From positions 28,214,386-28,278,385 of the forward strand of contig OX344752.2 in assembly GCA_947034885.2 (NCBI GenBank): DNA of 64,000 nt. The letters run 5' to 3'. The DNA is from Thuidium tamariscinum. Lineage: Eukaryota > Streptophyta > Bryopsida > Hypnales > Thuidiaceae. The position numbers and the translations under genes are program-made. The notes under the pieces were generated by a model that was given only the letters and a program-made list of their open reading frames with translations, ran no database searches and was not told the origin of the DNA. This document shows positions 1 through 64,000 of the stretch, piece by piece (the stretch's first letter is position 1; each line of letters opens with the position of its first letter).

Positions 1-3000
1 ATCATGATGGAATCCTCTGAAGTATGATTTGAAGTCTGCCACCTCTTGCACGAACTCCGGAATGAAGGCTACCGTTTTCTGTGAGTCCATGAACGCCTTC
101 ATGAGATCCGCAAGAACGTATGTGTTCTTCCTTTTGATGAGTTTTGAGAGGTAACTAAAGTGCGCGTCAATGTCCTCGTGCATATGCCCGACAATGAGGA
201 ATCCTACCGAAACTTCCTTGAATATGTGTCTAGTAGTGAGTAGTGAGCAGAAAGCCATGAGGAATCTATTCTTATTGTCCTTTGCTGAATTGTCGAGTTG
301 CAAGAAGAGTTTTTTGGGCAGTGGGACCTAAGGTCGACCTAGTGTTGGTGCGTCTGTGAGCTTGTCCGAGGACTGCGGGATTGACGAGTTGCATCTGGAT
401 TTGCCATGCAGCAGAGCCTCAAAGAAGCTGTTTAGCGGTGGAGTGGAGAAGAGTATCTTTGACTCCCGCACAGGAGGTAGTTCTAGGGCCCTGAGTACCC
501 TACAGATGGATGAAATAGTAAAATTTGAATCCCCCGGCCAGAGTGATGTGGAGTAATGTGCGTATGCGCCATCTCCATGTCCATGTGTGAGCATTCCAGT
601 ACATGAGATTGGAATTTGGCCTAGTCCTGCGGTGGCCTTTGTGATGCGTTGCATCCTGGGAATGGCAGTCTTTGTGGTGTCCATTTTGTCATGAATAATG
701 TAGAGGAACTCTGATGAATTCTGCACTGACTGTGCGGTCCATCCGCTGCATACATTTCTACAAGCACGCTGGTAATTGAGATGTCTCTCTCTGTCGTCGA
801 CGAGTGCTTGCCACTCATCACAACCTCTGGGATACTTTGCAATGAATTCTACGAGAAAGTCACATTCTGTGCATTTTGAGAAATTGCTCCCTACTGCCTT
901 GACCTCTACGTTTTTGAAATGAGCATTTCGAAGTCGGCTAATAGCAGACTGGGATACCGTCTTCATATTGCATATTCCATTGACCTGAAGAACATGACTA
1001 CATGGATGAGTTTCCACGTAAGACGATAGAGTTGTATCGGCTGGCAGCCGATAGAACTGCGAATGCCGGCCTACAGAAAGGAAAGATCTATGGCTCCTAG
1101 ATTCTAAGTCGAGCCTTGATTGTATCGGCTGGCAGCCGATAGAGGGACATTTATATTGTAGACGAGGAGGCAGATGTTGGACTTACATAATTGACTTGTT
1201 CGTGGATGTGATCCCAATTCATTGCAGAGGGTAGGACCTTGAGATTGTCGACGCGTTTATTTCCAACCATTCTGAACTCGTTTGGCATCTTGTCTGCATT
1301 CTCGTTGATGATCGTTTTGAGGGTTGCTTGAGCTTGTATTGTTTGTGGCCGTGGCCGTCGAGCCCCCGCATTTCCATGTGACCCGTTGACGGATCCTCCG
1401 GCGGCCGCAGCCTTGTAAACATGATAGGCCGACCTGGATACCCTGTGAATGATATACCATGCGTTCTCGCAGATGTCTCTATTAGCAAGAGTGATGAATT
1501 TTTTTCCTGGAATAATCCCTGCATGAAGTTGACTCTACACCGTATACGCTACCTCCCTCCTACTCTCGAATGTGCAAGCGAAGAACTTTCGTCGTATAGA
1601 CTTGGTGTCCTCCCAGGGAAACGTCTGGCAGCATCTGAGCTTACAGCACTTCTGTGAGCTGACCTTACGTACCTCCGCCTCCGAGGTCTGGCTTTGCAAC
1701 CTGGACTGGCGGGGAATGATCTTTCTGCGCACAGAGCGGTATGGATTCCTCGGTACCCCCTGCATTCCGTCATCGTCCGACTTATTCAACAGAGTAGCCT
1801 GTGAGCAAAGCGTGACAATTTCTGATAGTAGCTTTTCCCCCTCCAATCTTATGTGTGTGAGCCTCTAGCGCATGGTTGTCATTTGCAGTTCGTGACTGTC
1901 CGATACAAACATGACCCCAACATCCGTGTTGCCTAGGACGCCATCATCGCAAGCCTCATCTGGTAGGCAGACTTGGATCATGGCTCTTCTCAGTACCGAG
2001 AAGTCGTCATTGAGAAGTTGACAGTATTGATTTCTCTAGAGCGGTCTATCCGGGATTGGAAGTCTAGCTTGCACTCCATCCGGATCGGCATTATCTCCCC
2101 TTTGAGTACCATCTCTAAACGCGTCCGAATGATCCATGCTGTCAGCAACACTTGCGTCGGACGCGCCAATGCCAGAGGTGTTGTAACCATGAACATTGCG
2201 ATGGTCGTGTGCAGACCCGCGGTTGTCATCGTCTGACAAATAGAGTCTATCATCTCGCTCGTCTTCGTTTGATGTAGTAGGAAGTACCCGATGTGATCCC
2301 GGATCACCGAGTTCTACTTGCACATTGTTCGAACTTCCACCACTCTCACAATTCCCATCGACTTGAGCCTGCATGAAATTGGTTGCAGGTGCTCCTGTCA
2401 GCTGGTAGCCGACAATGTTGGTCATGGGGACAGAGGTCTGGATTGGTTTGACCTTGTAACCACTCCAGAGTATTTTGTATCCTACACAACGTTTGAGTGT
2501 GATGAAATCAGGAATCTCGCAATAGGTAGTGTGATTCTTGAAATCATCGACGACGTGTAAGAGCTTTACAACGAGGAAGAAGCTGTGTGGAATGCGGAAG
2601 CCTCCCCAATACCCCTTCGGAGAACACTCTACAATTGTACCTACACCAACATAGAATAGAGTGTCACCCAGAGTCTGGAGAAGTGAGACATCCATATGGA
2701 CAGTGAGTGACAGGAATTGTTGTATGGGTTTCTCATCAGTGAGCACTTCTATCGGCTGCCGGCCGACAGCAGCAGCAGAAGACCCTTCCGCCTCTGCGTG
2801 GGAATAAACGTTGCCTGCCTCCTATACGATTGACCTTCCCAGGCAATGTCTTAGGAAAACCATGTCTCCCTTCGGAAACGGAAGAGCCATATCGAGGTTG
2901 TTTGGAACATCTAGGACATGAACGCATACGAGGTATGGATCGCGGCTGACCACCCTTTCTACAACCGCCCTTCCAATGTAGTATAATCCCTCCAGTGTGA

Positions 3001-3104
3001 GCCACAACAACTCCCTTCTACAGTTTCAGTCTTCCCGACCCGCCATTTCATGTGAATGCCTCAATAGGACTGGCACCCGAGGTCCAGTCATCAGAGCCAC
3101 TCAT
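1..3104 (-). pseudogene. Gene A: DUF7869/transposase-like multi-exon gene, 3' end cut by the window edge
   Basis: Read on the minus strand, the frames give a protein with the usual features of the large DUF7869 family found in plants and oomycetes. There is a Cys-rich CCKLRC segment followed by a basic stretch (about 1640-1580), a KCTECDF segment (about 885), a DKMDTTK...IPRMQ block (about 690), LTHGHGDGAY (about 590), and KKLFLQLDN...KDNKNR with VGHMHEDID at 315-170. This family is thought to be transposon-derived; its catalysis is not settled. Introns I can place are 985-1186 (GTAAGT donor, CAG acceptor) and 2369-2452; a third begins near 2830. Each carries one or two copies of the 19-bp dyad. 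From 2368 to 1187 one frame runs on, interrupted only by TAG (minus-strand TAG at 2036-2038, 1865-1867 and 1535-1537); a fourth TAG is at 328-330. No TAA, TGA or frameshift was seen in these exons. A possible start is the ATG at 3104; the 5' end is uncertain. The gene is either a decayed copy or recoded. Confidence 0.6.
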
Positions 3105-4260
3105 GATTCGAAATCGGGGTGAGAACCCAGAATGTGGGAATTTCTGCTTCCTTCAAACCCGTGATGACCTTATCGGTTGGCAGCTGATACGTTTGTGTAT
3201 CAAATGCTTGACGACCTAGCAGATACGGAAATCGGTATCGGCTGGTAGCCGATACCACTGTCTGTACGGTCAAGCACAAGGGTAGGACCGTACAGCTAGA
3301 ACTCTGGGGATCATGCACGAAGCTAGATTTTTCGATTCCTATGATCTACGCACTGTCCACAGATGCTCGGACCAGGTTGAATCATGAAATGGAAGCACAA
3401 ACGCAACCAAATAGGAAATCAAGAACCTCTGACAAACAACTAATTTTCGAAAATGCAATTCCAATCCTACTGCAATTCAAATTTGGCTCCCAGCAATTCC
3501 AATCCTACTACATTTCCTACGTAAGCCTGAACGCCAAACAACAAGTTCTGTCCGAGAGCGCTTCATGAACCCGAGGACTACTGAATGCGTAAGCTCTGCA
3601 CTGGGCTGAGGTCTACTAAATTCCCTCTCTAACGTTGCATCCTTCCTAAACATTCCACAAGAAGCCACTGCAATTCCCTGACGGTTCTTGGACGCTCTGA
3701 GTGTGTGTGTGGGGCAAATGGAAATGGAAAATGAAGTCCTCCAAGATCAGATCCTAGGTGAGCAAGGTTGTGACATAATTTGGCGCCTGAAATTTGAATT
3801 TGAAAGAGGATGAAGTTGTGGTGATTGCAAGAGAGACAAGTCCGTGCATGAGGAGATCGTGGTTGGAAACGTACGCATCTGAGCAATGAGTGTTCGTCAC
3901 TTGCATGTACTTCGCTGGATGTGGAGTACACGGTAGCGGATGGAAACCGGGCGATGGATGAAATCTTAGGATGAACGGACTCGGTTTGTCATGATTGCGC
4001 CCCTCGGCTGGCAGCCGAGGGTATCCCCCTCAGGCCACTTTCATTTTCTCACATTTGCCATTTGCGTCTCCTGCTCCCTCTCTCTCCCTCTCTCCCTCTC
4101 CCTCTTGCCTTCCAGCTTGCAGCTGACACCCCCTCGTAGAGCAGAGGAGCAGCCGATAGGCGTTTCTGGGCAGCCGACAAAGAAGGAGTGCGAGGCAGGT
4201 GTTTTTCTTCAGCAGTCGGCAAGTCTTTTTGAGCAGCTGACAAGCGTCATTCCTTTGGCG
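3105..4260. promoter_or_regulatory. Intergenic region between divergent genes A and B
   Basis: About 1.1 kb separates the probable 5' ends of gene A (minus) and gene B (plus). It holds three dyad copies (3171, 3236, 4001) and a pyrimidine-rich CT tract at about 4077-4115. A run of dyad half-sites (GCAGCCGATA, GCAGCCGACA, GCAGCTGACA) lies at 4110-4250. The divergent layout suggests a shared promoter region. No TATA box or mapped start site can be shown. Open frames here look like chance readings. Confidence 0.4.
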
Positions 4261-7200
4261 ATGGCGACCTCCAGTTTGGCAACAGAGAGGTACTTTTCTA
4301 TACATGTATTGGCTGCCAGCCGATACATTATCATTTCTCAAATATTTTTCAGGACAACCATTGAGAATCTGAGGCACCTGTGGGTTGCTATATTGGTTGG
4401 CAGCCGACAGATATGGGAGCACTTAGTAAAATCCTGAGCTCATGCGATGTCGGCTGGCAGCCGATATAATTCTGGGACGGTGGTCATACGATGATCTATA
4501 AATGACTTTTGAAGGTAGGGTTTAGGGACTCAGTGGCTGTATCGGCTGGCAGCCGATACAATAGATGCACAAAGTGGAGGTACATAGTAAGAACTTACTG
4601 AGCATTCAATTGTACCGTTTTGTAGGAAACCGACTCTCTTGGCCCGAATTCTAGGTGAGCAAATCCCGAACTCTGGGATTTGGGGGGACGGGTTTCCACC
4701 ACGAGCAATATGGTGGGGGATCGAGGCCATCCAGGAATGGGGCTTGTGCTGGAGGCAGTCACCCGACAAAAAAATGGACATCGTATGCTCCTTCAAGTTG
4801 AAGGGGAACATGACCCCTGGCAAGGGAAGTGTGTTGTCCGTTAGGGCTGTTGGCGATTTCGTGTATGTGATGATATGCTTGATGCCATTGGCAAGCACGG
4901 ACGGAGTCCCCGATTATTTCGCGGTGGAGCTGCCGGTGAACAAGTGCACAGAGGAGGTCTGTGGACAGAAGTCCATGTCCATGGGCATGACATTTGCTGG
5001 GAACACACCATCGACAGCAAAGGAGCTCATTTAGGGGTGGGAGTGCTTGAAGCAAGAGCGCGATGAGCACAATGCGTTCGTCGCTCGTGAGTTGGAAAAG
5101 GGGAAGAAGAAGGTCCCCGCGGAGAGAAAGCTGGTGGCGACGATAGTGGCTGAGGTCGCTGAAACCGATCTTGAGGAGCCGGGGTCCCCGTCCAAACCAA
5201 AGTGGAAAGGAAAGGGCAAGGATGACCCAACGAAGCTGCTCAAGCTCACACTGGACGAAGCACTCCAACGTAGAAATCACCTCACCACGAAGACCAAGGA
5301 GAACGAGGTGAACGCTATTTACCAGGCGTTGGAGACGGGGCTCCTACACGCATTTCCTTACAAGAAGCAGCGTCTTCCGAGGGTCATTCACTCAAGCAAG
5401 TTGCACATTGCACCGGACGAGCTCAAATACCGGAAGATTGCGAAGGACCGGCTTGGACAGGTATTTGGATGATCACTCGTATCTCTCGTTGATCAAAGTC
5501 ATTTGATTTCTTGTATCAGCTGGCAGCTGACATGTGTAACTTGTCATTAATGGTTCGGCCTTCTGTCATTTCAGGTGAAGACCATGTATAAGGGATATAG
5601 GTCCATCAGGAAAAAGCCGAAAATACATGGGATTCCTTTGAAGCGGGCTCCATTGCCGAAGGACAAAAGGCTGGACGCAGTGATGGACAAGTGTCCCGGG
5701 CAGGAGGAACTCACTGTTGTCCACGGCATCTCAATGTCGTGGTGGAAGGCGCCAAATGTGCACTGGTACATCATTGGCGGGCAACATACGGTGACGGCCT
5801 GTCGAGAACTCGCTGAGTAGTATCCCGATGGCTCTGATGCCAAAACCGACCTCCTGGAGTTCGAGGTGATTCCGGTGTTCAGTAGAGACCCGGACACACT
5901 CGTCAGAGTCTCCAATGCCCTCAATCTCAACATCGCTGAGAAGGTGGCGAAGGAGAACTTCAGATCCTACACAAAGATGGGGAGAGCGGCGTGGGTGAAG
6001 GCGGGATGCCCAGAGCCGCATCGTGGAGGAGGTAAGCCGACACCAGCATTCGAGGTATTACCCATGCTTCTTTGCTTTGTTATGCTATTTGCTGAATACG
6101 TTATGTATCGGCTGCCAGCCGATACCTGTAAGCTCTGTTCTAAGCATTGTGGTTGAACTCTGGCAGGCTGCGAAGTTGAAGGTGATGGCGCACTTCGTGG
6201 AGGAAAAGGTGTCCTCCAAGTTGCCACTCATCTTCATCAAGGAGAGCACTTGGGTGCTGTAGACGAAGGTGTTCGATGCGTGGGAGAACGGGGAACTCAT
6301 TGGCAACGACGGGACTGTGCCCAATCTCCTGGTCAACCGGAAACCCCTCACACACATTACAAAAACGGATCTCACGCCAACGCTGGGGCTTCGTGATTCA
6401 GATCTGTGCGAGCTGGGGCAGGAGATTGTTGCCCTCCGCGTGAGCATCAAGAACACCGCCAAGGCAAAGTCCTCAGGGAAGATCATTCTCTTCGACTGGT
6501 GCAAGGACAAGAAGCTCGACAGGATTGTCATGAACAAGATCATGTGGACCAAGAAGAAGTATCCCCTTCCTTGCAAGGACGCGGGCTGGACCCCATATAC
6601 GGATGAGGATTGGAAGGAGCTGGCTAACAAGGAGGGGTACTCAGCGGCCGTAGTCCGGAACGTCTGGAAGGACATGATGAAGTTCACGGACGCAAGCAAT
6701 TGGTTGAAGGGGAGAGTCAACCCCATGAATCCAACCACGGACAAGTCCACGGATGGCAAGGCGTCGGGGGTCTTCTTCATGGCTTTGGCAAGCTACGTCA
6801 AAGTCCACTTGCCTACCACGGTACGCAAGTCAAGCGACCTACAATACGAATGCCATGTTGGACAGAGTATTGTAGAGGTGGTCGAATTCGTTCGTCAATC
6901 CAAGGGGACGATGGCGCTGGAACCCGAGGACAAGAAATTCCTGGTCCTCTTCGGATATACAGATATGGGGGAACCTCTTGGGGTGAACAGGAACGATCTG
7001 CTCGATCTATCGTTCGCAGCAGAAATTCCGGACGGGGCAGATGACGAAGACGGCGAACCTTACATCCCCCTGCCAATGCTCCTCATCGGGAACTCGCGGT
7101 TCCGTGATTCTGTCGCCATGACAGCGCACTCATCCTCGTTCGACTGGTACTACCATGCGGTGTACTACCAGCCATCTCCCCGGGGAGGCTTTCAGAAGGC

Positions 7201-9472
7201 CGAGATTGAGTCCAGGCCTTTGGTCATTCTCTCCTTGACCTTTCCGAAGCCCGAGGACAGGCTTAGTCTTTTCCCAGTCTTCAAGCACTTTACTGGGATC
7301 AACAAGGCGCTTGACTTGTTTAATTTCGACGTCGAGGGAGAGGTCGACTGGAATGGTGGGATGTGCGGGGTTGGCCATGGACTGCTCGAAAAACTCATGC
7401 TACCCACCCTCAAAGCCAAGGATGCCACTGTCATCAACATCTGGGGAGGCGGTAACATCACGGAGATCGCTCTGGTACGTTTTCTTATCCCATCCTCACA
7501 CTTGTAGTGCTTAGAGGAAGTCACTCTCTGTCGGTTGGCAACCGATACAATAGATTGCTGACTTGCACTCCATGGCTGCGCAGAGGAATGGACGGGCAGT
7601 TATGGAGTTCGTTCGGGAGGAGGACGGATTGGAGAAGGCCAAGGAACGTGTGAGGGGAATGAACCTCCTCTCCACGGATTCCCTGGGACCTTCTCAGGTG
7701 ACGTTGGCGGTGACAGACCAGGAGGGGCAACCGGCACCTACGCAATCAACTCAGCAACCGCGGCCGTTGTCCAGCCTCGTTCTACCCCAGGCTCCGGGGG
7801 GCGTCGCTCAAACTCAGTGGTTGTAGGGTCAGTCTCAGGAGCAATCACCAATTCCGACGATTGAGACTGACTCAGACAAGGAGAGCTCCCCGGAAGCAAC
7901 ATTCATTCGAAGGGGACGGCAACCACGTCCTTCATCTCCGAGGCCTTCTCTCAATCCACCCTCGACTCAAATTCAGGACCGCCCCCTGCTGCTCCCACAC
8001 AGAAATTCATCGCTCGCAATGGTCGTGGATTTGCACGCTGAGCCACCGTTGGAGGAGATAAGCAGGCTCCCTCTGCCTCAAGTGGTCGTCGCGGCAACGG
8101 AGCCTCAGGTGGGAGTCACTGCACTTGGCCGACCGGCGACTATAGCCGACATTCGTGTTGGCGGCCAACCGACACCCATGGAGATTTCACCGCCAGAATC
8201 AAGACGGGGAAGAAGCAAGGGGGCACCGTTGGAAAAGGAGTCGGAGTCGGCGGACTCGCGCCGCTCAACTCGAATCTATCCGAAGCGAAAGCGATCCAAT
8301 GAGGACAAAGACGGTGGCGCGGCGGCGCGGGTTCAGGACTTCCCGAATGAGGAGATGTCTCCCGTCCGATCTCAAAAGAGGACTCAGATTGGAGGTTCGT
8401 AGGCGATAGATATGCTCCGCGATGTTTGTGGAGTATCTTATATAGCTCGTTCATAAGTAGAACTGCCTAGCTCAGACTCATGCGTAGACATGTCAGGAGG
8501 AGCCTTTACTTGGGCAAACTAGAGTTTCTCTCGACTATGTCAGCTGCCAACCGATACAGTGCAGAAATGTTTGGTCATCTACCTAAGTTCATAGCATCTC
8601 ATGTTCTATGTATTTCGTTTGGCAATGCAGATGATGACTATCACAATCCTAGGAATTCCTCCGACACCGAATCTGAGGCTAGCAATGAGAATTACCAGCC
8701 ACAAACACAAGACAAAGTAGGGACTCCCGACAGTGCTGGCCCTGCTCAGGTAGCGACTCCGAAGTTGTTTCTTTTCCTTGAAGTTCATGGAACTCTACTT
8801 TTCTATGAGCCACTCATTTTCAAAGGGAAGAGTATGCATCAGAGGTCGACAGTGAGAGAGCGACCAGGTCTCCGGGAGTTCATCATGTTTTGTAAGGGTC
8901 AAGACATTGTGATTGTCTACTAGTCGATTTTACCCAAGCAGACTCTCGAGCAGCGCCTTCATAACCTTAGATGGAAGGCGCCGGAGATCGGAGAGGATTA
9001 CCTGGCCTTTGGACAGGAGTTCTGTGACGAGAGTACTTACCGAGACCCTCAGAATTCATCACGACCAATTTTTCTGAAGCGTCTCGCAAGAATTCTCGGA
9101 TCATCTTCCTTGTACAATAATGGCGCCACGATCAACAACTCATTGATCGTGGACTCAGAGCCATATAGGAACATTTTGAATCTGCCATATAATGCGATTC
9201 ATCCGCCCCCTGTAACCATGTACTCGGAGAAATCACTTAAGGCAGGGAAACTACCTTATCTCCAGGCGACCATGATCCCGTTCATTGAACGGCTCTTATC
9301 TTCGGGACTCACGGTCCCAAAGTTCTGTGAGAGGAACTCGTCCATTGGGATTGCACGATGTATGTCGAGCACCCCTATGCATAATCAGTACGTGAATGTG
9401 ACACCAAAGTATCAGATGGGATTCGAGGTGCCATATTCACAGGAGGAGCTAGAGGCCTTGGGAATTCCATAG
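4261..9472 (+). pseudogene. Gene B: ParB/sulfiredoxin-like domain plus FCP1-like HAD domain, multi-exon mobile-element gene
   Basis: Exons run about 4626-5460, 5575-6054, 6167-7474, 7584-8394 and 8631-9472; a short first exon from ATG 4261 is possible. All introns placed have GT-AG ends and phases that fit. The exon at 5575-6054 encodes a ParB/Srx-like core: YIIGGQHTVTACREL, then EFEVIPVFSRDPDTL and SNALNLNIAEK. It resembles the GG.HR..A box, but Thr replaces the usual Arg. The 7584-8394 exon is a Pro/Ser/charged linker, probably disordered. The last exon resembles plant FCP1/NLI-interacting HAD phosphatases: LFLEVHGTL, VRERPGLREF, LIVDSEPYRNILNLPYNAI. The first catalytic Asp is Glu, so activity is doubtful. 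In-frame TAG codons lie at 5032, 5818, 6260, 7824 and 8921, with no TAA, TGA or frameshift. The terminal TAG is at 9470. Gene B is divergent from gene A and may belong to the same element. The domain calls are by eye. Confidence 0.55.
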
Positions 9473-9940
9473 CCGACGCGACGGGATGGAGGAGGCGTAG
9501 TGTATCGGTTGCCAACCGACACACTCTTCTGTAGATTGTACATATTCTCTGTAGATACAGGACGGGTAGACTAAATCTTCCGTGGACATTATTTTCTTCT
9601 GTATGGATTAAACATTTTTTTGTAATGAAGACATTATAGTCAAATTTTTTCCAAAGCATGTGCATGGGACACTCACTCTCAAAGCATTCCAATGTTTCCT
9701 TTGAGAGTTTCATCATTAGGTCTTGGACATTGGAATCATGTGATTGCAATAATGTGGGGGCAGGCACTCAATCATCTCTACGTCTATCTAGCACATGTTT
9801 CTTTCTCAACAATAATTATTGCCTGCTGCATTGGGTCAGGCCCCAGTATCGGCTGCTAGCCGATACCTACTGCATGCTCTTCTTTCATCGGATGCTTATG
9901 TTGTGGAATCATGTATCCACTAACTTATCTTCTGTTTAGG

Positions 9941-10590
9941 AGTCCAACGTTGGACATACACAGTCGTTCAAGAAATGTGTGGTTCTAGGAGTCACGGGAC
10001 TACTATGTTATCTCGACCCGAATATCAAGGTGGACAAGTCAGACCCACACAGAAACGTCATTAAAAGGCCGGGGCTAGTTGCTATGTTCATGACATTGTT
10101 TCAAAAGTTTCACGTAGGAATTTGTTCAAGGTTGCCAATACTTCAACTTAGGCCTTTGCTTGCACACTTGCTTCCAAAACATATCAGAGACAACCTAGCG
10201 TTCGTTTATGGCAGAGAGTACTGTGTAGATAGCCTCAAGTTCCCATGGTGCTACAAAATGCTCTCAATACTTCATACTAAAAGACCATCTAGGATTACAT
10301 GCTTCACGGACCAAGTGCTCATCGTCAATGTGTGCCCGCTTGCGCTCAGAAGGACGCCGGATATAGCGTGCTATATTCCACTACCATTCAAGGGAGATCT
10401 CAATTTTCCGAACACTAGTAGAGTTATTCCAAACATTTCAAAAGATATTATTCCATTCATTTATCCCATGCACCAGCATTAGTCAGTCTCAGAATACATC
10501 AAAGGCGCACACAGACCGGGACAATTACACTATGAGGTTGCACAATCAATCAAGTATGGCAAGCCAAATTGGCAGAGGATATTCTAGTGA
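9941..10590 (+). pseudogene. Second FCP1-like HAD domain, last exon of gene B or a tandem gene
   Basis: After a TTTAG acceptor at 9940 an open frame encodes a second FCP1-like HAD fold: VVLGVTGLLCYL at the motif-I position, VIKRPGLVAMF, FHVGICSRLP, VYGREYC, then VLIVNVCPLALRRTPDIACYIP at the place where active enzymes have IDDSP. Both catalytic Asp residues of the DxDx(T/V) motif are missing (GVT here), so it looks like a pseudo-phosphatase. One in-frame TAG is at 10480-10482. The frame then continues (SVSEYIKGAHRPGQ) to TAG-TGA at 10585-10590. The preceding non-coding interval 9473-9940 carries two dyad copies (9503, 9847). It may be one long intron joining this exon to gene B, or a 3' flank plus a new promoter. 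The two HAD domains differ too much to be a recent duplication. Confidence 0.5.
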
Positions 10591-10983
10591 TTGGCCCTAC
10601 ATCGTGTCGGCCGCCAGCCGATACAACGTATCAGTGGAATCGGGGGGGCTACAAGACCTTCATGTCTCGTCCCCTTATTTAGAAATTGGAATAGCTGTGA
10701 TTTCAACGCCAGTCCTATCGAGTCCACTGCCTCATCACTACAAGACCTCCTTTCTAGAGGTTTGGGGGGGGGATATCGGTTGCCAGTTGATACTTCCGAT
10801 TTTTTTACTTGGATCGGATGGACTCAGGGTTTAGGGTTTATGGTCGACAATTCGTCGCTCTTCATCTTACAGATGAATGCCGTAGCCACTTGTCACTTTA
10901 CGTAGTTAGGACACTTCCATAGATCTAAGTGCTCTAGTGAATGATGTTAGGAATCGGCTGCCAATATCAAGCGCCAGCCGATA

Positions 10984-13440
10984 CTTTGTCACAAATGAGG
11001 ACACAACATACGTGTTTATTTAATAAAAAAATTTCATAAACTATTAGCTCTGAACTCTTTTATGGGCCAGGTGTTGTTTCTTTAGTGGTTGCAACCATTT
11101 TTGTTCACTGCTGGTGGCACACAAAACTATGCATTCGACTATATCGACTGACGGCCAATTTATTTCTGGACTATGGATTTGTCCATAATTAGTTAAATAT
11201 TAGTTATTCCAAGTATTCTCGGGTTTTTTTATATTCTAAGATATCTCTAAAGGATTTTATCCTTAACTTGATCTCTAATTATCTTTTAGCCTAATTGGCG
11301 TACTATTCTTTCACTGCTTTAACCTTGGATACTTAAATAGTTAATTTGAGTTTTACCTTAATAGGAATAATTTCATCCTTCCACGGTAAATTTGGATCGT
11401 TGGCCGGTTCACCCAACTTTTACCTTGTTGACTCCTTTTTTATCTAAGGGGTTTAATTCTTTTGGATTTATCCTTTTACCTTTCCTAGTTTACTAAGTTA
11501 AATTCCGTTCTGTATTCCTCAAATAAAATTGATCATAAGTAAATTTTGACCATTGACCGGTTCAAAGTTTACCTGTCAACTACTTTTCCTTGGAATTGCT
11601 TATGGCTTTCAACTTTCTACTTGTACTTTCTAAATCTAAAAATCTAAATTCCCTCTTGACTCTAACTTTGTCTAATTTTTTATGGTGTTGGACTTTGGGT
11701 AATTCTAGATTCGTGTTACTTAATAGCTAAATTCTATGACTAAAAGGAAATTACGGAAAAAATGGAAACAACAAAATTTCAAAGACTAACCTCCATCATG
11801 GCGCTTTCGAGGTCTTCGTGTGATTCGATAAATACTCCATTTTGCGCTCGCTCCACCTCCATCTTGGTGTTTTCCGTGTTTTGGTTGAATACCTTTGACT
11901 GGGGGTTTTTTCCTTTAAAAATCTCCCTCCTTCCTCCAACTTTGTTTTGTAGCTTTCTTTATCTTTTGAGCTCCTTCCCTCTCTTTAAAATGGTTCCAAG
12001 GTCAACTTTATAAAATATCCTAGTATAATCTAACTTTTGAAATTAATTGCTAATGGTCTTAAAAGTCAACTTCACAACTAAGTTTTTTCTAACTTTCCTC
12101 TAATTTGGAACTATTCTAGAGTGTCTCTAAATCAATTGATTATTTTGTTTTCATTTTTTATTGTTTGACTTCCTAACAATTCTAAACTATGTTTCCAAAG
12201 TCAAAGTTCAACTATAGTTTAATGGTCAAATACGGAATACTATGTCTAACTCTCTCTATACTACTAATCTCTCATTCCAAACTTGCCCTTGTATACTTGT
12301 GATTTCGAATTTGAGTGAGATCAAATTGTGTCTTTTGTATCTAATGCATCAAGTGAGCTTAGATTGTCTGAAGGCTCTGCAAGCTGGGAGGTGGCTAGAT
12401 GGAGTTGGAGATGGTGGGTGAGGCCTAGTCAACGAGCGTTGACCCAACCAGTGGCCTTCTGAGGTTTGGCTCAGGCTTCCCCTGGTATGTTGATTTGGGT
12501 TGCTGGTATGCTGGACTGGCTCCCCTCTGATGTTTGATTTTTGGAACTCTCACCTTCCCACTCTAGTATGTTGATTTGGGTTGCCTGGTTACTGGACTGA
12601 GGCTTCCTCTCTGATGTTTGATTTTTGGAACTCTCACGTCCCCCACTCTAACTTAGAATTCTCACACTGGTTCACCTTCAGACTTTCCCAAGCTAATTTA
12701 TCCTTTTCCTCAAACTGGGTGCAAATTGGGAGCCCCTTCTTCCCTGATTTCTAGCCCTTTCCCACTCACCAGTTGATTGCCTAATTAATTGGCCCTGGAC
12801 CCTTTGTTTTTCCCAAATCAATCTTCCTGATGGTAATGTATGTGAGAAAATTGGCCGACCCCCCTCAGTCAAGCAACCGACTGAGTGAGCTGGAGGATCA
12901 GAAAGGGAGTGGGGTGACCTGTTGAGTGGACACGTGGCCTCTGACTGCCAGCGGCTGTGGCCGGACTAACTGCTTGCCGGCTGGGCTGTTGTTCGGGCTA
13001 GCTACCACCAGACTGCTAGCCTCGCTGGTCTGTATTCGGTTGCTGGACTATTGGTCTCGTACTAAAAACTGGTTAATCCCAACTTGGTATTCTCAAGCCA
13101 CTATTGGGTCTCTTTAATGGGGACCCTTTCAATCAAAACTAAACCGGAGTTGTCTATAATTCTTAACATAACTTGGGGGGCTAAACTAAAGGGAAACAAA
13201 AGGATTCTATTTTCTAAGGAAATATTATGTGGGGGTGCAAAGCTTCGCCGTACTAGAGGTGTGGACCTCAAATTCTAGGATGACTCTGCTAGGGCTCCGC
13301 TACTCTAAGAGCCAAAAAGAAGTGTGGATCCTTCCCAACTTCCTTGGTGCAATGGGGACCCAAATCACCCGTTTAAGCTTAGGGGGATCCTCGATAAGCC
13401 AATCCAGGCTGTGAATCCCTTGTCAAAAGACTTAAATCGA
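10984..13440. other. Non-coding AT-rich interval, repeat-derived
   Basis: No convincing coding sequence was seen. Base composition drops sharply from the GC-richer 1-10.8 kb island to T-rich DNA just after 11 kb. A degenerate dyad-like sequence near 11,142 may be the last relic of the hairpin family. From about 12,300 the sequence becomes more GC-balanced and contains a tandem duplication. Confidence 0.5.
12485..12650. repeat. Tandem duplication, two units of 81 and 85 bp
   Basis: Two adjacent units, 12485-12565 and 12566-12650, both begin GTATGTTGATTTGGGTTGC and end in CCCACTCTA. They share a long central block (CTGATGTTTGATTTTTGGAA). The units differ by small indels and a few substitutions, so the duplication is not very recent. 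Confidence 0.85.
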
Positions 13441-14830
13441 ATGGTGTAGGTATCAATCTTCAACATAAAATGCTAATGAAAAATCAAGTGTGTCAAAAGA
13501 CAAGAGTGGTGGATACCAACCTTGCAAGAGAATCACTTGTCATGGAGATTTGAGACAATGATAGAGATGATGGAATGGAGGCAAGTAGTATAAGAAAGGT
13601 TTTGAAGAGAGATTTGGTAATGAAAAGAGTCTTTTTGAAATGGAATTGAAGGTTTGATAAAAGAGTTGTCAATGAAATAGAAGTATGAAGTGTGGAATGA
13701 GGGGAGGGGGAGGCCTTTTATACATTTCCAAGGCCTCCTCCCCCCTCAAGTTACGAACAAAACAAACTTAAGAAAAAACCAAATTAACGATCTAAAAATC
13801 TACCCTACTGCTGTAGCTATCCTAACTTTTGGAGGAATGGTCCGATCGCCAAATGGACAGTGCCATTAGCTCCGGAAGACCCAAATTAGTCTAAAGGAAT
13901 CCCTAACCCTTACTCCCGGAGCCCAAATGCGCTCCAAAGCTAACATTCATGAACCGGTAAAAAGGGTGGAAAATCCATATTTTGGATTTGATTTTTCCCA
14001 AAGGTTTTGACCAGCCAGGGTTGTTGGGAAGGTCCAAGAATGTTGGAAAAGAGTCTAAGTTGACCCGAATCGGACTCTGTATGCTCCCCGTGCGTTGGTC
14101 AACTTGCAAGAGTTTTGGTAAAACTATCAAAACTTATCTATGTTGCCGGTTCTGGTACCTGTCGATGTCAAAATGTCTTGAAATTTGGCGGGACGCATAT
14201 TATTGCTAAAACGTACTATCCTAATTTTTAGTGGGATTTTACCATCACCGTGGAATTTTCTATGAATTTCCAATTGCCGGTAAAAGCGGTTGACTTCCCA
14301 TGGAGTCATTTCCATAATCCAGAAAAATACGAAACTTTTAGGGGATCTTCTAGGAAGCCCCCTAGTGACAAGTGCAAAGTTTAGCTAGAAACACACACTG
14401 TCTAAATACAATAGAAGTTGCACTATGGCGGAATTAATTCCTCCGGGGAGGAATCATTCCCGTACAAGGGAATTTCCACTAGTTGGCTTAATTCCTTCGG
14501 GGAGGAATTATTCCCATACAAGGGAATCTCCACCAGTTGGCTTCGCCGTGACACTCGTAGGAGACTGTCGGACTCCCGTGGTGCTAGTGTAATCTCCTGT
14601 GAATCGCGTAATATCATGTCTAATCTCTTGATAAGTTGTAGAAATTGGCTCTAAGGAGTCTTTTAAGGTACTCCGAAATAATTAGACTCAATTCTCCATC
14701 CTTGGCAAGAGTTGCATCAATCCTACTGTGAGCACTCTTTTTAGTTGATTTTTAACCATAATAACCCTAAATACGAGCAATAAGCGAAAAAAAGAAAAAT
14801 CCGAGGCCTGAGGGACAATGATGGGGCTCA
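13441..14830. other. Non-coding repeat-like block, possible transposon remnant
   Basis: This block has a different composition from its AT-rich neighbours and no open frame with recognisable similarity. It contains a 54-bp tandem duplication. Its character resembles the non-coding part of a plant transposable element, but I could not define termini, a primer-binding site or a target duplication, so no family is assigned. Confidence 0.35.
14436..14543. repeat. 54-bp tandem duplication
   Basis: Units 14436-14489 and 14490-14543 both read AATTCCTYCGGGGAGGAAT, then ATTCCC, TACAAGGGAAT and AGTTGGCTT. They differ at only a few positions, so the duplication is fairly young. Confidence 0.9.
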
Positions 14831-15151
14831 CAGTCTTCCTTATTCAATGTCTTGGTCAATTTTGCAAATAGAATTTGAAGCAAGCTTAAACTTTGTTAAA
14901 ATTGTATACCAATATTTGAAATTTAAAAAAAACTATATTTAAAAGTTTGTATGAAATTTCAAATCCTAGAGTTTTCTAGTAATCTAAGAATGAAAAAAAA
15001 TTAACATTTTGTATATTTTGGATTCTTAAAATAACATGGCTTTTATAGATAAGTATTGAAATTGACATAGAATTTGTTATATCTTTGTAAGAATATGTCA
15101 CTTACAATGCCAATGCACTCAAAAGAGGCTGTCACCTTCTGGTTTGTATTA

Positions 15152-15495
15152 GCTCCACCCCCCTTTGTTCAAAAAATCACGAGTCGTTGATTTAAAAAGA
15201 AGAAAAAATGTTTTCCCTCCAAAATGTTGTCCATTTCTAAAAAAAATATGAATCGTTGATCTTTGTGAGATTTAATCTAAGTCATACAAATACAAATTCA
15301 TAGTACAATACTTAATATGGATACAAATACTTGAATACAAAATTTGGATATGGATATGACATATGTGTACCAAATACAAATATGACACATGGATACGACA
15401 TACAAATATGGATGACTTTCTCATTCATTATTTTATATTGATTGTATAGAATCCCACCCTCTCAAAATTATAAAAGGAGGTGGTGGGGGTGGAGC
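15152..15495. mobile_element. Possible short inverted-repeat element (MITE-like)
   Basis: GCTCCACCCCCC at the left and GGGGGTGGAGC at the right are inverted copies 344 bp apart, enclosing AT-rich non-coding sequence. No clear target-site duplication is visible, so this could be chance pairing of GC-rich words in AT-rich DNA. Confidence 0.35.
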
Positions 15496-15569
15496 ATTTA
15501 AAATCAAATTAAATCAAATTTTAATATTAAAATTCTTACAATGAAATCAAATATTTAAATTTAAAAAAA

Positions 15570-15610
15570 TTTGAGCCCATTGTGTGATAGTTTGTCACAA
15601 TGGGCTCAAA
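15570..15610. repeat. Perfect 15-bp hairpin, 11-nt loop
   Basis: TTTGAGCCCATTGTG (15570-15584) is followed after 11 nt by its exact reverse complement (15596-15610). The stem is far more GC-rich than the surroundings. No gene is near. Confidence 0.85.
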
Positions 15611-16922
15611 AGAGGGAGTATATATCAATTCATCAAATTGAATATAAAGGAAGGCTATCTTTCAAAAATTCTAATACTACTTGGAATGAATGAGAAGCTA
15701 GCTATTCAAGCAAAGAAAATGTTTCTAAGTGCTATATTCATCATCTATAGTTAGGGATTTTTATAGCCATGAAGGAAGTAAACCTTTGCAAATGAATATA
15801 GGGATGTTTCAAGGAAACTTGATCTAATTTGCATATGCATTAAAAAAAATGTCTAATTGTTGCTAGATGTATTGTATGACCAATTTATTGAATTCTTGGA
15901 CCATTGTATTTTCTATGTAAAATCATGAACCATTCATACATGCAAAACTTGTCTAAATCAATTAGTTTTTGTTGGATTTTAATTTTGAGATGTATACTAT
16001 TTAAGGTTGTTGATCCTAAAAGATCCTTTTATAAAATATATATACTAAGAACACAAAAGGTTAGACTCAATTTAGGTATACTACAAATGAAGTTATTTTA
16101 CAAAAGTCACAATATTACAAATAATTTTATCCTTAGAAACAATTTTTGCCAATTTTGACTATTGAGAACAATTTAGTAATTGCAATGACCCCAATCTTTA
16201 TTGTCAAGAAAAATAAATTAATAATTTTATTTTCAATATATATTTTTTGGGCAACTTTGATTATTGAAAACAATGGAGTAATTACAATGACTCCAACCTT
16301 CACTATTGAGAATAATAAAGTAATTGCAATGACCTTGACAAATTCTTTTGTAAAATGTACTACCTCAATTTATAAGAGTCTAAAGTTATTTTTTGATGCC
16401 CCTTTTTTCAACACTTTGAAGGTTTATAATTTTCTCATTTGGAGTCCCTCAAATGCATTAGTAGGGGATTTAAAGTACTTTGGTGATTTCCAAGAAGATC
16501 TAACAAAAGAAACCTTGGCAATTTAATAACAAAAACTATTGAACACTATTCCCTCTGTTCCACTAAAAACCTCTTAAAGTCTTCCTCTTGAAGAATTAAC
16601 TATAATTTTGTCATAGTGCCAACAATACATGCATTTAAGAACAAGAATTTCATCCCTTAAATCTATGTAAGATCTCTAATTTATGAGCTATCATTTAGAT
16701 ATTCAAAATCCATGTTCAAAGTACGATTTTTGAACATAGTCTGTAAATGTTGCCAATTTTGTCATTTTAAATTGTTTAAAGGGAAGGGTGGTGGCAACGC
16801 TAGGATTCTAAAAACATGTTCCTTAATCTAAATATCTACAATAAGAAATCTAGTCCACTTTATGATAAAATTTCCATAGCGGTGAAGTGGTCACTAAATG
16901 CACTATCATCTCTAGTGTTTAA
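15611..16922. other. AT-rich non-coding interval with degenerate tandem repeats
   Basis: No gene is seen. At 16145-16345 there are about three degenerate copies of a phrase like ACTATTGAGAACAA...AGTAATTGCAATGACC. They keep a frame open by chance and should not be read as protein. Confidence 0.5.
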
Positions 16923-17664
16923 CCCCTAAATGACGGGCCTATGACCACTGGTTTGAAGATTTTTCCCTTGTCACTCAATTTGTTACCGTTTTAGAACCAA
17001 TCATGTCTGAAAAAATTTATTTTTATTTTTTAGAGATGAAAGTACATGCCTTCTATACTTCACAAAAATTTCAAATTTTTTTGAGGATAATTTATTTTCA
17101 TGACAGTTTTTGAAGAAAAAGAGAAGAAAAAATAATAGAAAATAGAAAATAATCTCAAAAAATCTGAAAATTTCACCATGTGTGTACATTATAGTGACAA
17201 ACATTATCAATGGTGTAAACTCAACTTGAGTGTACACCTATTTCTAGGCTGCAGTGGACATTAAAAGTGCATTCAAAATTCAAATTGCAACAAAACATTC
17301 GATTTTACGAATTTTTCCAAAATTCCAATTGGAGTAGAAACTAGAAGTGAGGACCTTCATTTTGTTAGTTGGGCTCAAATTCAGAAAATGTCATTTTCAA
17401 GGAGAAATTTCAAATTTACTCAATTTCTCAAAATACACTAAAACAACAAATTCTGCCATCCATTTTTTGTAATTACTTCTCAACCATATTAAATCAAACA
17501 TCAATTAGACTAAAAACTCTATTGGACATTCTTTATAACTCAACATGCAAGGGCATTAAAAAAAATACGGATGAAAAAACTATTGTTGAGCTCCTCTTCT
17601 GGCCCCCTGCAATCCCCCTGCAGTCATCCAAACGCCACGGAATGGCACTGGTGTCGCTTAGGGG
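16923..17664. mobile_element. TTAA-flanked non-autonomous element, 742 bp
   Basis: The element starts CCCCTAAATGAC and ends GTCGCTTAGGGG. It is flanked on both sides by TTAA (16919-16922 and 17665-17668). A TTAA target duplication and a CCC-starting terminus are typical of piggyBac-type transposons. The inverted match beyond the first seven bases is weak, and the interior shows no transposase, so this is a non-autonomous copy. Confidence 0.6.
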
Positions 17665-18032
17665 TTAATAGAGAGATTAGTACAATGTGCTTCATATAGG
17701 CAAGGCCAAGCTTGCAAATCTAATGGAATTGTTTCATTTGCCTCCACAAGGTCATTCAATACAACCAATGCTTAATAAATGATCAAAATTAAAAAATGAA
17801 CCTTTTTAGATGTAAGGTGGGATTTCCCTATGAAGTCCTTCTAAGCACTAATCCTTATTTTTAGAGGGGCTGGACACCTAAAACTATTTTCACTACACCA
17901 GATTTTTTCTTAAAAATTGTCTCAACCCTGAAATGTTCGTTTTGGGTACACCGACATTTTCAATATGTAACTCAGCGTTAGAGGATGCTTCCGGAGGAGG
18001 GGCAGTTTTAACTCACCCCACCTGTTACGCAT

Positions 18033-18041
18033 AAACCCTAA
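18033..18041. promoter_or_regulatory. Telo-box-like motif upstream of the PPR gene
   Basis: AAACCCTAA followed by GCCCTAAAACCCT lies about 390 bp before the PPR start codon. Telo boxes are known in promoters of plant translation and organelle-biogenesis genes. A 5'-UTR intron from about 18177 (AG|GTACG) to 18358 (TTTTCAG) is plausible, which would put this motif near the transcript start. Confidence 0.4.
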
Positions 18042-18431
18042 GCCCTAAAACCCTGCAACCCAAGACAAAGCCTCCTCTGCTGTGCCTGCTAGCAACGCCA
18101 TCCCCGTCGCGGGGCCACGGGAATCCTCGATATGACAATGCATTTTTCGAAAGGCGATCGCGTTTCACATCCCCAGGTACGTTACTCACTTCCTCGAGGA
18201 CGAATTTTTCCCTTTCCAAGCGATCAATTTCTCATTCTGTGATTCCCATTGACAAGTACTTAATCTCATCTAGAACTAATTTCTTGCACGTTTGCAATTT
18301 TCCACCCCAATGCAATTAAGTGGTTTGAAATCGATGTGTTTTTCTCCTTCTTTTTCAGGCGATCGCATTCCATACTTGATGATTCCCTGAATTGAGGCGA
18401 CGAACTATTGATAAGGCTTTTGTAGAAGACG

Positions 18432-21400
18432 ATGGCACAGTCTTTGGTGTCCAGGTCTTCCAAGGCCTTGTTGATGCGGCGACGATCTCTCAGCAATAAC
18501 TTGGAGCTTACACCAGAGTTTTTCTCAGAAGGCATGTCAGCTGAGTTTCAATCTAGCCTTGATAGGACCTGCCAAACAGAGGCATTGTCGAATTTTTTAC
18601 TTGGCAGGCATTTTCGAAGAGAGCGCAATGGGAGGAGGATGACAACATCTGCCGCTAGAGTCCATGCTGTGTCAGCTGTGAAATTTGTTGACGCCCATGA
18701 TTTTGTCTCTCAAGAGGCCGAGGTGTTGGAAGGAGATGGTCAGATGAAGCCAGCGAAAGGGTCATCAATTCCCTTGCATGTCACTGCAAATACGTCTATC
18801 GGTAATTCACATACTCTGAGAATTGGCTTATTATCATCAACTCTAAAACCCTAAACCCCAAAATTTGTTTCCAATCTTTTCATTACTTCCAAGTTGCTTA
18901 TATCTGCACTTAAAATCCTTGTGCTGTCTTGAGTGTTGCTTCAAATTTTACGGGTTTTGTCCTCCAAATTGATATTACCGTTGAGGTAGAGATTTTCGCA
19001 CTCAGAAGATGTTGACGTTTAATTTTTCCTTAACTCTGGCCCAGATGAAAGTTCCTTATATTGTTTTGTGCGTATTTAATGTACTTGTACTCTAAGATTC
19101 TAAGGCCTCGTCTGCACCAACATGGTAGCATTAATTAGCTAATTTGGGTGTTAATAATTTTTCAGCTAGTTGGAAGTGAACGAGCCTATTCAGAAGTCAC
19201 ATTCCACAGTATCTTGCACGCTTGTCACACTATCATTGACTGTAGCATACTTGCCATACATTCAAACTATGTCATAGTGAAAAAGTTGGGATCCCAGGTG
19301 CTAAGTCGTTTTTAGTGTAGCACTTAAAACCATCTCTATTGGTACATTGGATCAGTTGTTCAGAATCGGGGAGTAAAATAGTGGAAATGAATATAAACTC
19401 ATGGCAAGTTAGTTAGCAGGATTTAGCACCAGTTTCCTCATTGACACAAGTTGAGCAGTGTGGGCTTTTAGTAGCTAATTCTAGTTAGCTACAATAGCTA
19501 CTTGGTTGGTGCGAAGTTCTGATAGAAAGCATCGTTTCTGTGTATTTGATGTAGGGCATATTAAGAAATTGACATCAATTGTTGACCAGGAGGGATGGGG
19601 TGCAAGGACGGGAGAAGCCCTTCGCAACCTTCGCATTCCACTCTTACCTTTTCTCGTTGAGGACTCGTTAAGGCGTATAAAGGATTCCAACTCGGCTTAC
19701 AAGTTTTTCCAATGGGTCGGGATGCAGCCTGGTTACATGCACAACTCCTACACATACAATTTGGTGATTCACAGACTTGCCTCTATACAGAACCTTGGAT
19801 CTGTACAGGAGTTACTTTCGGACATGCGACGCCGAGGCGTGAGATTAACTTTGGCTAATTTACGTGTCCTCCTATTGAACTTCGGCAAGGCAGGTCAGCC
19901 TTTAGTCGCACTCCAGCTTTACAGGACTGCGCAGACTTTGGGATGTCAACCTGATCCGAACATTTTTAACGTTCTCATTGAGTTGCTTCTTCAAGGTGGC
20001 TACCGCCACACGGCCGTAAGGACGTATCGACAGATGGTAACTCTAAACCGCAGTCCAACTGCATATACCTATAGTTTACTAATTCACGGTTTTCGCCAGT
20101 CAAAGAATCACGCTGGTATATCAGCCGTTTTTCTGGAGGAGATGATTCGAAAGGGTTTCAATCCGAACGTGGTTGCTTACAATGCGGTGATTGACATGTT
20201 TGGGAAGACTGGAAAATGGGAGGAGGCTAAGAAGATTTTCAGTACCATGAAGGCAAAGGGTCAACCATCACCAAACGTAGTTACATATAACAGCCTCTTG
20301 AATGCTCTTGCTAAGGCTGGGCAATGTGAAGAAGCGCAGGCTTTGTTTGAGGAGATGAAAGAAGCGAAATGGACACCAGATGTTGTATCATATAGTTGTC
20401 TTATTAATGGTCTTGGCCGGACTGGGAAATGGGAAGCTGCACTTGAGGTGATGTCGGAGATGCAAGCGAAAGGGTGTAAACCGAATCTGTGGACGTATAA
20501 CACGCTGGTGGACTGCCTTGGCAAGGCTGGAAAGTTCGATGAGGCGTTTCTAGTTCTTAGGGAAATGAGGGATTCCGGATGTGCTCCGGATGTTCGCACC
20601 TACAATTGTTTGATTAGTACTCTTGGCAAAGCAGGGCAACTGAATTTGGCATTTACACTATTCGAGGAGATGCGGGAGACAGATTGTCCCCCTGACACTT
20701 TTTCCTACAACTCTCTCATATATGGACTCGGCAAAGCTGGACGTTCACAGAAAGCTCTGGAGCTTCTTGAGGAGATGGACCAGCGTGGATGCTCCCCAGA
20801 TGTCATGACGTACAGCTCGCTGATTTCAGGTTTAGGGAAGGATGGTGAGGCTGGGAAAGCGTTCAAATTGTTTGCGGAAATGAAACGTCGGGGACGGAAG
20901 CCTGACGCAATGACTTACACCGCCTTGATGGATGCGCTTTGCAAGGTCGGTCGTGTGGACGATGCACTGGAGCTTCTTGATGAAATGAAACAACGACATG
21001 TTAAACCAGGAGTTGTCACATACAATGCCCTTATCGCTGGGTTTGGGAAGATGGGTGACCTGATTGAAGCGTATAATCTCTTAGACGAGATGAAGCAGAA
21101 CGGCTGCAAGCCAGATGTGGTGACATATAGTTGTTTGATAACGGGTCTTATCAAAGCAAGCCAACTGGATGAGGCGTGTAAAGTGCTGAAGAAAATGGAC
21201 AAGGAGGGAATTTTGCCTGATGTTATTACCTACAATACTTTGATAAATGGACTTGGCAAAGCTGGCCGATTGGACGACGCGGGTCGCCTGTTCGATCAGA
21301 TGAAGTTGAAAGGCTGTGCTCCTGACGTTGTGACCTATAGTACCTTAATCTCGGTCTTGGGAAAGGGTGCTAGAGTGGAAAGTGCTTGTATGCTATTCGA

Positions 21401-22118
21401 GGAGATGGAGAATATTGGCATTCAGCCTGATCCGTTTACATATTGCTCACTTATTACTATTCTTGGGAAGGCAGGTCGAGTGGATGATGCTTCCCAATTA
21501 TTTGCTGAAATGAGGTTGAAAGGATGCACACCAGATGTGATCACTTACAATACATATCTGAACTCGTTGGGCAAATGTGGTCGATACAAAGAAGCACGTA
21601 CTGTTTTCCAGGAAATGAAACTGAATGGACTTGTGCCTGATGCTACAACATACGACTCTCTCCTCACAGGATTGTCGAAAACTGAAGAGTTGGACGATGC
21701 CTGTGATCTGCTGAGAGAGCTGATTGAGCAAGGCTGTGCATTTGATTCACTCAAGTTCGACGAGTTTTTGGAGATTCTTAGCAGTTTAGGCAAAGTGAAC
21801 CAAGCTTATGAGTTGCTCCAGTTTGCAAATGAACGCGGACTTTGGCCTGGTACTAGCTCATACAATGCTCTCATCGACGCACTCGCGAAAGCGGGAAGGA
21901 TTAAAAAAGCATATAATACTTTTGAGGAGCTAAAAGATCGAGGAGGCAAACCTGACATCGTTAGTTACACGAGCCTGATTAATGCGCTGGGAAGAGCGGG
22001 TCAAATCGACACGGCTTTTGAGCTTTTGGAAGAGATGAGTAAACGTGGCCTCAGGCTCAGCCCTCGGTCGTATTCAAATCTGGTTCGAAAGCTTCAGGAT
22101 TGGGGTGCTCGAGCTTAG
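18432..22118 (+). CDS. P-class pentatricopeptide repeat (PPR) protein, 977 aa, two coding exons
   Basis: Exon 1 is 18432-18801 and exon 2 is 19555-22118. The intron (GGTAATT donor, TGATGTAG acceptor) joins ATC-G to GG-CAT in frame, giving 977 residues. The N terminus (MAQSLVSRSSKALLMRRR) is basic, Ser-rich and nearly acid-free, like a mitochondrial or plastid transit peptide. From about residue 188 to 960 there are 22 tandem 35-residue P motifs plus a partial one, typically VVTYN.LI..LGKAGR...A..LF.EM...GC.PD. No E, DYW, SMR or L/S motifs follow, so it is a P-class RNA-binding protein acting on organelle transcripts. By the PPR code (residues 5 and 35; N/D reads U, S/D G, S/N A, N/N C), motifs 4-18 read roughly A-C-U-A-U-U-U-G-?-U-G-U-G-?-U. 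The exact orthologue was not identified. Plant PPR genes are often intronless; here the intron separates the presequence from the repeats. Confidence 0.93.
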
Positions 22119-24590
22119 GCCTTCTGTGCATTCAATGAATGTTGAGGATTGATCAATTATCTGATCAGATTTAGACTCCAAAATTCAGGTGATACGAGTT
22201 ACATTTTCAACGAGCCTTCCCCCCGGAAAGCGTTAAATTTTACTGCTTTTTGTGCCATGATGCAACTGGGCAGCTCTGTTGGCATTCTCTTTTACCTTCT
22301 GCTGACAATTTCCTTCTCAAGACGTGCATTCGGGAAAACGTTGTATGAGATTGTCTCCATGCTCTTGAGGATTAGTGCCTGGTTCTGAGCGCATGTTGCT
22401 GAAGGGGAAAGATCGATTTCAGCTGTCTCCAGGTGAGGTTGTCTGACTCACAATTCAGGTTAGAGTATGATTTTAAGACATTGTTGACATTGTAGGAAGG
22501 AATTCGGAACACTCGATTTTTGCAATACATGGCGAATTCTTGTTTCTTGAGGACCGGTTGTAACCGTTTCTGTTTCCAGGGAATAAGAATTGGAGTAAGG
22601 ACTTGTAGAACTTTCATTGCTGTTTATTAGAGGTTCTGTCAGGTATGTAACACGCAGTGTTGCTTACTGCTCTCACATTGTTTTTGTACAGGTTGCGAAT
22701 CATTTTTTGAACCAAATGTATCTTGGAAGATGAGTTCTTCAAGACGATTACCTTCAAATCCGAACGAAGTATGGCAGGGTGACTATGTTATTTGATTTAC
22801 AGCACTTTGAATGTGTGATGGATTAGCAAATTCTTTTTATGGACAAAGTTACGGACTAGAAGGTTATAGGACATACTATTGACCCTTTGAAGGCCAGGGA
22901 ACCACAAACTCGTTTCTGGAGTGAAGCAGAAACAACTCATAATCTGAGAGAAATTGGAAGTGAGTTGTGAAATGGAGGTCCCTAATTTTTTATTTGATAG
23001 AGAATGAATTGAAGCAATCCGACGTAGAGAGTACAATTCTATGCAATAGTTATTTGCATTTATACATGGCTATGTTTGTCAATCTTTGTATAATACATGG
23101 AAATATGTGGAAAGAATTGCAAAAGATGTGTTTCTTTTGCATCTTGAACAACATTGGTGGTATAGGGGGAAGCAAACACAAGTGGCAAAAGTGGATAGGT
23201 TCTTTTTGGAAAGAAGACCCTTGTAAAGAGACATTGTTTATAATATTTTATTTACTAGCAATATCTTCAATACTTTCATGTATATTGGTCAATAATATGC
23301 TTTTTTCAAAATTCACTTTAAGTTGTGAATGAGTTATGAAAAAAACGTATTGTTGTATATAGAAGCATCTACAACAAAAGATGAAAAACAATATGCTTTT
23401 CTCACATTTTTTGTTCCATTTTTTGTTATAAATGCTAGCTTCAACCATCCCCATATATTGACTAGTTACAAAAGAAGCATAGTTAAACTAATGTCAATTT
23501 TGAATCATTTTTGGTATAGAAGATTTTGTGTATATCCATGTTGAGTATGTAATTCTCACATTAAGTACATATTTTCACACATAGAAGGTGCATTATTTAG
23601 TGTTCAATGTTCTATATGAATCATGAAAACAATGTCTACAAAATCCAAAGGTCCTTGAAGTGAATTTATTATAAATTTGCTAGTGTACAAGTGTGCTTAT
23701 GGGTGTTCTTCATACTTCAATGTAAATAACATTTGTATAAATTAGAAACTCTAAATTCTGCAGCAATATGGACTTCAAAGACTACATATAGACCTGCAAA
23801 CTAAAATTCTTCACAACTTTCATTTAATTAATCCAAATGGAATGATTCAAAGCTTACCATATGTATATAAATGTAAAGAATCAATTTCAATTTTTTAATT
23901 TTTTAAAAAGTGTTTTTTAAAGAAGTTTCTTGGGCTGCCCAAATTGACCGCCATCGAATGAAAATGACATATCATGCAATAACTTTTTAACCATGTACTC
24001 AAAAGTTATGAAAATTGTTGAGTCTTAAAGCTACTCCTTGAGCACACATTGTGTGAAAATTTCAAAGAAAAAAAATAAAAACTGCATGCGTAGTAAGTTG
24101 CCCAAAATTGCTATGTTGCCAAAAAACGTAGCTTGGTCCTTTAGGGATTAACCTTAGAAATGACTTTATCAAGGACCATTGGACAAGGAGGGGAAGCTCA
24201 GGGGGTGCACTCCCGGGTTTTTTTTGTTTACGTGTGATCAAATGAAGGGTCTATTTAATTCATTGGTCCTAAATTTTTGAAATTAAAAAAAAAGCATTAT
24301 TGTAAAGGCATATATGAAATTATAAATAAGTAAGGGTATGGAATATTACTGAAATTTACCTTTATTTTTTTTCTAAAGTAGCCTAGGCAAAAATTTCCCC
24401 TATAAATTTGAACTTTCAAAGTAGAGTATAAGTTTAGTAGGAGATAAGGATCTAAGGAGGGTATCCTAAGTGCTTTTCAGTGTAAGACAGGGAGACTGAA
24501 AGAAGGTGGATGACATCTGAAATGAAGGTTCTGTGTGGTGAATGTGCAATTCCAGGTTCTGCATAGCTGATTGTTGAGTAGGATTTGGCT
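22119..24590. other. PPR 3' flank and repeat-derived AT-rich DNA
   Basis: The first 500 bases or so are probably 3' UTR. From about 23,300 the DNA is repeat-like. The segment 23,820-24,155 is similar to 41,750-42,085: matching phrases around AGAATCAATT, CAAAAGTT and CTATGTTGCC, and the same right end GTAGCTTGGTC then CTTTAGGG and TTAA. This marks a shared repeat family. No gene is seen. Confidence 0.5.
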
Positions 24591-24594
24591 TTCT

Positions 24595-25214
24595 AGTAAG
24601 GTGAGAGGCTCAAAAAGCGACCATCTAAGTTCTGATGTGCCTTTTTTGTGTATCTCCTCATATGGGAATATTTTTCGTTTATTTTTTAGTGAAAGAGAAA
24701 TAGATGAGGAATCTAACACAAGTCGTTCCATATTTTTTGAAGCATTATTGAATTAGTTATGAATTTTCAAACACAATCTGCTATAGGTCCCTATATGTGA
24801 TCATAGTCCCTTGGAAACCCATCCATGCATAGTTTGGAAAAAACTAGGCCTTGTTCAAAAACTAACATTGCAAAATGTATAAAGCATTGGAAATGGTTTC
24901 TAAAAAGGTCCCTTTCTAAATTTAAAATGAATGCTTGAATTAGTCATTATTTTAGATTTTGTAGTACTTGTAAAAAGGTTGTTGAACAATAGAATTTTAT
25001 TATGAATTAAATTAATAGACACCTAGCCACTTAGTTAGGAATGAACCTATTGTGGCTCTTAAATCATCCATTGAAGAAGTAAAGATAGATCTAATCAAGT
25101 TCTATTGTACTGCATAGTTCATTTCCCCCCGGTTCAAGTATCCATTTCACAACCCCTACTGAATGGTTGAAAATGCTTGGTTGGTTTTAGAGCCCTCTCC
25201 TATACTCTAGAATG
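24595..25214 (+). repeat. Copy 1 of a dispersed direct repeat of about 0.6 kb
   Basis: Similar along its length, in the same orientation, to 27515-28135. Shared phrases include TATGAATTTTCAAAC, CAAAAACTAACATTGCAA, CACTTAGTTAGGAATGAACC and the end AGCCCTCTCCTATA. Identity judged by eye is around 75-80 percent. No coding capacity or terminal structure was recognised. Confidence 0.75.
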
Positions 25215-27514
25215 ACAAATGCTTTATGAAATGCTATATGATGATATGTTAGACCACTGGCAAGCAGTTCTACTTTGGATGGGTGTTGTCTTTTGACTTA
25301 ATTGTAGTTTGAGAGTATCAGTGAAAGCTTTTTGAATGACTCTAGTGAGGACTCTTAGGACATCTTGTGTACTGAAATATGTGCATTTGTCTTAGCTAAA
25401 ATGCTCTTAAGTTGCAAGTGCAAGGTATTTTTTTAGAACCATGAAGGAACTTTCATCATTTTTGTGTAGTGATCACATTATAGTACGTTGGAATTTCACT
25501 TGCGTATATGCTTGGAATGTAAGTGTAAATCATTGCTTGTTGTCTTCTATGTTGGGAATCATTTTACTTCCTATGCTTGAAAGTACTCTAAAAATCATAA
25601 GTACTTTAGGCTTATGAGTATTTTGTACTACTAGGAAGCCTTAGTCAGGAAGTATATATTTTTTTGCAAATTTAGTTTTGCTTGTAAGTGCATTGTGTTT
25701 GCAAGTAAGGTTTATACTAGCTTGTTGTTTTTGTATACAAGTTTCATGGATTTCATCGTTGCTGAGATCGTTGAGGGTTTCAATCTTGTATTACTTGGAA
25801 CCACATTTCCAATGATTTCAAAGATGATTGTATTATATGGGCAAGCTCCTACAAAGTTTGTTCTTGATTTTTGGAAATTTTGAATCTTTTTTTTGGCAAA
25901 TCTTTATATTTATAATGAACAAAGGGTATAAAAAATGACACAAGGAAAAATTTATAATAAAATATAGGATATATGAAATAAGGTCAATTTAGAAATTTAG
26001 GTGAAGATAGCCCTATCAAAATTTTTAAAAATTTACCTACATAGCCCCTATGTAATATTGCCTTGAACACACCCTACCAACAAGCATTACACATAGTGCC
26101 CCCCAGAGAGGGGAAGAATGAATTTGTAGATCAAGATTGAAGATTAAATCATAGTATTATTTAATAAGATAACTATAGCAATAAGCCTCTTTTTATTCCT
26201 TGTGAAAATAATAACTTTTCTTTTTATTAAAATGTAAAGGGTGGACTTCCAAAAATTATAGTGACATTCATAAAATTTTCAGTTTTTTGATTGTATGAAC
26301 AATAATAATTTGAATTTTTTTAATTTTTTGGATGAATTATGTGCATCACAAAGTATAGACTTTGTACAAAAAGAAATTGAACCTTTAAATGCATTATACA
26401 ATTGTAAAATACAAATTGTATACATTGCCTAATTCAATAAATATTTCAATTGCAAGGTCATTTAGATATAACAATGGTCAATGTTGCAACATGCATTCTC
26501 TCTACAATATTTAGTGCTATCCTATGCTTTCAATTCCCCCCTAAAATTCAAATATTGTGAGAACCAACATCATTTGCATGTTTGTCAAATTATTAAAATT
26601 TTAAATTCTATAAATGTGAATTTCCTTCAAATTGACATAACTTTAATGATTGTAATAAGAGGAGTTGTTGAATAATGTTTATGCACTAAGCTAATAATTT
26701 ATTATTTAAGGAATTCCAGAGTTGTGTTCAATTGTATAACAAAGACCAACCATGTATATTCAACAAGAATAGTGTGACTATGAGGCTCTGTCTTAGGTGA
26801 ACAATAATATTAGTTTTATTGGTAAAAAATATTAAAACACTAAATAGAAGAAAAAGTTAACAAAATTATTGAAAAATAAATAAATTGTTAACTCAATGAA
26901 ATTTGTCTAGGCAACCTTCCTTGGCCAGCCACGGGTCCACATTAGAGGGGATTTGAGGCCTCCAAAGGGCCGTTTTGGGGCTGTTCCCCAAAGTTGTTCC
27001 CGTAACTATTGGCTACTATTAGGCCAGTATATACTCAAAAAAAAATTTTAATTAAAAATTGGGATCCTGAAATATGAAAAAAAGCGCCTCCAAATTTTTT
27101 TTCAAAAAAAATAGAAATTAATGACATAGCACTCTCTCGGCCACATAGGATTCCTATTTACGTGGCAAAAACTGCATTCCCGCAGTCAAGGAACCCATAG
27201 TCTTTCAATGGCCTCAAAAATCCCCTAATGCTTAGATCCTAGGCGGTGGCCTTCTCAACCAAATAGGGGTCCGCCTAGGGTCCCTCCAAGCTCTATGTCA
27301 TTGTGTTGCAGTGTAAATAGGGTAATAGATAAGATTTGGAAATAGAGATCCAAAGCCCACCAAGTCCCACCAAGTCGATGTCATGGACTTTATGCAAATG
27401 GACAGAGCCAAAAAAATGGCAAGTATTAGAACGCTGACAAACTAAATCTCGGATTGGTACCAATCTATATATCCAGACAAGTGGTGGAGGCTCATGTTTC
27501 ATTGTTTAGTATTT
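25215..27514. other. AT-rich interval without genes
   Basis: Short open frames here are AT-rich chance frames. A GC-richer patch at 26,930-27,300 (TTGGCCAGCC, GGTCCGCCTAGGGTCCCTCC) separates it from the second repeat copy and may be another element edge. Nothing identifiable. Confidence 0.4.
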
Positions 27515-28135
27515 CTAAGGTAAGAGGCTTAAAAACCACTCATTTAAGGGTTGGTCCGCTTTGTTCATGTATTTTCTTGGATGGTAATATTTTTCACTCA
27601 TTTTTCAGTGAGAAAAATAAATGAGAAATCTAACATAAGGTATTTCACAATTTTTGGACCTCTTATGAATTACTTATGAATTTTCAAACTAAATCTAGCG
27701 TAGGTTCCTATTTGTGTCTTGGAGGCCTTGGAAACCACATATACTTGGTTTGGAAAAGAACATGGCTTTATTCAAAAACTAACATTGCAACGCGTAAAAA
27801 GTAATCTAGATGGTTTCAAAATGCAACCCTCTCTAAATCTGAAACAAATGCTTGAATCAATCATTATTTCACATTTTCTAACATTTGTAAGAAGGTAGTT
27901 GGACTACCAATTCTTATTTTGAATAAAATTAGTAGACACCTATCCACTTAGTTAGGAATGAACCCATTTTAGAGCTTAAACCAAACATTGAAGAAATAAA
28001 AAAATAACTCTTATCATGCTTTGATGTAATCAAGAGTCCATTTTCCCACAATGTGCTATCCATTTCATAGCCTCCTATTGCACAGTTCGGAAAGCCCGCA
28101 TCATTTTCAAGCCCTCTCCTATAGTGTCTCTTAAC
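27515..28135 (+). repeat. Copy 2 of the dispersed direct repeat of about 0.6 kb
   Basis: Partner of 24595-25214. The similarity stops close to the TTAA at 28131-28134 where the next element begins, so the TTAA-flanked element appears to have inserted at, or to abut, the end of this repeat. Confidence 0.75.
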
Positions 28136-28435
28136 CCTTAAGTGGTTATGGGGATGGAAATGTGTCCCTTGAATTTATATGTGGCCCTTATTCACCAAAT
28201 TCCTTGACGTATTTGCCAAATATGTAAACAATGAAATGGAAGATGGAATAGGCATTGATTTTCTGATGTTATTACTAAAAAAATTGTGATGTTGCCTACT
28301 GGAATGAGAGGTTGCCGATCATGCTGAGGTTTGTATTTGTTAAAAAATATGGGTATTGCTTGATCATTGTATACACCTGTTTGCCCCTCATGCACACATC
28401 TCCAATGACTGGGTAGATTGGTTTCTTGCACTTAA

Positions 28436-29403
28436 CCCCTAAAGGACTGAAGTCCAAATAGGTTCTAAAGCGTCATTCCATTTGAAGAGTCATAGATCAA
28501 AATATCACTTAGTTATTAAGATCTTAACCATACAATCTTTTAGTAAACATGTTGTAGATGATGTGTATCAAATTTGGAGTCATTTGACTGCATAGATTTA
28601 AAGATTATAATGCTTTAGTGGTAAAAATGAATGCTGAAATTTCCATAAAAAAACATTTGGAGGTGAAATTTGATTTCTAAACCTACTCAAATGAAAAAAC
28701 TTTATACTATAGAATGATTCAAAATTAGTAAACAAACACATTGGTAAAAAAAAATTCATTGAATTGACTCATTGTGGTTACAAATTGGCTTTGAAATACC
28801 TTGGAAAGAGCAAGAAAAACTGCAAAAAACACATCTATGGTTGAAACTCCTTCTACTAGAATGCTTCTCAGTCACTCATAACTTCTTTGATTGACATAAA
28901 ATTTTAGCCACACAAACTAGACTATTATGCGCAACTTTTCCAACATAAATGATTGAAAATGGACTTTGTATGAAGAAGATACAAGTCGCCGAAGTTTATT
29001 GTTCTCCAAAAAAGGTAGGGATTTGAACTTCGAATTGCTCCCAAAAATTCAAAACAACTTGGATTGACATTAAATTTTTACCACAATAACTAAACTTCAA
29101 GGGGAAGAAAACCCAACAAATTTTATTGAATTTGGACCTTGGATGAAAGAGATACAAGCCCCCGAAGTTGCAGCCCTAAAATGTAGTTTGTGAACTCAAT
29201 TAGAACCTGCAAACTTTGATTGGCTGCTAAAAACTCATTATGTTGTGGATTGATCTGAAAATTTTACCACACAAACTAGAAGACAAGGCGCAACTTTCCC
29301 AACAATTTTTATCAAATTTTGACCTTGTTTGCAAAAGTTACAACACTTTGAAGTTACAGCATTTCAAGAGGGTATGAAAAACGTCCGCTGTGACGTTCAG
29401 GGG
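28436..29403. mobile_element. Inner TTAA-flanked element, 968 bp
   Basis: Starts CCCCTAAAGGACTGAAG and ends GTGACGTTCAGGGG between TTAA at 28432-28435 and TTAA at 29404-29407. The terminal match is only about six to eight bases. The interior is non-coding and shows internal similarity between 28,850-28,990, 29,030-29,160 and 29,210-29,350 (phrases like ACAAACTAGA and CAACTTTCC AACA). Confidence 0.5.
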
Positions 29404-29406
29404 TTA

Positions 29407-29679
29407 AGGTGGGTACACCCAAAAAAGCCCTGTTCCTAAAAGCGCCATCTACAGTGCACATACATTTTCGAAATCAGTCATGTACCCAGACGGTCGATGG
29501 CGCTTTTAGAAACAGACTTTGACTGTTAATAACTTTTGCATACGGTATCCAAATCCTGCATTCTTTGGTGCGTTGGAACATGCTTTCACTTGCCAACAAG
29601 ACTACATAAAAATTTGAACTAATTAATAGCAGGAAGTAGGCTCAGTATGAATAAGTGGCACTTTTGGGTGTACCTACCT
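29407..29679. mobile_element. MITE copy 1 with AGGTGGGTACACCC termini
   Basis: AGGTGGGTACACCCAAAA at the left faces TTTTGGGTGTACCTACCT at the right, an almost perfect terminal inverted repeat. Its interior (AACTTTTGCATACGGTATCC, CATTCTTTGGTGCGTT) matches the reverse strand of 33070-33319, so two copies of one family are present. The target duplication is unclear. Confidence 0.7.
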
Positions 29680-30143
29680 TATAGCTATTTTGCTGCATCT
29701 GAGGACCATGACATGAATAGGTTATTTTATGGGTGGATTTTAGAAGGTGTCATTTTCTGCGTGTGATTTGTTTTTTCAGGATTTTCTAACCAATTGTAAA
29801 AGTTATTTCCTAGCAGACTAGCCAAAACCTAAGTTGACTACTATGTGTCCTCTTGCAAATCAAAGTCATTGTTTGATAGTGTGAAGCAGGCAAGTACTTC
29901 CGATACGATGTATACGTATGCAAAGTTCAAAATTGAGGAGCCTGAAGCCTCACAATATTTATGAAATTAGCAGCATGTCCAATGCAGTCAACAAGTGCAT
30001 ACCGTAATAAAAGACTTACGTACACATTCAAGGAAAAAATAATAATAATAATCGAACAATAAATCAATCTTGTGCAAGGCCATACACTTCACATGGCATT
30101 CTACAGATGTATTCAGAGACATTTAAAACCACTTAGGGGTTAA

Positions 30144-30632
30144 AGACTTCATATGTTATTTTGATCGAGATCATTGCTGTACTCTTGGTACTTTAATGAC
30201 CCATAGAATTACCCCAATTCTGATTGATAGCAATGTACTGAGTACGCTTGGGCTTCCGTTTCTGCCTCACCAAGGAAGACTCGGTTACGTTGTTGCCGCT
30301 CGGTGTACAGTACATATCTTCTCGGTACAGCGAGAAGTTCTGATCACTTTGGCAAACCCATGACTGCGAACTTCTCGCGTCACCCAAATACTGTTAGGAT
30401 AGAGCAGACCATTGGCGCATATGAAAACAAATCAGAACACTAAGAATCCAGAGGCCAAAACACCAAACATGCTCAGGCAACACAGTGCACAATGACTATT
30501 ACGAAGAGAATATTTATCTCATTAGTGAGCTTGCAAAACGCTCCCAATCCGTATATAACAAAATCTCTACCACTTGCTTTCCCTACAAAGTGGCTCATCG
30601 ATTTAATGCACGGGCAAAACTGAAACCGAAAC
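30144..30632. other. 3' flank of the eS1 gene
   Basis: No gene is seen. The stretch downstream of the eS1 stop codon probably includes its 3' UTR and polyadenylation region. No canonical signal stands out. Confidence 0.4.
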
Positions 30633-32890
30633 TTAAGACCCAGGAACAGGGACAGCCTCAGCTGTAGGCTCTGCATCATCTCCCGCAGGCCGCTCAATCT
30701 TGGCACCGACTTCTTCGCTGTAATCACCATGGACCTGACAAACAGGGCGGTGGACAGGACTATCAGGAAAGAAATGACGGAATTATTACTGAGCAACTAT
30801 CCCACAAATCGCCATCAAGAAAAATATATACAAATGAGACGAGTCTAAATAAGTGTGCGACAAGCTTTACAGTAATACTTTCTGAAAAGGCAATTGCAAT
30901 ACGTTCAGCAGAAACAAAGACCACCACTTTGACGCACCTCCATCAACTTCATAAGGTCGAACTTGGGAGCCTTCAAAATCTTCACTTTCCTGATGCAAGT
31001 GTTCTGAAGTGGGTAGATGCCCTGCGTTGCCTTCTCAATCTCCTTTCCAATACCCTCGGGGATGAACTTGGCAACCAGATCCTTCAGATCACAAGTTGAG
31101 GCTTCCCGGGATATGATTTCTCTCATTTTGCGCCTGATCTGTAAACAGTAAGACAGTCCGTAAAAATTAGAGAACTTAAATATTCAATCTAAATTTTGTC
31201 CACAAGACAAAAGACCACACCGAAGGATGCCATTTACTGTTCCACAAGTTTTCTAGCTGAAATCCACCTGAAATACCATTGGTGACCTCACCTAATGTCA
31301 GTATCTATCAAAATCAGAACTCACACAACCCAGTGCAAGTGGCGCCATTAATTTGATTAACACTAAAAAACTTTTAAGTCCTAAATGCCTTACTTCCTAA
31401 TAACACTACATTTCCACTAAATCTCAAACAATAGAGTTAATCTAGAAGGAATCGTGTGATATCCCTCTTTAAACCCCAACTTTGAATGCATGCAACCAAA
31501 AGAAATGAAGTGTCATGACTTTGGGCAAACAAAAAGGTATCAAACAATGCTTGAGGTGGCAACAAACAATTAGGCCCAAGTTTCAACTCGGAGTTTGCAA
31601 TGGTGCGACCAATCCCCAATTTTAGAAGAAACTATTCAATGACAGTAGATTGCAAGCACCTATGAATTGCTGTTATCCCAAGAAGCAAAAAATTTGACAA
31701 GAGTTTAAATTTGAATACGATATAAAATAGGGATTGGCATGTCTTCAAAGTGAGGGGCAAAACGATGGGAACACACCGTTACTTTTGGATAGTTCTAAAA
31801 TTCCGATAAAAATGCACTTCACGGCGACTCCACCGTAGGGAACATAATAGAGAAACTGACAAAACAAAACAGCAAACTCTTATCCCCAAGTAATCAAAGA
31901 CTCTGCAAAAGATGTGCCGAATAACACACCATACGAATCTGACTGCTCTGCGCATAGCAAGTCTTCTTGATCTGGTTCGGTCTCTTCTTGGTGAAAGCAA
32001 TGCAGAAAATGCGAATCTGATAGTTATCGGTGGTCTTCACGTCAACGTGAGCCTCGATCAAACTCTGCCACTTCCGCACCAGGGACCGCAGCTTGTCGGT
32101 GGTGAGGTCCATGCCCTGAGTCAATCCACCACCAATCCATTAGGTCCCACCATACACTCCATGGACAGGAAATTCTGGCCACAACATACATCCGAGCTTT
32201 CCTTGTCATATGCTTGTCCGAAGTCTTGACCTAATTACCTCCCTCAACGCGGAGTCGATTTTAGAAACATCACGGAGCGGTCTCAGAACCCTAATACATC
32301 ACAGTCGGACAAAGCTAATATTGTGCATACCCAGAAGTTGGTGAGCACATTCTTGCCCTGCACGTCCTCAGCTCGGAGCTTGATTTTGCGGTAAGCCTGG
32401 TCCTCATCCTGCTGCAAGTCGGCCAACGAAACCTCGAACACGCGTCCCTTCAAACCATCGGAGGCAATCTGTTCCACATTCACCTCACTCACGTCAATCA
32501 CTATTTCCTTAATGCAAACCAAGCATGCAAACATTCAAACATTCAAAAAAAATTTGAAGAAGGCAGCAGTCTACCTTGGTTCCCTGGGTCCGGGTGACAA
32601 GAGTCTTGCCCAAAGATCTCTGATTGAAGACGGTGGGAGCCTTGATGTCATACCAATCCTTCTTGGAGAAAGGGTCGACACTGCAGCAATTTAAAAATTG
32701 ATCATTAGACAAAATTACGGCAATCCTCGGTAGCGAAAGTATAAATCACAACAAGAAATAAAATCTGAGGTATGGATGCGAAACAGGAGGTTGCCAGCAG
32801 GATTCAACTGAGGGTGAACAGGCGTTTGTACATTTTCTTCTTTCCACCCTTCTTGCCCTTGGAAATGCGCTTGTTCTTGCCGACGGCCAT
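30633..32890 (-). CDS. RPS3A: Small ribosomal subunit protein eS1 (RPS3a), 263 aa, six exons
   Basis: Coding exons on the minus strand are 32832-32890, 32575-32680, 32331-32468, 31930-32115, 30938-31138 and 30633-30734. All introns have GT and AG ends, and the lengths sum to 792 nt (263 codons plus stop TAA). The protein begins [19 protein letters not shown] and contains [80 protein letters not shown] and [13 protein letters not shown]. The acidic tail starts VHGDYSEE. This matches eukaryotic S3a (about 262 residues in Arabidopsis) end to end. It is part of the 40S subunit near the mRNA exit and acts in the cytosol. The ATG sits at the conserved N terminus. A telo-box-like motif lies about 80 bp upstream. 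I see no defects. Confidence 0.97.
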
Positions 32891-32967
32891 GGTTGCGGAA
32901 CTGTTGAACAGGAGTTCGTCTGGTCGAAAAGGCAGGAAGAGACTCTCTGCTCGAACTTCAGAGCTCC

Positions 32968-32976
32968 AAACCCTAA
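32968..32976. promoter_or_regulatory. Telo-box-like AAACCCTAA upstream of eS1
   Basis: AAACCCTAA lies 78 bp before the eS1 start codon. Telo boxes are a well-known feature of plant ribosomal protein promoters and 5' leaders, usually near the transcript start. Confidence 0.55.
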
Positions 32977-33069
32977 TCGGAGGGCTCCGTTCACACAGGG
33001 AGACCCTACAGAGTCGAGGCACAGGTGGACTTTGCCAGCTAAGCTTATATCGTGACTACCCTTAACATA

Positions 33070-33319
33070 AGGTGGGTACTGTGCCTAGTTACTATTGTTA
33101 AACTGGTTAAATATTAATATTTTCTTGTTGTCTTTTGAAAGGAGGTTCAAACGCATCAAAGAATGTGGTATTTGGATACCATATGCGAAAGTTATGAAAG
33201 AATAAAATTTGGTTCTAAAACAATTTCTTCCACATAAGTATATAATTGAATTAATTTGGAGATGCATATAGAGTGAAGATGGTAGTTTAGGGTTAGTGGT
33301 GCATTTTGGGGTTCCACCT
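33070..33319. mobile_element. MITE copy 2 with AGGTGG termini, just upstream of eS1
   Basis: AGGTGGGTAC at the left and TTCCACCT at the right are inverted. The interior (ACGCATCAAAGAATG, ATTTGGATACCATATGCGAA) matches the reverse complement of the copy at 29407-29679. It begins about 180 bp upstream of the eS1 ATG and may contribute to its promoter. The termini are more diverged than those of copy 1. Confidence 0.65.
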
Positions 33320-35505
33320 TAAGATTGTTTATCAATGAACAAAATTGTCTAATATGTTCCTAAGTCAATCCTAATATTTGAATGAACTAATAATCCTTCA
33401 TAGGCATCTAAGGAAGCATTATACATTCCCAACATGGAAAAAGACCATTGCTTGGTTATACAATGTTATTACCCCTATTAGTGCATGGTTGCAAATTGAC
33501 TATACAATTCAAAAACAAGTAAAAAACCAAGAAGAATTAATTTAGAGTCAAATTAAAAAGGAAAGTCTCCAATTCTTTTAGTAGAAGATCATTTGTAAAA
33601 AATTGATTCAAGGAATGTAATTATTTGTGGAAGATATATATACATGATCAATCATCACCATATCAAGAAGATACTATAGATTCTATAAAAAAAAGTGCAA
33701 AATATGTTAGATGTACAAATTTATACTATTTCATGCTTGGGGAGATCACTCCTTGTAATTTTAAGTATACACTCGAGTTTAGAGGGTATCTGACATGAGG
33801 CTATTTACCTTCATTTTAGTAATTAAGATTTAAGAGGATTGTATTTTTACATATAAAGATATTTAGGACATATTTTTGATATCCTATGATTATTTATAAA
33901 TTCAGTCATATGGTTTTTATAATTAGGCTATCTTATATACAAAACTTACATGTCTATTTTTTTTCATACCTGTATACAATACACACCATAAAACTAGTGT
34001 CTTTCATATACACTTCTTTTTTTAATATATGCACTACTTCTATACCATGTATTCTAAGCAATCTAATATGGTGAATAACAAACAACATCATGAAAACATT
34101 AAACACAATTATGATGATGAAACTAAGAAAAATCCCTATACTAGCAATATATCATGAACAACATGAGAAATTAACACTCTAAAAACAGTGTAGATTAACA
34201 CAAAAATACGACCAAGCTACTATAAGATAGAAACTATATATTTTATCTATATGTATGCATTTGCAATGGTTTTGAGTTTAGAATAAAAAAATAAAAGAGT
34301 GTTTATAAAACACTAGTAAAAAGAAGATGATTCTAAACATTTACAAGCATATGTACAAGTAATTGAGGCAAATCTAGAGTTTATAGTGTCAAAGCATGGA
34401 AAAGATTCTATGCAATTGTTATAAATCAACAACTTTTGTAGATCAACAATTGTTCTAGATAAATAGGTTCATCAAAAATAGCACCTCCAAGGCTCTAATC
34501 CATAGATTAGCAGTTATTGTAAATAAGTAGTTCCACCAAAAATAGCACCTCCAAAGTTCCAATCTATAAATCAACAATTGCTGTAGATAAGCTTCACCAA
34601 AAATAGCACCTCTAAGGCTCCAATTCATAGAGCTCACCACTTCAATCAAATTGCAATTTTGATTGAAAAATTACAATTTCACTTATTTTTTATCCATGAA
34701 ATATACACACACAATGTCTGAATCAAGGTGGTAATAGGCTTATCTACCTTAAATTGGGTCATTCTTGAATGTATTGTTTCAAGTATGATGCACTGAATGT
34801 GAAATAATAAAAGTTGTCATATAATAGTCCCCTCATAGTTGTGGACTCATGGTCAACATTTTATGAGACACAATAAATTATGCTTCAATAAAATTGCAAA
34901 ATATGGCTTGACAAATATTGAAAATAGAAAAATTCACAAGGTTAACTTCTTCCTCATACAAAAAGTTTATTGGCTGGAAGAAATGTTTTCCTGAAACTTC
35001 CAAAGTCCCCTAAACAATGGGTAAGGTAGTGACTATCAAAAGTTGCTTAGGAGGCCATATATTTGACATTGAACCACACATTTGCACACGGAACCTGTCA
35101 TCCATAAATTAATAAAAGTCTGATTATATCCCATTTCAACGAAGTCATCGTCTGGTGAGATCCACTGACCAATGCTAGAGAGTCCATTACAGTGAGTGAA
35201 AAGAAAAAGAAGAATGTCTGCATTAAGTAAGTTTGCTTAACCAGCGTAATACATTCGCATCTGCAAACAGGGCTAGAAGTAATTTGTAAATGCAAAAGTA
35301 GAGAATTAAAAATCATGGTGTTCTCTGTGGACTAAGACGAAGCTACGATGCTAACGAGAGTAAAAAAATCTATAATACACTCTATACAGAGAGTCAAAAT
35401 TTGATGTCTAAGCTTTCATTGCTTCCAGGATAAACGTCCAGACACCACCCTCAAGCACAGAAAACCGTCCAGGAGTAAATCTTCAGTCCAAGTAAACCAA
35501 ATGAA
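33320..35505. other. AT-rich intergenic DNA
   Basis: No gene is seen between eS1 and TIM22 apart from a short tandem repeat at about 34427-34629. The last few hundred bases before 35505 include the TIM22 3' UTR. Confidence 0.5.
34427..34629. repeat. Three tandem copies of a unit of about 65 bp
   Basis: The phrase CAAAAATAGCACCTCYAAGG occurs three times at even spacing, within units also containing AATCYATAGATTAGCA-like and GTAGATAA-like segments. Copies are imperfect. A frame is open across them by chance. Confidence 0.8.
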
Positions 35506-37700
35506 CTAATTATGCCTATCAAAAATCTTTTCAATGACAACAGAGAATGCAGCAAAGCCTGCACACCCAAGACAAGCTGCCTGTGGTCCAGCTGCATCAG
35601 ACAATTCAGGCAAAATTGGTCAGATGTTTTCGGATTGAAATTCCACCAAATCGAGGAAACTACGAATACTACAGTAGAATTTCACATAACAAAGGCTCAA
35701 GCAATGAACTTTCGTTTCATTTGTGTCAATTTTTTTTTTAAATGACAAAGGTAGCTACTGACTGATGATACAGTACCCAGCTTTAAACGGCACCATCACA
35801 AGATTGTACTAGTCAACAAGTACTAGAAAGAAGTAAAGACAACGAACCTCTTGCTGACATGCTCCCTCCTGTTGCACAACCAGCTAGTACAGTATTTGTT
35901 GAGTCATGTCTTGCCCTGGCCTGCAGGAGACGTAAATAAAGTATCAGAATTCAGAGAAGGGTCGTTGATACCGAACACCACAAAATCAAAGCGATGAAAG
36001 CTGTAAACATACGATGCCACAAAATGACTCAGATAAACCAGGACTACATATAGTAGATAGCTAATCAAGGTCTGGGAAGTCCAAGACCGGTATTGGACAT
36101 AATCGTCTCCTCTAGACTAAATAAGGATCGTTAGATATTGGAGACCAACTGCTCTCTGAGAAGGTTTTGACTCTAGGCCTTCTTCCTCTTCTCCAACCAC
36201 AATGCGCCATGAGGTGATGACAGCAGGTTATGAGTTTCAGATAAGACGGTCAAAGGCTAAAACTAGCAAATTATTAAAAAAAAAACTATAATTCTTAAGA
36301 TATAGTGCAATATTGTGATCTCTTGCAAAAATAGGCTGTCCAAGATCCAAGACAGTTACATTTCGAACAAAGCTACCAGCAAGTAAAGGAAGGGACGATA
36401 GAGTGAAGACGATAACCAAATACAAAGTGCAGATTACTGTGTACCAAAAAAAACCTGAATATAACTAGTAATATATTCTACTACCTTCTCAACAATGCAT
36501 TCAGTTCCTGCGAATATGGCACCCATGACAGAAAAAGTCTTGGCCATCTGCACACTTTTGGTACTCATGGTTCGAGCTGCGTGAACGAAATTCTGTCGAG
36601 CTGTCATTGTCTCTGCATGGACTGGAGTTTCGAGAGCACCAAACAACATTCCCATGAAAATTCCCATTCCGCCACCTGCAATGCAATTCAGATTTAGGTA
36701 AGTGCAATCTCTAGAAAGTAAATGTTGACCACAAGCATGTACCCAATCTGAACATTAGAGTCGATTTCATAGTCAAAAGTTTTGAATTTATGCATACAGC
36801 ATCCCAAAACTTTAAGCTAATGTACATTCAAGTTCTCCTAATTCCTAGTTCTCTTACAATTCGTTCGGTCGTCCTAGACCAAACGAAATTCAAATACGCA
36901 GGAACCATACGCAGGCTTATTCAGATCACAATAATTTTAGGTACCTTACAACCACGAGTGATCAGAAAGATGGCCATCAGACGCAAAGAATTTAACAACC
37001 CTCACAAGTAGGCTTCGGCGCTCTTCAAATTCACTCAAAATTACAAACTCTTGATCGCTGTGATCTTTTTCACAACAATTCTGCCCTCATCAGATCACCG
37101 TTAGTGATGTACATGCCACCATAGGTGACCAGTCTCAAAAAATATAAAACTGGGACCTTGTGCCTATCAAAGTCAATATATGCACAAATGAATCTAGTCT
37201 ATTTTTCTATGTTTTCTCACAACATTTTGCCACATTACATGAACTGATAAAGAAATTACAAATTCATAAACAGCCTGATGAAAGCTAATCAAAATCCATT
37301 TGCTCAAAAGAAGAAAATATCCATTTCCTTCACGGAATGACGAAATCCACCAGAATCAACAGTAGGTTCAAATCTCCCAGAAATCACAATCTCGTAGACC
37401 CAGAACATAACCAAAGTACAGGACGTTACACAGCCCTAAATCTTGATATCCACCAACACACTTCCAAAATCCAAACCGAGGGGAGGGATACAGAATCACC
37501 ACTGCTTCAAATTGGAGTAGCAAAGATCGCAAATTCTCTAAAGATTGAAGGTCTCCAAAGGAATGAGATAACGCACCCATGACGCCACTGACAGCGGTGC
37601 GGACAGCGCAATTGTTGAAGATGTCTTGAGCTCGGATCTCATCCGGCGAAGGAAGACGCAAAGGCGGTTCCTCGCTACTCGAGGGACCGGGCGTCGTCAT
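35506..37700 (-). CDS. TIM22: Mitochondrial inner-membrane translocase subunit TIM22, 157 aa, four exons
   Basis: Coding exons on the minus strand are 37577-37700, 36485-36675, 35848-35920 and 35506-35591. They sum to 474 nt, with GT-AG introns and matching phases. The product contains RLPSPDEIRAQDIFNNCAVR, SGVMGGGMGIFMGMLFGALE, TMTARQNFVHAARTM, FSVMGAIFAGTECIVEK, ARARHDSTNTVLAGCATGG and AACLGCAGFAAFSVVIEKIF, ending DRHN. This is the Tim17/22/23 fold with four membrane segments and the conserved Gly-rich motifs. Plant TIM22 is about 170 residues, so the length is normal. It forms the carrier translocase inserting metabolite carriers into the inner mitochondrial membrane. The start is the first ATG in frame; the N-terminal 20 residues are Pro/Ser-rich. 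The gene appears intact. Confidence 0.95.
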
Positions 37701-37812
37701 CGCTGCTTCAGATTGCTGTTGGCTCGCCGAAGATCTGCTCCGAAGACAGTAACTGCAGAGCTTTCGATGGAGAATTCCTGAACAATCTGCGTCTGGGAGC
37801 GAGACAGGGTTT

Positions 37813-37827
37813 TTAGGGTTAGGGTTT
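37813..37827. promoter_or_regulatory. Double telo-box-like motif upstream of TIM22
   Basis: TTAGGGTTAGGGTTT on the plus strand (AAACCCTAACCCTAA on the gene strand) lies about 115 bp before the TIM22 ATG, in the expected promoter or leader position. Confidence 0.5.
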
Positions 37828-37937
37828 GGTGATTCGCTGCAACGAAGAACGCGTATATATATTCGCAGTCTATACGTATGCAGCTAGCGTGGTAGCCTCT
37901 CAAGGTTGAGCAGTCTTGCCACCCAAGTCAGGCAGAA

Positions 37938-38171
37938 CGTTAAATGATACCATCGAAAGTGGGCCCAATGGGGGTAAATCTCATTTTCCTAGGGGTTGAC
38001 AAGGGTTTGGGGTTTATATTTGTGTTGGTTTTTTTGGTAAGTTCAAGGTCCCCTAGCTAATTTGGGGTCTCTGATTCTGAATTCTGAATTTGAAAAAAAT
38101 AAAAGTAAAAAATAAAATAAAATAAAAAATTTCAGCATTTTCCCTAAGGATTTCGATGGTATCATTTAACG
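37938..38171. mobile_element. MITE, 234 bp, perfect 21-bp terminal inverted repeats, in the TIM22 promoter region
   Basis: The left terminus starts CGTTAAATGATACCATCGAA; the right terminus is its exact reverse complement, extending to 21 bp. The interior is AT-rich and non-coding. It lies about 240 bp upstream of the TIM22 start codon. Perfect ends suggest a recent insertion. No unambiguous target duplication is visible, so the superfamily is left open. Confidence 0.8.
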
Positions 38172-38789
38172 CGCTCCCCCAAGTTAGTGATTTCATTGAT
38201 TGACAAGTGTGCCCTGTGCATTTGCCACAGTCAAAATCAAAGTATTAGTAATTTTCCAATTTTTTGATCCATAAAAACTTTGGAATTCAATAATTTTCAC
38301 ACCATAGGTCGGAATGTCACGAAACAAAGTCCATGCACCCCTCCTCACTAAGAGCTTTCTGACGATATCTAGAACTCGATCGAGAGAGGCACAGTCCAAG
38401 AGATCTCAATGTGTCAAACAAGCAAACAAATAACCTATCTTAAGGTATAGATTGATTCATTTGCCAAAGTTACACTACTACTATAGTTGGAATATTACTA
38501 TGTAGGTCCAATTTCCAAGCATAATATTTCTACAAAAAATTTGAAGTGACATTCAATTTTTTAGATGACCTTGATTTCTCTCCACCCCCTACCTCCCATC
38601 ATAGGACAAATCAATATAGTTATCCATAGAACAAAGTAAAATCAGATTGCTTTAACAATTAGGTTGCTTTACATCAAAAAAGTTACTTTACAAGCCATCA
38701 TAGTCAATTAAATATTTTTTTAAATATTTTCATTCGTAAACATGGAGGGTCATAAGTCCCAATTACAACAAGACCTTATTCAAAAGTAG

Positions 38790-41700
38790 TGCATTCTTAT
38801 ACAACAATTGAAAACATTCATATATTATCAAATGTTGAGAAATTAGTGTGGGGCAACCTAATTTCATTCTTTAGTGCATAATAGCAATTTTGGCAACATA
38901 GCAATTTCAAGAGCTCATTACGAATGGAGTTTGTTTGTTTTTTCCTTCAAATTTTGACAAATCAATTTTTAAAGGAGTACCTTTAAGGCCCAATAATTTT
39001 CATAACTTTTGTTTAAATGGTTAAAAAATTATTGTATGATATGTAGTTTTCATGGCTTTGTAGGTAGCCTAGGTAGCAAAAAATATTCTTTTAGAATTAT
39101 TATTTTTTAAATAAAAATTTGAAATTGGTTCTCTAGATTATATATTTGAGTGGAAAGCTTTGAATGATTTTATTTTGATCAATGAGTCAAAAGCTATGAG
39201 AAACTTTAGTTTGTAGTAGTTTATAGGTGGTTATAGAATCTCTACTTTCCAAAAAAGTTTGAAATTTTTTATTTAATTCAATTTTTTATATTTCTAGAAA
39301 AAAAAATTTGAACATTACGTGTAGGCTATTTATTACAACATTACAACCATTGGGATTGACATTTTTCAATTCCATAAATAATTTGCTAATAATTTAATAT
39401 TTTGGATCATAGTCTACTTCTTTCTACTTATTATTTTTTTCCTATATATTGTACAATTCCAAATGATTTGAAAATTTTCAAGTACGTAGCCAACTTACAT
39501 TGAAGGGAAAATCCAAAGGATAACCACCATTTTGAACATTTTTTCATACAAATGTGCCCATCTGAAGTGCACTTGCTCGATTTTTTTGCAAGGTTAAAAA
39601 AAATCTATCAACTCAAACACTCATATCTTGCAATCTACACGCTAGAGAATTTTGAAATTTTTTCTACATCTTTTTAATCCAGTTTACAACAATATCCTAT
39701 AGTAATATATGTCCAACTTTTATTTTATTTTCTAAAATTTGGTACTTATACTAGAAATGGCAATTTGGAAATGTATTTGGTGAAAATATAGTCAAAAACC
39801 TTTTAGAGTTATTAACAATGACAATGAAACTACATAAATGAGTGAAATTAGGTTACCCAACACTGATTTCTTGATATTTGACACTATATAAATATTTTTT
39901 GTTATTGTACAAGAATACACTACTTCTGAATTAAGTGTTGTTATAATTGACACTTATGAACCTCCATTTGTACAAATGAAAATACATTTACAAATATTTG
40001 TTGACTTTGATGGCTTCGATGACAAAATATTTTTCATGATGCAAGGCAACCTAATTTCTCTATTTTGTTTAAAAAAACTTGCGTGGGAATCTCCCACATG
40101 CCTTGAATATGTAATTGTTTCATGTGATAAAAGGACGCAATGATGGCTTGTCAAATCGCCCAAAACGTTTGAAGACTGACTCTTGATGAATCACTGCCAT
40201 GTGCTTTGGAAGATTGGATCCTACCTATTTGGGCTTGGGCAATTAACCCTGAAATGTCTCAATCCTTTTTTGAATTTTTGCACATTTTCACTTGTAGCTT
40301 TGTATAGATATATCATTTACCAGAATTTAATGAATTTAGTCATTAAAGAAGGTTGTTTTTTCTAGATTCAAGTGTTACATTTGATAAATGAGAAGTTAAT
40401 TGGATGAAACAGTGCCTTGAAGCCCTCTATTCATTGACCCAAATATGGACGTCGGATTGCTTCAGGGTTAAATCATGTCCTCTATTAGCCACCTCACTCT
40501 ATACAAAGGATCATTCTATTGGATGGATTCTTTTTTTCCATTCTTCATTCTTTGTAAAGTGTTGAAGCAAGCAATATAAAATGTTATAGTGGTGCCCTAC
40601 ATTTTAACATTTATCTGCATATTGGATAGGAAATACCACATAAGCACATATCACACATCTATAATTCTATTTTTATCCACAATTTGGTGATTTCATCTAC
40701 AATTTTGATGAATTTGAAGTTTTATGGCAAACAAATCTAAAGATGCTCAACATTTTTAGCCAAATTAATTTTATCAGGTGGAATGTAGCACTATTTTGCC
40801 TAATAAAAGTGTTGCATTCTACTTCATGCTACTTGTTTATATTTTGATTTTAGTTCTCATTGTGCGTCATAAGGATTAAACCAAATGCACAAGTAGCATA
40901 CAAAGAAAAACATGCCTCTTATCCAATAGATTTGTTATCTAGGTATCTTGGAGAGAAGCTATATGTTAGCTCATGTATCTTTCAAAGATTCAAAAACTAG
41001 AGGGAAGCCATTTGCAAGTCAAATCAAGACATTCTGACAAGAAATGAATTTTCTATGATTTTTCAAAGTTTGTAGGGACAAAATTGGTAAAGTGTGACTA
41101 ACTAGACATATGCTAAATCATATGATGACATTTCCCTTTCCTAAATGCACTACCATGATTGATATTAATTCCTAAAGTTCTTTGATTATGTTTGAACCAA
41201 AAACACTCCAAAACTACCATTTCTAGTATACTTACCAAACTTTAGAATAACATTTTTTTAACACATGTAACCATAAGATCTTTATTGTAGGCTTGTTTAA
41301 AAAGATGCCAATTTTTTTTTAGAAATTTCTATAGTATAGATTGCAAGATATTAACCTTTGAATTGACAAAAATCCTATTTTGGGTCCTACAAGAAATTAG
41401 GCAATTGCACTTTACAAGCTCACATTTGTACAAAAAAATGTCCATGTTGTTGGCACTTTCTTGGATTCATTCTTGTAAGCAAATTAGCTACATGCTTAAA
41501 AAATTTCAAATCATTTTGAATTGTACAATATATAAGAAAAAAAAACTAGTAATTTGAAAGAGAATGATTCAAAATACTAAATTGATAGGAATTTATTTCT
41601 GAAATTGAAAAATGTCAATCCCAATGGTTGTAATTTTGTAATAAACTAACTTCACCCAATATTTTTTTTTGAACATTTAAAATTGACTTAATTAAAGGAC

Positions 41701-42082
41701 TTCAAAATTTATTATAGAATAGAGAATCCATAGTTGATGACAAATAGAAATTCCTTATGACTTTTCACTAATTAATCAAAATAGAATGATTTAAATATTT
41801 TCACCTATATATAAATGTGAAGAATCAATTCCAAATTTTTATTTCTAAGAAAAGTGATTTTTTCAAATTTGCTTGGATTGTCTAAGTTGAGGAAAAAATA
41901 ACATATCCTATAATAGCATTTTTATTATATAGTCAAAAGTTGTGGAAATTGTTGTGCCTTAAAAGATATTCTTTGACCACATATTGTGTAAAAATTTAAG
42001 CAAAAAATAATGAAATCTCTACTTACATGTACTTGCCCAAAAATTCTATGTTGCCATAAAATGTAGCTTGGTCTTTTAGGGG
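38790..42082. repeat. Large degenerate inverted repeat, arms of about 1 kb
   Basis: Left-arm words recur inverted in the right arm: CAACCATTGGGATTGACATT (from 39345) against AATGTCAATCCCAATGGTTG (to 41630); TTTTGGCAACATAG (about 38890) against CTATGTTGCC (42,050); TACTAGAAATGG (about 39750) against CCATTTCTAGTA (about 41220). The right end TCTTTTAGGGG is followed by TTAA (42083-42086) and matches the repeat end at 24,140. No matching left terminus is seen. The arms are clearly diverged, and the centre holds another small element. Confidence 0.65.
40247..40467. mobile_element. TTAA-flanked MITE, 221 bp
   Basis: Starts CCCTGAAATGTCTCAATCC and ends GGATTGCTTCAGGG, a clear inverted repeat (CCCTGAA...CAATCC), with TTAA on both sides (40243-40246 and 40468-40471). 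This is piggyBac-like in target site and terminal CCC. It sits in the centre of the larger inverted repeat. Confidence 0.75.
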
Positions 42083-42086
42083 TTAA

Positions 42087-45020
42087 AAGGTTGTTAAGAT
42101 TCTAGTAATGAGTAGGTGATTGATGCATATAAGAAGATTTAGCTCATGATGTTAGAATTGAGTGACTCATGACATTAGGTTGTTCTACCTTACACAAAGT
42201 ATGTATAGATATTGCAAGTGATTCTAAATCATGCTTTTGTAGCCCATAAAAGTTTGCACATCTTCCAAGTAGATGTGCCTTGGTCAACTTTAATCATAAC
42301 TTTTAAAATATAAATTTTTGGTATTTGATTCAAATTGAGAGAATGAGGCTTGACAAGTTGCAATTCTCTTCTATCTTGAAATATTGAAAGACCTAAATAG
42401 GACAATATTGTATGCTTTTCATTCAAATTTTCCTCTTTTAAAATTATTTTAAAATTTAATTACAAAGTTATGATTTTTATTCTAACATTCATTTATGATT
42501 ATAAAAAAATTCCTTATATATTTATTATGATTCATTTTAAAAAATTAATCTTTTGCTTTAAAAAATTAAAATCATTTTATATTTTCATCAAAAATTATAA
42601 AAGAATCAACATTGATATAAAATAACTTGAAAAGGTCATTGCCGAAGGTATTTTGGGTGTAAAAAAATAATTTATTGAAATTTTATTACACATATCTCAA
42701 TCAATAAGTAAAATTATTAAAATTATTACAAATAAATTGGATTTGTTTTTCTATATTTTGTAATTTATTTTTATTATTTGCTACAAAATATATAAGAATG
42801 ACAACTTTTTAATGGGATAGACAATCTATAACTCCTTTCTTCTATGCCTAGGTGAGGTTCTAGTGCAATGCAAGCGGAATGAGGTACTAGGAAGTGACTT
42901 TAAACGTAACGACTCAGTCCAAAAACTAAAGAGCATTAAGGCCTATAGTGCTCATACAAGTGCAAATGCTGTCCACATGGAAAGAGAAGTGGCATCTAAT
43001 GCTTGTGAGTTTTGTATATAAAGAAGCCTAATCGACAACTGTGAAAGTTTCAAAAAAGCATTTCAAAATTCATTGTTTTTCATAAAACCAATTCACACCA
43101 ATATAGAGAACATGAAGCAAACACTACATCACTAGCAATTGTCTTATGAAGAGCTCAAAATGACGCACATGGAACCAAAAGTGTTGAAAACATAGATGTT
43201 GCTTCATTTAAGGACTTGTTCGCAATGTTTCCTTCAATGACCTATGGGTGATTGCAATTTAGTAGGTGGATTTTGAGCCTACTACTATGGCAAGCCAAGA
43301 CAACATTGCTTGATAATTTGAGCACATCATTTGATGCTAACAATGTTTTGTACTTTGTAGCTAGGTTTCTTTTATTTCCTTCGGGACCAAATGTTTATTC
43401 AATATATACATGATATCCCGGGTGAATTCCTATAAAGTCATTTTTAGTTGAATGTTCATGAAATTTGAACACAATACACAAGGATATACTTCATTGGTGA
43501 AAAACTAATTTTTTTTCCAATTAGGCATCATGATCAAAAATTATGGTGCCTTGAACTTTCTAGGTAGCTTCGGCAATTTAAAAATCTTTGTAGAATATTT
43601 TGCAAAAAACTTGTCAACTTTTGAAATTTGAAATGTAAGTAATTAGTAAAGTATGACATAAAATTGTAAGAAAATAAAATGTCAATCTTCAAGTTACAAT
43701 TTAAAATTAATCAAACTTTGTTAGCTACGATAGAGTGGTTTCAAGAAAAAAAATGTTCTTCTAACTTTAAGTCCTATTATCTTGCAATTTGTGAAGTCAA
43801 AATTCTTTGAATTTTTTCCATATATTTCAAAATGTTGTTTCTAGCTTTTCACCATTTAGATTTCAAATCAAATATTTCCTCATCACTCATTTCATCACTC
43901 ATTTCATCACCCCTAAAAAATGATTAGTGCATTGCCAATTAACTTAAATTGCTTGCATTGCAAGGTAATTTAGAGTAAGCTAAATTCCATATTTGCTTCT
44001 AAAATTTTTTATGAGTGAACCTAACATTGTATATTCATAAATGTTCAAAATCCCCATTTTTGTGTAGAGTAAAATTTTTACTCCAAATGGGCTTGAAGTG
44101 AGGTGACTTTCTTTCATAGGAATGACAAAAAGGTTTTCTCATTCCAAAGATGATTATCTTTCAATATGTGTAGTCAAATGGGCTGAAATTTTTTCCATAC
44201 TAGTAAAATACTAAACTTCACTATTGTATGGTTAAAGTTTCAAAAAATAGTTTCAATTTTCATTTTTGAATAGTATACCACAGAAATAAAAAATTTTGAC
44301 AATATCTATCTACCACCCTTGCCCCCAGGTCCTTCAGGGATTAACTTCAAAGTTTCCAAAGTAGAAATATATGATGGTTCATGAATAGAGTGTTTCAAAG
44401 TAATCTTTCATGCAATGAATTCTCATTCATCTAAAATGACACATACTTCTTTATTCTTTAAAGACCAAATCAACCATTATGATCATTTCTTAATTTTTTT
44501 TCCAAACTAGTTTGGGTTATCTTTCTCTCTCTATTCAAAACTATATTACTAAACTCCAACAAAAATTATAAAGAAATAGAACAAAATTGTTTCACATATC
44601 CTTAGTGTTGGAAAATTTATTATTTAGAGAAAGTGTTTATGTTCTCATCTTTAAATCTTATTTCTTTTCACAAATCAATCAAAACTATAGTTTTCACTAT
44701 GACAAGAATTTCGAATATTAAGGACAAAAATTGTAATTCTAGTGAAATTTTAAAGTCAAGACTTCAATTTGCTTAAAACAAGTCTATAGATAATTATAAG
44801 ATTTTGACAATGGACATATTTTTGTTTTTTTCATCCTCTATATTGTCTTCTTTGATACAAACTTAAAAAAACACCACAATGTATCTTGGAAAACACACAA
44901 ATATATTGAATAACTTATATTTTATAATACATTTATAATTTTTCCAAAATCCTTGGGTCATTAGGGTTAAAATAACAAACTTTTGACAACACTAATTTGA
45001 TAAAATTGGTATTATTATTA

Positions 45021-45061
<41 letters not shown>

Positions 45062-47800
45062 AGACACAAGGAAAAATTTGCAAAAATTTACAAAATGAAT
45101 TGGGCACTAAAAGGTCAAAGTCAATATTTAAACATCAATTAATTTCTTAAAATCTCATTGGGAGCCAACTATTAGCACTAATAGGCAAGAAGTGTAGGTG
45201 AATGTATGGCACCACCTCTCTACAATTTGTAATGAGGAGTAGTACCATTCCTGAAAAGATAAATACATCTAATAGAAGAATGTTTCTAAAATCACTTCTT
45301 AGAAATTCTTATCTAAAATGTCAAATTTCTATTTATAAAAGTGGTCTATTGTCAATTTTGGACAAATCATTGTTCAACATTTAGAAAACTTATACTTTAG
45401 TTGTATATTGTTCAAAAAATGAATTCTAGAATAATCAACAATAGCTTGCTAATAGCTATGAATAAAATCCAATGTAAACTTTTGCAAATCATTAATAAAA
45501 ACCATGTTCAAGCCATTATTTGGACAATTATAGATGTTAGTACCATACCTAAGTGCCTGAACAATCTACGATCAATGGCAATGACCTGCAAGGGATTGTA
45601 TATTGTTACATATAAAGGCTAAATTTAATCCCTTAATGTCTAAGGCTATTTTTATAGCAAAAAACACTCAAAACTGCCATTTGTATTGTATTCATCAAAG
45701 AAAACAAAAAAATATTTTTTTAAGAATCTAAAAATAAGATCCTATACTTTACTTGTTTGAAATCATGTAGTAAAAAATTCATGAAGTTTGATCATATAGA
45801 TTGGAAGACACTAGCATGATTCAAAATTGGAATTTCTTTTAATAAACAATCATGGCTAGTAATTTCAAATGACTTTGATTTCCATTTGTAGGAAATTTTT
45901 GAACTATGAACCTTGATTTTAAAATTTTTGTATTGAAGAATTGGATTTAAAGTCTAAGAAAAAAATCTCAAAAAGAACTTGATTAATTTTCATTAAATTT
46001 AAAAATAAATTTGATATAATTCCAAGATTGAAACAAAAACAATATTGTTAGTAGCTCTAAGATGGGATTGAATACAATAATTCCAATGTTGAGATTCTTC
46101 TAACAAGCAAGTTTAACTTTGTCAAACAATTTCTTTTGAAAAATTATAAAAATTGCATTAAAAAATGAATCCTATAAATTATTCTTTCAAGAAGATGTTC
46201 AAACTATTTGGAAGACAAGATTGTTCATAACTTTTGCATCCCTTTAATTAAATGCAATGATTGAAAACTTCAAATGTAGGAAAATGTATGATCTATAAGG
46301 AAAATTAATTAATTAATTTTTAAATTTTTGAAGATTTCTTTTTCTACTCAATGATATGGAAATTAAGATGACATAACTTTTTCTCCCAAGTATTGATTGA
46401 AATTTAAAAAAAACATATTACAACAAAGTTAATAAGTTTTTCTATCTTATGAGAAAGTTTCAAAAAGTTTCATTGAAAATTGAGGTCAAAGCACACAAAA
46501 ACCAAAAAATAGTTGATAGATGAATTTCAAGACAAATGTGGAAATGAACAATACACTTATAATTGGTTCATTAATTGGATCATTTGTAGCAATGAAAGTA
46601 CCTTAATTATAGTTCTAATCTTTTTAGAGTTATCCCTATAATATTTCTATAGACACTAAGTATCTATTGAATGACAAAAAATCCTTCTATATATGATAGT
46701 AGTCTAAATGTTCATCTTTAGAATTTTGTGTGGAAGGTGGAAGTTTTGCAAAGTAGTTTGACCTTCTATGAGTGCTCTTGGTTTTTTTTAATCAACTGAT
46801 TTACATTGTACCCCAAAAGATGATTTCCATAGTGACTAGCCCATTTTTCAAGGATTATAGAACCCTTGTATCTTCTTCTGCATTTTCAATTACTAGTCCC
46901 TTTCATCTACTATACCTTCTTATTAATTAGATAACCAATGAGCCACTAGCTATCCTAGTAGCAAATAGGTTATCATACACATAATCGGTTGATCACTTTC
47001 CAATCACAACCTTTGATCTTCATGATCCAAGAGTGTAGGGTTGCCAATGGGATGGTGCCACCTTAGCATTGCAAAGTCAACAACTGGGTATGTATTTCAA
47101 TTCATTGTCATTACAACCCCCTTTTTTTTTCAAATGCTGTGCAGCAACGACATTGGCACACAAAAAGCCAAACTCAACAAGGCCTCTAAGGTAGAAGGCT
47201 CTTAAATGGAGCCGGTTCTAAAATGGAGCCGGTTCTAAAATGGTGCCTTATCTTCAATGTAGGGTGAATGCATGGTTGACGGGCTCAAAATCGTGTCACA
47301 CCATCAAAAACTGCACAAACCCAATTTTCAAATGCATAAAAAGTACATTCAAAATTTTTTTTTAAAAAGAAGTTGATTTTGTAGATTTAAACGTGATTAT
47401 ACATACAACCTTGTTGTTAAATATTTTTTGAAGCATTTTATGAAAGTGTAGGGGACTTTTGAAAATATAGAGGTGTGACAATTCTGCTATGAGCATATTT
47501 TTCAAGGACTTTTTAAAGATGGTTTTGGTAGTCAAATTTATTCTAGGGACTATGATTCTAGTGAAGATTTTATTAAACTCTTAAGAAATTATAATCTTAT
47601 TGTGAAGATAAGTATTGAATATTAGGAAAGGACTTTTGAATGATAAAAAAACCTCTGGAATTTATGAAGTCCTTTTCTCTTTTGTAATTATTTTTTTTCC
47701 CAATTTTTTTTCCAAGCTTTTATGATTTCATGAGTTCTAGGTGCGCCACTTGAAATTGGGACTTTTTGATAAACCAATAAATACTATTTTAATCTGCTGA
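42087..47800. other. Very AT-rich repeat desert
   Basis: No coding sequence is seen. Features are a TTAA-adjacent element end near 44,336 (CCTTCAGGGATTAA), an AT dinucleotide array at 45024-45058, and a phrase at 45,660-45,700 (CACTCAAAACTGCCATTTGTA) related to the arms of the 38.8-42.1 kb inverted repeat. A short tandem (GGAGCCGGTTCTAAAAT twice) lies near 47,210-47,245. Long open frames are absent. Confidence 0.55.
45024..45058. repeat. (AT)n microsatellite, 35 bp
   Basis: Uninterrupted AT dinucleotides preceded by ATT trinucleotides. Confidence 0.95.
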
Positions 47801-48086
47801 ACCACAGCTTGCTATGGCAAACTTCTTCTGAGATCGGGCATAAAATCGAACCGTTCACTGGACTCATCATCGAACGGTCCTGGGGCCCGACAGGTGACGG
47901 TAACCGCCAAGTACTAACACTGTAATCGCGCGAAGTTCGAGTTCTTCATTCCGGATCGTTGGCTCACGATTTGCCCTCCCGCCATTGCAAAGTAGGTGTG
48001 TTTTGAAAATTTACTGTTGTGATTTCTCCATCCCCGACCTTGGTGTCTCATCCCTTGTCACGCTGTTGTTGCACGATGTGTGGAAG

Positions 48087-48105
48087 TTTAGGGTTTAGGG
48101 TTTTT
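48087..48105. promoter_or_regulatory. TTTAGGGTTTAGGG motif upstream of gene C
   Basis: Two telomere-type units lie about 240 bp before the gene C start. They could be a telo box, short telomeric DNA at a repaired break, or chance; two units do not decide. Confidence 0.3.
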
Positions 48106-49099
48106 ATTGTCATTGCACAAGGTTTGTGTGAAGTTCTAAACTGTATGCAATTGCGCAAGTTTTGTTTTGGGGCTTAGGGTTTGGGAGTAAGTTCAGTTTG
48201 TGCTCCCATTCTGCATTCAATTTCATCTTCATGGTGATTTGGTAGTGCTCAGAGTGGTGCTCTTTTTGTAGTAGTTAGGGATTTAAGGGTTTAGGTTGGG
48301 TTCAAGGAAATGCTTGCAGCTTATTCTATAACCTGCTGCCAATGGGTAGCCAACAGAATGAAAACAGACGTTCAAGTCGATCAAAAATGAATAGACCCGA
48401 AAGATTGTTAGAAAAGCGTCGTCGCCAAAATAGGGAACGACAACAACAACGTCGTGCCCTAAAAGTTACGGGTTTGCTTGGAGCAGGTGTGTTAGAAAAT
48501 GATGGGGTTCTTGACGATATGCCTTCCCGTGAGATTAGAAGAGGTGCACGACGCATCTTACTTCACATTGATGAAACTTTGCAAGATTTCTCCACTCCGG
48601 AGGCTCGAGGTCAAGTTCTAGAGAGAATTCTGGCTTTTAGTGTTCAGTCAGGTAATTTGTTGCCTGCTTCACTTCCTTTGAGCAATGAAAGTAGGGTGCG
48701 GCATGATATTGTTTGTGGGCTTCGGCAATCTCTTTCCGAGGTTAAGTCCGCAAAAGCTTCTGCGCAACTGGTTACAAAACATGCCATTTTAACAGTAGTT
48801 GTTAGCTCTGAATCTACGACGTCCATTTGAGGACAAGCCCGAGCTTTGCAAATACATCCTCGGAACATTTCTAAAGCCAAAGTTCGTAGGACTGCCATGG
48901 AATCAGATTCTGTTTCAAATGGACGCTTTCAGTCCAAAAACAAAGGTCTGATGTCTTATCTGATTGCACCAAGGGAGTAGTCGCACTGTGGTGGGCATCA
49001 GAAACTCGAAACAGTCCTATTGCTAAAGAAGTTGTTCGTTTGAGAATCGATGTCTCCTTTTACGATGTGAAGCCCACGCAATACCTAATGGAAACTCAG

Positions 49100-50437
49100 G
49101 TATGTAGCTAGAACCTTCACGTTCACTGTTTTCTTCCTGCACTTGCCTTATTCAATTTAGCATCTTCATTTCTATCTTTGTGGTGTTTGAAAGTTTTCCA
49201 TATTTTGGGTTTAGGTTGATACTGATTATTGAACTCACTTCATGGATGTTGGATTAATCTTCTACATGGTACGGGATGGAAATTGTGGCTGTTTTTCTTC
49301 AATTTCTTCAACGGTACCACAAACTTAGGTAAGCTTCTAACCATTTCCATGGAACACCTACCATTTTGACATTCAGAAGTGGATTACATATTGGAAGTTC
49401 GAAACTTTGGCTTATTTTAGAGGTATTTGTCATGTTCTGGTAGAATTGAAATTGGACTTCTGTTACCTTTGAGCTTAGGCTGAGATACTAGGGAGTGTTA
49501 TTCTACATTTTGGATTGGGCATTGGACAGTGTGGGTGTTCATTGAGTTAGGAAAGGAGTTTCACTAGTAGAAAACGCAGGAATTTTGACAGAATTCTGTT
49601 GATTTGGTCGCGTTGTTTTGGTCACTGTTTTGTTGATTTCAACAGAAATCTGTTAATTCTAACAGATTTCTGTTGAAATCAACAAAACAGTGACCAAAAC
49701 AACGCGACCAAATCAACGGAATTCTGTCAAAATTCCTGCGTTTTCTACTAGTGTTTTGAGACATTAGTGGCAAGCATTTGTCATTGTAGGTGTTCACTGC
49801 GGGTGTTCATGATGTTTCCGTATTGAAGGTTGGACATTTGTTAGTATGTTTGTTCATTGAGGTAGTTTGGTATATCTGAGTACAATATGCTGGAACTTTT
49901 GTCACTATTGTTGTGCATTGAGGGTGTTTGACCCTAGTAGGGTTAGACATTTGTCATTTTGAGCGTTCATTGAGGTACCTTAGGGTGTTTGAATGCATGT
50001 GGTTTGGACATATGTTGTTCGAGGTATTTAGTGAGGATGTTGAGGGTGTTTAGGGATAGTGGGATTGAAGACTCTGTTACTGTAACTGTTCATATAGGCT
50101 GTTTAGGGTATATGTGGACATTAGGGATTGAAAGTGGACACACTGAGAGTATACTTTTTTATAGAGAGATGCTTGTTGGTTGTTTCATTAAGTTTGGGTG
50201 TTTCTAGAATTTGTTCAGTTGTACACATACGATAGGCTTGAAATATTGGACATTAGTTGGTTTAGGTGTTCATTGAGGTAGTCTAGGCCTTTAGGATGTT
50301 TGTGTACAGTAGAGACTTGGTGTTGCATATTTGTGACTATGGAGATTCTTTATGACAGTTTAGGGTGTTCAAAAGCTTAGATAGAAAAGAATACTGTACA
50401 CATTGTTCTAATCCCAATGTTGTCACACTTTGTGCAG
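49100..50437 (+). other. Large intron of gene C made of degenerate tandem repeats
   Basis: The 1338-nt intron contains many loose copies of phrases such as GGACATTTGT, GTTCATTGAGG and TTTAGGGTGTTT at roughly 50-70 bp spacing (from about 49,500 to 50,350), interrupted by the MITE at 49562-49753. No coding sequence is seen. Confidence 0.6.
49562..49753. mobile_element. Foldback MITE, 192 bp, CACTA-type ends
   Basis: Nearly the whole element is one palindrome: CACTAGTAGAAAACGCAGGA at the left, the reverse complement at the right, arms of about 90 bp and a small centre (TGTTAATTCTAACA). It is flanked by TTT on both sides (49559-49561 and 49754-49756), fitting the 3-bp target duplication and CACTA terminus of CACTA/Spm elements. 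The arms differ by very few bases, so the insertion is young or conserved by selection. Confidence 0.85.
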
Positions 50438-53379
50438 ATGGAGTTCTACCTTAGATTTCAAAGGGCCTACCCTGAAATCATTATAGGAAAGAGGTCCTTT
50501 GACTTGCTACGCCCTTTTTGGGTGAAAAGGATGAAAGAGAGGAACACTTGCTGTTGTATATATCATGTTGAAATTTCGGAATTACTTGAAGCGCTAAACA
50601 ATATGCGGTTGAAGTCTGGCCTGCATGCTCGTTGCACTTGTACGTGTGATTGTGAAGAGATTTGTGGCTCACTTGAGGTAAGTGGCATTGGCTGCCAAGG
50701 TAAGGAGGTAAGATACACTGGAACTACCGAGCTTTGGAAATCAGTAGTGTGTCCAAAAGATGAATTTGTTGAGTGGCATGCACGGGATTGTTTGTTTGGT
50801 TTGTGTGACAACTGTGGTGTTGATTACTTGCCGATCTGCCCTGTTGAGGAAGAAGGAACCTCTGGAATTAAAGTATCATGGAAGAGATTTGAAATGAAAA
50901 CCATTGTCACTACAAAAGGGGAAGAAAAACAGAAATTACATTTTGCTTACAAGTGCACTACATCTGATGAGTTGGTAGACTATTTGAAGCCAAAATTGCA
51001 ATTCTTTGTTCAGCATAACTTTATTGCTAGATGGCAAGATAAACAATTTAAAAAGAGTTTAGAAAATATTCCTATTGACGGAATTGTCTCTGTGATTGAC
51101 TTTGCTGAAAACTATAGCTTTGAGATACAAAATGAGGTGCAATCAATGCATTGGCAGAACTATCAAATATCCATTCTTGTCCAAATTAGTTGGACAAGAA
51201 ATCCTAACCCTGACCCTAGTGATCCTAGTACTAATGCTTTGATGAAGTATCACTTCTATATTTCTGATGACAGGAAACATGATTCTTATTTTGTGCAACA
51301 TTGTTTGAACTTGCATTGGAAAGATTTGCATGAATCAGGCTTTTATCCAAAGCAATATTGGATTTGGTCAGATGGTTGTTTTTCTCAATTCAAAAGTAAA
51401 GTACCTTGGTACTATGTCAGTTGTTATCCTCATCTAAGTGGTGGTTGCATATGTTGGTGGAATTTCTTTGGTTCAGGGCATGGTAAGGGCCCACACGATG
51501 GAGCTGGAGCTATAGTGAAAAGATTCATCCGTAAAGCTTAGCTGGATCGTGAAGGCCCTGAATTTGCAAATGCTGCCCAAATTGTGCAAATGTTGCGAGA
51601 GAAATTGTCCTGCAGACCTGAAACCTGTTATACTGGGACAAACAGGAGCGATGTGACCCGTGTGTTTTGGCACATTTCGAAGTTGACATTGGCTACAGAA
51701 CGAGAGACCCCCTTTACTACCATGCCTATTGCTGGAACTAGAGATTTGCACTCCATTCGCTCTGTGAATGCTATTTCCACCAACAGGTTGCTCACAAAGA
51801 GTTTGGCTTGTTTTTGTTGCTTTTGCTTGGATTGTAAGTGGGATAGCTGTGAGAATTTGGCTTGGACACTTGGGTGGAGTGTGGAGGTACTAATTCTTGA
51901 CAATGTAGTGCATGTCCGATCAGCTATTTCCGAAAACTTTGATGGCAGTTTGTGGACAGATTATGGTGGTGATGGGGAAGAGCTAGCTGGTTGTATTGAA
52001 TTGGGTGATAATTTTGCAACCAATGCGGAAGAAGGTGATGATGGTAATGCTGATTTTGAAGTACTTATGTGCACAAAGCCAGCTTTTACAGTCCAGGAAT
52101 CTTTCACTTGCCCTTGGGGTCAAGAATTCTTGGTTGGAAGACCTTTGTATAGGTGGACTGTATTACCAAAGATACAGTCGAGATACAAGAAACTATGTAC
52201 TTCTTAGGAAGTCTAAAGTAGCTCATCTTCATGCGTGCTAAGTGAGGGCTGTCAAATTCCCCATGGTGCCTCAAGATTACCGAGTGTCAAGCAATGACGT
52301 GGTTTACAGACTACACTGTGATGCTTCTGCTGGTATTCTAAGTGCCATTGCAGTGTTAGAGTCTTAATGTGTTGTGAAGGCACCTTTAGATTGTTCTGAA
52401 TTTCAAGCCTTTTTGGTAGAAAGTCTTTGTAAGTAGTTATTGTTTGAATTAGAATTCTATCTTGTTGCATTGTTTTAGTTAATATTGCTTGTATATTGGT
52501 TAGTGTAGGCTAGAGTAGGACAATCATACTGCAATGGGCAGTTCAAGAGGTTCAATTCCTCCATGATTGATCTCTGAATTCAAAATTTGAAATCAAGACT
52601 TGATGTTGTTGCATTTCACAATTCAGTTCATAGGGTGACCAGAATTTGTTGCAATATTCTGGTCAAACTACAAGGGCTTGAACTTGTTCATATTGTTCTG
52701 TACTTTTAGAATTCAAGGTAGTACATAGTCATGAAATATGTTCTTCATTAAGTAGCAAGTGTAAGACAGACTTTGCTTTGAAAACTCTTCTAAAGGCATC
52801 ATACTTCTTTAAATATTTGGAGGTGGTTTAGGGTGAGATCCTAGTACGCTACTATCTTATCTCGATTCATCCTATATGAGATCATATTTAGACCAACAAT
52901 CATTGTAATCTCACAATTTAGTCACAAGGATTGAAATTTCTCTTTTTAGTTTGATTTTGAAAATTTTATGCCAACACGTGTTTGTTAAAAAATCATTTCC
53001 AAATTTGGACTTTAAAGATGCCACATTTAGCTTTGGCTCTATGGGCATCATCTAAGATGTTAAACATTAACAAATTGTACTTGAATAGCTCACAATGTGC
53101 AATAGATTTAGGCTAAATTCATCTTGATCTTCTTTGATATGAAATAGTAATGGCATTGAAGCCAAAAGATACTTTCATATATAGTGGACATATAAATGAA
53201 GACATCAACCAAATGAATTGTGAATGTAGGAGTGCAAAAGAATATTACTTAAGGTTTAGGAGAATGATCCAATAGAATTACTAAAGTGTATATTGGAAGA
53301 AAAAAAATTGGGGGTTCTTTTGAATAGACCCAAGAAAATAAGTAATAAAAAAAAAGTGGTTGTAGGTGGTGGTTCCAAG

Positions 53380-54235
53380 GTCACAAGAGCCATAAGTTTA
53401 AGAAAATGGAGAATGTTTAAATGCCCGAGGTGGTTCTAGGTACTTTTGATGTAATAAAAATATATTGAGAATGTTCAAGTGCCTTAGTGGGTGGTTTTAG
53501 GTCCTTCTAGTGTAATTAAAAAAATTAGAGAATGTTCAAGTGCCCACGGCACCTAGTTGAAGGATCTTTTGATGGAAAAAAAGAAGGGGTTGGAAAAGAG
53601 TGCCCAGGTTGGTTCTAGATCCTTTTCATGGAATAAAAAAATTGGGAATGCAAAATAGTGCCTATGGTGGTTGAGATTCTTTTAATGTAAAAAAATAAAT
53701 TGGGAATGTAATATAGTGCTTGGAGACCAGAGTGGTTCTTTGAAGTCCTTTTGATGGATTAAAAAAAAATTGGGAATGTTTAAGTGCCTTGGGGGTGGTT
53801 CTAGGTCCTATTGTGTAATTAAAAAAAAATTGGGAATGCAAAAACTAGCCTATGGTGGTTGAGATTCTTTTAATGGGAAAAAAAGGGGGGAATGCAAAAT
53901 AGTGCCCGAGTTGGTTTTAGATCTTTTTGATGGAATAAAAAAAATTGGAAATGTTAAATACTCGGGTCCTAAGTTAGATGGACCACCAAAAATTTGGAAT
54001 GTTAAATAAGTGCGTGTCGGTGGTTGTAGGTCCTTTTTATAGAATAAAAAAAAATGGGGAATGTTTAAATGCTTGGGGTATATATAGGGCCTTTTCATAG
54101 AATTAAAAAAAATGGGAAATGTTTAAATGCTTGGGGTATATATAGGGCCTTTTCATAGAATAAAAAAAAATGGGGAATGTTTAAATGCTTGGGGTATATA
54201 TAGGGCCTTTTTATAGAATAAAAATAAATAAAAGT
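53380..54235. repeat. Minisatellite in the left arm, unit about 55-65 bp
   Basis: Roughly a dozen imperfect units contain GGAATGTTTAAGTGCC, GGTGGTTCTAGGTCCTTTT, GATGGAATAAAAAAAATTG or close variants. The last three units (54,055-54,230) are almost identical (GGGGTATATATAGGGCCTTT), indicating recent local amplification. Confidence 0.85.
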
Positions 54236-55240
54236 GCTTCAAATAGGTCTTGGAGAGTGAGATGGGGTGGTGAGGTTTAAGTATGTTGACAAGAATGATT
54301 TCTTTTTTAAAGTGGAAATTTTTAAATGGATTTAGTTGATTAAGTGTTCTAAAAAATAAATAAGAACAAATGGAAAATTATGCTAATTGCTTTGAGGTGG
54401 TTCTAGATCTTGTTAAGAGGGATCCAAAACATTTTAAAATATTTAAGTGGCACTTTGGAATGCTTCTACATTGACACATTTGAGTTCATTTAAAAAAAAT
54501 TGCCAATGAGGCAAATGTTGCTATCTATCTAGAGTGTAGGTGTACAAATATAATATAATGTCTAATTTGAATATTTTTATATAGATATTTCCAAATTCTA
54601 TAATACTTGATTGATTCAAGTTCATATTTCTTGATGAGTAAGTATTTTTTTTTAATGAAGAATACAAGTGTAGAGGTTTTGAGTTCAAATGAGCGAATAT
54701 GGCACATCTATATTGGATTAAAAAAAAATTGACCCTTGATCCTTACATTTAAATCTACATACTTACCATTCAATTAAATTTTGTAGCTATTCCTTCACGA
54801 CCCTAAAACTAATTATTCACAAATAGGTTCAAGAACTATTAGAAAACCCTAAAATGAAGTAAGGCCATATTCATTATATTGAGACTTCTTGCAGATTTTG
54901 AGACATAATGCTAGTTATTAGAAAATTCATGTCAAAAAATAGTAATTGAGACCAAAAATAAATAATGGTCAAGTAGTAATTCTATACTAAAATTCTAGAA
55001 GTTGGTCTTATTACCTATTTATAAAAAAATACTAGTAAAAAAATTAAATAATCTATTTTTGAATCAAGGATAAAAATGAGACTATGAAAAGTCTCAATAT
55101 AACGAATATGACCTTAAGTCCTTCAATTCATGAAAACCCACTTAAGCACCAAAGCACTTAAACATTTTCTTTTCTTCTTTTTAAAATTCACTATTCAAGC
55201 CATCTAAAAGTACCCAATTCAAATAAATAAGCATTTCCAA

Positions 55241-55274
55241 TTTTTTTTTTTTTTTTTTTTTTGGGGGGGGGGGG
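55241..55274. repeat. Homopolymer junction T22 then G12
   Basis: Twenty-two T followed directly by twelve G. It may be a poly-A-type tail of a retroposed sequence on the other strand, or an assembly or sequencing weak point. It lies in the unique centre of the inverted repeat. Confidence 0.9.
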
Positions 55275-55589
55275 TTGCACTATCTTTATGAACCTACAAT
55301 TTTGGTTTGGATTCATGTTTTCATTGTATAGTGAAACTAGAGCTCAACAAAAAACCCTTAAAACATTTATATTTTCTTTGTTCACCCTTGTGATTCTAAA
55401 ACTTCCATCCAAAAATACTTAAACATTTCCATTTTTATTGTCCATGGATTAAACAGTATCAATTGAGCCCCCAAAAAATTAAATTAAATTAAATTAAATT
55501 AATATAACTTCTAATTTTGTTAATTCAAATGTTATTCTCAACCTAGAACCAACCTGGGCCACTAAAACATTGAAGCCATTTAAATAAAA

Positions 55590-56070
55590 AATACTCATTC
55601 TTGTCAAGGTAGAATCACCTCCTTTGAAGCACTTAAGCAATATTCCCCCATTTTTTTTTATTCTATGAAAAGGCCCTATATATACCCCAAGCATTTAAAC
55701 ATTCCCCATTTTTTTTTATTCTATAAAAAGGACCTACAACCACCGACACGCACTTATTTAACATTCCAAATTTTTGGTGGTCCATCTAACTTAGGACCCG
55801 AGTATTTAACATTTCCAATTTTTTTTATTCCATCAAAAAGATCTAAAACCAACTCGGGCACTATTTTGCATTCCCCCCTTTTTTTCCCATTAAAAGAATC
55901 TCAACCACTATAGGCTAGTTTTTGCATTCCTAATTTTTTTTAATTACACAATAGGACCTAGAACCACCCCCAAGGCATTTAAACATTCCCAATTTTTTTT
56001 TATTTCATCAAAAGGACTTAGAACCACCTAAGGTACTTGAACATTCCCAATTTTTTGGAGATGCATTCAA
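55590..56070. repeat. Minisatellite in the right arm, inverted relative to the left arm
   Basis: Reverse-complement units of the left-arm array (CATTCCCAATTTTTT, GGACCTAGAACCACC, GGCATTTAAACATTCCC). There are fewer units than in the left arm, so the arrays have changed size independently. Confidence 0.85.
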
Positions 56071-57189
56071 TACAAAATCAACTTTTTCTTTACAAATTCC
56101 CAATTCAAGGAATTTTTGGGTGTCATTCCTATGAGCCTTTTCAATATTATGCACTCAATATTTTACAATCTTTTTTAGATTGATCTCTTCATTTCTCTCT
56201 ACACTACAAAGAAATATGTTTTTGTTGTATTGCCATTGCTATTCTAAATCAATAAAGATCAAGGTCTAGCCTAATTCTACAACAAATTATGAGCTATTCA
56301 AAGACAATATTCCAATGTTAACACCATAGATGATGCCTACAAATCCAAAGCTAAGTGTAACATCTTTAAAGACCAACTTTGAAAATATTTTTTTAACAAA
56401 CACATGTAAGCTTCAATTCTAAAATCAAAAAAAGGAGAGAAGTTCCAGCCCTTGTAATTAGATTAAGCAATTACAATGACTGTGGATCCAATTATGAACT
56501 AAAAAAGATGAATGGAGGAAATATGTAAGTAAATTGGGAGCTAAAGAAGCAAAAACTCCAAATTTTTTTAACAACTAACATGTACCCATGTTCCCAAAGC
56601 TTAGTTTGAAGTCTTACACTCCTAAACAGAAAGCATATTTTCAGAAAAGCATTAAATCCACAACAACAACAACAATTTTCAGCCTCAGACTTCACTATAA
56701 TATTGCAACAAAATTATGGTCCACATATGGAAACAATAGTGAAATGAAACACCAGCAACCTTTGATTCAAGTGTAAAGATCTTTCATGGAGGAATTGAAC
56801 CTCTTGAATTGCCTCTTGTAACATGACTAACCTACTCTAACCTATACTAGCCAATTTACAAGCAATACTAACTGAAGACAAGCTAACTCAAACATTCCTA
56901 ATTTAAACAATACTAACCAAAACATTTAAGCTCTTGGCCTTCAACAACAACAATTGAAATTTAATCTAAACTACACCTCAATTTCAATCACAAATAATTT
57001 GTAATAAGTTCAAATGTAATAAGTTCATTAATATGAAAATCTTTGCAGCTGTACTAAGTAGTGAGCACAGCAGTAGAAGCAGCCACCCATTAACCCCAAT
57101 ATAAACAGAAATATATGACAAGAAAATAGGCAAGGAATCCCAAGTACAAAGTAGCCAGGAATCACAAGCAAACATGCAGAAGGTAATTC

Positions 57190-60100
57190 TAAAATCCCCG
57201 AAGACCCTCATTTCAGGGCTTTTCTTTTTGGATTCCATGCCGCGTAGTTCGTGCCATTGAGACTCGTTCATGTACAGGGGTCTTTGGCTTCTTCTGTTTT
57301 CCACCCGCCTTCCGAGGTGATTGACTTCCTCGAACTACACCTCCTACATCGGCAGATCCACTTTGCTTTGTGTACCAACACTCTGCTCCGCTACAGCCAC
57401 TTGCTTTGTCTTGCGCTTGGGAGCTACTCCAGTTGGAACCTCCACAGCCTCCGAACCAGACTCCGAACCCCCCTGCGATCTCTATGAACCTCCGGAAGAA
57501 AGCCCTTGAATTTGGACTTCGATTGTAGGGTCCTCGATTGTAGAGGGAAGCCCTTTCTTCACGAGGATTTGCCTTCGCTTGCCCTCCGAATCCACTTGTG
57601 CAAGACCGACATCCTTCTTATGAAGATCAGCTTCTTTGCGCTTTTTCCTAGGATCAGTGGCAGGGACCCACTACTGCATCGGCTTCCCAAAACCGCTACC
57701 CTTGCTTCCAATAGAAGGGCTTACAGTACTAGATCTAGGAGGCAGTGGTGGCTCCTGATTTGAGTGAGGCACACCTATTTGCTCTGAATCCAAGAAGTGA
57801 AGAAAATTTGAAGTCAATTACTAAAAGGTTCAATGATATATGAAGAAAATTTCAGTACCTCAAAGTATAGAAAGATGCACTGAAACAGACTTTCAAAAAA
57901 TTGAGGTTCAACAAAATAGAATGAAATATACTATTAGTATCTTCAAGTCCCAAAATCTGTAAGGCAGAGCATAAGTAAACTTGAAGTTCAAAAATATGTG
58001 ATGAAAGGAGATCACCGTAACCCTCAACCTCCATGCTCAGAACTTCTGTAATGAAAGTGAATTTCAGTTGGTTTTAGTACCAACAAATGGAATGAACTAA
58101 GACTCAATAGCCTAGACCTTCAAGAACTATGATCAAACGAGAATGCAGTACCTTAAAGTATTGAAGGTGTAATCAAACAGTACCCAAACACCTTGAGTTT
58201 AAATTTTTTGTAATCAAACAAGAGTTCTGTAGCTTCAAGTACCCACAGATATAGTCTATGTACCCAAACCAGCTTGAAGATTAAAAATATGTAATCAAAG
58301 GAGATCCTAGTATCTAAAGAACCTTCAAGTGTAATTCTTTGGTAATCAAAGCGGGTTTTAGTAGCTTCAAGTACCAAGAAATGGAATCACAGGAACTTAG
58401 ACTACCTTTGAGTTCAGAAGCTAAGATCAAACATGAATTTAGTACCTCCAATTTCAAAACAGGTAATCAAAGGGGGCCTAAATAACACTGAAGTTACCAA
58501 ATAAGCAATGAAACAACAATTGAGAAGCTTCAAGTATCCAAAGAGGTAAGCAAATCGCTTGGACAACCTCCAATTAGAATAAGTGATTAAATGAGCCTAA
58601 ACAACTAGACAACTTGCAAGTGCTAAACTTCAATTAAATCAAGGCACATTTCAGTAGCTTCAAGTACCAACAAATGGAACTGCAGAGCCACCCTAAACCT
58701 TCAAGTTGTAATTTCCGTGATGAAAAGGGATCTCAGTACCTTCAAATTCAAAACAGTGTAATTAAAAGAGCCTAAACAACCTTGCAATTCCATAATATCT
58801 TATCAACAATTAGATTCAGTAACTTAAAACTAAAGTAGATGCAATCACAGGGCCAAGAAGATTAGGGAACTGACCTTCGTTGGAGATGGTGGAAGCAAGT
58901 TTTGGTCGTTTGGCTTTTCTTGGTTTGTAACCAGACTGAATCCACCAACTAGAATGCATCTCCTGGCCACAATCTTTGAAGCAACATTTTGTTGAACTAG
59001 AAAAATGGGCATTTGCACACCAAGAATGATAACCATGTTTGCAAGAAGCTATCTTACAATCCCACTCAGGCTCAAATGATTTACCACAAAAAGAACAAGG
59101 GTGAGAAATCACACAACAATTTTGAATCCCGATGAAATTACTGTTAAGGCTACCAAATTGCCGTGGTTGTGGAGGAGGAATTTCGAGATGGAGGCCATTC
59201 CTCAGCAACTTCAACTGCCCCTTCAAGGCTTCTCTCTACCGCCCTAAAACCTCAAAACTCTCCAATGCTGCATTTTCTGCACTCAAAGCGGACTGCGCTT
59301 TCTCAGTTGCCTTCTTGTGTTCCACCTCGCCGTCGGTTAACATTTCAGAGAAGGTATCCAGCACTCCCGATTGAGCGTCCAATTTCCTCAGCAAAGGCGC
59401 AGCACCGGGCTGGCTCTCAAATGTCAAGCCTGAATTCTCGGGAAGGCTGGCCTCATCACGTTCATTTCAGCTTCCAGTTGTTGAAGCTTTGCCGAGGCTG
59501 TGCGAAGCAAGTGTTGTCAATTAGCCAACTGTGTTTCCGCGCGTAGGAGTTTTGAGGCAGTCTGTTCCCTCTTCAACTTCAAATCCTCCAAAGTCGAGGA
59601 GAAGGTTGTGATTTCCACCTCCAAGGCACTTAAAAAATCAGACCACTCGAAAATGAGAGCTGTCGTATCCTGTCGACCTTGCGCACTAGGAGGAGGCATG
59701 TCCACGACGCGCTTTTTCTTCTCTGAGAACTCACGCTTGACCTCCACGTTGCGACTCGCATTCTTCAGGTTCTCTTCATCGTTGGTGTCGGAGTCGTAAT
59801 TCGCAGTCGCTGTGAACGCCGATAAAGACCCTAAACCATGAGACTGCTTCCTAGCCAATCTCTCTTCTCTCTGAATGCGATCTCTTATGCACCACTCTCC
59901 AAATACAACCCAATTCACAAGGACTGGGGGGTCTTTCTTCATGCAAGTGAAGCCCCGTGCCTCAGCCTTGTTGATTGTTCTAATCCCTGGTACTATTGTC
60001 CTCTGGTGACAAATCATCCACAACTTTTCAATCTCTTTACAAACGTCCTCATCATCGAAGTGATTGTAGTGATAAGCATTCTTCCTATTAACTGGCCCAA

Positions 60101-60362
60101 ACCATCTCTCAACCTCAGCTTCAGTACAATCTCTGCCTATCTTCAATTTCTTGGGAGACTTCCCTCGATTTGAAAGACCATAGACTGACTCAAATACTTT
60201 CCTAGAAACTGGTAGCTTTCCATCGAAAACAAGGTCGGGCTCCTCAGCGTAGAGAGGCGGAACCCATGTTTTCACAGCATTCTCAATTTTCACTCGGCCA
60301 TGGTCTTGAACCTCAACCAGATCATCGTCATAACCCTCACTGCTACTCTTGTTCAACATCAT
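57190..60362 (-). pseudogene. Gene D: coiled-coil and zinc-finger protein gene, decayed, mobile-element-associated
   Basis: From ATG 60362 the minus strand encodes about 280 residues (acidic start, CTEAEVERWFGPVNRKNAYH, LWMICHQRTIVPGIRTINK, then SALEVEITTFSSTLEDLKLK coiled coil). Coiled-coil coding continues in other frames to 59,240. A Cys/His module follows (CSFCGKSFEPEWDCKI, CKHGYHSWC, CCFKDCGQEMHSSWW), resembling a RING/PHD-like zinc fold, and ends at a GAAG|GTCAGT donor (58875/58874). A second exon starts at 57774 after AAATAG with matching phase and is basic and Ser-rich. Interruptions are TGA near 59,517, at least one frameshift near 59,450, and TAG at 59236, 57671, 57482, 57344 and 57335. 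All four second-exon stops are TAG in one frame. The family is not recognised; the shared 3' flank with gene C suggests a mobile origin. Confidence 0.5.
57775..58874 (-). other. Intron of gene D made of degenerate repeats
   Basis: The 1100-nt intron contains loosely repeated phrases (TTCAAGTACC, GTAATCAAA, CAGTACCTTAAA-like, CCAACAAATGGAA) at about 50-110 bp spacing. The large intron of gene C is built of short degenerate tandem repeats in the same way, although the units differ. Confidence 0.5.
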
Positions 60363-63300
60363 TGGAGCCCAAAACTAACGTCTGCAAAGCCACAAGAAAT
60401 TTCCAACAAAAATTCAAAGTTCAAAACGCAGGAGATCGCACGAACGCGAGCGCGAGCAAGGTATACAGTACGGAAGCGACGAGAGCCAAGAAACAGAACC
60501 CTAATTTCGAACCCCCGTTTGCCCCGTAAACCCTGGCTGATCCAGCAGCCCATCGTGCCTCGCATCGGACGGCTACGATAGCCACAACGGTACCCAAAGC
60601 CGCCAAGTCTAGCTTCCAATTAATGCTCTATTAACACTATTACGTGGCATCCAGCCCATCATTGGAGGTGAAATCAATGGCTGACACAAGCCCCCAAGTA
60701 AGAGTAAATACATGGCTGTATACTAAATTAAGCAATGTGAAGGACTTTTTGGACAAGTACTTTTGCCAAAATTGAGACACTCAACTATGCAAACACCCTG
60801 TATAGTAGTTGTACATGTTGCTTTTTCATAGCCTTCAACAGTGTACTAACTATGTACATTGTAGCTAAGGCACCATTTTACAACCCTATGCCCTTTCAAC
60901 TTCAAAATTTGATAACTAATCCAAAAAAGCTCAAAAAATATGAAACGACTTGGGTTAGATGTCAATTCTACTTGTTTTTCAAGGAAATTTTACTGAAAAA
61001 TATTTCTAGAGGTTTTACCTCCCTGAAATTCTGTTTCAGCCCTTAGATGGTCCATTATAGGACCTCTTACCTTACCGTAGTACCCTTCAAAAGCAGGGCT
61101 AGCTGCAATAGGAAAAGAAAATCCAAGTTAACATAGAGTAAGCTTAGAACGACCCTTGGCTTCAAACGAGGAGAAGACGCTCCTCCAGCGAGGATTTGTA
61201 CGTCACTTGCTTGTGTACCTACGCTCCACGCATTACCCACTGCAAGGCCGGAAAATAATGGCCCTTGCATGACTCCCACCTCCTCAAAATCATGGCACAG
61301 CTCCAAGAAGGAAGCTAGCTCGCTAGCTACTGTAGTAACTTCGTTCAAGAAGTGAGTGCCGTGCGTTCAACATGTTGAAACTAACTCACTCCAGTAGTCT
61401 ACTCTAGATGAAACGTTACTTTCACGGTGTGGGTGAAATTCCATGCTACGGAGATGCCAAACTATCAATGCAATATGGATCCATTCGATGATTGAAAGTG
61501 CTGACAGTGACAAACGCTGGACCCCCAGGTTTTTTTTATTAATGAATTGCGTCGAGGTGTAGCTGTCTAGCTGCTGATCGAGGTGCTACAATTAATACTC
61601 TGTAGCTTTGTCACGTACCAAAGTCACAAGCTTGCACAAACTTAATCGTTATCAAATCGATCTACAGGATAGGAGGGACAACAGGAGCACTAACTTACAG
61701 AGCAGCCTCAAGAAGACCTAGCTTAGCTTGGCGTTTTGTTGAATGGGTTATCGACGCCAACAGATTAATTAAATCCTCCGCAAGCAAGCTGGTAATAAGG
61801 AAAGTCTACTATAATAAACAGCGCACCCAAAACCGACACAACGTACCGTTGTTGTACATGTGATGTCCTTAAATGCAGGATTCTTTTACTTAATGTCAAT
61901 TCTTTAGTTTGTTAGGTTTAAGTGTACTTACGTCATAGAGTACCTTCAAGTATTTACAAAACCAGAGTCCAATCAGATCAACTCGTAAGTGACAAACTCG
62001 TGATTACAAGTCAGTTCTGCATATATAGATCCGAAGCAGGACGGGTAGGTAGCACAACCTCGGAGTCATTCCGATCCTATGAAAAATCCAGCTTGCTCCG
62101 CTCCATAGAGTTCGTGATTTACGAGGGTCTTCCATGCCAAGAGCACCTTCGAGTTACAGCAGGGGTCATCATCTGCGCGCGGGGAGTTCAAAGCATCAAT
62201 CGGACCTGGAGAATTGAAGGAAATCCGATAATAGGGCTCTAGATTTCCTCTTCAATCCTAGGTCCCTCTATAGTAAAAAAACTAGGCAAGCAATCATAAA
62301 TAAACGTCACATGGTCCCTTCAACAAAGGAGGGGCCATGCCATGAGCAGAGTGCACCTTGCCTTGTGTACCTACGTTTACTTGAAGAAAAAAATGTAAGG
62401 TAATCGAGGGTCAATGGAAAGCAACTCCAATTACACTGAGTGAAGTTTGATCCGTTAAGGAGTACAATAATGGAAGCGATGAACGTCACAACAGTACCTG
62501 GGGTGAGTGAGAGAGACAGAGATAGAGAGAGGGAGAGGGAGAGAGCTCCAACTTACAGTGCGTATGGTACAGCCACGTCCAAAACCCATGTTGGGTGGAC
62601 AGCAACAGCGAATTATTCAGGGGCATGCACTGAATTGAAGTAGTCGGAGCTGATCCCACGAAGAATCTTCTTTGAAGGGCGACCTTTGGAATTCTCAGAA
62701 TGAGTGGTTGCACTGTGTCGCAATTCCTCGGAATGATCGAGTAGCAGCACTGTTTCACAATTCCCCAGAATGAGTAGTTGCACTGTGTCACCTGCCAACA
62801 ACAAGTGTGTGTTTCCGGCGATGAGAAGCTAGCTATCTGCAGTCACTGTGCTTAAAAGGTCAGGATAGCCGCGCGTTGCCACACAAATTGGAGTACTGTC
62901 GAGCAATTACAACATAGTGGGCCGCATTAAAAACAAGTTTTCTTCTCAGGAGCTCGCAGATGTGGTAAGCGAAGGAGCGCTTCCAGCGTACTCTACAGCA
63001 TGCAACTAGAAGCTGCTTCTGCTCAAGCATTGTTGTAACTGGGACTGGTTTGCACTCGGTTCACGATACCTCGTTGCGCTTCTATTCAATGGTCCTCGTC
63101 CCTGTTTCATTCTCTAGAGTGCAATGCAAATTAACATAGACTGCTCGTTGTAGCTTTGATTTTGGGGTTGGTAACGAATGCACCGTGATCACCGTAACCT
63201 TGTGTCACCGTTGGACGTTACATCCAGCTTCAAAGTGGTGGGGACTGGCGCGGGCAAGATTGGAGGGGCAGCTCCGAAGTCGTCCCATCTCCACAAAGCT

Positions 63301-63632
63301 GTCAAGTGCACAAGAGCTCTGCAGTTCGATGTTGCATAAAATTGGTCCCCCAATTTGAAATCCAGTCAAAACTCAGGTATGCAGTCACCCCAATCAGTGC
63401 ACGGACTGCTAACACAGTCTGGATCACAGGCACTCAAATCTCCTTTATTTTTATATCCCTCTCTGAGACAACATTCTAGAATATTCTGCAAACTTGCCAC
63501 AAAATGATTGACGATAGCACATCTGTAAGTAAGGTGGTAAGATCCAAAGAGGTTTGAGTGTGTTGGGCTTTCGGAACAGAGCAAACTTCGCCATGGCGCA
63601 TCTGGAAGCCCGCATGGTCCGACTTAGATTGA
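60363..63632. other. Intergenic region with no confident gene
   Basis: Small features only: a GA-rich tract at about 62505-62547; about three degenerate units containing GAATGAGTNGTTGCACTGTGTC at 62690-62792; and a minus-strand open frame at 61067-61348 (ASELASFLELCHDFEEVGVM, FSGLAVGNAW) that reads like protein but has no recognised family and no clear splice context. The last part is probably the promoter or leader of the gene starting at 63663. Confidence 0.45.
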
Positions 63633-63662
63633 AGGAGGATTGAAGCATTCGAATCCCTGAAG

Positions 63663-64000
63663 ATGGGGCGTAGCAAGTCTCCACAGAGGATGCCGTCGGC
63701 TAGAAACAGGCTGGAAGCGCTCTACAGCGACGTAGTGCAACAGCTGGAGCAGCTGCAGTTTCCGAACCTCCGAAAAACGGCTAAACAGTACTTCCAGTCT
63801 ACAGAAGTGAAGGGATGGATTCGTTCCAACAGTAAGAAATCGACCGAAACTAAGAAATCGACTCCCCATGCGGATGCAAAGGTACAAGAGCGTTTGAAGC
63901 AACCAAGCATGCCACCTAACCTTCCGGAACATCACCGGCAATGCTTACCATACCACTCCGTCGATTCGGAGTGTCGAGCTTTTCCAAGACATTGGATAGG
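63663..64000 (+). CDS. 5' part of an unidentified gene running off the right edge
   Basis: From ATG 63663 the frame stays open for 112 codons to the end of the window; an in-frame TGA lies 33 bases upstream. The start reads MGRSKSPQRMPSARNRLEAL, followed by a short amphipathic helix region (YSDVVQQLEQLQFPNLRKTA) and a Lys/Ser/Thr-rich stretch (SNSKKSTETKKSTP). Composition is protein-like and the third codon positions are GC-richer than surrounding DNA. I do not recognise the family. The opposite strand is also open for about 100 codons, but its translation is rich in Leu, Phe, Arg and Cys and looks like a shadow. Confidence 0.5.
   Translation, partial: MGRSKSPQRMPSARNRLEALYSDVVQQLEQLQFPNLRKTAKQYFQSTEVKGWIRSNSKKSTETKKSTPHADAKVQERLKQPSMPPNLPEHHRQCLPYHSVDSECRAFPRHWI

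Follow-up and report, generated by a model that had tools for sequence, protein, structure and literature searches.

Repeated short sites bound by an element's own transposase are a common design among transposons, as in the subterminal repeats of CACTA elements and of Ac. The TnpA protein of Spm/En, which activates the methylated promoter of its element, has multiple short sites, and these are subterminal. Among transposons, sequence-specific anti-silencing has been described for the VANDAL elements of Arabidopsis, and TnpA and MURA provide partial precedents. In the Mutator-like elements VANDAL21 and VANDAL6 an element-specific motif is repeated in non-coding DNA, introns included (according to the available text of PMC5735166 and PMC10398659), and the VANC21 protein binds the introns, intergenic regions and terminal non-coding regions of VANDAL21 (available text of PMC5735166). 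The precedents of TnpA-linked demethylation and MURA are cited in PMC10398659. Transposon-borne escape from methylation-based silencing is described as well for fungal DNA transposons with TET/JBP dioxygenases; these act through an enzyme, and the available part of PMC12730594 mentions no recurring site. Introners likewise place a repeated sequence in introns, and the resemblance among their copies extends nearly to the two splice sites (PMC9860276, available part).

Here we describe a 19-bp dyad that recurs in a transposon-like element at the left end of a 64,000-nt window of Thuidium tamariscinum DNA (contig OX344752.2). Like the VANDAL elements and Spm, the element carries multiple copies of a short motif. 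Unlike the subterminal sites of Spm, these run through the body of the element, from 1035 to 10983. The VANC motifs in the available text, YAGTATTAY (9 bp) and AGTTGTCC/AGTTGTAC (8 bp), are non-palindromic by inspection, whereas the motif here is a 19-bp palindrome; those of VANC21 form dense same-direction tandem arrays, whereas the palindromes here are dispersed, and a single direction is seen only in the half-sites at 4120-4242. VANDAL elements encode a Mutator-like transposase (VANA), while the visible transposase-like gene here is of the DUF7869 type. In the exons scanned, Pfam showed no Mutator or CACTA domain, and no TET/JBP domain was found; what lies further left in the element is beyond the window, and the placement results below cover the visible part.

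Sequence and copies of the dyad

The dyad has the palindromic consensus TRTYRGYTG-S-CARCYRAYA. A search of positions 1-11200 of the window with TRTYRGYTGSCARCYRAYA gave 12 exact matches, 19 with at most one mismatch and 21 with at most three, compared to means of 0.0, 0.0 and 0.3 in 60 dinucleotide shuffles. This agrees with the approximately 20 copies reported in the first-pass annotation. The remaining 52.8 kb (11201-64000) contained no dyad at up to three mismatches, as expected from the earlier statement that host genes lack it; the PPR gene was the named host gene checked. Matches with exactly four mismatches were equally numerous inside and outside the element (4 vs. 4), and the cut-off was therefore kept above the four-mismatch level. 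The working set consisted of 21 dyads, i.e., the 19 with at most one mismatch and two weak copies that were kept, at 4002 (four mismatches) and 10965 (three mismatches). The match at 4110-4128 (three mismatches) was dropped and entered instead as half-site 4120, and the four-mismatch matches at 4161, 4395, and 11142 were dropped.

The information content exceeded 0.8 bit at every one of the 19 positions. Beyond the dyad the immediately preceding base alone reached 0.6 bit, all others being at or below 0.34 bit, and the conservation boundary was sharp and coincided with the edge of the palindrome. At the centre, 11 of the 21 copies had G and the other 10 had C (five each in the 10 copies assigned to introns of the right-hand gene). 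Transitions accounted for 41 of 45 departures from the consensus, and 24 of the 31 departures outside dyad positions 2 and 18 were C to T or G to A. Read from the sequence, all Cs of the consensus but the central one are in CG or CHG context. Together the transition bias and this context would be the pattern expected of a methylated plant element.

Genes and introns of the element

Gene models were predicted from the sequence and drawn with the dyad positions already known. The left-hand gene (minus strand, 1-2668) was modelled by frame with exons 2668-1187 and 984-1 and runs off the window. Its exon 1-984 encodes a DUF7869 domain (Pfam, E 4.7e-38, with TAG read as Q). In-frame TAG codons were found four times in this gene and seven times in the right-hand gene, which is on the plus strand (4261-10587), was modelled with eight exons and has a weak NIF-phosphatase-like stretch at 9940-10482.

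Introns were regarded as forced when GT-AG ends coincided with a frame shift or a stop in the reading frame (n = 5). These are 985-1186 on the minus strand (202 nt), with two perfect dyads at 1035-1053 and 1123-1141, and on the plus strand 5461-5574 (114 nt; dyad 5514-5532), 6055-6166 (112 nt; perfect dyad 6106-6124), 7475-7583 (109 nt; dyad 7529-7547), and 8395-8630 (236 nt; dyad 8538-8556). All five were among the introns placed by phase in the first-pass annotation; the other two, 2369-2452 (84 nt) and 4290-4352 (63 nt), are not callable by phase, since their lengths are divisible by three and neither has an in-frame stop. The former, with the dyad 2396-2414 (one mismatch to the degenerate pattern), is a doubtful intron and may be exon. 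The latter, which the frame does not force, is a likely intron on the plus strand, with good splice signals and the dyad 4307-4325. A 246-nt plus-strand intron at 4380-4625 depends on a leader exon that starts with the ATG at 4261; the three dyads of this intron (4391-4409, 4448-4466, and the perfect 4540-4558) are in intron or leader. The dyads at 9503-9521 and 9847-9865 lie in a probable plus-strand intron of 443 nt (9497-9939). The dyad 2750-2768 (one mismatch) is in intron or coding sequence, and the candidate minus-strand intron 2670-2823 was left out of every intron-occupancy count.

Seven dyads were located outside any intron. Two lie between the two divergent genes (3171-3189 and 3236-3254), and a weak copy with symmetrically altered ends lies upstream of the right-hand gene (4002-4020). 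A degraded copy is within an exon (8156-8174). The 3′ flank of the right-hand gene contains 10605-10623 and 10774-10792, and copy 10965 is part of a split dyad (10952-10983) with its half-sites in the usual facing, 14 nt apart. In addition, four isolated half-sites CAGCYRAYA (4120, 4150, 4171, and 4234; 4120-4242, plus strand) precede the ATG at 4261. Four same-direction half-sites within 123 nt were found in none of 300 Markov sequences.

Placement of the dyads

Non-coding DNA contained 17 or 18 of the 21 dyads in 27-28% of the positions available to them (P between 4e-8 and 4e-7 across four gene models, with the doubtful left-gene copies 2396 and 2750 both scored as coding). The interpretation in the first-pass annotation is partly supported: of its three readings, that of a site for a binding protein excluded from exons agrees with the data. 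Depending on the gene model, introns with a dyad numbered 7/7 vs. 4.0 expected (P 0.006), 6/6 vs. 3.6 (P 0.027), or 5/5 vs. 2.8 (P 0.04). All five forced introns, and two more in the likely leader, hold at least one dyad. The earlier claim of a dyad in nearly every intron is correct for the forced introns, but its emphasis was overstated given the seven non-intronic copies. The placement includes the region between the genes and the 3′ flank, and the dyads are a feature of the non-coding DNA of the element and not of its introns.

The dyad begins 51-54 nt past the donor in the introns of 109, 112 and 114 nt (depending on the margin, P 0.004-0.014, for a feature picked after it had been seen). 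The distances given previously for the approximately 110-nt introns were correct, with 60-63 nt between the dyad centre and the 5′ splice site and 45-51 nt on the 3′ side. A position near the middle was found for these introns but not always for the longer ones, in which two dyads start 6 nt (9497-9939) and 11 nt (4380-4625) past the donor. Dyads that were binding sites and nothing else would not be expected to share such an offset in the approximately 110-nt introns.

Neighbouring dyads were at most 1.43 kb apart throughout the visible part of the element. The largest gap between non-coding dyads was 2048 nt, which in a like-with-like comparison gave no evidence for even spacing (P 0.15-0.17). 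An earlier value (P 0.011) was dropped, as that test had set 21 real against 19 random copies. The stretch 2670-2823 counted as non-coding in the dropped test and as coding in the later spacing and bias tests.

Searches for related sequences

No recognised DNA-binding domain was found with Pfam in the scanned exons of the element. Structure prediction of two exons without alignment gave no usable fold (mean pLDDT 36.8 and 33.7). The dyad consensus with either centre had no exact match in viral contigs. Three protein scans of viral contigs yielded no relatives, nor did tblastn of phages with one exon, and comparison of three exons with the PDB gave chance matches or none. PHROGs gave two weak matches to entries without a known function, one over 16 residues of 5641-5817 (E 0.004) and one in 328-1182 (E 0.09). 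The sole match in a genome contig (L001) was due to chance, involving a short HGHGD motif and a bacterial frame resembling a metallo-hydrolase. Neither the 21 bacterial genomes searched nor the 14 controls gave a match to DUF7869; the scope of this search was outside the eukaryotes.

The protein with the motif GGQHTVTACREL has a methyltransferase-like look by eye (VINIWGGGN...NGRAVMEFVREE), which Pfam does not support. The same motif, together with a by-eye likeness at 5575-6054, prompted a comparison with ParB/parS. This candidate was rejected; there was no Pfam match, and a profile comparison with 24 bacterial ParB proteins was no better than five shuffles.

We found no paper linking DUF7869 with transposition, and no description of the dyad in literature searched by subject and not by the letters of the dyad. 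The first-pass annotation was aware of no plant element built in this way, which was only partly right; the VANC21 sites of VANDAL21 are likewise intronic, intergenic and terminal (PMC5735166, available text).

Discussion

The dyads are probably protein-DNA sites. Their confinement to the element, the bias towards non-coding DNA, the sharp 19-bp edge and the lone half-sites all argue for binding. A dimeric protein, matching the two half-sites, may bind the dyads as double-stranded DNA, and the binder would most likely be encoded by the element itself. Scattered over the non-coding parts, the dyads would label the element along its full length for the protein it encodes. Once bound, this protein may activate the element's promoters and keep the chromatin open against host DNA methylation, a mechanism for which VANC on VANDAL elements and TnpA on Spm are precedents. 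This explanation as a whole, in which a dimeric protein, likely the element's own, recognises the dyads in double-stranded DNA and the element is thereby marked against silencing, is slightly favoured. Anti-silencing as their main role, argued by analogy, is a tentative assignment that we rate clearly below an even chance, and the lack of evidence for even spacing lowers its odds while raising those of binding by a transposase or by a host protein. It is possible, if rather doubtful, that a non-Mutator plant transposon family of the DUF7869 type independently evolved element-wide palindromic docking sites, with its own protein keeping the element unmethylated. In such convergence with VANC, introns would be places for sites without harm to proteins.

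The alternative that survives best, although we regard it as unlikely, is that the dyads are where the DUF7869 protein binds so that a transposition complex can form, the internal copies being surplus or regulating its own promoter. TnpA or the Ac transposase on subterminal repeats would be a comparable design, a DUF7869 gene is present in the element, dyads are present in the 3′ flank, and spacing no more even than chance leaves room for this explanation. However, the dyads are not limited to the visible end, and copies in introns over approximately 10 kb are unneeded for synapsis of the ends. Less probable still is recognition of the element by a host transcription factor or repressor, or capture of host enhancers as dyads. 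No evidence links the dyad to a protein of the element, but the other 52.8 kb lack dyads at up to three mismatches, in a search of the window alone.

That the dyad is an RNA hairpin folding short introns and bringing their splice sites together is very improbable. Its presence in all five forced introns and the constant donor offset in three of them would suit such a role, and the hairpin was present in the predicted fold of five of eight segments (e.g., 4290-4352, z -4.4). It was missing from the other three, however, namely 5461-5574 (z 0.69), 7475-7583 (z 0.20), and 8490-8630 (z -0.47); accepted introns hold 12 dyads, and the folding covered eight of these, four in cut segments. Besides the seven non-intronic dyads, two more (2396 and 2750) are of doubtful status. 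The 14 intron-assigned copies, these two included, showed no covariation between the arms (P 0.18) and about equal numbers of G-U and A-C mismatches on the sense strand (9 vs. 7). For all 21 copies arm complementarity was slightly above permutation (P 0.033), and without 4002 and 10965 (19 copies) P was 0.21. The would-be loop was conserved as much as the stem, and no Rfam family matched anywhere in the window at gathering score. This reading, which the first-pass annotation had proposed, was rejected because the arms of intron-assigned copies do not covary, the two mismatch types are about equal, three segments fold without the hairpin and seven copies are not intronic.

The introner-like origin proposed there, in which an inserted hairpin-bearing unit made the introns, has a negligible probability: three introns of similar length are of phase 0 and share the dyad offset, but a dyad-masked all-against-all comparison of nine introns, on which it was rejected, found no similarity beyond the 19 bp (the single match being shared exon flank), as the same annotation had itself observed. 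The published screen requires introns that resemble each other up to the vicinity of the two splice sites and, in the available text of PMC9860276, reports none in land plants.

Returning to element-encoded binding, a caution follows that intronic palindromes conserved in transposons are not necessarily splicing signals. If the anti-silencing reading is true, tools for targeted demethylation would gain a site that is both long and specific, and the rule would be testable by site counts per non-coding interval across families. A second, unrelated element, with sites in its introns and gaps, would then suggest that spreading sites over the entire element is a solution of general use.

The dyad repeat and the element carrying it

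A 19-bp palindromic dyad with the consensus TRTYRGYTG-S-CARCYRAYA was found repeated in positions 1-11200 of the window, with 12 exact copies and 19 when one mismatch was allowed. No copy was found at up to three mismatches in the other 52.8 kb, and the mean in 60 dinucleotide shuffles was none. Four mismatches gave four matches outside 1-11200 as well; the working set of 21 copies, named by start position, stops at the 19 and the weak copies 4002 and 10965. Information content exceeded 0.8 bit at 19/19 dyad positions; in the flanks the preceding base reached 0.6 bit and every other at most 0.34 bit. The repeat is genuine and the array is non-random. In 10952-10983 the dyad halves lie 14 nt apart instead of 1, resembling a split by a small insertion.

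The first 11 kb hold two divergent genes within a mobile-element-like unit, and the remaining 53 kb a PPR gene and DNA that is mostly AT-richer. The last visible exon of the left-hand gene (984-1, - strand), which runs leftward past the window edge, matched Pfam DUF7869 (E 4.7e-38, with an in-frame TAG translated as Q). We take DUF7869 to be a transposon-associated domain; a literature search found no paper naming both DUF7869 and transposition. Judged from this one copy, the first 11 kb are likely a mobile element. Relatives were found in none of the viral, phage and PDB collections with the exons used as queries. The DUF7869 protein may carry a duplicated module in its N-terminal part (2822-3022 and 2453-2668, - strand; pairwise E 0.003 over 33 residues).

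The right-hand gene (4261-10587, + strand) has eight exons in a single continuous frame in the drawn model. Its sole named database match was NIF-phosphatase-like (9940-10482) and weak (E 0.001, under the curated cut-off). Two NIF/FCP1-phosphatase-like stretches lie in tandem (8732-9469 and 9940-10545, + strand) with weak mutual similarity (pairwise E 0.026); Pfam NIF was matched (E 0.001) by the second stretch only, and by eye the catalytic aspartates seem to be missing from both. A ParB-like motif was seen by eye at 5575-6054 (+ strand), where ParB profile tests were negative, and a DNA-methyltransferase-like motif at about 7400-7650 (+ strand), with no Pfam match when single exons were searched.

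Placement of the dyads relative to introns and exons

Five introns are forced by the reading frame (985-1186, 5461-5574, 6055-6166, 7475-7583 and 8395-8630). All five carry the dyad, six copies in total, which bears out the first-pass annotation in placing it in introns. That annotation had placed introns by phase, which holds for these five. Phase is no proof for 2369-2452 and 4290-4352, because their lengths are multiples of three and their frames open. Four dyads lie in the stretches 4290-4352 and 4380-4625, whose status as introns depends on the ATG at 4261 starting the gene, and two in a probable intron (9497-9939). Dyads 2396 and 2750 lie in undecided stretches, 3171, 3236 and 4002 between the two genes, and 10605, 10774 and 10965 in the 3' flank. 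One copy, 8156, lies in an exon.

With both undecided copies scored as coding, 17 or 18 of the 21 dyads were non-coding, compared to 27-28% of positions (P 4e-8 to 4e-7 in four gene models). Depending on the model, 7/7, 6/6 or 5/5 introns had a dyad, with 4.0, 3.6 and 2.8 expected (P 0.006, 0.027 and 0.04). These tests were not blind, as the gene models were drawn with dyad positions known. The evidence that dyads are shut out of exons is strong, and that for at least one dyad per intron is suggestive. Even spacing was not found beyond chance (largest gap among non-coding copies 2048 nt, P 0.15-0.17).

A DNA site that may be bound by a protein of the element

Of the earlier proposal of a protein-binding site kept out of exons, the exclusion is thus well founded, and binding itself is what we infer. 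We propose that a protein encoded by the element would bind the dyad array, activate the element and keep it open, since the distribution resembles that of VANC21, the cytosines lie in CG or CHG context and substitutions are biased towards transitions. On VANDAL21, the ChIP signal and motif of VANC21 fall in non-coding DNA, namely introns and the intergenic and terminal regions (PMC5735166), the bound regions are those targeted by host silencing, and TnpA of Spm and MURA are cited as further cases (PMC10398659). The dyads are likewise repeated in only one element of the window, across introns, gap and flank. The element departs from VANDAL in two respects: its visible gene is of a kind other than Mutator transposase, and the dyads are scattered palindromes instead of sites in direct arrays. 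The system may function like VANC yet outside the VANDAL family.

Read from the sequence, all C's of the consensus, the central one excepted, are in CG or CHG context. Departures from the consensus were transitions in 41/45 cases, and C>T or G>A in 24 of the 31 outside the two R/Y positions, a pattern that methylated sites are expected to leave. The strongest rival is ordinary transposase binding of the dyads.

An RNA hairpin acting in splicing, as suggested earlier, is not supported. Selected intron hairpins are expected to show covarying arms and more G-U pairs than A-C clashes on the sense strand. In the 14 intron-assigned copies (2396 and 2750 included), arm complementarity was not above that of permuted arms (P 0.18), and G-U numbered 9 against 7 A-C. 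P was 0.21 in 19 copies and 0.033 in all 21, the latter owed to 4002 and 10965. The centre, which would be the hairpin loop, was divided between G (11 of the 21 copies) and C (10), and evenly so (5 each) in the ten assigned to introns of the right-hand gene. Folding, which covered 8 of 12 dyads, predicted the hairpin in 5/8 intron segments; the three segments lacking it include two introns of ~110 nt. In the three introns that are 109-114 nt long, the dyad keeps a steady distance of 51-54 nt to the donor (P between 0.004 and 0.014, depending on the margin allowed, in a comparison picked once the offset had been seen). This left-over feature is weak evidence, because the branch-site region restricts the available room.

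Four exact half-sites CAGCYRAYA, all in one direction, were found at 4120-4242, upstream of the right-hand start codon; random sequence would give 0.55 per 11 kb, and four this close occurred in 0/300 random sequences. Half-sites, whether lone or facing each other, are a usual pattern where protein dimers bind DNA. The array has the character of a DNA site.

Introner-like insertion fails, as nine introns (2369-2452 included) shared no similarity with dyads masked except one exon flank, and the published introner screen (PMC9860276), which demands that similarity extend nearly to the two splice boundaries, lists no introners from land plants.

In-frame TAG stops

The element genes (1-2668, - strand, and 4261-10584, + strand) hold their frame for 2489 codons. 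In-frame stops number 11, all TAG; neither TAA nor TGA was found in frame. Random point mutation would give TAG-only stops with P about 2e-4. This fits conversion of CAG to TAG via deamination at methylated CHG sites. The absence of TGA is odd under deamination, with 21 CGA codons remaining. TAG could instead be read as sense in the element genes; however, reading TAG as sense opened 36 long frames in the whole window, compared to 46 for TAA and 70 for TGA, and a tRNA search of the window found none. By eye, a second transposon-like frame (50381-52207, + strand; 386 + 221 aa) has a lone in-frame stop, TAG at 51539-51541, and no Pfam match at E up to 0.1. The PPR frame reaches TAG (22116-22118, + strand), with TGA eight codons later, and either could be its stop.

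Significance of the array

The array would be ordinary in kind, as protein sites of a transposon, and is unusual in its host element and in its extent, running through the body with all forced introns carrying dyads.
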